Part shown: in pieces, positions 1 through 35,014 of the stretch
Position numbering within the stretch: the stretch's first letter is position 1
Layout: each line of letters starts with the position of its first letter
Virus record (IMG/VR): IMGVR_UViG_3300037584_003778
Span: 1-35,014 of that record
From: a virus
Length of the DNA stretch: 35,014 bases
Reading direction: 5' to 3' (one strand)
Translations under genes and position numbers: made by a program
Notes under the pieces: model-generated
The model's database searches: none
The model's input: the letters and a program-made list of their open reading frames with translations, nothing else
What the model was told of the DNA's origin: nothing

Positions 1-22
1 GGATAATTGCGAAGAAATATAA
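1..22 (+). CDS. 3' end of the 56-residue hypothetical protein (wraps from the right end)
   Basis: This is the tail of the gene whose intact copy lies at 34723-34893. It reads Asp-Asn-Cys-Glu-Glu-Ile-stop from base 2 to 22. It is present here only because the window is a linear cut of a circular map with overlapping ends. No separate gene should be counted. Confidence 0.8.
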
Positions 23-28
23 ACTTAT

Positions 29-102
29 AGGGTAGGTACTATGTATAGCAACGAGTTCGCACACTCGACATCTCAGTCCTTCTTAGGCTAACCTACCCTC
101 CA
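29..102 (+). ncRNA. Cloverleaf-like folded leader element, function unknown
   Basis: A perfect 9-bp outer stem (AGGGTAGGT at 29-37 with ACCTACCCT at 91-99) encloses three short hairpins. These are CTAT/ATAG at 39-48, CGAGT/ACTCG at 52-67 with loop TCGCAC, and AGTC/GGCT at 75-89 with one G-U pair. The 3' strand is followed by CCA at 100-102. The layout recalls a tRNA, but the D-arm loop has two bases, the middle loop six, and no normal T-arm precedes the acceptor strand. I therefore do not call it a tRNA. The segment is more GC-rich than its surroundings and ends just upstream of the Shine-Dalgarno AGGAGAAGT of the next gene. It could be a structured 5' leader, an mRNA processing site or a packaging/replication signal. 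The same element recurs at 34900-34973. Confidence 0.5.
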
Positions 103-115
103 TTTTAGGAGAAGT

Positions 116-340
116 ATGAAAACAAAAAAATGTCCTATGTGTAAAACACATAAAACAAAAGAAGCCTGGAGCAAAGGTGGTTGGGAACATATAACATATT
201 GTAAACCTTGCATGAAAATTCATAATGATCGCAAAAGAAGTAAACAGCATGATATAATTATGAAAGCAACTAATAATGGTGAATGCTGGTGGTTGTTGCA
301 AAGCATAAATGCTCAAAGGCATTATAGAAAGGAAAATTAA
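116..340 (+). CDS. Small zinc-finger protein
   Basis: This is a 74-residue basic protein with paired cysteines near the start (CPMC at residues 6-9) and again after about 22 residues (CKPC). The spacing of a four-cysteine zinc knuckle or ribbon is clear. Lysine and arginine residues follow the second pair, which would suit nucleic-acid binding. The ATG follows AGGAGAAGT at a normal distance, directly behind the folded leader. Its stop overlaps the start of the nuclease gene (TAATGA), so the two are probably translated together. Similar tiny zinc proteins are common in phage early operons, sometimes beside HNH nucleases. No HNH residues are seen, so the function is unassigned. Confidence 0.75.
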   Translation: MKTKKCPMCKTHKTKEAWSKGGWEHITYCKPCMKIHNDRKRSKQHDIIMKATNNGECWWLLQSINAQRHYRKEN

Positions 341-651
341 TGACATCTAAATCAAAAATAAAAGGGAATAAATTTGAGAGAGATATTGTAAAAGCAGTTG
401 AGCTACATGAAGTTAAAGCTGTGAGAAGCTGGGGCTCAAATGGTAAGGCACTTGGACCACAATATCACGAGGAAGTCGATATTTTAATTAATGATGATGT
501 TAGAGTCCAGGCTAAAGTAAGAAAAGCATTACCTAAATGGATTAGACCTACAGAAAATGTAGACATCCAGATTATAAAAGAAGATCGTGGTAAAATGTTT
601 GTAGTACAAGAATTAAATGATTGGTTAGTTAATTTAAAGGAAAATAAATGA
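340..651 (+). CDS. PD-(D/E)XK nuclease, Holliday junction resolvase-like
   Basis: The 103 residues have the order of an archaeal Hjc-like or related phage resolvase fold. KGNKFERDI near the N-terminus supplies Glu13, AVRSWGS follows at about residues 27-33, Asp47 sits in EEVDILI, and a QAK motif lies at 57-59. In the family the equivalent of E-D-(E/Q)xK binds the metal and cuts branched DNA. Here Gln replaces the usual Glu of the ExK pair, which is tolerated in some members. The likely role is resolving replication or recombination intermediates before packaging. It overlaps its neighbours at both ends by one and four bases, marking an operon. A related restriction-like or VRR-type nuclease is the main alternative. 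Confidence 0.65.
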   Translation: MTSKSKIKGNKFERDIVKAVELHEVKAVRSWGSNGKALGPQYHEEVDILINDDVRVQAKVRKALPKWIRPTENVDIQIIKEDRGKMFVVQELNDWLVNLKENK

Positions 652-1040
652 GCATAGATTGTAGTTACAATGGTTTTGAAAAAAATGGAAAAATAAAAGT
701 AAATTGTAAGTTGTGTGGTAGATTTGTGCCATTAAAATCATTTGCAAATTGCATTTCAAAAAATAATAACTTTGATGAATGTAATCATTGTATTGAAAAA
801 ATTAATGGTAGAGTAAATGGTGAAAAGGCTATGTACAAATATGAATCCATAGAAAGATTAAGGCTTTTAAAAATTGGAGAGAATATTATGGTTTATAATA
901 GAATAAGGCAAATTGTTTCATATTGGACTTGGGGTGTTAATTTTCATGGTACTTCACGAAAAAGAATTAAAGGTTCTAATAAAGAATTTAAAATAGAATC
1001 TTTAGACAAAAAAACACACAAAATAATAAGAATTAAATGA
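648..1040 (+). CDS. Hypothetical zinc-finger protein
   Basis: The 130 residues begin with a cysteine-rich half: CKLC at about residues 20-23 and CNHC at about 45-48, with a KSF stretch between them. This is the spacing of a treble-clef or ribbon zinc site found in many phage HNH-like or transcription-linked small proteins. The C-terminal half is basic and ends in KKTHKIIRIK, with no catalytic motif I can name. The start overlaps the resolvase-like gene by four bases (ATGAG), so it belongs to the same transcript. I do not recognise the family. Confidence 0.7.
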   Translation: MSIDCSYNGFEKNGKIKVNCKLCGRFVPLKSFANCISKNNNFDECNHCIEKINGRVNGEKAMYKYESIERLRLLKIGENIMVYNRIRQIVSYWTWGVNFHGTSRKRIKGSNKEFKIESLDKKTHKIIRIK

Positions 1041-1059
1041 TTGGATGTTAGAATATAAA

Positions 1060-1125
1060 AAGAGATAGGTAGTAAGGTTTTTCATTCCTTACTTTTGGTG
1101 TTTTCCCTTATGCACACTATCTCTT
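1060..1125 (+). promoter_or_regulatory. Structured leader: 9-bp outer stem with inner hairpins
   Basis: AAGAGATAG (1060-1068) pairs with CTATCTCTT (1117-1125). Inside is a perfect 7-bp hairpin, AGTAAGG (1071-1077) with CCTTACT (1087-1093), then a weaker GTGT/GCAC stem at 1098-1115. The structure stands in the roughly 100-base gap after the zinc-finger gene. It ends 16 bases before the ATG at 1141, which has GGAGA as its ribosome site. No U-tract follows, so it is not a standard terminator. The design resembles the element at 29-99, and a 5' mRNA stabiliser or processing site is my best guess. Confidence 0.5.
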
Positions 1126-1140
1126 AAAATTGGAGAAAAT

Positions 1141-1254
1141 ATGGTTTCAAGTGAATTAACAAGAGTTTGGATAACAAGTGATGGTAAAAGGTTTTTTAAA
1201 GAACAAGATGCTATTGAATACGATAAACTAAATAATATGGAGGATGAACAATGA
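1141..1254 (+). CDS. Micro-protein of 37 residues
   Basis: The ORF begins with ATG after TTGGAGAAAAT and reads MVSSELTRVWITSDGK at its start. It continues through an FFKEQDAIEYDKL segment and ends four bases inside the next gene (ATGA overlap). The TSDGKRFF...AIEYDK pattern resembles short phage proteins with a DGK(x)F...A..Y element, which are often annotated without function. Good Shine-Dalgarno spacing and coupling to the following ORF support it being real. No function can be given. Confidence 0.6.
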   Translation: MVSSELTRVWITSDGKRFFKEQDAIEYDKLNNMEDEQ

Positions 1255-1340
1255 TTTTAGGTGTTTTAATAATTATGTTAATTTGTGTTGGGTTAAGAAC
1301 ATTGATTGAATATGAAAGAATAAACAATGAATTGGATTAA
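1251..1340 (+). CDS. Single-pass membrane micro-protein
   Basis: The 29-residue ORF starts MILGVLIIMLICVGL, which is a membrane segment, then ends with a charged EYERINNELD tail. The start overlaps the preceding stop (ATGA), and GGAGG at 1240-1244 lies at the right distance. It is probably an inner-membrane peptide with a short cytoplasmic tail. Its stop overlaps another membrane micro-protein, so the three small ORFs form a tightly coupled set. The function is unknown. Confidence 0.55.
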   Translation: MILGVLIIMLICVGLRTLIEYERINNELD

Positions 1341-1446
1341 CTTTTTGGTTTATGTTGGTATGTATATTATGTCTATAGTATTTTGGTATAGTATTATTAA
1401 TTTTTTAAGTTGGGTATGTGAATGGCTAATAGTAGCGACTATTTAA
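1327..1446 (+). CDS. Membrane micro-protein, 39 residues
   Basis: The sequence is largely hydrophobic (MNWINFLVYVGMYIMSIVF, then WYSIINFLSWV) and would make one long or two short membrane passes. It overlaps the previous ORF by 14 bases and the HNH gene by 25, an overlap long enough to leave some doubt. No strong Shine-Dalgarno site is seen directly upstream, so translation would depend on coupling. If real it belongs with the preceding membrane peptide. Confidence 0.4.
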   Translation: MNWINFLVYVGMYIMSIVFWYSIINFLSWVCEWLIVATI

Positions 1447-1688
1447 AATATATAAAATCTAAAAATTGTTTAGTGTGTGGTGGCAACCCTGTTGATCCAG
1501 ATCATTTGGAACATTTACAAATGGGCGGATCGAATCCAGAAGGTATTAAAAATTTTTCATGTATACCTTTATGTAGAAAACATCACCGAGAAAGGCATGA
1601 TATAGGCAATTTTCAGTTTGAAAACAAACATTATATTAACTTATGGAAAGAAGCATTTTATTTATTGAGAGGATATTTCGCAGAATGA
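1422..1688 (+). CDS. HNH-type endonuclease (YbcO/DUF968-like)
   Basis: The 88 residues carry a full treble-clef zinc and HNH layout. C16-x2-C19 is followed by DPDHLEHL (Asp27, His28), a G-G-S-N turn, then LCRKHH and an E/H pair (Cys51, His54, His55, His59). This is the pattern of small phage and prophage nucleases such as YbcO and other HNH proteins with metal-bound beta-beta-alpha sites. The likely job is cutting phage or host DNA during replication, recombination or packaging. The gene lies away from the terminase in the linear order, but the circle puts it in the early operon next to the methyltransferase. The stop overlaps the next start. Confidence 0.75.
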   Translation: MANSSDYLKYIKSKNCLVCGGNPVDPDHLEHLQMGGSNPEGIKNFSCIPLCRKHHRERHDIGNFQFENKHYINLWKEAFYLLRGYFAE

Positions 1689-1816
1689 AGGATGAGTTTA
1701 CTGAAAGATTATTAGATGCAGCTATGGAGTTTATTATTGAGATCGATAAGGGTAAATTATTTAAAGAATTTTTAAAAGAAAGAAAGGATATAGACCTTGA
1801 AATCAAAGAAAATTAA
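1685..1816 (+). CDS. Hypothetical 43-residue protein
   Basis: The ATG overlaps the HNH stop codon (ATGA). The product is strongly helical and charged, with MKDEFTERLLDAAMEFIIEI and a C-terminus rich in Lys and Glu. It overlaps the TTG start of the methyltransferase by 20 bases. Coupled overlaps on both sides favour a real gene. There is no recognisable domain. Confidence 0.55.
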   Translation: MKDEFTERLLDAAMEFIIEIDKGKLFKEFLKERKDIDLEIKEN

Positions 1817-3098
1817 GGGACACTTAGATTTATTTAGTGGTATAGGTGGTTTTTCTTTAGCACTAGAAAGATCTGGAATAAAACCTAATTGGATTGGGTT
1901 TAGTGATATAGATAAATATGCAAATGAAACATTTCAAAGGAGATTTAAAGATGCAGAAAGACTCGATGACATTACCAATGTTCGATGCGAAGACTTGCCA
2001 AAAGACATTGACTTGCTTACTGGAGGATTCCCATGTCAAGCATTTAGCCAAGCAGGGAAGCGATTGGCTTTTGAAGACACCAGAGGGACACTCTTTTATG
2101 AAATTGTACGGATTCTCAAATATTACATTGAGATTGAAAAGCCCATCAAACATTTTGTACTCGAAAATGTTAAAGGCTTATATAGTGCAGGAAATTACAC
2201 AGCATTTAGTACAATCTATAGCTTTCTCTCCGACATTGGTTATTCCGTTGAGTGCCAACTGCTTAATAGTAAGTTCTTCGGAGTCCCACAAAACAGGGAG
2301 CGGATATATTTCGTTGGTAGATATTCTCCAAGAGGAAGTAGACCCAAAGTATTTCCTATCAGACAAAATGCAAGAGAGATTAGTAAGAATGGAGAAGTAA
2401 AGTTTACTAACTCTGATCCACGAGGTTTTGGTTGGAGAGATTTATCGCCTACTTTAGCAGCAAGAGATTACAAAGATCCAAAATGGGTTAAGTTATGTAG
2501 TGGAAAAATAGATAAAATAGCTGATTTACAGCCTGAACATCCAAGTAATAATAATGTTTATTCAAAAAATGGTATTAGCCCTACTATACCTGCAGTTGCT
2601 TATAAAAGAGGGCCGCTACCATGTGTAATAGATGAATCAGAACCTAAAATTAATAAACCCGATCAGGTAGGTAAGGTGTGTGATGGTGATGGTGGTAGAG
2701 TATTTTCTACTAATGGTACATCTTGCACTTTAAAAGCACAAGGTGGTGGATGGGGAGCAAAGACTGGTTTGTATGAAGTTGAAGATCCAAAACTTAAAAC
2801 TTATGCAATACTACCTGAATCTGAAAAACCTAAAGGTAATTATTTACCAAGAGAAAGAGTATTAGAATCAGAAAATGGTTTATCTAGAGCTTTATCTACA
2901 AACTCATCACAGCATCCATATTACAAAGCAAATGGAATAAGAAGATTAACACCAATAGAGTGTGAAAGATTACAAGGGTTTCCAGATAATTGGACTGATG
3001 GACAATCAGATACTCAAAGATATAAACAATGTGGTAATGCAATAACTGTAAATGTTGCAGAGGCTATATTTAGAAAGTTATATGAAATTCGCAGGTAA
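1797..3098 (+). CDS. DNA (cytosine-5-)-methyltransferase
   Basis: All core C5-methyltransferase motifs are visible in the 433 residues. The SAM-binding motif I is DLFSGIGGFS at 11-20. The catalytic PCQ has Cys80 in GGFPCQAFSQAGKR. ENV has Glu123, QNRERIYFVGR starts at 165, and GNAITVNVAEAI is near 413. The TTG start follows AAAGGA at 1782-1787, about nine bases away, and no better start exists. The target-recognition region between motifs VIII and IX is long and contains several look-alike units, for example LSPTLAARDY near 216 and ISPTIPAVAY near 260. This suggests duplicated recognition segments, as in multispecific phage enzymes. No cognate restriction enzyme adjoins it, so host-restriction evasion is the likely role. 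Confidence 0.95.
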   Translation: MKSKKIKGHLDLFSGIGGFSLALERSGIKPNWIGFSDIDKYANETFQRRFKDAERLDDITNVRCEDLPKDIDLLTGGFPCQAFSQAGKRLAFEDTRGTLFYEIVRILKYYIEIEKPIKHFVLENVKGLYSAGNYTAFSTIYSFLSDIGYSVECQLLNSKFFGVPQNRERIYFVGRYSPRGSRPKVFPIRQNAREISKNGEVKFTNSDPRGFGWRDLSPTLAARDYKDPKWVKLCSGKIDKIADLQPEHPSNNNVYSKNGISPTIPAVAYKRGPLPCVIDESEPKINKPDQVGKVCDGDGGRVFSTNGTSCTLKAQGGGWGAKTGLYEVEDPKLKTYAILPESEKPKGNYLPRERVLESENGLSRALSTNSSQHPYYKANGIRRLTPIECERLQGFPDNWTDGQSDTQRYKQCGNAITVNVAEAIFRKLYEIRR

Positions 3099-3432
3099 GG
3101 TAGAAAAAGGTAAATTAACACTTGATGATTTATTCGCTTTTAAGGACTATTTAAAAGAGATTGAAGGACATATTCATCTTGAAATTAAAAGTGTCGAAAA
3201 AGTACGTTCTCCACAACAAAATGCCTATTATAGAGTTATAATTAGGATATTATCTAAAGATTTAGGTTATGAAGAAGATGAAATGCATAAAGTTATCAAA
3301 GAAAAATACCAGATCAGCAGCACAAGACAATTATCTAAACCAGAGTTTACAGAACTTATTGAAGCCATAAAAAGATGGGCATCTATAGAAATGGGTATAG
3401 CACTACCTAATGCTAGGCAACCTCATCAATAG
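3082..3432 (+). CDS. NinB-like recombination-associated protein (putative)
   Basis: From the ATG at 3082 (residues MKFAGKVEKG) the product is 116 residues; an earlier in-frame ATG at 3052 lies inside the methyltransferase and is less likely. The central RSPQQNAYYRVIIRILSKDLG stretch followed by a helical segment resembles lambda NinB/Orf-type and related phage proteins that open with an RSxxQNayy motif. Such proteins help load or regulate recombinases on single-stranded DNA. The end, IALPNARQPHQ, runs 20 bases into the convergent tail gene. The family call rests on motif resemblance only. Confidence 0.55.
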   Translation: MKFAGKVEKGKLTLDDLFAFKDYLKEIEGHIHLEIKSVEKVRSPQQNAYYRVIIRILSKDLGYEEDEMHKVIKEKYQISSTRQLSKPEFTELIEAIKRWASIEMGIALPNARQPHQ

Positions 3433-4744
3433 TAACTTTTAAAGTGTAAACATTAGAAGCAACCTGTTTAACACTTAAAGTATCACCTCTAAATGTACAT
3501 ATAGCAAATTGATCAGGGTTACTATTTGTATTATCTGGTTGAAACAAGAATGGCAAACTGCCACCTAATGTCATATTCCAAACAAAATTAAAACTATTAT
3601 CTGTAAACATAGGGTTTACTCTAGCCTCATCCCAAGTAGCATCATATTCATCCATTCTGTGATCACCATCTGAAGGTATAGTACTGTTTGTTGTAGTGTT
3701 TGTTCCATTGTCTGACGATGTAAAAGGTGCTACACTAGAATTTTCATAAGCCATCCACATATCATCATCTGTGATATAACTAAATGATAAATCCCAAGTT
3801 CTTAAACCTTTTCTACCAAAACCACTTTTAGCTCTATGTTTATAATATGTTTCACCAACCTCCTCTAAGTTTCCATCACCAAAAATATCATCTACACCAG
3901 AAGGTGTTGCAGAACTTAATTCAAAAGGTGGATATTGATGTATATTGTTTTTCCAATTTGGGCTATAGTCCTTAATTCCATGCATAGTCCATTCTTGTGG
4001 TCCATCATAATAAATATTAGAAATAGTTTTGCCACCTACTGTGTTCTGTTTTTTAATTCCATCAAATCTTCTTCTCATGGTTAATTTAAGATCTGGACTA
4101 TTTGGTGCATCCCAATATTTACCAACTACCATAGCACCTAAACCCATACCTGATACATCGTTATCAATAAAATGTCCACCTAAAGTATCAAGACCTATTT
4201 TGTTTGGAAAAGTAGAGTTTTCATTTCCTTGTGTTATACTTGTTGAAAAAGAGTTCCATATACCATAAGTTTCGTCAAAAGTAAATATGCTAGTTCCATT
4301 GTGGTTAGGTTTTAATCTAGTTGCAGTATAATATGCATCACCACTAACATCTCCTGAATTTAAAACATTAACATAGTTGTTAAATCTATTTGATTTATTA
4401 GCATTATCACTACCAGCATCATATCTTTTAGCATAAAAAAGAATATCTGAATCCATAGCTGGAGATTCTCCACATAGAACGCCATAGTTGTGATTAATTA
4501 AAGCACAAAAATTTATTCCATATACTGTTCTAGATTTTACTACTCTACCTATTGAATGTAGTGTATACCATTGGCTGTTCCATGAATCTGGATGAGGTAG
4601 TTGTCTTAACCATTGAGAGGATGGATTCATATATAATAATCGCTGACCACCTACATTATTATCAAAATATTTTGCATATCCCATAGCATGAATAAAGCTC
4701 GGTATGTCTACATAAAATCTTGGTGTTAAAACTTGTTTGCTCAT
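3413..4744 (-). CDS. Putative tail or receptor-binding structural protein
   Basis: The 443-residue product is rich in Asn, Ser, Thr, Gly and aromatic residues, with low lysine and no enzyme motif. This is the composition of a beta-rich virion surface protein. It opens MSKQVLTPRFYVDIPSFIHA and includes an SGFGRKGLRTWDLSFSYI segment. It then has a stretch rich in Asn/Thr and closes with a repeat-like STYTLKVTID-type strand. It is the last gene of the long virion operon and directly follows the tail-tip genes. A distal tail or adsorption role is therefore likely. The stop overlaps the convergent NinB-like gene. Confidence 0.6.
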   Translation of the reverse strand: MSKQVLTPRFYVDIPSFIHAMGYAKYFDNNVGGQRLLYMNPSSQWLRQLPHPDSWNSQWYTLHSIGRVVKSRTVYGINFCALINHNYGVLCGESPAMDSDILFYAKRYDAGSDNANKSNRFNNYVNVLNSGDVSGDAYYTATRLKPNHNGTSIFTFDETYGIWNSFSTSITQGNENSTFPNKIGLDTLGGHFIDNDVSGMGLGAMVVGKYWDAPNSPDLKLTMRRRFDGIKKQNTVGGKTISNIYYDGPQEWTMHGIKDYSPNWKNNIHQYPPFELSSATPSGVDDIFGDGNLEEVGETYYKHRAKSGFGRKGLRTWDLSFSYITDDDMWMAYENSSVAPFTSSDNGTNTTTNSTIPSDGDHRMDEYDATWDEARVNPMFTDNSFNFVWNMTLGGSLPFLFQPDNTNSNPDQFAICTFRGDTLSVKQVASNVYTLKVTIDEVA

Positions 4745-5310
4745 TAATATCTTCCTCCACTTGAACTACGATATTCGCTTGATCTGTTTTTTCTTACATT
4801 CTTTTTTACTTTTTTTGATATTTTTTTCATGTTTACTTTAGGTAAATCATAATCAGGAAGGTTAAATTTAGTTTTATTTACTTTTCCTACATTTGTTTTT
4901 TGTGTAAAATCATCCCAATTTTTAGTTTCTAAATTTATATCACTTTGCACATTACTCCATACAGGAACTTCCATACTTGGTTTAGATATAACCATTTTTC
5001 CTTGTGGGTTTGCTGCTAAGGTTGTAGTAATTTTTAATTCACCTTTATATTCAAATAATTGCTGATTTTTTAAGGTTAAATTTTGTAAGCTAAAAATTAA
5101 TATTTTATGATTGTTACCTTGCATAATCCAACCATCTGGAAGAGTAGGTGTTATTTCTACCTTTCCCTGAAAATTAATTTCTAAACCTGATATTTCTGTT
5201 GTAGAATCTATATAACATTTTCCATCATCATATAGTATACCAACATAACCTTCTACAGGTCTATTTTTGTTGTAATCATATACTTCTTTTAATTTTTTAG
5301 CTTCTATCAT
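4744..5310 (-). CDS. Putative tail-tip accessory protein
   Basis: The 188-residue product is lysine-rich, with predicted beta strands in the first two thirds (EISGLEINFQGKVEITPTL). The C-terminal tail is strongly basic and serine-rich, running from KKISKKVKKNVRKNRSS to SSSGGRY. The start overlaps the stop of the 1219-residue tail protein by four bases (ATGA), and the stop abuts the start of the next tail gene. It therefore belongs to the distal tail module. I do not recognise the family. Confidence 0.6.
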   Translation of the reverse strand: MIEAKKLKEVYDYNKNRPVEGYVGILYDDGKCYIDSTTEISGLEINFQGKVEITPTLPDGWIMQGNNHKILIFSLQNLTLKNQQLFEYKGELKITTTLAANPQGKMVISKPSMEVPVWSNVQSDINLETKNWDDFTQKTNVGKVNKTKFNLPDYDLPKVNMKKISKKVKKNVRKNRSSEYRSSSGGRY

Positions 5311-8300
5311 TCGATTATATTATCTCCTACATCATCATCATAATTTGTTTCTCCAAGACCTGTATCTTCTGATTGTGGTATTTTGGAATCTAAATCTTCT
5401 TCCTCTTCATTGCCATCATCATCACCACTAGTTACACCCAAAATAATATTAACCAATATAATGAGATCTTGTATATTAACACCACCATCACCATTTAAAT
5501 CTATTGCTGCATATTGAGCCGAAGTAAGACCTTCAAATTCATTTACGATAGCAACTGCCACACCAACAACATCTAATACATTTATTATTCCATCTCCATT
5601 TAAATCTCCTGGTATATACGTTGGGCTTATTCCTACTTGATTAAATCTTAAAACTGTTTCCAAGTTAGCTGCTGGTAATTTCATAACTAAAACAAAATTC
5701 AAATATATTGGATATTCCCATTCATATTTTTTTTCTATAGTGATTTGTCCACCATAACCACTATCAACATCAATAAGTGCACTATTTACAAAACCTTTTG
5801 CATCTATGTTATCTCCACCATCACCATAAGTATAATCTCCCTGATTTATTGTAGTTCCTAGTATATTAATATCACCACTAGCTTTTGTTAAATATATTTC
5901 ATATTCTATATCTTCAGTTGTGTCTGTGCTAATGTATGAAGTTATACTCCTTCTGCTTATATCAGGATTTACTTCATCTACATCCCATCTTGCTCTTATA
6001 TAATCACTTGTATAATCTGTTTCTGGTCCATAAGATGGTAACATATAAGGATTAGGAATAATTAAATCAGATATAGAATCACCTGAATTATGGTCACCAA
6101 TATTTCCATGATGCAATTGTGTTAGTTCAACATTAACTTTATCTAAAGACTTATTAATTTTGTTAACTAAAAAAACAGGGTATACTAATTGTCCATTTTT
6201 TATAAATTCTTTTGTATAATCATAACCAAAAGCCAATTTATTACCTATCAGTTTATCAAACCTAACAACATCTCCAGCTTCTAAATGTAAATAATTTAAT
6301 GATAAATCTAATTTAATCATAAGGTGTTGATTAGCATACCACATCAATAATCTTCTTTGTAGTTTTTGTGCTGTTAAATCATCTCTAATATATTCAGTAA
6401 CAACCTCAAGTTTAGAATCTTCATCATCTACTTTATAATAATTAATGCCGTATTGCTGATCAGGTGTAACTTGTTGTGTTAATATGTCTAAAGTTTCATA
6501 AACTGCACCTGAATTACTTTTTATACTAAAGTCTGTTTGTTTTGTAGTTTCGTTAGAACCATAATCTATTTTGTATCTTACATTAACTTGATTTTTTACA
6601 TCTTCTAGTTTTGTTAATTCATATGCATAATATAAAATATGCTCAGTATTTATTGTTTCATAACTTTCGTAATCTGTAATATTTTGGTCTAAATAAATAA
6701 ATTTAAATTCACCTTTACTGTTAAAAGAAGGAATGTATAATGAAGATTGAAAAAGTTCATTAAATAAAGTTTTTGCTTCAATTTGTTGGTTTGAAATAGT
6801 AAAAGCATGAAGCCAATCATCATCTAAATCTTCATCTGGTAAATCAATAAATTTACTATAATCTAATTCATTATTTAATATGTGTTTTAACATATATTGT
6901 GGTTTTGTAATTGGAGCAACATTTACTCCAATTTGATCTGCTCTTCCTTTATGATTGTAATAATATTCTCTTGTACTTATATCAGTTATTAATGCATCTT
7001 GTATTAAATAAAAATTGTATAAATTTGCATTAACATGAAGTGTATTTAAATAACCATCACTATATACTTGTCCTGCTCCCCAACATATTGAGTTTTGTTG
7101 ATTTGTAGTATTAAAATCTAATAATATATTATTAAAACCATTTTCACCATTCCATTCTGTTCCTCCACCTTGACTATAATAGCTTCTTTGGTTTTTTCCT
7201 GATGTACTAGAAACAAATCTATGTTCATGATTAGGTTGTTCACAAAGAGTAAGCCATGAATCAGTATTGTAATTCCATTCCCAATCTCCACCACCAGACT
7301 CATTTACCCAATCAGTATAATAACGTGATGGACTTGGTCTTGTGTTTGCATCTAATCCTTCAGCTACCCAAAATCTTGTCATTTGTTGACATAGATGCAT
7401 ATTATTGTAACTTCCCCACACATCAGCAAGTTGAGTACCCCAAACATCGTTTTCAGAAGCCCAATTTCTTGTCATATAAAATACTTTAGTAACACAAGGA
7501 AAGTCGCCAACATTTTCTTTTAAAATCAATCTAACAAAAGCTCCATTTGGTGTTGGGAAATTTCCAGGAGCATAGCCTCTATAGGTGCAATGTAAATTTA
7601 TTCCACTATTAAGAGAATCATTTTGTAATCTTTGTACTGGATACTCTCCTGTGTCATGACCTGTTTCAAGCCAATATTGATCAATATCACCCCATGTTCC
7701 TACAGCATCTCCAGATTGATTTGCTAGACCACTTTCTAAATTAACTTTTGTCGGCTCCCACCATGAAATTGCACTACCATCAGCATCTGTTACTGCATCT
7801 TTATAAGTTTGATAATAAAGTTGATCATCATTATCAAAAGGTCCTGTGCCATGAGTTTGTACATTTATATTACTAACACCTCCATCATGAGCAGGAAGAT
7901 TACCATAAAATCCAACAAATTGTGCAGTAGTAGCTGGAAACCATATACCTGATACAGAAGAAGATGGATACACTAAAGAAAAACAACTTATTCTCTCTAA
8001 AGGTCTATAAACTCTTGCAGGTAATCCTTTTTGTCCTGTTCCAACTATATTCCCAGACTCATCTAATTGATAGCTTTCATATAAAAACATTTGTTCGTTT
8101 AAATTAAGTTGTGGTGATGTTGTGTCAGTTGCATTTTGAAATTCATATAATTTATCAGCATCATTCCATCCTTGATCTCTTGATCCAAACTTGTAAGGCT
8201 GCTCAGCAGGTACTGGCATATATCCATCACTATATACACTTAATGCTGTCTTAGTGCTTAACCAACCATTTGCTAACAAAAAATGATTTTCATCTATTGC

Positions 8301-8966
8301 AGGGTTATCGTATTCTATAGCACCTGGTGCATCCCAAGTGCCAACAAGCTCTTGATTTGGTTTATCTAATATTATATTGTTTTCTAAATCTGTTTTACAA
8401 GCTGCATTATCTACATAACCATAAGTCATAGGAAAAGGCTTTCCAATACTTTCAGAAGGATATAAAGATCTATTTTCCATTGTTGTAACAGGTAATTTAG
8501 TTTTCAATTTTTGTTCTGTTAAATCTTCTAAATCTAACTTTATAGATTCTTGAGATTGGCTATAACGTCTAATTGTTCCTGTGTATACAAGTAAACAATC
8601 TGTTATTTTATTTAAACCATTTGCACTATAATATACTTCTACAACTGCATTAAGTAATTCTTGAATTTTGTCGCTAAAATATTCGTTTTCGTATAAAGCA
8701 TTAGAGATTTCTAAATCAACATTAGATATTGTGTATTTATTGTTAATAACATCTGCTGAACTTCTTATATTAGGAATATTTAACAAAAGAGGTTTATAAT
8801 TTTTGCCACTTATAGTTGTATTTTTAATTGATAATCTTATAATTTCTGAAGCATCTTCTAGTTTATCATTTAAAGTAACACCTTTATATATTCTCACAAT
8901 AGGATATAAAGATGTTCGTGTGCCATTTATTATTGATGATTTAAATTTAGAAGGTAAAGTTAACAT
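5307..8966 (-). CDS. Large tail-tip/hub protein with C-terminal dockerin-like domain
   Basis: The 1219-residue product follows the tape measure, the usual slot for tail-tip and hub proteins. The N-terminal 200 residues (IRLSIKNTTISGKNYKPLL, then SIGKPFPMTYGYVDNA) look like the hub-type region of siphophage tail proteins. The centre is rich in aromatic and Asn residues. Near residues 1120-1176 there are two copies of a DLNGDGxxNxxDL(x)xLVN-type repeat, the calcium-binding loop and helix of type I dockerins. A very acidic tail of about 43 residues follows. In cellulosomes such modules bind cohesins; here they may fold the tail tip around calcium or grip a host surface glycoprotein or polysaccharide. 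The start overlaps the tape-measure stop. Confidence 0.75.
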   Translation of the reverse strand: MLTLPSKFKSSIINGTRTSLYPIVRIYKGVTLNDKLEDASEIIRLSIKNTTISGKNYKPLLLNIPNIRSSADVINNKYTISNVDLEISNALYENEYFSDKIQELLNAVVEVYYSANGLNKITDCLLVYTGTIRRYSQSQESIKLDLEDLTEQKLKTKLPVTTMENRSLYPSESIGKPFPMTYGYVDNAACKTDLENNIILDKPNQELVGTWDAPGAIEYDNPAIDENHFLLANGWLSTKTALSVYSDGYMPVPAEQPYKFGSRDQGWNDADKLYEFQNATDTTSPQLNLNEQMFLYESYQLDESGNIVGTGQKGLPARVYRPLERISCFSLVYPSSSVSGIWFPATTAQFVGFYGNLPAHDGGVSNINVQTHGTGPFDNDDQLYYQTYKDAVTDADGSAISWWEPTKVNLESGLANQSGDAVGTWGDIDQYWLETGHDTGEYPVQRLQNDSLNSGINLHCTYRGYAPGNFPTPNGAFVRLILKENVGDFPCVTKVFYMTRNWASENDVWGTQLADVWGSYNNMHLCQQMTRFWVAEGLDANTRPSPSRYYTDWVNESGGGDWEWNYNTDSWLTLCEQPNHEHRFVSSTSGKNQRSYYSQGGGTEWNGENGFNNILLDFNTTNQQNSICWGAGQVYSDGYLNTLHVNANLYNFYLIQDALITDISTREYYYNHKGRADQIGVNVAPITKPQYMLKHILNNELDYSKFIDLPDEDLDDDWLHAFTISNQQIEAKTLFNELFQSSLYIPSFNSKGEFKFIYLDQNITDYESYETINTEHILYYAYELTKLEDVKNQVNVRYKIDYGSNETTKQTDFSIKSNSGAVYETLDILTQQVTPDQQYGINYYKVDDEDSKLEVVTEYIRDDLTAQKLQRRLLMWYANQHLMIKLDLSLNYLHLEAGDVVRFDKLIGNKLAFGYDYTKEFIKNGQLVYPVFLVNKINKSLDKVNVELTQLHHGNIGDHNSGDSISDLIIPNPYMLPSYGPETDYTSDYIRARWDVDEVNPDISRRSITSYISTDTTEDIEYEIYLTKASGDINILGTTINQGDYTYGDGGDNIDAKGFVNSALIDVDSGYGGQITIEKKYEWEYPIYLNFVLVMKLPAANLETVLRFNQVGISPTYIPGDLNGDGIINVLDVVGVAVAIVNEFEGLTSAQYAAIDLNGDGGVNIQDLIILVNIILGVTSGDDDGNEEEEDLDSKIPQSEDTGLGETNYDDDVGDNIIE

Positions 8967-11374
8967 TAACTCATACCAAAGTCGCTACCTCTTCGGACAG
9001 CTTCTTTTATTGATTCTGCAAGTTCACCTTCTACATAATCTCTTGTAAGTATATTGCCTGAAACATTAACTACTACATTTCCTGTTGATCCTGTTTGATT
9101 CATTTGATTTAAAGTTTCTAAACCAATAGAATCTACAGCATTTCTATTCATTACAAATTCACCTTTTTCAGCCTCTATTAATGTACCACCTGCTGAATGT
9201 CTACGACCACCTACATAACCACCTTGTTCAAAAGAGCCATAAATAGAAGGTTCATCTGCACTACTTTGACTTGCTCCTAATTTATTAGCTTCTGCTATTA
9301 TAACTCCAGCAGCAACTAAACCTGCTGCTAAATTTGCTCCAGCTAAAACTTTAGTTGCAATTGGGTTAGTTTTCATCATTTCAGAATTTAAAGTTTTTAA
9401 ATATGCCCCATAAGCATCAATAACAGCCATAGTTGCTTCTATATAAGCCATTTCTTTTGCATTTGCACCAAATGCTTCCATAGCTTTTCCTGTGAAGTTT
9501 ACTACTGCTTTTGCAGCTTTTAGTTTTTGCAAATCAGCATCAAGTTCTATTTTACTTAATTTTTTTGTAACAGCTATTTTATCTTGTGACAATTTGATTG
9601 CTTTTTTATCTGACTTTAGTTTTTCTTGTTGTGATTCATTTTGTTTTCCTAAAACATTAGTTAAATCTTCTTCTATAGTAGCTAATTTTGCTCTTAATAG
9701 AGCTTCTTCATCTAATTCTGGTTTTGATGTTTTAAATGCATCTGCATTTTCTATTATTTTTTTGTTATTTTCATCAACAGTTCCACTTAAAAAATTCATA
9801 GCTTTTTCATATCCTAAAGTAGCAGATATAATTTCTGCTAAAGTGTTAATATGAGTTTTGTATCTTTTTATAATAGTTTCATTAACTTCTATGTTTTTTT
9901 CTAATTTTTCAATTTGTCCTTCTACAAAAGTGTTTCCAGGATCAGCTTTAAGTTCGTTTTTAAAATTCCTTAGTTTTATTTGATCTTGAGCTATTGTGTT
10001 TCCTACAACTAACATTTCTTCTACAATAACTTTACTACCTGCTATTAATTTATCTGATTCTAAATTTTGTATATCATCAAAAAATGCTATAATTCCAGTT
10101 TCTTGTTGATTTATAAACAAGTCTTGCCCCATTTTATCAAATGCTTCTACAAAAGTATTAAATTGGCTCATATCAGATTGACTGCCCAGAGCTGACATTC
10201 CTTTTGAAAGTGTCATAGATAATGCATTTAAACCACTATCAGTTTTTTCAGTTAAATCTTCAAATTTGTCAATGTTATCATCTAATGAATCTAATGCTTT
10301 ATCCATACTAATAGCATCAGTAATACCTGATAAAGCTTTTGCTGATACTCCTACTTCAGCTAAATCTTCTGCTAACAATTCTAAATCCGATAACATCATT
10401 TCATTGATAAAATCACTTATTTGTTCTGCAAAATTTCCTAATGCTGGAGCTATACCTGTACCTATTTCAAGACCAAGATTTCTCATTGTAGCACCAAATT
10501 TATTAAATTGGTCAGAAGCTTTTTTTGTTGTTGGAGGTAATTTTTTTACTTTATCTTCAGCAGCAGCTAAAGTAGCATTTAAAAATGCTTGTTTTTTTTC
10601 TGTGTCAGTAAGTTCCCCTGCTGTTTTATTTAATTCTTTTGCATAATCTCTATATGCATCATCTGCTTTAACTACAATACCAATGTTATCAAGCATCATA
10701 CGAGATTGACGACCAATACCAGTTATTAAAGATTCTACAGAACTTGCAGTATCTCTACCTAAAGCATCACCAAGTCTTTTAGCCATATCAAACATATGTG
10801 ACATTTCATTTGTATTTTTAGTCACACCAAGAATCATAGCATTGTTTGCTTGTTGTAATAAATCAAAATCTGAAACTGTACCTCTAGTTGCTGATCTTAA
10901 TTTAGCAATACCAGCAGCAGAGCTCTCAGAAGCACCAGTTAAACTATCAAATGCTGTTTCCATATTTTTTAGTTTAGTGGCTTCTTTAGCCATTTTAATA
11001 ATTTGTTGGACACCAAGCCCCATCATAAAATTAAAAAGCAATAATTTTGATCTCATAGTAGCAAAAGAACCTGCTAACAATCTATTATTTCTTAATAAAC
11101 CACCAGCAACTTTTTTGTTTTTTTGCATTGCTATTCGAAGTTTTTCCATAGCTAATCTACTGCCTTTAGCAGCACCACGATATGTATGGACAGAAACACC
11201 TAAATCCTTCCAAGTTTTACCTTGTGCCATAATTTTAGCAGTCATACTTTTTAGGGCATTAGAAGTTTTACTGGAGCTATTACTAACTCCAGATTGTGCA
11301 GCTTTTATTTGGTTCATAGCATCTATTATTTCGCCATGACCACTCGCTTTAAACTCTATAATTATTTCAGACAT
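8966..11374 (-). CDS. Tail tape measure protein
   Basis: The 802-residue product is mostly alpha-helical and rich in Lys, Ala and Glu. A hydrophobic patch lies around residues 108-125 (LLLFNFMMGLGVQQIIKMA). A second lies near 675-700 (LAAGLVAAGVIIAEA), and long coiled-coil stretches fall between them. A glycine-containing segment, GGYVGGRRHSAGGTLIEAEKGEF, near residue 720 is typical of the C-terminal part of many siphophage tape measures. The protein sets tail length and takes part in genome delivery. Its position directly after the two chaperone ORFs and before the tail-tip gene fits exactly. At 802 residues it predicts a tail of roughly 120 nm using the common rule of about 0.15 nm per residue. 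Confidence 0.85.
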   Translation of the reverse strand: MSEIIIEFKASGHGEIIDAMNQIKAAQSGVSNSSSKTSNALKSMTAKIMAQGKTWKDLGVSVHTYRGAAKGSRLAMEKLRIAMQKNKKVAGGLLRNNRLLAGSFATMRSKLLLFNFMMGLGVQQIIKMAKEATKLKNMETAFDSLTGASESSAAGIAKLRSATRGTVSDFDLLQQANNAMILGVTKNTNEMSHMFDMAKRLGDALGRDTASSVESLITGIGRQSRMMLDNIGIVVKADDAYRDYAKELNKTAGELTDTEKKQAFLNATLAAAEDKVKKLPPTTKKASDQFNKFGATMRNLGLEIGTGIAPALGNFAEQISDFINEMMLSDLELLAEDLAEVGVSAKALSGITDAISMDKALDSLDDNIDKFEDLTEKTDSGLNALSMTLSKGMSALGSQSDMSQFNTFVEAFDKMGQDLFINQQETGIIAFFDDIQNLESDKLIAGSKVIVEEMLVVGNTIAQDQIKLRNFKNELKADPGNTFVEGQIEKLEKNIEVNETIIKRYKTHINTLAEIISATLGYEKAMNFLSGTVDENNKKIIENADAFKTSKPELDEEALLRAKLATIEEDLTNVLGKQNESQQEKLKSDKKAIKLSQDKIAVTKKLSKIELDADLQKLKAAKAVVNFTGKAMEAFGANAKEMAYIEATMAVIDAYGAYLKTLNSEMMKTNPIATKVLAGANLAAGLVAAGVIIAEANKLGASQSSADEPSIYGSFEQGGYVGGRRHSAGGTLIEAEKGEFVMNRNAVDSIGLETLNQMNQTGSTGNVVVNVSGNILTRDYVEGELAESIKEAVRRGSDFGMS

Positions 11375-11796
11375 TACTTATTTTCCTTATTGGCTTTTTC
11401 AGCAATCTTCTTTGCTTTCTTTGCCATTGCATTTTTAATAATAAAAAAATATTGCAACCACCTTACAGGCTGATCACCATATGATCCTGGATATGCAGGA
11501 ACTCCTGTTTCTGTGCAATAAATGTATTGATTTATTAAATTTGTGTAACTGTTTTCAGTAACATTATTAACACAAGCAAAAAAAGGTAATTGGGCTACAA
11601 CATTTTGGTTTACATCGTAACCCTTTTTTTCTGTTTCATTTAAATGTTTAGTTTCATCTATTATAAGATCAATTACATTCCAAACATCTTTACTTGAACG
11701 AAATTCCCTTAATTCAAAACCATTTTTTGTTTTTACAGGTAGTTTTGCTTTATAAGGAAACTCACAATAAGAACAGCCTCCACAGCCATCCGACAA
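11374..11796 (-). CDS. Tail assembly chaperone, T-like part (probably expressed by -1 frameshift)
   Basis: The frame is 140 residues long from a TTG codon with no visible Shine-Dalgarno site, beginning MSDGCGGCSYCEF with a CxxCxxC cluster. It lies between the G-like ORF and the tape measure, exactly where lambda T lies. Its frame is -1 relative to the G-like ORF and stays open upstream through the end of that ORF. I therefore infer that it is made as a G-T fusion and not from its own start. The C-terminus is Lys/Ala-rich and helical. The cysteines at the junction could bind metal, a feature I have not seen described for lambda GT. Confidence 0.7.
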   Translation of the reverse strand: MSDGCGGCSYCEFPYKAKLPVKTKNGFELREFRSSKDVWNVIDLIIDETKHLNETEKKGYDVNQNVVAQLPFFACVNNVTENSYTNLINQYIYCTETGVPAYPGSYGDQPVRWLQYFFIIKNAMAKKAKKIAEKANKENK

Positions 11797-11807
11797 TATA
11801 GCCAGTT

Positions 11808-12089
11808 CTACTTGGAGGCTTTCTCTTCCCCCACTAAAAGATATTCCTGCACTTTTAAAAATATTTCAGTTCTATCTTCTAATGAAAGTGTTTTTAGAAA
11901 CTTATCAGATGTATCACCATCAACACCAATACGAATCCATTTAGTAACTGTAGTATTCATCATTTTCATACCTTTAGGGTTACCTTTTTTATCATACTGA
12001 TAGTCTACTGAATCAAAAAGTTCATCTCTTTCATCTATAGATACATCTTTTAACTTAATCTTCTTTCCAGATTTAAGTTGTATTTCCAT
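11808..12089 (-). CDS. Tail assembly chaperone, G-like
   Basis: This is a 93-residue charged protein (MEIQLKSGKKIKLKDVSIDE) that follows the tail-tube gene and precedes the tape measure, the conserved place of lambda G and its analogues. The family coats the tape measure during tail assembly and is absent from the finished virion. The ATG follows AGGAATAAACA. The end, EYLLVGEEKASK, overlaps an open -1 frame, so a fraction of ribosomes probably continues into the downstream chaperone domain. Sequence similarity in this family is low, so the call is positional. Confidence 0.7.
   Translation of the reverse strand: MEIQLKSGKKIKLKDVSIDERDELFDSVDYQYDKKGNPKGMKMMNTTVTKWIRIGVDGDTSDKFLKTLSLEDRTEIFLKVQEYLLVGEEKASK
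11826..11832 (-). other. Candidate -1 programmed frameshift site in tail chaperone genes
   Basis: On the minus strand the zero-frame codons are GTG GGG GAA, giving GGGGGAA near the end of the G-like ORF. A slip back by one base re-pairs GGG exactly and continues as AGA GAA AGC, an open frame running into the T-like ORF. The heptamer is not a perfect X-XXY-YYZ, since the second codon re-pairs poorly. The exact slip point could lie a few codons earlier. Lambda uses GGGAAAG at the matching place. Confidence 0.4.
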
Positions 12090-12092
12090 TGT

Positions 12093-12242
12093 TTATTCCT
12101 TTATTTTTTTAACTTTTTTAGCTTCTTTTTTCAAAGATTTACCATTTTTGTCTACTTCAATCCAATCAGAAGGAACATCTTTAACTTTACTATCTTCTAC
12201 TTCTTGAATTTTATTAAACCTATCACATTTAAAGTATTTCAT
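12093..12242 (-). CDS. Small lysine-rich protein of the tail operon
   Basis: The 49-residue product starts MKYFKCDRFNKIQEVED and ends in a run of Lys/Ile pairs. The ATG at 12242 has a strong GGAGAATAT site. A longer reading to 12278 would need a start inside the tail-tube gene and is rejected. It lies between the tail-tube and chaperone genes and is cotranscribed with them. There is no recognised domain. It may be a small head- or tail-completion helper. Confidence 0.55.
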   Translation of the reverse strand: MKYFKCDRFNKIQEVEDSKVKDVPSDWIEVDKNGKSLKKEAKKVKKIKE

Positions 12243-12250
12243 ATATTCTC

Positions 12251-13396
12251 CTATGCTGTTGCACCTGTTGCTAACCACATTACTTTATTATATGTTACAC
12301 TTGCATCATCAACTACTTTAGCTTCAAAATCCATAGTAGCTACATCACCACTTCCAACAGAAGCACTAATTAATTTAGCTTTTGGTATAATAAAACCAAA
12401 TAATTGACTGGCATGATTTTCTATATCTATAGATGCACTAAATGGTTGACCTTCGCCATTTGTTAAAGCTCTGTTATTTACAGATAGCTGTATATAGGAT
12501 GTACCAGCAGAATCACGATGAGCTTCTAACATTTTATCAGTAGTTGTATCATATTTCATAGAACCAGCTATTGTAATGTTTAGCTCAGGAACTGATCTGG
12601 CAAACACCTGTGGTAAACCACTTGTGTCTTGACCAATAAATTGTGTTGGTGCATCAAATGTTAAACTTAAATTGTTAAACAATGGCTCAATGCTAGTTTC
12701 ATCAGTAGAGCCATCATATTCCATAATATTTAAGTCTTTAACACCTTGATCTACTAAAAATACATTTTTTTGACCTAAAGCAGTTGAAAGCTCTTTTGCA
12801 CTACTAAAACTATCAGAACCTTTAGTAGGTGTGTGCATACTTTGAAATGTGGCAGAATAATTATATCTTCCACTTGCAGTTCCCATATCAGCACTAACTT
12901 GGAAATTTGTTACAACACAACCTGGTATATGATAAGAATCTCCTGCTGTTGGAGCAACAAAAGAAACTGTTAATGTTTTATTCCAAACTGTTGCACCTGT
13001 TGAATCTCCACTTTTAAAGTTACCAGGCGAATATCCTGAAGCTATTTCAAAAAGATTTCCTGTTTCTGTACCTGCTTGAGCTAATACATTTTCTATAAAA
13101 ATAGGAAAATCTTGTAAAGTTAACCTACCTGATAATGTAAACTCTGTTACTACTGCTTTTGAGCTTGAAAACATAGCACCAAATTCAGCAACCCTACCAG
13201 TACCTGTTCTCATCTCGAACTCTTGGTTTGGGCTAAATGTTGGTAGGGTAATGCCTTCAATATCTAGTCTATACATATGCTCTCCATTTGTTGAATCATT
13301 TACTGTTCCAACACCTGGATCGTAATCTGCATCACCATCTGCACCTACATAGACTTTAAATTCTCTACCTGAAAAGGTAGTGCTATTTATTGCCAT
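12251..13396 (-). CDS. Major tail tube protein
   Basis: This 381-residue beta-rich protein (MAINSTTFSGREFKVYVGAD at its start) sits just upstream of the chaperone pair and tape measure. It has a very strong AAGGAGGT ribosome site, as expected for an abundant virion protein. Features such as FEMRTGTGRVAEFG, ATFQSMHTPT and a C-terminal ASVGSGDVATMDFEAKV resemble tail-tube proteins of siphophages. It is longer than the roughly 200-residue core of that family, so it probably carries an added surface domain in the central part. It should polymerise into hexameric rings around the tape measure. Confidence 0.75.
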   Translation of the reverse strand: MAINSTTFSGREFKVYVGADGDADYDPGVGTVNDSTNGEHMYRLDIEGITLPTFSPNQEFEMRTGTGRVAEFGAMFSSSKAVVTEFTLSGRLTLQDFPIFIENVLAQAGTETGNLFEIASGYSPGNFKSGDSTGATVWNKTLTVSFVAPTAGDSYHIPGCVVTNFQVSADMGTASGRYNYSATFQSMHTPTKGSDSFSSAKELSTALGQKNVFLVDQGVKDLNIMEYDGSTDETSIEPLFNNLSLTFDAPTQFIGQDTSGLPQVFARSVPELNITIAGSMKYDTTTDKMLEAHRDSAGTSYIQLSVNNRALTNGEGQPFSASIDIENHASQLFGFIIPKAKLISASVGSGDVATMDFEAKVVDDASVTYNKVMWLATGATA

Positions 13397-13450
13397 TTAT
13401 ACCTCCTTGACATAATAATTTATGCCATTAATTTAGTTATTATTTGTTAA

Positions 13451-13885
13451 TTATCCAATATTTCCTATATGCTCACATTGCCAATCTAAATCAACCGAAT
13501 AAATTCCATCTTCCACATCTGTATTTAATTTTGTGTTTTGGATTCTACAATTATATGCTTTACTACTATTAGATAAAGTTATTATTATATTATCATGAAC
13601 CAACGATTCAATTCTAGAAGTGTATCTCAATATATGATCAACAGCTTTAGTATTTAACATTTTTCCATCAAAATAATATATTAATTTTATACTATACCTT
13701 CTTTCTTCTGAATTAGTTGTATAACTAATCAAATTAGAAGATTCAGGTAAAATTCTTAAATATTGATTGCCATGCATTTTTTCATAGCCCACACAAGTAG
13801 GTAATGCACCTTTAAATTCTGATTCTATTAAACTTTCTAGTGCATCTAAAATATTTTTAAATGTATTTTCAGGTGTTATTGCCAT
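13451..13885 (-). CDS. Head-tail joining / tail terminator-like protein
   Basis: The 144-residue product lies between the connector-like gene and the tail tube, the usual site of the tail terminator or neck protein. It starts MAITPENTFKNILDALESLI and has alternating helices and strands (YLRILPESSNLISYTTN, DVEDGIYSVDLDWQCEHIG). The closing strand with a VDLDWQ-like motif is common in small minor tail proteins of the gpU/tail-terminator type. The start overlaps the upstream stop by one base. The assignment is mainly positional. Confidence 0.5.
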   Translation of the reverse strand: MAITPENTFKNILDALESLIESEFKGALPTCVGYEKMHGNQYLRILPESSNLISYTTNSEERRYSIKLIYYFDGKMLNTKAVDHILRYTSRIESLVHDNIIITLSNSSKAYNCRIQNTKLNTDVEDGIYSVDLDWQCEHIGNIG

Positions 13886-14871
13886 TAATATAACCTACTA
13901 TTTTTTCTAATTCTTGTCATTTTAACTGCTTTACCATTAGAATTGTCTACATCTTCATATTTACCAAATACTTCTATTTCCCATTCATCTGCTGTTCCAG
14001 AAACATTTGCAGTAGAGCCTGAATCAGGATTCATATCATCACCAGCAAATCTTATTTGTAAGCCACCTGCTAATTGCTGATAATCGCCATTTATAACTTC
14101 ATCTGTAACTACCTGATTGTTTTTAAGTTTATCAGAATCTTTTATATAAACACTATATGTTGCAGTACCTATTCTTCCACCTGTAGTTATGATAACTTTA
14201 ATTAAATCATAAGTTCCTGACCACTCACCTCTTGTGTCTACAGGTCTAATAGAACCATTAGTATAAGATACATCTCTTATAACACCTTGCGATGAATCTC
14301 TTGTAACTTGAAAACTTAAAGCAGCTTTACCTTCATTTATATTTTGAATGTTCATCATCGCTTCTTCCATTAAAGCATTAGCAAGTTCACTATTTGGATC
14401 ATGTGCTTTTATCATAAAGTTAGCAGCTATTAAAGCAGTTGTTCTTATAATCAGGTAATCAAAGTTACCACTTTTATCTTTAAATGCTTCTCTTGGCATA
14501 TTAGGGTCAAGCATACTATCTAAATATCTACTTGCATCAGTTCTATATTGAGTAACCATAGCAGTAAATTCTTCTCCTGCCTCCATTAATTTATCAGCAG
14601 GATTACTTGCAGAATAATAATAAAGTACATCTTCAGCAGAATTATAAAACCATTCGCCTTCAACATTTAAGTCAGTATGTGCTGATTGAGCAGGTCCTAA
14701 ATCTTCGCCATCTGCAAATAATTGAGTTACTAATCCACTATTATGTGCTGCATATTTATTAGTTGCAACCTCTGTCCAACCATAAATAGATTTTTTATTA
14801 TCAAAACTATCAAGTTGTGGAAATACTCTCTTTAATTCTTTATGTGTACAATATATTGCTGCTGTTGCCAT
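13885..14871 (-). CDS. Head-tail connector / adaptor-like protein
   Basis: The 328 residues open MATAAIYCTHKELKRVFPQL. This Y-C-T-x-x-E-L-x-x-x-FP opening occurs in DUF1320-like head-tail adaptor proteins of many phages. A helical domain with YLDSMLDPNMPREAF and LIAANFMIKAHDP follows at about residues 115-160. A beta domain then runs to the end. It precedes the tail-terminator-like gene, in line with a role at the portal-tail interface. It is longer than simple adaptors, so the C-terminal half may be an added beta domain. The ATG follows GGAGAATAG. Confidence 0.55.
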   Translation of the reverse strand: MATAAIYCTHKELKRVFPQLDSFDNKKSIYGWTEVATNKYAAHNSGLVTQLFADGEDLGPAQSAHTDLNVEGEWFYNSAEDVLYYYSASNPADKLMEAGEEFTAMVTQYRTDASRYLDSMLDPNMPREAFKDKSGNFDYLIIRTTALIAANFMIKAHDPNSELANALMEEAMMNIQNINEGKAALSFQVTRDSSQGVIRDVSYTNGSIRPVDTRGEWSGTYDLIKVIITTGGRIGTATYSVYIKDSDKLKNNQVVTDEVINGDYQQLAGGLQIRFAGDDMNPDSGSTANVSGTADEWEIEVFGKYEDVDNSNGKAVKMTRIRKNSRLY

Positions 14872-14879
14872 CTATTCTC

Positions 14880-15137
14880 CTACCATTTCTTACAAGACCA
14901 ATATCTTGCTTTTGTTTTAGGTCCTGGTGTATCACATTTATGTCTTGCTCTAAACGATTTACGTCTAGCAGGACTTGATTTTTTAATTCTCATATTAGGA
15001 TCACCAAATGAAACTCTCTTTACTTTGCTTCCATCTTTAACAAAGACTTCAAATTTTTTTCTACCATAACCAGGTCTACCTTTGGTAATTCTTCTTGGCT
15101 TATTTAAACGAACTGTTCTACCTCTATATTTAGCCAT
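14880..15137 (-). CDS. Small basic conserved phage protein
   Basis: The 85 residues are highly basic and contain FEVFVKDGSKVKRVSFGDP. They continue RKSFRARHKCDTPGPKTKAR and end YWSCKKW. The SFGDPNM-x-IKKSSPARRKSFRARHxCD segment ending in WSCK is a pattern I know as a recurring block in proteins of marine and environmental phages. Its function is unknown, though it is sometimes fused to or near head proteins. The positive charge would suit packing against DNA in the capsid. It lies between two even smaller basic ORFs and the connector gene in the virion operon. Confidence 0.7.
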   Translation of the reverse strand: MAKYRGRTVRLNKPRRITKGRPGYGRKKFEVFVKDGSKVKRVSFGDPNMRIKKSSPARRKSFRARHKCDTPGPKTKARYWSCKKW

Positions 15138-15138
15138 T

Positions 15139-15216
15139 TCACTTCTTTCTTTTCATCTTACCTTTTTTAGATGGTCTACCTCTTTTTTTACCATATGTAC
15201 CTTTACCTTTTGGCAT
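15139..15216 (-). CDS. 25-residue basic peptide with AT-hook core
   Basis: The ATG follows GGAGATAAT and the product is MPKGKGTYGKKRGRPSKK followed by five to seven further basic residues. KKRGRPSKK contains the Arg-Gly-Arg-Pro core that lets AT-hook peptides lie in the minor groove of A/T DNA, which would suit this AT-rich genome. It is too short for most gene finders. The TYGKKR block also appears in the neighbouring 40-residue ORF, so the two may be related. It is plausible as a DNA-associated virion peptide. Confidence 0.65.
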   Translation of the reverse strand: MPKGKGTYGKKRGRPSKKGKMKRKK

Positions 15217-15230
15217 ATTATCTCCTTTTT

Positions 15231-15353
15231 TTATTTTTTTATTTTTTTAATTTTACCATTAGATGTTCTAGCAAATTTATGAGTTTTAGTTTCTCTAATA
15301 AATGTACCATAGTATCTTTTTTTACCATATGTCCAACTTATTCTTTTTGGCAT
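15231..15353 (-). CDS. 40-residue basic protein
   Basis: The product starts MPKRISWTYGKKRYYGTFIR and ends TSNGKIKKIKK. It begins on a TAATG overlap with the stop of the upstream tail gene, so translation is coupled. WTYGKKR resembles the TYGKKR of the next peptide in the operon, which points to a shared origin. Most residues are basic or aromatic and no known domain is visible. Confidence 0.6.
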   Translation of the reverse strand: MPKRISWTYGKKRYYGTFIRETKTHKFARTSNGKIKKIKK

Positions 15354-16966
15354 TATACAAATCCTAATATTTCTACTTCAGATTCTAATTTTTGATTACA
15401 TGATCTGGCAGATATGTTTGTTAATACATTTTGCTGATCAGCTGTTTCGTTAATACCACCACTATGAGCAGAATTATAATTAGCAGATGCTTTAAACTCT
15501 GCATTTACAGGTCCAATAAAATCTATAGCACCTGTTTGGTAATTGATAGTACCTGTTGCAGCACCCATAATATTACCCTTACCATCATCATAAGCAAATA
15601 CACTTGTGTTAGTGTTTGCTGTATAATTTATTTTATCTCTTAATGTGTCATCAGGTAGTTTAGCTGCTACTGCTGTTTTAACTACTGCTGGGAATCTTGC
15701 TATTTGATTACTCCCATCAAACAATTCATCTGTATTGGCAGTACCACTTGTTCCTGCTGTTAATGCTATAGCACTTGCTCTTGTTTTGTTCTGTGAAGTA
15801 AATCTTATATCTCCATTTACTATTGAACAAGTAACACCTTTTTCAAATAAGTTTCCTTCTGTATAAAACTGAGTATCAAGTATTGTTTGTATTTTACTTA
15901 CAACACCATTTGTGCCTCCAAATTTAGTATTTGAAGCATCTGTTGTAAATGCTACCTCATAAGCACTTCCACCATCTACTGCTATTTTAAAATAATAAGT
16001 AGTAGAAGCAGTTAGTCCAGTTTCTGTATTTGATGTTATTCCAGAAAGTCCAACTTCTTGATAACCAGACTCATAAAACTTCATAGCAAAAGAACCTTTA
16101 ACTATACCTGTAGGATAAGATGTTGATCTTCCTACACCTAATAAATTATGACATTTAAACTTACCACTTGAATCAGTTTGGGTATATGTATACTTATTAT
16201 AATTATGATAAGCATTAAAAAATGGAAAACTTACTGCTGCATCATCTGCATGAGTAGCTGCTGTTGAGCCATGAACACCTCTTTTTACGTTTACAAAATT
16301 AGTTGCTAGTGCAGCTTTAGAGCCAACAGATTCAATTTCCATTATCTCATTATCTATACGAATTAAATCTCCTTCAACAAACAAATTTGCAGTACAATCT
16401 GCAGAACTAGTATAAGGCTCTAAAAATACTCTTGTTGTTGTTGAGTCTGAAGCGATTGTAGCACTTGTAGCAGTATCAACATCTGCTGTGCTATCACTTA
16501 ATAGTGAACTACTAAGATCATAACCTGTACTATCTAAAGCATTAGAATTAGCAGCACTTGCATCTTCTGCATAACCTGCCCACCATTGACTAGGCAAAAC
16601 TAAATATTCATGAGCTGCTAGTATAGTAGAACATTGTCTTATAGTTGTTGCTGATCCAGGACCTAAGTCAACACTATTTGTTTGGTCTACAGTATCACTT
16701 TTCCACTCTCTGTATTTAAATTGAATTTCAGCAGGTATATCACTACAATTTTTAACAACAATAAGTTTTGCACCTTTCATCTTTTGACCAACTGCTGATC
16801 CTAAACCAGAAATACTACTTCCTACTGTAATTAAAGTTGTAAATCCATCAGTATTATCTACAACTTGTTTTGTTCTTACTATTTCTGAATATTGATCAGT
16901 CATAACCATTTCATAGGAATCGCCTAATCCTGTTGTAATTTGTAAATTTGTATCTAATTTTGCCAT
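15353..16966 (-). CDS. Virion structural protein, probable fibre or head decoration
   Basis: The 537 residues are dominated by Ser, Thr, Ala and Gly and predicted beta strands. It starts MAKLDTNLQITTGLGDSYEM. The RIDNEIMEIESVGSKAALATNFVNVKRGVHGSTAATH segment resembles phage surface modules that hold an RIDxE(x)M motif followed by VxRG. Further blocks such as ASTTYYFKIAVDGGSAYEVA look like Ig-like or fibronectin-like strands. It sits with two fibre-like genes in the late operon. It could equally be a head-decoration protein or a fibre. No enzyme motif is seen. Confidence 0.6.
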   Translation of the reverse strand: MAKLDTNLQITTGLGDSYEMVMTDQYSEIVRTKQVVDNTDGFTTLITVGSSISGLGSAVGQKMKGAKLIVVKNCSDIPAEIQFKYREWKSDTVDQTNSVDLGPGSATTIRQCSTILAAHEYLVLPSQWWAGYAEDASAANSNALDSTGYDLSSSLLSDSTADVDTATSATIASDSTTTRVFLEPYTSSADCTANLFVEGDLIRIDNEIMEIESVGSKAALATNFVNVKRGVHGSTAATHADDAAVSFPFFNAYHNYNKYTYTQTDSSGKFKCHNLLGVGRSTSYPTGIVKGSFAMKFYESGYQEVGLSGITSNTETGLTASTTYYFKIAVDGGSAYEVAFTTDASNTKFGGTNGVVSKIQTILDTQFYTEGNLFEKGVTCSIVNGDIRFTSQNKTRASAIALTAGTSGTANTDELFDGSNQIARFPAVVKTAVAAKLPDDTLRDKINYTANTNTSVFAYDDGKGNIMGAATGTINYQTGAIDFIGPVNAEFKASANYNSAHSGGINETADQQNVLTNISARSCNQKLESEVEILGFV

Positions 16967-16974
16967 TTCTTCTC

Positions 16975-17760
16975 CTATGCTATATGATACTTGACTTGTA
17001 CCTGTAAATTTATACTATTTGTGTTTGTTTCATTTTCTACTGTACACATAATTACTTTACCACTTGTTACACTTGAACTTTGTATTGTTAAGTCTGTTGA
17101 TTTTGTTACACTTCTATCTACTGATGTTGCTTGACCATCTGCTAATACTGTTCCATTAGACAAATCACCATCACTTGTTGTTCCATCTGCTGTCATATCA
17201 TAACTCATTAGATGAAAGTTTAAGGTGGTATCTGTATCTGTTGTGCTTGATGATAAAACCTTAACTGCATCTATAACTATATTGTATGGAACAGGAAAAA
17301 GTGCATTAGTATAATCATCAGTAGTAGTAGTAGAATTTAAAGAAGTTGATGGGTCTGTGCCTGTACCAATAGTTCTTTCAGCCATACCTGAATTATATTC
17401 TAAACCACCCAAACCTACTACCATATGTGTTCCTGATGCAGTTGGAACTAAATTAAAAGCATTAAATGTCAATAACTGTGTAGTAGCACTTACTTGTGAT
17501 GTTCCTACTTTGACTAATGAATTAGTGCTATCAATAGTTAATAAACTTGTATTGTCAGATTTTTTTACAACAAAAGCACTTGTTGAATCATCATTTTGTG
17601 GTTTTATTGCCAATTGATCATCGCTTATTGAAATACAAGTAGATGTTCCTTCGCCATCCTCAACTTGAGAAGTAGCAGCAGAAACACCATTTGTTTCATC
17701 TGATACTTTTAACAAACTTTTATATGTTAATGATGGACTTTTACCTGCTAAACTTCCCAT
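16975..17760 (-). CDS. Putative fibre protein
   Basis: The 261-residue product is almost free of charged clusters and rich in Ser, Thr and Val. Its start is MGSLAGKSPSLTYKSLLKVSD, and later parts read TDTDTTLNFHLMSYDM and TSVDRSVTKSTDLTIQSSSV. Such composition is usual for trimeric fibres or spikes. It lies between a larger fibre-like gene and the 537-residue virion protein. I do not recognise a named domain. Confidence 0.6.
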   Translation of the reverse strand: MGSLAGKSPSLTYKSLLKVSDETNGVSAATSQVEDGEGTSTCISISDDQLAIKPQNDDSTSAFVVKKSDNTSLLTIDSTNSLVKVGTSQVSATTQLLTFNAFNLVPTASGTHMVVGLGGLEYNSGMAERTIGTGTDPSTSLNSTTTTDDYTNALFPVPYNIVIDAVKVLSSSTTDTDTTLNFHLMSYDMTADGTTSDGDLSNGTVLADGQATSVDRSVTKSTDLTIQSSSVTSGKVIMCTVENETNTNSINLQVQVKYHIA

Positions 17761-17769
17761 ACTACCCCT

Positions 17770-19269
17770 TTACCTTAATGTGCATACTGCTACAAAACAT
17801 ATCTCTAAATACGAATATGTCGATGAAGTATCACCTGTTGTTCTTCTAAAAGCAGGCATTATCATATCTCCTTTTGCTAAATCAACTGATAATCCTGTTT
17901 GCCCTAAATCGTTATATCTGCCTGATGTCCAAGCACCTGATTGTGTTGAACCTATTTGTGCTAAACTAAAATTGTCTGCATTAGTATCATCCCATGTTAC
18001 ACCTGTTCCATGCAATAAAGCATGTTCTATTGTATGTGTAGCAGTAGAGTTACCATACATATAATACTCATTTAGTGTCATATTATGAGGAACTACTAAT
18101 ATTGGATTCCAACTATCAAACCATGTCGTTTCTAATGATGCACTATTTCTTGTGCTGTTCCAATTTTCTGCATTTGTACCCCATGTAAAAGTAGGATAAA
18201 ACCAATAATTATATCTGTTATAAACTCTTGCATTGATCTGGATAATATGTTTTTGTGCTAAATGCCCATTAGCAGTTATTGCTATATCTTGACCTGTATC
18301 ATCTGTAAAATAAAGATTATTAGGTGCATCATTTTTTACCCATATTTGCCCTTTACCTGCAGTATCACTACCTGCATTAGATCTTTCAGGAAGCATAAAA
18401 TTATTTTGACCAAATTGAATTTCGCTATCTGTAATAGTTATTTTATCTTCACCATCTACACCTATATTAAAAGTAGATGAATTAGCAGCATTTATATAAA
18501 CATTCTGTCCACCAGATCCATCAAAATAAATATTTTTAGTAGCATTAAAATTAACATCTGCATTAAATGTTTTTTCACCAGTAAATGTTTGAGTGCCTGA
18601 TAAATGTGCAGTATCACTATCTAAATAAGCACTTGCTATTGCAGTACCATTCCATGTACCTGTTGTAATTGTGCCTACTGTTTGTATACCTAATGATTCT
18701 ACTCCTGCTTTATCTAATTGTGTATTTGTATCAGTAGATGCAAAATCTATCTTACCTGCTGTATCATCATAAGTTACTGCTATATTAGTTTCTGTGTTAC
18801 CACTAACCATAGCTCCTACAATATCTTGCACTTGTTCTGTAGTTAATACAGTATCTGTATCAGTTACACTATTTGTAATAGTAATTTCATCTGAACTTTG
18901 TGCTAAAGTAATACCTGTTCCAGCCACTAATGTTACATCATCTGTACTTGAATCTGAGCCTGTTAGTCTTATATGTTTTTTAGATGCAGAACTTGCATGA
19001 TCTACTGTGCTTACAGTATAAGTAGTATTTGTATCTGTGTCTGTATCAATACCTTTAGTAGTTCCTGTAACTTCTAAATCACCTTTAATAACAACTTTTC
19101 CATTATCGCTGTTATCAGGTAAAGAAGTGGACACCTCTATTGGAGATGCCTCACCACCAACTTTTAAAGGTTGTAAATCATTAGAAAGAGGACCACCATC
19201 ACCCAAAGTAATTGGATTAATATGTTTTTTAACATTATCATTTTGATAGTTTTCTTTCCTGTTTGACAT
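17770..19269 (-). CDS. Tail fibre-like protein
   Basis: The 499 residues hold the segment LTTEQVQDIVGAMVSGNTE. It is followed by TNIAVTYDDTAGKIDF, a block I recognise from many phage fibres and appendage proteins. Ahead of it is a repeated HIRLTGSDSSTDDVTLVAGTG-type beta unit. Behind it are AHLSGTQTFTGEKTFN and a globular C-terminal region (NHMTLNEYYMYGNSTA-like) that could be the tip or receptor-binding part. The gene opens the fibre group of the late operon. Its exact place on the virion (tail or head) cannot be read from sequence alone. Confidence 0.7.
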   Translation of the reverse strand: MSNRKENYQNDNVKKHINPITLGDGGPLSNDLQPLKVGGEASPIEVSTSLPDNSDNGKVVIKGDLEVTGTTKGIDTDTDTNTTYTVSTVDHASSASKKHIRLTGSDSSTDDVTLVAGTGITLAQSSDEITITNSVTDTDTVLTTEQVQDIVGAMVSGNTETNIAVTYDDTAGKIDFASTDTNTQLDKAGVESLGIQTVGTITTGTWNGTAIASAYLDSDTAHLSGTQTFTGEKTFNADVNFNATKNIYFDGSGGQNVYINAANSSTFNIGVDGEDKITITDSEIQFGQNNFMLPERSNAGSDTAGKGQIWVKNDAPNNLYFTDDTGQDIAITANGHLAQKHIIQINARVYNRYNYWFYPTFTWGTNAENWNSTRNSASLETTWFDSWNPILVVPHNMTLNEYYMYGNSTATHTIEHALLHGTGVTWDDTNADNFSLAQIGSTQSGAWTSGRYNDLGQTGLSVDLAKGDMIMPAFRRTTGDTSSTYSYLEICFVAVCTLR

Positions 19270-19550
19270 TATTTATCTACTCTTAACCCTCTTATAAATC
19301 CTCTTAAAGCACCACCTACAAAGTTATCTACCAAATCAATAAAATAAGGTTCTACAGTCTTATTCCATATATCTTTAGTAAATTTCCATTGTGCTAATCC
19401 TAATGTCATAAATCTTCCTGCTGTAAAACAAATACCTTCAACCCAAGCACAAATTTCTTCGTTTGGGATTTTTTTTAGTACATATAAAACTACTCCACCA
19501 CCTGTACCACCTAATAATAATCCTGCATTGTTTGATAAAAAATCTAACAT
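19269..19550 (-). CDS. Small membrane-associated protein, possible lysis helper
   Basis: The 93 residues begin MLDFLSNNAGLLLGGTGGGV and VLYVLKK, a glycine-rich hydrophobic helix. An amphipathic C-terminal region with a WNKTVEPYFIDLVDNFVGGA stretch follows. The ATG has a strong AAGGAGAAATAAT site. It lies three genes after lysozyme, with a coiled-coil ORF between, so a holin or spanin-type role is possible. The single segment and glycine zipper-like LLLGGTGGGV do not match a named holin class. Confidence 0.5.
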   Translation of the reverse strand: MLDFLSNNAGLLLGGTGGGVVLYVLKKIPNEEICAWVEGICFTAGRFMTLGLAQWKFTKDIWNKTVEPYFIDLVDNFVGGALRGFIRGLRVDK

Positions 19551-19551
19551 A

Positions 19552-19722
19552 TTATTTCTCCTTTTTTAAAATAATTTCTAACATATCAACTCTATTTTTA
19601 AGTTGCTTAACTTCTTCGTCTAACTCATTGGGTTCTTCGACATATTTTAGGATTTTATCTAATTTGAATTGCTTCCTGATTAGGGAGGCTACTGCCTTAA
19701 TAATCAATTTCTGCACTAGCAT
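19552..19722 (-). CDS. Small coiled-coil protein, 56 residues
   Basis: The ORF begins MLVQKLIIKAVASLIRKQFK and continues as a heptad-patterned helix ending EIILKKEK, with leucines at regular spacing. The ATG has GGGAATAGAAA upstream and overlaps the phosphoesterase stop by seven bases. Its own stop lies just ahead of the strong ribosome site of the membrane protein. It may pair with that protein. The function is unknown. Confidence 0.55.
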   Translation of the reverse strand: MLVQKLIIKAVASLIRKQFKLDKILKYVEEPNELDEEVKQLKNRVDMLEIILKKEK

Positions 19723-20498
19723 TTTCTATTCCCATCTATCAACTCACCCCACAACGAAGTTTTGCCATTTATTATCTGTATAATGTGAACTGTAAATAGT
19801 CCACCTTTAAAAAAATCTACTATTGCAAATCCATGTGCCCAATTGATAGGTCTACCACCAAGCCAAGAATTTGCTTCATCTTTCATATCTTTAAGACATC
19901 CGATACTCCATGCAGATTTAGGACCATCTTTATGGGTAACAGACATCTGTTGGAGATCATGCCAATGTCCATACATAATATTGCAACCAAGCTTTCTTAA
20001 ATGGTTAGCTGTATGGTATTGACCTCCATATAAATGTCCATGATATAAGTATAATTTACCTAATTTTAAGTGTTTTCCAAAGGGAATATATTTATATCCT
20101 CTGCTTTGTAAATTAACTGCATTAGCAAATTTATACTGAGGTATGTAAGGATATTTTTCTACAGCAAAGTTTAACCAGTTATCGTGGTTACCTTCTGTAA
20201 TATATCTCTCGTGACAATTCGCCTTATCAAGCGATTCATCAATCTGATCCATGCCAGCATTTACATCTTTTACGTCTTTTTCGAAATCTTTTATAAGGTA
20301 TTCTAAGGGTGGTGCTTTTTTTCTTTTAAATCTCCAAGCACTAAATGCATGCCACTCTCCCACATCACCTATATCAACATATGCATCTGGCTTAACTATT
20401 TCTATAGTTTTTTTAAGACAGTTTATAGCAGGTTGATCATGTAATGGAAAGTGTTTGTCTGGAGTTACGATGACTCTTTTAACAACACCTTTATCCAT
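19716..20498 (-). CDS. Calcineurin-like metallophosphoesterase
   Basis: The 260 residues show all the metal ligands of the family in order: Asp14 and His16 in PDKHF, Gly44-Asp45, Gly103-Asn104-His105-Asp106, His153 and Gly154-His155. A final GHWHD follows, with His178 and His180. This is a two-metal phosphoesterase of the MPP superfamily. The substrate is not fixed by sequence and could be DNA ends, cyclic nucleotides or cell-wall phosphoesters. It lies directly after lysozyme, overlapping it by one base, and ahead of fibre genes. That makes a role in lysis or surface polymer cleavage (for example teichoic or phospholipid linkages) worth considering. No signal peptide is seen. Confidence 0.85.
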   Translation of the reverse strand: MDKGVVKRVIVTPDKHFPLHDQPAINCLKKTIEIVKPDAYVDIGDVGEWHAFSAWRFKRKKAPPLEYLIKDFEKDVKDVNAGMDQIDESLDKANCHERYITEGNHDNWLNFAVEKYPYIPQYKFANAVNLQSRGYKYIPFGKHLKLGKLYLYHGHLYGGQYHTANHLRKLGCNIMYGHWHDLQQMSVTHKDGPKSAWSIGCLKDMKDEANSWLGGRPINWAHGFAIVDFFKGGLFTVHIIQIINGKTSLWGELIDGNRKC

Positions 20499-20902
20499 TA
20501 ATGTACCTTTCGTACTCTATTACTTAATTCTTTGGCTCTATTAGGTGTTTGTTTAGCCCATTTGCTATCTAACATCTCTACAGAAGCACTTTTGAAATCT
20601 TTATCTTTTAAATAAGTTAAAGTCTTAACGAATTTAGAAACTCCTGTTACTCCCAATTGGTAACACATTTCCATAACTACATCTTGTATTTCTTTAGGCA
20701 TATAAGGAAACCATCCAAATTTAAGCCTAACCCTATCTTCTAATTCATTAAGTTTTCTTTCGAGGATAATATCGCATATATCCCTATCTAATTCTAAATC
20801 TTTAATTGCAAAACCATAACCTATAGTATCTATACCAAGACTATCTTTATACACTACACCTACATAACCTTCGTGTTGTTTTATACTATCTATTAAAGAC
20901 AT
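20498..20902 (-). CDS. T4-type lysozyme (glycoside hydrolase 24), endolysin
   Basis: The 134-residue length and pattern fit GH24. The catalytic triad positions are Glu11 (KQHEG), Asp20 (YKDSLG) and Thr26 (IDTIGYG). MYQLG-like helices and a TPNRAKELSNRVR tail match the family C-terminus. It cleaves the MurNAc-GlcNAc bond of peptidoglycan. There is no signal peptide, so export would depend on a holin. It overlaps the phosphoesterase and follows a 62-residue acidic ORF. Confidence 0.88.
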   Translation of the reverse strand: MSLIDSIKQHEGYVGVVYKDSLGIDTIGYGFAIKDLELDRDICDIILERKLNELEDRVRLKFGWFPYMPKEIQDVVMEMCYQLGVTGVSKFVKTLTYLKDKDFKSASVEMLDSKWAKQTPNRAKELSNRVRKVH

Positions 20903-21090
20903 TATTCTCCAGACTCTTCAGATTCTTCTACTTCAACGACTTCTATCCACTCTAATACTTGTGGCTGAGGTTCTGAAATAGTTACATCTTCTCCAGCATT
21001 TAATTTATTAAAATTATCTATTCCTATTAAATCACTTGCCCAAAAAGGTATTGATCCTACACAAGTTGCTTTTGATTTATATTTTGCCAT
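20902..21090 (-). CDS. Small acidic protein between capsid and lysozyme
   Basis: The 62 residues start MAKYKSKATCVGSIPFWASD and finish in an acidic tail, VVEVEESEESGE. The ATG has TTGGAGAATT. The lone Cys and the PFW segment do not identify a family. It follows the capsid gene and a hairpin and precedes lysozyme. A role as capsid-linked or head-completion protein is possible but untested. Confidence 0.6.
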   Translation of the reverse strand: MAKYKSKATCVGSIPFWASDLIGIDNFNKLNAGEDVTISEPQPQVLEWIEVVEVEESEESGE

Positions 21091-21108
21091 AATTCTCCAA
21101 TTTTTAAT

Positions 21109-21134
21109 AAAGGGGAGTTATTAAGCTCCCCTTT
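21109..21134 (-). terminator. Hairpin after the major capsid gene (partial terminator or mRNA stabiliser)
   Basis: A perfect 9-bp stem (AAAGGGGAG / CTCCCCTTT) with an 8-base loop begins 20 bases after the capsid stop. In the transcribed direction it is followed by an A/U-rich stretch (ATTAAAAATT) and not a clean U-run, so read-through into the lysozyme genes is likely. Such hairpins often give high capsid mRNA with lower downstream levels. Confidence 0.65.
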
Positions 21135-21154
21135 ACATTATTTATATATCAGTA

Positions 21155-22057
21155 TTAACCTAAGTTAGTTAATGTGATTATTTCTCCATCTTTCACGAAA
21201 TCAAAACCACAAGCTGTATAAGCTGCAACTTTTGTTCCTAAGAAATCAACAGAGTATTCTGATACTACTTTAGGCTCAATCTGATAAAGTAATTTAGCAT
21301 TTTGAGGCTGGAAAATAGCACCAGCAATATGGTTATTAGTTGTAGTTTCTTTCATACGATTAGAAACGTAAACAGGCATACCTGCTAATGTTCCAACTAA
21401 ACCTCTACCACCTTTAACTGAAAGTCCACCAGATCCTGAAAAGTCAGCAGATGTAAAGTTTGTGATTTGCATCATTGAACCATATAAAGTTGGACTAACA
21501 ACCATTGCCCAACCAGCAGTTGGATCAAAGTTATTTTGTGCCATTGTTTTTAGCACAGCACCCATATCAGCAGCAGCAAAAGTATTATTAGCACTTAAAT
21601 CTAACTGAACAGTATTACCTACAGTTAAGCCAGTAATATCATCAGCAATTAATGCTTCAACTTTTCTACCAATAGAATACCCCATACCTTTAACATACAT
21701 ATCAAAAAATTCAGGTGATGCTTGAACATTTGCTATATCAGAAATAATTTGTGCAGAATAGTACAATTTATCTACTGTAATAGTTTTTTCATCATCATTG
21801 TTAGAATGATATGTAAGGTTATCAGTAATTGCAGAGAAATCAGCAGGAGTTGTTGCTGTTGCAGATTTTTCTGTCATTAAAGGAATATGAACAACATCAC
21901 CACGTTGTTTAACCAACGAAGATAAAGATGTGTCTACTATGTTTGCTAGAACGAATTGTTCTTCTATGTAATTATTAATTCCCTCTGACCAAAGCTGAGG
22001 GACAAAATCGTCTAAATCAGTATTAGCACTACCAACACTTGTGTTAACGTAAGCCAT
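21155..22057 (-). CDS. Major capsid protein (HK97-like fold)
   Basis: The 300 residues begin MAYVNTSVGSANTDLDDFVP. They contain a helix with WSEGINNYIEEQFVLANIVD and a beta domain with KQRGDVVHIPLMT. A TLYGSMMQITNFTSADFSGS stretch is followed by GRGLVGTLAGMPVYVSNRM, the classic P-loop/A-domain LAGMPVYVS run of capsids in this fold. It sits after the scaffold gene with a GGAG ribosome site. No protease gene adjoins, so maturation may rely on the scaffold leaving intact or on host proteases. Confidence 0.88.
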   Translation of the reverse strand: MAYVNTSVGSANTDLDDFVPQLWSEGINNYIEEQFVLANIVDTSLSSLVKQRGDVVHIPLMTEKSATATTPADFSAITDNLTYHSNNDDEKTITVDKLYYSAQIISDIANVQASPEFFDMYVKGMGYSIGRKVEALIADDITGLTVGNTVQLDLSANNTFAAADMGAVLKTMAQNNFDPTAGWAMVVSPTLYGSMMQITNFTSADFSGSGGLSVKGGRGLVGTLAGMPVYVSNRMKETTTNNHIAGAIFQPQNAKLLYQIEPKVVSEYSVDFLGTKVAAYTACGFDFVKDGEIITLTNLG

Positions 22058-22075
22058 TTAATTTTACTCCATTCT

Positions 22076-22114
22076 AACCCTCTATCAACTGTCAAACGAC
22101 CTTCTAGTAGGGTT
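22076..22114 (-). promoter_or_regulatory. Folded leader ahead of the capsid gene
   Basis: In the 56-base gap between scaffold and capsid, AACCCT pairs with AGGGTT over a 27-base loop that itself holds a short GTC/GAC hairpin. The 3' side ends a few bases from the capsid Shine-Dalgarno site. It is shorter and weaker than the leader at 29-99 but has the same position. It may mark an mRNA processing point. Confidence 0.35.
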
Positions 22115-22635
22115 TATTTTTTAGTATATGACTTTATAATATCTGCCCAATTTTTTGCTTTTTCTTTACTGTCTAATTTAGTCCAGTTTTGAACTTTTTT
22201 ATTATTAGTTTTAACTGTCCCACGAGCTTGAGGCTCAACAGAAGTTTTAGGAGATAGTTCAGATACCATAAACTCTAATACATCTAAGTCTTTGTTTATA
22301 AATTGTTCTCGCTTATCTTCAGGTAGCTTTTCTAATAGAGAAGTTTTTCTTTGCTCAACTAATGCTTCATATTTGTCCTTATAAGGACTAAGATTACCAA
22401 CTTCAGCTTCAAATTTTTCAGCTAATGTTTTAAATTCTTCCTTTTCTTTTAATTTAGCATTTTCTTGAGATTCTAACTTTTTATTTAGTTCTGCTAACTG
22501 AGATTCAGCTTCTTGAGCTCTTTTTCTGTACTTCTTGCTTTCTGCTATGTATTCAGATTGAGCTGATTCCTGATCTACATTCTCTGTACCATTATCCACT
22601 ACTGCTTCATTAGATACTATTTTTTCTTCGGACAT
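22114..22635 (-). CDS. Scaffolding protein
   Basis: The 173-residue protein is highly charged, starting MSEEKIVSNEAVVDNGTENV. It has a long coiled coil around residues 30-95 (YRKRAQEAESQLAELNKKLE and onward) and a lysine-rich C-terminus (KAKNWADIIKSYTKK). The composition, the basic C-terminal hook and the position directly before the major capsid gene are all typical of HK97-type scaffolds. It would guide capsid assembly and then leave the procapsid. Confidence 0.85.
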   Translation of the reverse strand: MSEEKIVSNEAVVDNGTENVDQESAQSEYIAESKKYRKRAQEAESQLAELNKKLESQENAKLKEKEEFKTLAEKFEAEVGNLSPYKDKYEALVEQRKTSLLEKLPEDKREQFINKDLDVLEFMVSELSPKTSVEPQARGTVKTNNKKVQNWTKLDSKEKAKNWADIIKSYTKK

Positions 22636-22726
22636 ACTGCCCTCCTATATGTTGTATATTTGTTTATTCAAAATACTATATCTTGCTTTTTCCATACATT
22701 GTAACTTAACTTATAAAGGTGGAATT
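22636..22726. promoter_or_regulatory. Divergent promoter region between scaffold and terminase
   Basis: This 91-base gap separates the minus-strand virion operon from the plus-strand packaging operon. The sequence is A/T-rich with candidate -10 boxes (TACTATA on plus, TATAGT on minus) and weak -35 matches. The plus side ends in AAAGGTGGAATT before the terminase ATG, and the minus side in AGGAGGGCAGT before the scaffold. I cannot define exact starts, but any late promoter for both operons must lie here or be carried by long read-through. Confidence 0.5.
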
Positions 22727-24037
22727 ATGCAAGATTTAAATAATTATAAACAAAAATGGTTCGATTATTTAGGTTATAAACCTCACGAAGGTCAAAGAAA
22801 ATTGCACTTTCCTACAAAAGAGTCTGCAAGGTTTTTTGTCATGGTGTGTGGGAGGCGATTTGGAAAAACGACTGCGAGTGCTATGGAGGCGACCTTCTTT
22901 GCTTCCCAACCTGACAAAAGAATTTGGTTAGTTGGACTTTCTTATGATAAAGCCGATTTAATGTTTAGGGAAGTTTGGGAAAAGATGGTTAAAGGTAGAC
23001 CACAAGACATTATCAGGGCTTCAGAAAAAGAAAGATATATTAAATTTAAATGGGGTACTACTGTAGAAGCTAAATCAGCAGACAATCCAGATTCTTTGGT
23101 AGGTGAAGGTTTAGACCTGTTAATAATAGACGAAGCAGCTAAAGTTAGACCTAGAATTTGGGATATGTATTTATCTCCCACATTATCAGATAGAAAAGGT
23201 AAAGGTATATTTATATCTACACCTGAAGGTTTTAATTGGTTATATGATTTATATTTATTAGGTAAAAGTGATGAATTATGGGAGTCGCACCAAGCACCAT
23301 CTTGGGATAATCAATATGCTTTTCCTACAGGTAAAACAGACCAATTCCTTGTTGAAAGAAAAAGGAATATGTCTAAAGAGCTTTATGATCAGGAGTATGG
23401 TGCACAGTTTACAAGTTTTGAAGGTAGGGTTTATCCATTTGATAGAAACATTGATGTTGGGTATTATCCTTACAATCCTCGCCTTCCTGTTTTTTGTAGT
23501 ATTGATTTTGGTTATCGTATGCCATCTGTGGGATGGTATCAAACCCATAGAGTAAATGGAGAATGGCATATAAATATGATAGATGAGGTTGCTCATAAAA
23601 CAAATATTAAAACAGATGAATTAGTAGATATTATAAAATCAAAACCTTATAGTGTTGTAAAGTATTATGGTGATCCAGCAGGATTACAGGCATCAAGTCA
23701 GTCAGGTATAGGAGATATAGAAGTTTTTAGAAGCAAAGGTTTAATCGTAAATTCTATAACAGATAAAGCATCAAGAAGTATATCAGCAGGTATAAATCAT
23801 GTAAGAAGCTTTATAGAAAATGCTAATGGTGAAAGATATTTACATTTAAACAATAATTGTATAGGTATGGCAGAAGATTTAGAGAGTTATAGATACCCTG
23901 AAGCTGTAGATGGAAAAGAATTAAAACCAGAGCCATTAAAAGATGGTTATCATGATCATGGGTGTGATCAATTAAGATATTTCTTTATAAATCACTTCCC
24001 AATAAAAAATAGAGAAATTAAAGTGAGGAACAGATGA
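22727..24037 (+). CDS. Terminase large subunit
   Basis: From ATG 22727 (AAAGGTGGAATT upstream) the product is 436 residues; an earlier ATG at 22649 has no ribosome site and adds an unlikely hydrophobic lead. Walker A is GRRFGKTT at 42-49 and Walker B is LLIIDEAA with Asp135-Glu136. The nuclease domain has Asp260 in SIDFGY and Asp414 in HGCDQLRYF, with a middle acidic site around the YGDPAG segment. It powers DNA translocation into the procapsid and makes the cuts that end packaging. Its partner small subunit lies on the opposite strand at the far end of this cluster. Confidence 0.93.
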   Translation: MQDLNNYKQKWFDYLGYKPHEGQRKLHFPTKESARFFVMVCGRRFGKTTASAMEATFFASQPDKRIWLVGLSYDKADLMFREVWEKMVKGRPQDIIRASEKERYIKFKWGTTVEAKSADNPDSLVGEGLDLLIIDEAAKVRPRIWDMYLSPTLSDRKGKGIFISTPEGFNWLYDLYLLGKSDELWESHQAPSWDNQYAFPTGKTDQFLVERKRNMSKELYDQEYGAQFTSFEGRVYPFDRNIDVGYYPYNPRLPVFCSIDFGYRMPSVGWYQTHRVNGEWHINMIDEVAHKTNIKTDELVDIIKSKPYSVVKYYGDPAGLQASSQSGIGDIEVFRSKGLIVNSITDKASRSISAGINHVRSFIENANGERYLHLNNNCIGMAEDLESYRYPEAVDGKELKPEPLKDGYHDHGCDQLRYFFINHFPIKNREIKVRNR

Positions 24038-25341
24038 TATACGAAGAAACAGATATAATACAAGAAAGTTTAAAAAACTTAAAAGTTTATAATCATAATC
24101 AAAGAGAAAATTATGTTAATAAATTATTAGATTATTATAATGGTAATGATACTGCTAATTATATAGCTTCAAAGTTTGATTTAGAGGCATTTAGAGAAGT
24201 TCCTCCATATGAAGCAAATATTACCAAAAAATTTATAAATAAAATGTCAAGAGTATATACAGTAGGTGCTGATAGGAATGTAAATAAAAAATACAAAAAT
24301 CTTTCTGTGTTAAAAGATGCTAAAATGAAACATATAGAAAGAATGACTAGATTAATAGGTACAATAGCAGTAAGAGTAATGTTTATAGATGATGAGATGC
24401 CTCATTTTGATTATCAGCCTATTTATTATTTTCATGCTTTTTTTGAAAACGATCCTTTCAAACCAGCTTCAATATCTTACCCTTTAATGAATTATGTGGA
24501 TGATACTAGAAATTCAGATAAATTGCAATATATACATTGGAATGATAAAGAATATATTATATTTGATGAAAATGGAGAAATTTTAGAACAACAAGATCAT
24601 AGTTATGGTTGTTTACCTTTTGCTTTTACTCACAGAGAACATCAATGTGATTCATTTTTTGTTGAGGGAGCAAATGATATATGTGGTGCTAATGAGCATA
24701 TAAATATAACAATGACAGAAATGCAGCTTGGTTTAAGGTTTCAAATGTTTGGACAACCTGTAGTAAGTGGTGCTGATCTGGGAAATAGACAAAGATTTGG
24801 CTCTGATGTTATATTAGAGCTTCCTTCTGATGCAAGTTATGATATAAAATCGCCATCAGGTGATATTAACAAGGTTATAGAAAATGTTAAGTTTCAAATG
24901 GAACTTGTAGCACAAAACAATCATTTATCTGTACAGTTTGCACAAGATGGTGGCGAAACACCAAGTGGAATTGCCTTAAAAATTAAAGATTTAGAAAGTT
25001 TTGAAGATTATCAGGATGATTTGGCTTTATGGACTCAATATGAGCACGAAATTTACCAAATTGAAAGAAAAATAGCAAGTACTTTTAATATTTCTATGCC
25101 TGAAGGGTTAAAACTTGATTTTAATGAGCCTGATTACCCTATGACAATACAAGATCAAATAGCACTTGACAACCATAGACTGTCATTAGGACTTATAAAT
25201 AAGGCAGAATTAATGGTAGAATACAATAAAGACCTAACTATTGAAGAGGCAAGAGCAAAATTAGCTGAAAATGAAGCACCAGAACAAATAGAAACAGAAG
25301 AAGAGGTAGAAATTAAGGAAATAAATGAAAATCAAGATTAA
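24034..25341 (+). CDS. Portal protein
   Basis: The 435 residues overlap the terminase stop (ATGA). A helical N-terminus (VNKLLDYYNGNDTANYIASK) is followed by a domain with TKKFINKMSRVYTVGADRNV. A central part, QMELVAQNNHLSVQFAQDGG, runs into ETPSGIALKIKDLE, a typical portal clip/wing stretch with SG-alkxl. An acidic Glu-rich tail ends the protein. It forms the dodecameric ring at one capsid vertex. It follows terminase, as is usual for the packaging module. Confidence 0.85.
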   Translation: MIYEETDIIQESLKNLKVYNHNQRENYVNKLLDYYNGNDTANYIASKFDLEAFREVPPYEANITKKFINKMSRVYTVGADRNVNKKYKNLSVLKDAKMKHIERMTRLIGTIAVRVMFIDDEMPHFDYQPIYYFHAFFENDPFKPASISYPLMNYVDDTRNSDKLQYIHWNDKEYIIFDENGEILEQQDHSYGCLPFAFTHREHQCDSFFVEGANDICGANEHINITMTEMQLGLRFQMFGQPVVSGADLGNRQRFGSDVILELPSDASYDIKSPSGDINKVIENVKFQMELVAQNNHLSVQFAQDGGETPSGIALKIKDLESFEDYQDDLALWTQYEHEIYQIERKIASTFNISMPEGLKLDFNEPDYPMTIQDQIALDNHRLSLGLINKAELMVEYNKDLTIEEARAKLAENEAPEQIETEEEVEIKEINENQD

Positions 25342-25867
25342 TACAAAACTTAACATTGATTTTGACAAAGCAATAGCTGAATTACAAGAGCAAAAGCTAA
25401 ATAAAAATTTAAATCTTAAAATTTCACCAAAAGTAGCAAAAGAATCGTCTGATTATATAAAATCAGGTAAAGTAGAACCTAAATTAAACCCTCTTACATT
25501 ACAACAAAGGAAAAAACACTTTGGAGTAAATCATGATAAACCATTATTAATGACAGGTAAATTAGCAAATAGTTTGTCAGGATCAGAAAAAGGTGTAAGT
25601 ATTGGTAGAAATTCAAGAGGTAGTGTTCCTTATAGTGCACATAGAAAAGGTTATACATGGAGAAAAGACGATCAACCAACAAATCCTAATTACAGACGAA
25701 TAAAAGATAGAGATGTAAATGTTCCATATAAATCAGGACCTCATGGTTATAAAAGAGAATTTCTTATAACAAATATTCCATCGGAAAAAGTAAAATTAGA
25801 TAGAATTTACAAGGAATTTAATGAGAGTTTGGTTAAATTATTAATAAGCAAACTTCAAAGGAAATAA
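25325..25867 (+). CDS. Virion morphogenesis protein, Mu gpG / tail-completion-like
   Basis: The 180 residues start inside the end of the portal gene (17-base overlap). The middle holds KPLLMTGKLANSLSGSEKG, matching the conserved pLxxTGxLxxSL core of the phage virion morphogenesis family typified by Mu gpG. A basic segment, YSAHRKGYTWRKDDQP, follows. The C-terminus is helical and Lys-rich. In the family the protein completes the tail or joins it to the head. It is next to the portal here, consistent with a joining function. Confidence 0.7.
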   Translation: MKIKINTKLNIDFDKAIAELQEQKLNKNLNLKISPKVAKESSDYIKSGKVEPKLNPLTLQQRKKHFGVNHDKPLLMTGKLANSLSGSEKGVSIGRNSRGSVPYSAHRKGYTWRKDDQPTNPNYRRIKDRDVNVPYKSGPHGYKREFLITNIPSEKVKLDRIYKEFNESLVKLLISKLQRK

Positions 25868-25868
25868 T

Positions 25869-26099
25869 ATGGAAAAGTCCGAAAAAGAGTTAATCGAAAT
25901 AATCCTTAAAAATTTAATTAATATGCACGAAAAAATTAACATTATAACCGATGTTATGGCTAGTGAGCTAAATGAAGATCAATATAAAAATCAATTTTAT
26001 AAAGAAGAAGATACTTTAGTTGAAATAGAGCCTAACACATATAACCAAATGTGTAAACTAATTGGCGAAGGAACAATCCCTTTTATGGGAATAGCATAG
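25869..26099 (+). CDS. Hypothetical small acidic protein
   Basis: This 76-residue protein begins MEKSEKELIEIILKNLINMH. It is helical in the first half, then has an EEDTLVEIEPNTYNQMCKL stretch. CAAAGGAAATAAT lies before the ATG. It sits one base past the morphogenesis gene and before two small membrane proteins. There is no known domain. Confidence 0.6.
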   Translation: MEKSEKELIEIILKNLINMHEKINIITDVMASELNEDQYKNQFYKEEDTLVEIEPNTYNQMCKLIGEGTIPFMGIA

Positions 26100-26108
26100 T
26101 GGAGAACG

Positions 26109-26417
26109 ATGGATATTTTACAAGTACTGGAACAATTTGGAATACCTGTTACGATGACAATAGCATTCGGATTTTTTATATGGAGGCAGAATCGGTTTAT
26201 TCAGGAAACTCTAATGACAGAACTAGACCAAGACTTCAAGAGGTTGGAAGGTATTATTATCAAACTGATAGATCAGCAAAAAAAAGTACAAATGGAACAA
26301 AAAAAACTTAATGGTATTTTTAAAGCACAAGTAGAAATCATCGCAAGACTATCAGGTAATGGACTAAAAGATAAGTTTTTAAGAATTATGGAACAAGGTG
26401 GAATGAACGATGATTGA
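26109..26417 (+). CDS. Membrane-anchored coiled-coil protein, possible holin or spanin-like
   Basis: The 102 residues have one N-terminal membrane helix (GIPVTMTIAFGFFIWR, residues 11-26). A long charged coiled coil follows, with a LIDQQKKVQMEQKKLNGIF segment. The ATG follows GTGGAGAACG. The topology is an anchored cytoplasmic or periplasmic rod. It precedes a second protein of the same form with an overlap of eight bases, so the two may act together. Similar pairs in other phages are annotated as holins or spanins, but no class motif is present here. Confidence 0.5.
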   Translation: MDILQVLEQFGIPVTMTIAFGFFIWRQNRFIQETLMTELDQDFKRLEGIIIKLIDQQKKVQMEQKKLNGIFKAQVEIIARLSGNGLKDKFLRIMEQGGMNDD

Positions 26418-26661
26418 TAAAAAGATTTCAATAGGATCAATACTAACTATATTAACTGCTGCAACTACTGTAGTATATATGCATGGTGCTAATATAACAA
26501 AAATAGAAAACATTGAAGAAGAACAAGTTAAAACAGTAAAAAGAATCAATAAAAACGAAGAAGAAATCGTTAATTTAAAAGTTGGTGTTGCTAAATTAGA
26601 ATCACAACTAGATAATAGATTCGATAGACTTGAAGAAATTTTAATGGATATTAGTGATTAG
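26410..26661 (+). CDS. Second membrane-anchored coiled-coil protein
   Basis: The 83 residues have a weak signal-anchor (GSILTILTAATTVVYMHGA, about residues 8-26). A coiled coil follows, with IENIEEEQVKTVKRINKNE and regular hydrophobic spacing to the C-terminus (RLEEILMDISD). Its stop overlaps the end of the convergent small terminase gene by 11 bases. With the preceding gene it forms a matched pair whose function may be lysis control. Confidence 0.5.
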   Translation: MIDKKISIGSILTILTAATTVVYMHGANITKIENIEEEQVKTVKRINKNEEEIVNLKVGVAKLESQLDNRFDRLEEILMDISD

Positions 26662-27301
26662 CCTCTGCTTTTATAATAGACTCTTCCCACTCTTTTCGTT
26701 GTAGTTTAGTAGGTCGTTTAGCCCTTAATGGTTCTATACCTACTGCCTCTGCCCTTTTCTTCCACTTATACCAAATCTTACGTTTTTCATTACGAGATAG
26801 TTTCTTCATCTCTTCCTTAATAACTCTATTAGTCATTATTTTATCTTGAGCATCACTTATCTTAGGCTTTCTAGGTGGTAAATTCTCATCAATAGGTGCA
26901 TCTACAAATACCTCAGTTATTTCCCCATCTATAATTTCTGCTTCCTCTACATCATCAACCTTCTTTAAAAACTTCTCAAAAGGACTATCTATCGTAACAT
27001 TAATTTGCTTCTGGTACTTACCAAGTGCTTCAAATACAAACTTAGCTGCATTTGGACTACCTTCTTTGGCTTCCCTGATCATGCTATTCATAATACTTGG
27101 TAGTTCCCCTACTACAAGTTCTTGATACCTTTCGTATATCTTAGCATTAAATTCTGCATCTTGCCTCCATTTATATACAGAAGCTGTGCTAACACCCATT
27201 TGTTTAGCCACATCTTTAGCTTTAATGCCTGGATTATTAGCATAGAGCTCTATAGCCATTACTTTGTTCGGTTTCTTCGTTATTTGGGTTATTTTATCCA
27301 C
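26651..27301 (-). CDS. Terminase small subunit
   Basis: The N-terminal third is a helix-turn-helix (AKDVAKQMGVSTASVYKWRQ). It is followed by AKIYERYQELVVGELPSIMN, GSPNAAKFVFEALGKYQKQI and a long acidic linker. A Lys/Arg-rich C-terminus with WYKWKKRAEAVGIEPLRAKR closes the protein. This matches phage small terminases that recognise the packaging site. Possible starts are GTG at 27301, used here, TTG at 27319 or ATG at 27259; none has a clear Shine-Dalgarno. A TATAAT box lies at 27302-27307, so the true start may be the ATG. It is convergent to the large subunit and not adjacent on the same strand, which is unusual. Confidence 0.8.
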   Translation of the reverse strand: MDKITQITKKPNKVMAIELYANNPGIKAKDVAKQMGVSTASVYKWRQDAEFNAKIYERYQELVVGELPSIMNSMIREAKEGSPNAAKFVFEALGKYQKQINVTIDSPFEKFLKKVDDVEEAEIIDGEITEVFVDAPIDENLPPRKPKISDAQDKIMTNRVIKEEMKKLSRNEKRKIWYKWKKRAEAVGIEPLRAKRPTKLQRKEWEESIIKAEANH

Positions 27302-27755
27302 ATTATAATATAAGTACAATTTGGTACTTTAAAATAGTTTTTTTTCTGTTTTTGGATGTGGTACTTATCTTTTACTTTTTTTGTGGAATGGGATCTGACA
27401 TTGTAGTATCCGATTTTATCCCCCTAACACCCCCTTTTTACAACGTATACCCCTTTTTAAATTGTTTGTACTTTAAATGGTGGCAATAAGAGGTATTAAA
27501 TAGGGATATATACTATTTTAAATTAATAATTTTTAATACTTGTTTTTAATTGGTGTTTTGTTGTTGGTTGTTTTGGTTGTTTGTATATATGGTAATTTGT
27601 ATCGGCTCGGCTTTGGATCCGCTCAAATGATATGCAGCCTGGTTTGATATGTTTGTCAAGAATTCTTTAGGTATTCTCGATATAATTTAATATATTATTC
27701 AAAGGGCTTTATAGTCTTTTTAATAGTTACTAAAATAAAATAAGGAAATTAAAAA
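27302..27755. promoter_or_regulatory. Control region between small terminase and the early operon
   Basis: No convincing gene lies in these 454 bases. Three copies of GTACTT (27324, 27361, 27468) and an inverted AAGTAC (27312) are present, as are paired ACCCC(C)TTTTTA repeats at 27429-27440 and 27449-27459. AAGAATTCTT at 27658-27667 is a perfect palindrome, and a TATAAT box is at 27681-27686. A segment near 27600-27640 is richer in G/C. This is the most likely site of the early promoter, operators and possibly an origin. It ends at AAGGAAATT before the first micro-protein. Confidence 0.55.
27312..27329. promoter_or_regulatory. Palindromic operator-like site
   Basis: AAGTAC and GTACTT are perfectly inverted about a 6-base spacer. 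The site covers the TTG candidate start of the small terminase and lies near its TATAAT box. A related quasi-palindrome, TGTACCCAAATGGTACA, occurs at 32243-32259 inside the end of the XRE repressor gene. A repressor dimer site is the natural reading. Confidence 0.4.
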
Positions 27756-27893
27756 ATGAGAAATAAAAATAAAAGCATATATTTTAAAATGCTAACATTC
27801 TATTTAATTGGCTTCTTAAATATTATTGGGGCTACTCTTTTAATTCAATTAGTAAGATTTTGTCTGAATTGGATTGGGGGCTTCAATGTTTAG
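27756..27893 (+). CDS. Membrane micro-protein, 45 residues
   Basis: The ATG follows AAGGAAATTAAAAA. Residues 12-34 (MLTFYLIGFLNIIGATLLIQ and on) form one membrane helix after a basic lead (MRNKNKSIYFK), a type II-like anchor. It is the first ORF after the control region, so it is probably made early. The stop overlaps the next micro-protein by eight bases. The function is unknown; superinfection control or host-envelope action is conceivable for early membrane peptides. Confidence 0.6.
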   Translation: MRNKNKSIYFKMLTFYLIGFLNIIGATLLIQLVRFCLNWIGGFNV

Positions 27894-28035
27894 TTTCGAT
27901 AAAAACTTAAGTCCTTTTAAAAATTTAATTAACGAAATTACGTGGATCGGGTTAGGCTTGGTTTGTGGCTTGGTCTTGGCTTTTGTTGTATTAAATGTTT
28001 TAAGTAATTTAATTAAAATACTGGGAGGTTTTTAA
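27886..28035 (+). CDS. Membrane micro-protein, 49 residues
   Basis: The product has a short polar lead (MFSFDKNLSPFKNLINEITW), then a membrane helix with LGLVCGLVLAFVVLNVL and a short basic tail. Its start overlaps the previous gene, and TTGGGGGCTTCA supplies a G-rich site. The last codons hold the Shine-Dalgarno GGGAGG of the following 100-residue gene. The pair of overlapping membrane peptides suggests two subunits that act together. Confidence 0.6.
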   Translation: MFSFDKNLSPFKNLINEITWIGLGLVCGLVLAFVVLNVLSNLIKILGGF

Positions 28036-28036
28036 A

Positions 28037-28339
28037 ATGATTAGAGTAAAATTTAATTTTGATGAAGACCCATTAGAATTTAACTTTGATGGCTTTTCTA
28101 AGGGTGAAACTTGGAATGGCTTTTCAATTGTTTATGTTAATTCTGAAACATTCACTAAAATAAAAGACATTTTATTTAATATTGATGATATGAATAAATC
28201 AGACATATTAGATGAATTTAATTCTTTTGTTAATGGTGCATCAATTCATAATGGAGAAGTTGTTTATAGTTTGCTTGGTTTCTGTGTTCATATTGTAGCA
28301 AAACAAGTTGACCATAAATTATGGGAACAAGTTCAGTAA
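28037..28339 (+). CDS. Hypothetical 100-residue early protein
   Basis: The product begins MIRVKFNFDEDPLEFNFDGF and alternates strand-like and helical parts (NSETFTKIKDILFNIDDMNK). It ends WEQVQ, and its TAA lies inside the 5' strand of helix I of the hammerhead ribozyme. GGGAGGTTTTTAAA precedes the ATG. There is no family I know. It is cotranscribed with the membrane pair. Confidence 0.65.
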   Translation: MIRVKFNFDEDPLEFNFDGFSKGETWNGFSIVYVNSETFTKIKDILFNIDDMNKSDILDEFNSFVNGASIHNGEVVYSLLGFCVHIVAKQVDHKLWEQVQ

Positions 28340-28406
28340 CTCTGATGATGGATTTAAAATCCGAAACACTACAAAAAATTGGGGGCTTTTTGTGGTGTCA
28401 GTTACT
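28335..28406 (+). ncRNA. Hammerhead ribozyme, type I
   Basis: The core is CTGATGA (28342-28348) and GAA (28363-28365), with a cleavable C at 28399 after a U. Helix I is AGTAACT (28335-28341) with AGTTACT (28400-28406), 7 bp. Helix II is GGATT/AATCC with loop TAA (28350-28362). Helix III is a 12-bp stem, 28366-28377 with 28387-28398, with one G-U and the loop ATTGGGGGC. An extra U at 28349 sits between the core and helix II. Cutting after C28399 would release an RNA starting AGTTACT, just 13 bases before the AAGGGG ribosome site of the GP88 gene. It overlaps the stop of the upstream gene. Confidence 0.88.
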
Positions 28407-28424
28407 AAAAAATAAGGGGATAAA

Positions 28425-29219
28425 ATGAAAAATGTAAAATTGCTAAGTGATGGCTCAGTAAATCACAAACTAAAAAAGAATAAAAAAGAGGGATATTTAA
28501 CATATAGCTTAAATTTTGCTCACTCTGATTTAAGTGGTTTCAATGTTTGCCCAATGGCTCAAAGGTTGTCAAGATCTGGTGATGGGCAGCAGAACGAAAA
28601 ATTAAGTTCTTGTTCTTCTGTGTGTGTTGGTGCTAATGGTTATGCTTCAATTCATTCAAATGTTTTAGAATCTCGCATAAACAAAACTTTAGCCTTCAAA
28701 TTAGATACTAAAAATTTCATGTTAAAATTAGTTTCTGAAGTTGAAAACGCAATAAAACTGGCTAAAAAGAAAAATTTAAAACCCACTTTCCGATTAAATG
28801 CATATTCTGATATACTTTGGGAGGGTGTAAAGACCAACGATCAAGATTTAAAAATGAACATTTTTGAGATGTTTCCAAGTGTTACCTGGTACGATTACAC
28901 AAAAATTCATAATAGAAAAGTCCCAAAAAACTACCAATTGACTTTTTCACATTATGGAGATTTTGATAAAACTTCTGATGCTTTAGAAAATGGCTTTAAT
29001 TCTGCTATAGTTTTTGAAGAGTTACCAAGTAAAATAAAAATCAATAATAAAATGTACTGGGTAGTTGATGGAGATAAAACCGACCTCCGAATTGATGAAA
29101 AAATAAATGGGGCTTCGGTTGTGGTTGGTTTAAAGTTCAAAGGTTCAAAAGCTAAATTAAATGATGCTTTGCTTGATGGTTTTTGCATAAGCAAAGAAAA
29201 TCAGAGTTTAATATTTTAG
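28425..29219 (+). CDS. GP88-family protein, function unknown
   Basis: The 264 residues match what I know of the GP88 family (named after mycobacteriophage gene product 88, widespread in phages and plasmids). There is an N-terminal LNFAHSDLSGFNVCPMAQRL. A CSSVCVGANGYA cysteine pair and a VLESRINKTLAF helix follow. Then come RLNAYSDILWE and a TWYDYTKIHNRKVPKNYQLT core with a conserved Tyr-Asp-Tyr-Thr-Lys. Three or four Cys could form a metal or iron-sulfur site near residues 42-70. The family resembles a TIM-barrel-like or radical-enzyme-like fold, but the reaction is not established. A strong terminator follows. The start has AAGGGGATAAA, just behind the hammerhead. Confidence 0.75.
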   Translation: MKNVKLLSDGSVNHKLKKNKKEGYLTYSLNFAHSDLSGFNVCPMAQRLSRSGDGQQNEKLSSCSSVCVGANGYASIHSNVLESRINKTLAFKLDTKNFMLKLVSEVENAIKLAKKKNLKPTFRLNAYSDILWEGVKTNDQDLKMNIFEMFPSVTWYDYTKIHNRKVPKNYQLTFSHYGDFDKTSDALENGFNSAIVFEELPSKIKINNKMYWVVDGDKTDLRIDEKINGASVVVGLKFKGSKAKLNDALLDGFCISKENQSLIF

Positions 29220-29239
29220 TAACTAACCCAAAAATTGGG

Positions 29240-29271
29240 GGGTGTCTAAGTATGGATGCCCTTCTTTTTTT
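29240..29271 (+). terminator. Rho-independent terminator after GP88
   Basis: GGGTGTC (29240-29246) pairs with GATGCCC (29255-29261), with two G-U pairs and an 8-base loop. A T-tract TTCTTTTTTT follows. It lies 20 bases past the GP88 stop and should end most early transcripts there. The next gene therefore probably has its own promoter. Confidence 0.75.
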
Positions 29272-29364
29272 GTGTGTTTGGCTATAATATGAAGCAAAAA
29301 TTTTTTAGATCCGCAGCAAAATTTAGAAAAATGACTAATTATAATAATAAAGGGAGTTATAAAA
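29272..29364 (+). promoter_or_regulatory. Probable promoter region of the second early operon
   Basis: A perfect TATAAT lies at 29283-29288, about 75 bases before the next ATG; the -35 is not clear. The leader ends in AATAATAAAGGGAGTTATAAAA. The same ATAATAATAAAGGGAGT string precedes the gene at 29592. The promoter call rests on the -10 box and on position after the terminator. Confidence 0.45.
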
Positions 29365-29571
29365 ATGAGTAAAGAAAATAAAATAAAAAATAAATTGTTA
29401 GAGGTTATAACTGAAGATGGGACAGAGTGGAAAGTTATAGTTGAAGAAATAAAAAAAATAGCCATTATAAAAAATTGGTTGTTAGTTAGGGGTATAATAC
29501 AAGAATTAAAAAATGAAAATATTATTGATAGAGCTGATAATGTTTACCAAGAAATTTACATAAAATTATAA
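29365..29571 (+). CDS. Small winged-helix-like protein
   Basis: The 68 residues start MSKENKIKNKLLEVITEDGT. A LLVRGIIQELKNENIIDR stretch, shaped like the recognition helix and wing of a small winged-helix domain, follows, then a DNVYQEIYIKL strand. GGGAGTTATAAAA stands before the ATG. It may bind DNA as an early regulator. The identification is by shape only. Confidence 0.55.
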   Translation: MSKENKIKNKLLEVITEDGTEWKVIVEEIKKIAIIKNWLLVRGIIQELKNENIIDRADNVYQEIYIKL

Positions 29572-29591
29572 TAATAAAGGGAGTAATAATA

Positions 29592-30035
29592 ATGAATAAT
29601 AAAACTATAAAAGAAGTTCTTAAAAATGATAGTATAAAAATTACTAATCGTTCTGTGCTTCTTATAAATGAAGATAAAAAAAGTAACAAGATTAATAACC
29701 AAGTATATTTAGATATTATAAATACTGGCTTAGATGATTTGGAAAATACTTATGGAGATTATGATGCTCTTCATGGTATAGATGAAGATGTAGAATTTAA
29801 TAAATCTGTAGTAAGAGAAATAATTGATATTAGAAGACAATTAAGATTTGGTTCTATTGATTTAATAAAACCATTCACATGTAATGTTATAAATATGGCT
29901 ATTGATTATTATACTGAAATAACTGAAGATTTCAGTGAAGAGCATTGTGTAAGGTTACAATATTTGATTCAATATGTATGGGGAATTAAAATTCATAAAT
30001 TTTTAATAAATAAAATGGAGGTGTTAAATGGATAA
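29592..30035 (+). CDS. Hypothetical 147-residue early protein
   Basis: The product starts MNNKTIKEVLKNDSIKITNR, has an acidic middle (LENTYGDYDALHGIDEDVEF), and ends with a hydrophobic/helical part. The leader repeats the ATAATAATAAAGGGAGT string of the previous gene. Its stop overlaps the next start by eight bases. I see no enzyme motif or known domain. Coupling to the acidic protein suggests a shared task. Confidence 0.6.
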   Translation: MNNKTIKEVLKNDSIKITNRSVLLINEDKKSNKINNQVYLDIINTGLDDLENTYGDYDALHGIDEDVEFNKSVVREIIDIRRQLRFGSIDLIKPFTCNVINMAIDYYTEITEDFSEEHCVRLQYLIQYVWGIKIHKFLINKMEVLNG

Positions 30036-30768
30036 GATGATTAAAAAAATAACCACTAAAATTTCTGATCTGGAATTTTATGATGGTATATTAACAGAAA
30101 TAAATAATAGTTGTGATGTTGATGAAGCAGAGGGTCAATATTATAATGGGCTTCGTGTTAGTGAGGACATTATATTAATCAAAGAATGCTATAGTGATAA
30201 AATGACTTATGTTACTGAATATTTTTTATACAACATAAAAAATGACACATTAAGAAAAGTGCTTGATGAAGTTGATAATGAATTAAGAGATTTTTTTCAA
30301 GATGAAGATTTACTTGATTATGCAAACTGCTTTTTTATATGTGGAGTCGAACCTACTAAAGGTAAATATGCACAATTTATTTATGGTGATTATGATGATG
30401 CTATTGTTGATCTGGGAATTTGCTTAGAAAAAAATGGAATAGAAAAAATAATATGCGACTTAAATCAATGTTCTGAATTGATTGATTCTGACATATACAA
30501 TGTTGACCACGATTATTTAAATGAAGACATCAGTATAAGTTGTGACAAAGCAGTTAAAATTATAACCGCAGCCAAATCACTTTTAAAATCTATTGATGAA
30601 AATCGTTGGGACTTATGGGAAAATGATATTGAAAATAAACATGAATGCATTTTATGGTATGATGATGACTATCAAATAGATGAAAAAGATGATGGAAACT
30701 GGGAAACTGAACATAAAGATGGAATCGTAGATTCTTACAATAAACTTAAAAAACTAATAGAGGAGTAA
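30028..30768 (+). CDS. Hypothetical strongly acidic protein
   Basis: The 246 residues are loaded with Asp and Glu throughout (for example RDFFQDEDLLDYANCFF and WYDDDYQIDEKDDGNWETEH). They carry few clusters of basic residues, so the predicted charge is strongly negative. Phages often use DNA-mimic proteins with this composition to block host nucleases or repressors, but no family motif identifies it. The start overlaps the previous gene. Its stop ends two bases before the type II hammerhead. Confidence 0.6.
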   Translation: MDKMIKKITTKISDLEFYDGILTEINNSCDVDEAEGQYYNGLRVSEDIILIKECYSDKMTYVTEYFLYNIKNDTLRKVLDEVDNELRDFFQDEDLLDYANCFFICGVEPTKGKYAQFIYGDYDDAIVDLGICLEKNGIEKIICDLNQCSELIDSDIYNVDHDYLNEDISISCDKAVKIITAAKSLLKSIDENRWDLWENDIENKHECILWYDDDYQIDEKDDGNWETEHKDGIVDSYNKLKKLIEE

Positions 30769-30769
30769 A

Positions 30770-30836
30770 TTGTCGAAAGAGTCCAAATAAATGGACTCTC
30801 TAATCAAGTTGGCTACTTGGTTACTGATGATGACAA
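30770..30836 (+). ncRNA. Hammerhead ribozyme, type II (ends in helix II)
   Basis: The core GAA (30775-30777) comes first and CTGATGA (30824-30830) last, so the open ends are in helix II: TTGTC (30770-30774) with GACAA (30832-30836). Helix III is a perfect 8 bp, AGAGTCCA (30778-30785) with TGGACTCT (30792-30799). C30800 is the cleavage base after U. Helix I is 9 bp with one U-G, TAATCAAGT with ACTTGGTTA around the loop TGGCT. An extra U (30831) again follows the core. Cutting after 30800 would part the acidic gene from the next gene, whose AAGGAG site is at 30843. All helices and core bases differ from the first ribozyme except the core. Confidence 0.88.
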
Positions 30837-30855
30837 GCCAAATAAGGAGAATAAA

Positions 30856-31302
30856 ATGAAAAATGATAAAATAAAAAAAGGTTTACAAAAATTTTCTGGA
30901 AACATTGTTCAAGAAATTGAAGCAAAGTATTTAGAAAAGAAAAGAAACCAAAAATGCTTATCTGATTATTGTGATGGTGATTTGTCAGATGATATGTATA
31001 CTGATGGAATTGAATGGGAGCAGTATACTTGTGATAAGTGTGGTGCTTTGCATGAAGTTCCAATTTCTCGTAATCATTCAATTACTCGTAATGATGATGG
31101 TTTTGATGAGGTTGATATTGATAGGCATTGGGATGATCTGGAAATGATTGATGAAGATTATGCAGATGCAGAAGATGAAGAATGTTGTAATACTTGTGGT
31201 GAAACTGCTACAATAGAATTAAATGGATGGTCACCATCATTATGGGTTTGTGATGATGCTGAATGTGCAAAACAAATATTAATAAATGAGATGGGAGAAT
31301 AA
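30856..31302 (+). CDS. Zinc-ribbon protein, 148 residues
   Basis: The ATG at 30856 has AAGGAGAATAAA; a longer reading from 30817 would start inside the ribozyme and is rejected. Two cysteine pairs are seen in each half: C-x3-YC then TCDKCG near residues 34-62, and ECCNTCGE then WVCDDAEC near 108-137. This gives two zinc ribbons separated by an acidic linker (DEVDIDRHWDDLEMIDEDY). Such proteins bind nucleic acid or act as small transcription factors. The strong acid content recalls the gene before it. Confidence 0.65.
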   Translation: MKNDKIKKGLQKFSGNIVQEIEAKYLEKKRNQKCLSDYCDGDLSDDMYTDGIEWEQYTCDKCGALHEVPISRNHSITRNDDGFDEVDIDRHWDDLEMIDEDYADAEDEECCNTCGETATIELNGWSPSLWVCDDAECAKQILINEMGE

Positions 31303-31303
31303 A

Positions 31304-31444
31304 ATGGAAGATTTTGAAAAACTATATGATTGTATTAAAGATGTAATTGCAACAGATGAAGAATTAGATTTAAATCTTGATTGCATTAAAAAACTTAAAA
31401 AAGCATATAACAATTTATGTGATGAAGAAATGGAAAAATTATAA
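31304..31444 (+). CDS. Small acidic helical protein, 46 residues
   Basis: The product MEDFEKLYDCIKDVIATDEE and its Lys-rich end make two helices. GGGAGAATAAA precedes the ATG. It is separated by one base from both the upstream and downstream ORFs. Its three cysteines (residues 10, 27 and 39) are irregularly spaced. The function is unknown. Confidence 0.55.
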   Translation: MEDFEKLYDCIKDVIATDEELDLNLDCIKKLKKAYNNLCDEEMEKL

Positions 31445-31445
31445 A

Positions 31446-31592
31446 ATGAATAAATGTTGTAAAGACTATAATAACTTGGAATTTGAATCTGTTGGTAGCT
31501 GCTTCGGTTATAATATTTATAGTTGTAATAAATGTGGTCAAAGATTTGATGTTCCAATAGAACCTAATTTTGATCAAATGGAGGAATTATAA
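31446..31592 (+). CDS. Small zinc-ribbon protein, 48 residues
   Basis: The start is the ATG at 31446, reading MNKCCKDYNNLEFESVGSCF, and not an upstream in-frame ATG inside the previous gene. C4-C5 and C-x2-C (SCNKCGQRFDVP) make a likely zinc site that resembles the N-terminal ribbon of the 148-residue protein (TCDKCGALHEVP). The two may share an origin by partial duplication. It ends where the ribosome site of the next peptide (GGAGGAATTATAA) lies. Confidence 0.55.
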   Translation: MNKCCKDYNNLEFESVGSCFGYNIYSCNKCGQRFDVPIEPNFDQMEEL

Positions 31593-31670
31593 ATGGTGGT
31601 TGATTTAAGTCCTATATCTTTAATAGTTATATGTTTAACTATTATAATTATTACTTTTCTTAAAAAATGA
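31593..31670 (+). CDS. 25-residue membrane peptide
   Basis: MVVDLSPISLIVICLTIIII and TFLKK form a single membrane helix with a basic end. The strong GGAGGAATTATAA site and the four-base ATGA overlap with the next ORF support translation. It resembles other small membrane peptides of this phage. The function is unknown. Confidence 0.55.
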   Translation: MVVDLSPISLIVICLTIIIITFLKK

Positions 31671-31984
31671 CCTATGATGAACTCTCCAGAATGCAAGAAT
31701 CCTATAGCCCCAGATCTAAAAAACCTGGGGTTGATTCTCGCTATGACCTACGAAGTTACTTCCGTCATACAAGTTTGGATAATTTCTTAATGATGGGACA
31801 ATCCAATTTCAATCCTATCCCTATGCCTTTATCAAGCCCTTCTAGTAAGCATATTATAAATTTGAACCTAGAAGTCTATAAAACCAACCATTCAAATTCG
31901 GATTCAAATATAAATCCGATTATATATTATATCCAAACAAAAAGTTTTAACTTGCACAGAAAATTTGATGGAATTATATTATAA
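31667..31984 (+). CDS. Doubtful 105-residue ORF over a structured segment
   Basis: The reading frame starts on an ATGA overlap with the peptide before it, but the product (MTYDELSRMQESYSPRSKKP onward) has unusual Ser/Pro/Asn content and codon choice unlike its neighbours. The DNA holds a CCCCAG/CTGGGG hairpin (31708-31713 with 31725-31730) and a TCGGATT/AATCCGA hairpin (31898-31904 with 31913-31919). This may be an untranslated region or a gene in decay. I keep it as a weak candidate. Confidence 0.35.
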   Translation: MTYDELSRMQESYSPRSKKPGVDSRYDLRSYFRHTSLDNFLMMGQSNFNPIPMPLSSPSSKHIINLNLEVYKTNHSNSDSNINPIIYYIQTKSFNLHRKFDGIIL

Positions 31985-32005
31985 TTATGAATTATGAAAG
32001 ATTAT

Positions 32006-32034
32006 TTGCAAAAGTCCTCAATTATATATTATAT
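32006..32034 (+). promoter_or_regulatory. Possible promoter of the repressor gene
   Basis: TTGCAA at 32006-32011 is followed after about 17 bases by TTATAT, with AT-rich DNA around it. It lies 25 bases before the TTG start of the XRE gene, behind the hairpins at 31898-31919. The -10 is poor, so the call is tentative. Confidence 0.3.
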
Positions 32035-32058
32035 TTGATTAAATATAAGGAGCAAAAA

Positions 32059-32286
32059 TTGGAAAGATACGAAAATACTATAAAGATCCACATAAGAAAT
32101 GCTGGATTATTACAAAATTGGGTTGCAGCCCAATTAGAAGTACATGAAACTGAATTTTCTAGGTGGGTTAGCGGATCCAGGAAGCCAAATTCTAAACAAT
32201 TAACAAAATTATGTCGTATCCTAAGTACATCACGACAAACTTTGTACCCAAATGGTACATATCAAAAACGATTCAAAATACAATAA
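32059..32286 (+). CDS. XRE/Cro-type helix-turn-helix repressor
   Basis: I choose the TTG start at 32059 because AAGGAG (32047-32052) lies at the proper distance. The upstream in-frame ATG at 31987 lacks a ribosome site. The 75 residues carry AGLLQNWVAAQLEVHETEFS and RWVSGSRKPNSKQLTKLCRI, the five-helix Cro/XRE DNA-binding fold with LxxxxRxP and an S-R-x-P motif. It probably controls the early operon, and a site like the control-region palindrome lies in its own 3' end. No integrase is present, so a lysogeny role is unproven. The gene's small size suits Cro. Confidence 0.75.
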   Translation: MERYENTIKIHIRNAGLLQNWVAAQLEVHETEFSRWVSGSRKPNSKQLTKLCRILSTSRQTLYPNGTYQKRFKIQ

Positions 32287-32297
32287 GGGAGTAATAA

Positions 32298-32942
32298 ATG
32301 GATATTAGAGAAATTGCAGAAAAATATAACTTAAAAACAAATCAACCTAATATGGATGATAATGACTTTTGGAAACATAAGCAAAGTGGTAAATGGATTA
32401 TTAAACATTCAGCTTGTGAAAAAATAGCTAATATAGAGGGCATTATAATTGGTCCACCACAAATGCTTAATTCAGAACAAAGTTTTGTCAGAATGGTTGT
32501 TACTGGTAAAATGGGCGATAAAATGGAGTGGAGTATTGGCGAAGCTGATACAAAAAATAGTGTTGGATTTTATCAAGGCATGATAGCAGAGAAGCGAGGA
32601 AAAGATAGAGTTATACTAAAATTAATTTCTGCGATAGGTATATACTCATCAGAAGAAACATTTGTTGATGAGCCATTTGATGAGGTAAATGAAAAATACT
32701 TTCCACCTAAACAATTAATTAAAGAGTTTTCAGAATTAAAAGATAGTGAATATTTTAGTGGCGATAAAGATATGCTAAATAATATGTGGAGAGAAACTAA
32801 AAACGATCAAGCATGTGAAACTATTTTATCTATGATGAAAAAGAGAATAGATACAAACAAGAAAAAGAAAAAAAATAAAGCTGAAAAAGAGAATGAGCAG
32901 TTAGATAGCAAAATATCAGCTATTGCTAAAGAGGATAAGTAA
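32298..32942 (+). CDS. Probable ssDNA-annealing recombination protein (Rad52/Sak-like)
   Basis: The 214 residues contain FWKHKQSGKWIIKHSACEKI, a core MGDKMEWSIGEADTKNS and MIAEKRGKDRVILKLISAIG with a YSSEE end. The EKRGKDRVILKL pattern occurs in proteins that sit with single-strand annealing systems in phages (Sak and Rad52-like groups). A Lys-rich linker and a charged C-terminus follow. It neighbours the SpoVG/SSB-like gene and a primosome-like protein, which supports DNA recombination. The family name is not secure. Confidence 0.5.
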   Translation: MDIREIAEKYNLKTNQPNMDDNDFWKHKQSGKWIIKHSACEKIANIEGIIIGPPQMLNSEQSFVRMVVTGKMGDKMEWSIGEADTKNSVGFYQGMIAEKRGKDRVILKLISAIGIYSSEETFVDEPFDEVNEKYFPPKQLIKEFSELKDSEYFSGDKDMLNNMWRETKNDQACETILSMMKKRIDTNKKKKKNKAEKENEQLDSKISAIAKEDK

Positions 32943-33379
32943 TGGCTAAAAATTACGTTATACACAACAGAAATAATTACAATCTTGGTTTAGGTAACCA
33001 TATTGATGGTGATGGTGATTTAGATGCACAATATGCACTTTTGAGAAATGTAGCACTTACTGGAACAGTGGTTAATGGTAATTTTGTAAGTAAAAACAAA
33101 AAACATTTTGGATGGATTGTAGAGTGTGCTAAAAAAGGTTGCCCAATATGTAATGGTATCTTTAAGGATGCTAAAAAAGATGATTACACAATTAAACCAT
33201 TTTATATGAATAAGGTTGTTAAGATAGATAAAGATACTGGTAGGGTTATAGAGAAAAGAAAGCCTACAAAATGGGATAAGTTAGCTAAAGCCACAACAAC
33301 AATTAAAAAAAATAAAGATCCAGATCAGCATCCATTGTACGATTTAATCATAGAAAAGTTTACAAATAAGGGAGAGTAA
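32942..33379 (+). CDS. Hypothetical 145-residue protein
   Basis: It starts MAKNYVIHNRNNYNLGLGNH and overlaps the preceding gene by one base. It has one C-x6-C-x2-C group (VECAKKGCPICNG) near residues 61-70 that may bind zinc. The C-terminus is basic. I see no matching family. The replication-operon context suggests DNA metabolism. Confidence 0.6.
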   Translation: MAKNYVIHNRNNYNLGLGNHIDGDGDLDAQYALLRNVALTGTVVNGNFVSKNKKHFGWIVECAKKGCPICNGIFKDAKKDDYTIKPFYMNKVVKIDKDTGRVIEKRKPTKWDKLAKATTTIKKNKDPDQHPLYDLIIEKFTNKGE

Positions 33380-33532
33380 ATGCAAAAAAATGAACAGATA
33401 ATAAAAATAGTACAAGCAGAATGTAACGATTTTGCAGATAAGATTATGCAAATTTACAACTCTAAAAACATTATGGTACAATTCAATGTGTTTGATCCAG
33501 AAGAAATGAGGCAAGATTGTGAGCATAAATAA
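33380..33532 (+). CDS. Hypothetical 50-residue protein
   Basis: The ATG has GGGAGAGTAA directly upstream and starts one base after the previous stop. The product MQKNEQIIKIVQAECNDFAD and onward is helical and ends MRQDCEHK. It overlaps the next GTG-started ORF by 14 bases. There is no known domain. Confidence 0.55.
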   Translation: MQKNEQIIKIVQAECNDFADKIMQIYNSKNIMVQFNVFDPEEMRQDCEHK

Positions 33533-33692
33533 AATTATTGATGAACTTGACTATCATTTATTGTGGTATAAATGGTTTATTAAGTATCCACCAAATAAAG
33601 AAATAATAGAGTTTAATAAGATGAATAAGTCTAAACAAATGGAATTTTTAATTAACAAGGAGAAAATAAATGAAAATAAGCAGAATGGCTAA
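33519..33692 (+). CDS. Hypothetical 57-residue protein (GTG start)
   Basis: The GTG at 33519 follows GAGG by nine bases. The product begins MSINKIIDELDYHLLWYKWF, has a YPPNKEIIEF centre, and overlaps the SpoVG-like gene by 23 bases. Codon use is similar to its neighbours. The long overlap lowers confidence, though it fills an otherwise empty stretch of the operon. Confidence 0.45.
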   Translation: MSINKIIDELDYHLLWYKWFIKYPPNKEIIEFNKMNKSKQMEFLINKEKINENKQNG

Positions 33693-33939
33693 AGGGGAAT
33701 GGTCTAAAATAAGAGCATTCTTTGATCTGGAAACATCAGATGGCTTTACTATCAAAGGTTTTAAAATAGTTGAAGGTAGTAGTGGTCTATTTGTTGGCTT
33801 TCCTAATCAGAAAAATAAGGATGGTGAATACAATGATACTATCTTTGCCGATAAAACTTTAAAACAAAAAGTGAATCAATTAGCAATTGAACACTATAAC
33901 CAAAGTGGATCATCACAATCTGATGATATACCATTTTAA
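33670..33939 (+). CDS. SpoVG-like single-strand/RNA-binding protein with SSB-like tail
   Basis: The 89 residues read KIRAFFDLETSDGFTIKGFK and IVEGSSGLFVGFPNQKNKDG with DTIFADK after, which is the SpoVG fold pattern (RAFxD, IKGxxIxxG, lfVxxPxxK). The last five residues are DDIPF, the tail found at the end of bacterial single-stranded-DNA-binding proteins, where it docks partner enzymes. The protein is probably a phage SSB substitute. It sits between the annealing-type protein and the primosome-like protein, as expected. Confidence 0.7.
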   Translation: MKISRMAKGEWSKIRAFFDLETSDGFTIKGFKIVEGSSGLFVGFPNQKNKDGEYNDTIFADKTLKQKVNQLAIEHYNQSGSSQSDDIPF

Positions 33940-33952
33940 ATAGGGAGATTAT

Positions 33953-34222
33953 ATGATAAGGGAAACATCTTTAATGGCTTATGATCAGTTAAAGGGTACT
34001 GGAAAACAGCCTAAACAAAAAGACATTATTTATTCAGTACTTAGAAAAAATGTGTCACCAATGACTTTGCAAGAGATATGCAATAAAACTGGTATGGCTA
34101 TAAATTCAGTTTCTGGAAGAGTTAACGACCTAAAGAAAGAAAATAGGGTTGTTGAGTCTTCTAAAAGAAAGTGTAGTGTAACAAGAAAATTAGTGACACC
34201 AGTTACGAGCTTAACTTTCTAA
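33953..34222 (+). CDS. Winged-helix DNA-binding protein
   Basis: The 89 residues contain KDIIYSVLRKNVSPMTLQEI and CNKTGMAINSVSGRVNDLKK, the three-helix core and wing of a winged-helix domain. The VSPMTLQEI...VSGRVNDLKKENRV arrangement is common in phage helix-turn-helix proteins of replication operons. The stop abuts the start of the next gene. It may act as an origin-binding or regulatory factor. Confidence 0.65.
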   Translation: MIRETSLMAYDQLKGTGKQPKQKDIIYSVLRKNVSPMTLQEICNKTGMAINSVSGRVNDLKKENRVVESSKRKCSVTRKLVTPVTSLTF

Positions 34223-34714
34223 ATGTTGGAGATACTAATAAGAGAGGGTAAAGGTAAGCAGCCTACTTGGGTAGACTGGAAAACTTTCATGGGTTTAGTG
34301 AGGACTAAAAAGCAGAAAGTTACTACTAAGCCCTCTCTTAAAGATTTAGATGGATTTTTAGAGTGGTACAATCTCTACTCAAAAAAATGTACGAAAAAAG
34401 AGTCTGCAATTTGGTGGGCAAAAAAAATTACTCCAGATCTGGTAAGTCAGATAATAGAACATACTAAGCTGTATGTTGATAGTACTGAGAAAAAGTTTAG
34501 GCTTGATCCGATAAGGTATTTAAAAAGGGAAAAATGGAACGATGAGATTATTAAGCAAGATAAAAGAATTGAAATTGAAGAATATAAACACGATACAACT
34601 GGAATGCCTATGGGTAAGTGTGAAAGGTGTGGTAAGAAAGATACTTATCTTAATCAATGGGAGTTATATAAAGGCAGCAATTGTTGTAGTGTCAAGGTTT
34701 TACCATTTAAATAA
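34223..34714 (+). CDS. Primosome-like replication protein with zinc site
   Basis: The 163 residues hold a central FLEWYNLYSKKCTKKESAIW followed by PIRYLKREKWNDEI, the YPKK-like core and WxxE end of the C-terminal domain of phage replication proteins such as DnaT or O-like factors. The C-terminus adds CERCGKK and CC, a zinc-binding pair. The N-terminus (LIREGKGKQPTWVDWKTFMG) lacks a clear DNA-binding domain, which the preceding winged-helix gene may supply. It probably recruits the host replisome, since the phage has no polymerase. Confidence 0.6.
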   Translation: MLEILIREGKGKQPTWVDWKTFMGLVRTKKQKVTTKPSLKDLDGFLEWYNLYSKKCTKKESAIWWAKKITPDLVSQIIEHTKLYVDSTEKKFRLDPIRYLKREKWNDEIIKQDKRIEIEEYKHDTTGMPMGKCERCGKKDTYLNQWELYKGSNCCSVKVLPFK

Positions 34715-34722
34715 GAGGAACT

Positions 34723-34893
34723 ATGGAAGATATAAAAAATAATCCTGCTGTTCAATTGTTAATTGCTAAAGAAAAGATAAAGATTGCTAAAATGGGCTTG
34801 AAAGCCATAATAGACCAATCTCCAGATATATCTTCAAATAGAAAAATAGCAGAAACAACTATTGAACACATGGATAATTGCGAAGAAATATAA
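34723..34893 (+). CDS. Hypothetical 56-residue protein
   Basis: The ATG lies after AAGAGGAACT and the product starts MEDIKNNPAVQLLIAKEKIK. It is a helical charged protein that ends NCEEI. Its 3' end runs into the terminal repeat, which is why its last codons also occur at bases 2-22. There is no known domain. Confidence 0.6.
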   Translation: MEDIKNNPAVQLLIAKEKIKIAKMGLKAIIDQSPDISSNRKIAETTIEHMDNCEEI

Positions 34894-35014
34894 ACTTATA
34901 GGGTAGGTACTATGTATAGCAACGAGTTCGCACACTCGACATCTCAGTCCTTCTTAGGCTAACCTACCCTCCATTTTAGGAGAAGTATGAAAACAAAGAA
35001 GTGTCCTATGTGTA
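34872..35014. repeat. Terminal direct repeat, right copy
   Basis: This matches bases 1-143 with G in place of A at 34998 and 35001. It includes a second copy of the cloverleaf-like leader (34900-34973) and the first nine codons of the zinc-finger gene. It shows that the map closes at about 34,871 bp. Confidence 0.9.
34987..35014 (+). CDS. 5' end of the small zinc-finger protein (continues at the left end)
   Basis: The first nine codons of the 74-residue gene reappear here, with silent A to G changes in Lys codons 4 and 5. The window ends in the tenth codon. It is the same locus seen at 116-340 and is not a second gene. Confidence 0.8.

Follow-up and report, generated by a model that had tools for sequence, protein, structure and literature searches.

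The closest described counterparts of the element analyzed here are the type II hammerhead ribozymes (Perreault et al. 2011, PMC3088659; Rfam family RF02276), which share with it the order GAAA, helix III, cleavage site, helix I and CUGANGA, with helix II open, and a pseudoknot between loop I and the 3' tail. They occur between the genes of phages and prophages, often several per genome. The pseudoknot speeds a type II hammerhead, similar tandem hammerhead arrays cleave (in one case in E. coli), and processing into gene-length messages has been proposed for hammerheads (Perreault et al. 2011, PMC3088659). Publications continue to describe their role in phages as unknown (PMC10085705, PMC6155905). 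The hammerhead of haloviruses HF1/HF2 likewise precedes a start codon within a virus operon, by 13 nt compared with 19 nt here, and the 5' end of a transcript was mapped to within three nucleotides of its cut; it differs in its archaeal host and in being a high-salt core variant (Perreault et al. 2011, PMC3088659).

The stretch of DNA under study (denoted the window) is a 35-kb virus record of 35,014 nucleotides, which encodes the terminase large subunit, major head protein and tape measure of a tailed phage. A DNA methyltransferase gene (phrog_116) is located at its left end (1797-3098, + strand). Judged by its terminase, the phage belongs to an uncultured lineage, because this protein is at most about 32% identical to those of annotated phages among the matches listed and mostly 83-100% identical to those of many viral contigs. 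The closest annotated phages gave no DNA match to the window, and a search for prophage relatives in bacterial genomes found none. The putative ribozyme sits in the right-hand + strand gene cluster (Table 1).

Table 1. Positions of the type II hammerhead element, its parts and its surroundings in the window.
Feature	Position	Strand	Remarks
Type I hammerhead	28335-28406	+	immediately precedes the GP88-like gene (PF17338) in the same gene cluster
Upstream gene, 246 aa	30028-30768	+	1 nt separates its stop codon from the ribozyme
Type II hammerhead	30770-30836	+	complete core and three helices; predicted cut after C30800
Helix II, 5' strand TTGTC	30770-30774	+	pairs with 30832-30836
Core G12 A13 A14 A15.1 (GAAA)	30775-30778	+	
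Helix III hairpin, 8 bp including A15.1-U16.1	30778-30799 (30778-30785/30792-30799)	+	loop AATAAA, 30786-30791
H17 = C	30800	+	cut predicted between 30800 and 30801 from the core register
Helix I hairpin, 9 bp, one G-U	30801-30823 (30801-30809/30815-30823)	+	loop TGGCT, 30810-30814
Core C3-A9, CTGATGA	30824-30830	+	
Extra unpaired U (T30831)	30831	+	between A9 and helix II
Helix II, 3' strand GACAA	30832-30836	+	
3' tail GCCAA	30837-30841	+	GCCA (30837-30840) pairs with loop I TGGC (30810-30813): pseudoknot
Ribosome-binding site AAGGAG of downstream gene	30844-30849	+	read by eye
Downstream gene, 148 aa, Cys-rich	30856-31302	+	ATG 19 nt after the ribozyme

The element displays the architecture of a type II hammerhead, in which helices I and III are closed by loops and helix II is open. 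Rereading of the sequence and folding confirmed the permuted core and the positions and pairing of the 8-bp helix III, 9-bp helix I and 5-bp helix II that a preliminary description had reported; it had overlooked the extra base T30831 and the pseudoknot between loop I and the tail, the tail being situated just beyond its coordinates. The A15.1-U16.1 pair is formed by A30778 and T30799, the cleavage triplet is CTC, and the pseudoknot comprises four base pairs (TGGC/GCCA) with a fifth possible. Folded in isolation, the stretch adopts the hammerhead structure as its minimum-energy state (-22.3 kcal/mol, z -3.7), and none of 200 shuffled sequences equalled it. In longer transcripts helix II had a pairing probability of 0.26-0.65, in a calculation that leaves the pseudoknot out of account. 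Compared with the type II hammerheads of RF02276, the window copy is distinguished by A+T-rich helices, the extra U after A9, the 5-bp helix II, the CTC triplet and its failure to be detected by Rfam. The kind of element is already known, and the window copy is a new one.

A register error was rejected as the source of the extra U, because shifting the core to the TGATGA that lies three bases further on would abolish C3 and helix II. The extra U is shared by the majority of the type II hammerheads that we collected from phages and by the type I copy of the window. Among hammerheads in the same contigs that were not selected by pattern, 20 carried an additional U and one an A, and 15 had no insertion; the extra U is therefore a common variant and not a defect of the window copy. 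The CChMVd (+) viroid hammerhead reportedly has an extra A between A9 and helix II. In this viroid, cleavage is reported to be impaired by an extra core nucleotide (De la Pena and Flores 2001, as cited in PMC3705267), and by analogy the extra U could slow catalysis. The viroid case differs in that the additional nucleotide is an A instead of a U and that the ribozyme serves the replication of a circular RNA.

A chance origin of the structure at 30770-30836 was excluded by simulation. When the same scanner was applied to 843.6 Mb of sequence simulated with an order-2 Markov model at the composition of the window, it yielded, at the loosest setting, 772 hammerhead-like matches of any type, the biggest helix sum being 20 as opposed to 22 at the site. 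No match in the simulated 843.6 Mb combined a helix III of at least 8 bp, a helix I of at least 9 bp and a helix II of at least 5 bp.

The covariance score, whose failure the preliminary description had named as a refutation, gave opposite answers with two models. The Rfam 15 search of the window returned no hammerhead at gathering or relaxed thresholds, nor for RF02276 at an E value of 10. The RF02276 (Hammerhead_II) cut-off of 37 bits is a detection limit and not a structural definition; other phage hammerheads with the same extra U do reach it, such as that of L056 (10115-10179) with 48.5 bits. In the consensus structure line of RF02276 the pairing of helix II seems to be shifted by one column, leaving C11.1 unpaired, and this offset may add to the poor sensitivity of the model. 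By contrast, a covariance model denoted R1, built from 63 hammerheads of other phages with the present phage excluded, scored the window site at 63.7 bits (E 1.7e-15), and its second-best hit in the window reached 9.7 bits. Genuine relatives obtained about 29-76 bits with R1, whereas decoys sharing the core letters but lacking the helices obtained 15-27 bits. The failure of Rfam is not decisive; a model built from type II hammerheads of other phages recognizes the site. Rfam also misses those type I copies of the lineage that were scanned. Since the curated models overlook such ribozymes in this A+T-rich phage lineage, their number is probably underestimated.

Relatives were collected from viral contigs with the core-letter pattern GTCGAAA(20-50)CTGATGATGAC, which gave at least 139 distinct matches and supplied the 63 hammerheads used for R1; as the pattern was derived from the window site, agreement in the core letters is partly circular, whereas that in helices I and III and in the pseudoknot is not. 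Both helices I and III were present in 110 of the 139 distinct pattern matches listed, compared with 0.16% of shuffles, and at least 82 contig stretches contained one or more complete copies among the matches listed. In alignment A1, whose rows were preselected for helices and pseudoknot, 91.7% of cells are paired and changes on both sides occur in all four helices. The covariation in this preselected alignment was 0.67, as compared with 0.18 after shuffling and 0.14 or less when slid, and the pseudoknot pairs covary too; these values were measured in the copies of other phages, the window's own lineage having too few. Without preselection for the pseudoknot, loop I and the tail could form four or more base pairs in 98 of 160 hammerheads, whereas tail-swapped controls gave 41 (maximum 57). 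A longer pattern, in which the ends TTGTCGAAA...CTGATGATGACAAGCCA and the GCCA tail were fixed, detected another five sites, distributed over four unrelated contigs. Each of these had TGGC in loop I, which the pattern did not ask for, and different helices I and III.

Instead of a ribozyme, the sequence could hold two adjacent hairpins that act as terminator or stability elements, the core letters having arisen by chance. Hairpins III and I are each stable on their own, the former with a pairing probability of 0.995 or more. However, chance is excluded, the core is invariant across the covarying relatives, and there was no terminator-like call at the junction, which makes this explanation close to negligible. 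The structure, the covariation in other phages and the independent covariance model together support the assignment of 30770-30836 as a type II hammerhead, with cleavage predicted from its core.

The ribozyme occupies the 87-nt gap between two co-directional genes, neither of which had a family match above the cut-off. Among type II hammerheads in the collected contigs (n = 134), the median distance to the upstream stop codon was 2 nt, the window copy having 1 nt. A ribosome site followed by a start codon was found within 40 nt downstream on the same strand in 108 of the 134 (19 nt in the window), compared with 6 of 134 on the opposite strand. In four contigs (L056, L110, L050 and L027) genes alternate with type II hammerheads, as judged from gene calls made by a simple gene caller, so that some starts may be off. 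The stop/ribozyme/ribosome-site geometry of most of the 134 copies points to a specific role for phage hammerheads. Two other readings of the junction were tried and rejected. An open frame starting at TTG 30817 would make the 3' half of the element coding; this was dismissed because the same frame contains a stop, read by eye, in the close relative L001, which keeps the ribozyme, and because the AAGGAG-ATG start fits better. A promoter-like match over 30830-30857 was set aside, because the number of such matches in the A+T-rich region exceeds that in shuffled sequence by only about two standard deviations.

We put at about 0.78 the probability that the element is a genuine type II hammerhead that cuts the polycistronic phage transcript in cis between C30800 and U30801 and so gives rise to separate messages. 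This reading draws on the structure, on the covariation seen in other phages, on the retention of the element in one relative and on the recurrent arrangement of stop codon, ribozyme and ribosome site across phages. The upstream message would end 32 nt past its stop codon with the helix III hairpin and one nucleotide bearing a 2',3'-cyclic phosphate. The first nucleotide of the downstream message would bear a 5'-OH and already belong to the helix I hairpin, and this message would carry a 55-nt leader that includes the ribosome site. From the architecture, the type II order puts a closed hairpin on both new ends, whereas type I or III does so on one only; because only type II leaves both ends closed, the likely effect would be the conversion of one transcript into separately stable, separately translated messages. 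Cleavage would in this way affect stability and translation, protect both messages and presumably benefit the phage.

The position of the window copy adds weight to a general role in message punctuation. Phage hammerheads may, as a tentative extension that we hold less likely than the reading of the single site, serve as a general system for punctuating transcripts, occupying the space that separates a stop codon from the ribosome site of the following gene, sometimes gene after gene. Type II would be favoured for its protective hairpins on both new ends, and each gene would obtain its own message without terminators or RNases.

The same crowding of signals could alternatively place cleavage under the control of translation, in that helix II or the tail would be covered by a ribosome that terminates at 30766-30768 or initiates at 30856. 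The stop codon lies 1 nt before helix II, the tail adjoins the ribosome site, such crowding is general among the collected copies, and helix II is weak in the transcript context. We regard such a regulated or ribosome-coupled switch as unlikely, since the loops are minimal and show no aptamer-like addition, and the crowding may only reflect the compactness of phage genomes.

Conservation of the junction copy was followed in the relatives of the window phage. L001, whose upstream protein is 95% identical, has the ribozyme as well; only two changes separate it from the window copy over the 71 nt that run from helix II to the GCCA tail, and both fall in loop III. L001 retains GCCA, and the leader directly after it is replaced; the leader between ribozyme and start (L001, 787-898) is about 90 nt longer than that of the window. 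In L002, which is 83% identical in the upstream protein, the ribozyme is absent, the upstream stop being followed by AAAA and then ATG, and the downstream gene is without the first 33 codons of the 148-aa protein of the window. R1 detected no type II copy beyond that of L001 in the remaining loci of the terminase lineage, many of which are fragments that may not reach the junction. Because only two genomes (the window and L001) share this copy and L002 does without it, the junction ribozyme would appear to be either dispensable or recently gained; three genomes do not separate gain from loss.

These differences could also be explained by a mobile or hitch-hiking cassette, in which a new leader and an N-terminal extension of 33 aa were acquired along with the ribozyme, the latter cutting RNA without benefit to the phage. 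The joint absence of ribozyme and extension from the stop-AAAA-ATG junction of L002 fits such an origin, as does the variable number of ribozymes among relatives. Against it, L002 has a type I hammerhead (4383-4451) at the same place before the GP88-like gene as the window, with all helices different, a site that neutral drift would destroy; moreover, the tight stop/ribozyme/ribosome-site geometry recurs in unrelated phages. We therefore consider a cassette of no use to the phage improbable.

Among the relatives, the type I site preceding the GP88-like gene is more widely conserved than the type II copy. In the window and in L002 the stop codon of the upstream gene lies inside helix I of this type I copy. 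In L002 the helix III hairpin of the type I element (4414-4443) encloses a string resembling a ribosome site plus ATG, AAGGAGGTTTAAAGATG, which is followed by no long frame. Type I copies at a similar distance from the terminase were found in L143, L152, L164 and L180, and L178, of the same terminase lineage, carries seven in 5.3 kb (10048-15363), nearly one per gene. The type I hammerheads of the lineage (in the window, L002, L143, L152, L164, L178 and L180) have the same core and the same intergenic placing as the type II copy; they differ from it in that helix I is open, the downstream piece is without a hairpin and the helices are unrelated. The type I copy of the window, mentioned in the preliminary description as the first ribozyme, is real, and its helices are unrelated in sequence to those of the type II copy.

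Two same-strand hammerheads lie 2401 nt apart in the window, and the RNA between them (28400-30800, 2401 nt) might, as in a retrozyme-like unit bounded by paired hammerheads, be excised and its ends ligated to yield a circular or spliced RNA. The predicted ends, 5'-OH and 2',3'-cyclic phosphate, would be ligatable, and retrozymes provide known examples of circular RNAs that contain hammerheads (PMC6155905). For phage hammerheads, however, a search for such circular or spliced products found none (Perreault et al. 2011, PMC3088659), and the relatives carry one, two or seven hammerheads without consistent pairs. Excision is accordingly a very improbable explanation of the two sites.

The preliminary description had called the presence of two permuted forms in one phage striking and type II the rarer class. 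The first point is weakened by the co-occurrence of type I and type II in six other contigs (L004, L021, L032, L067, L083 and L099), of which some weaker matches may be due to chance, and by multi-type clusters already described. The second is not supported, since in bacteria type II hammerheads match types I and III in frequency (PMC3088659) and viral contigs hold at least 139 pattern matches. Type II and III-like matches a few hundred bases apart were seen in L041, L043 and L093, again with some weaker matches that may be chance. A second type II subclass, with a small helix I loop (GTTATGC-like) and mostly without the loop-tail pseudoknot, was observed in L007, L023, L039, L047, L062, L105, L113 and L121.
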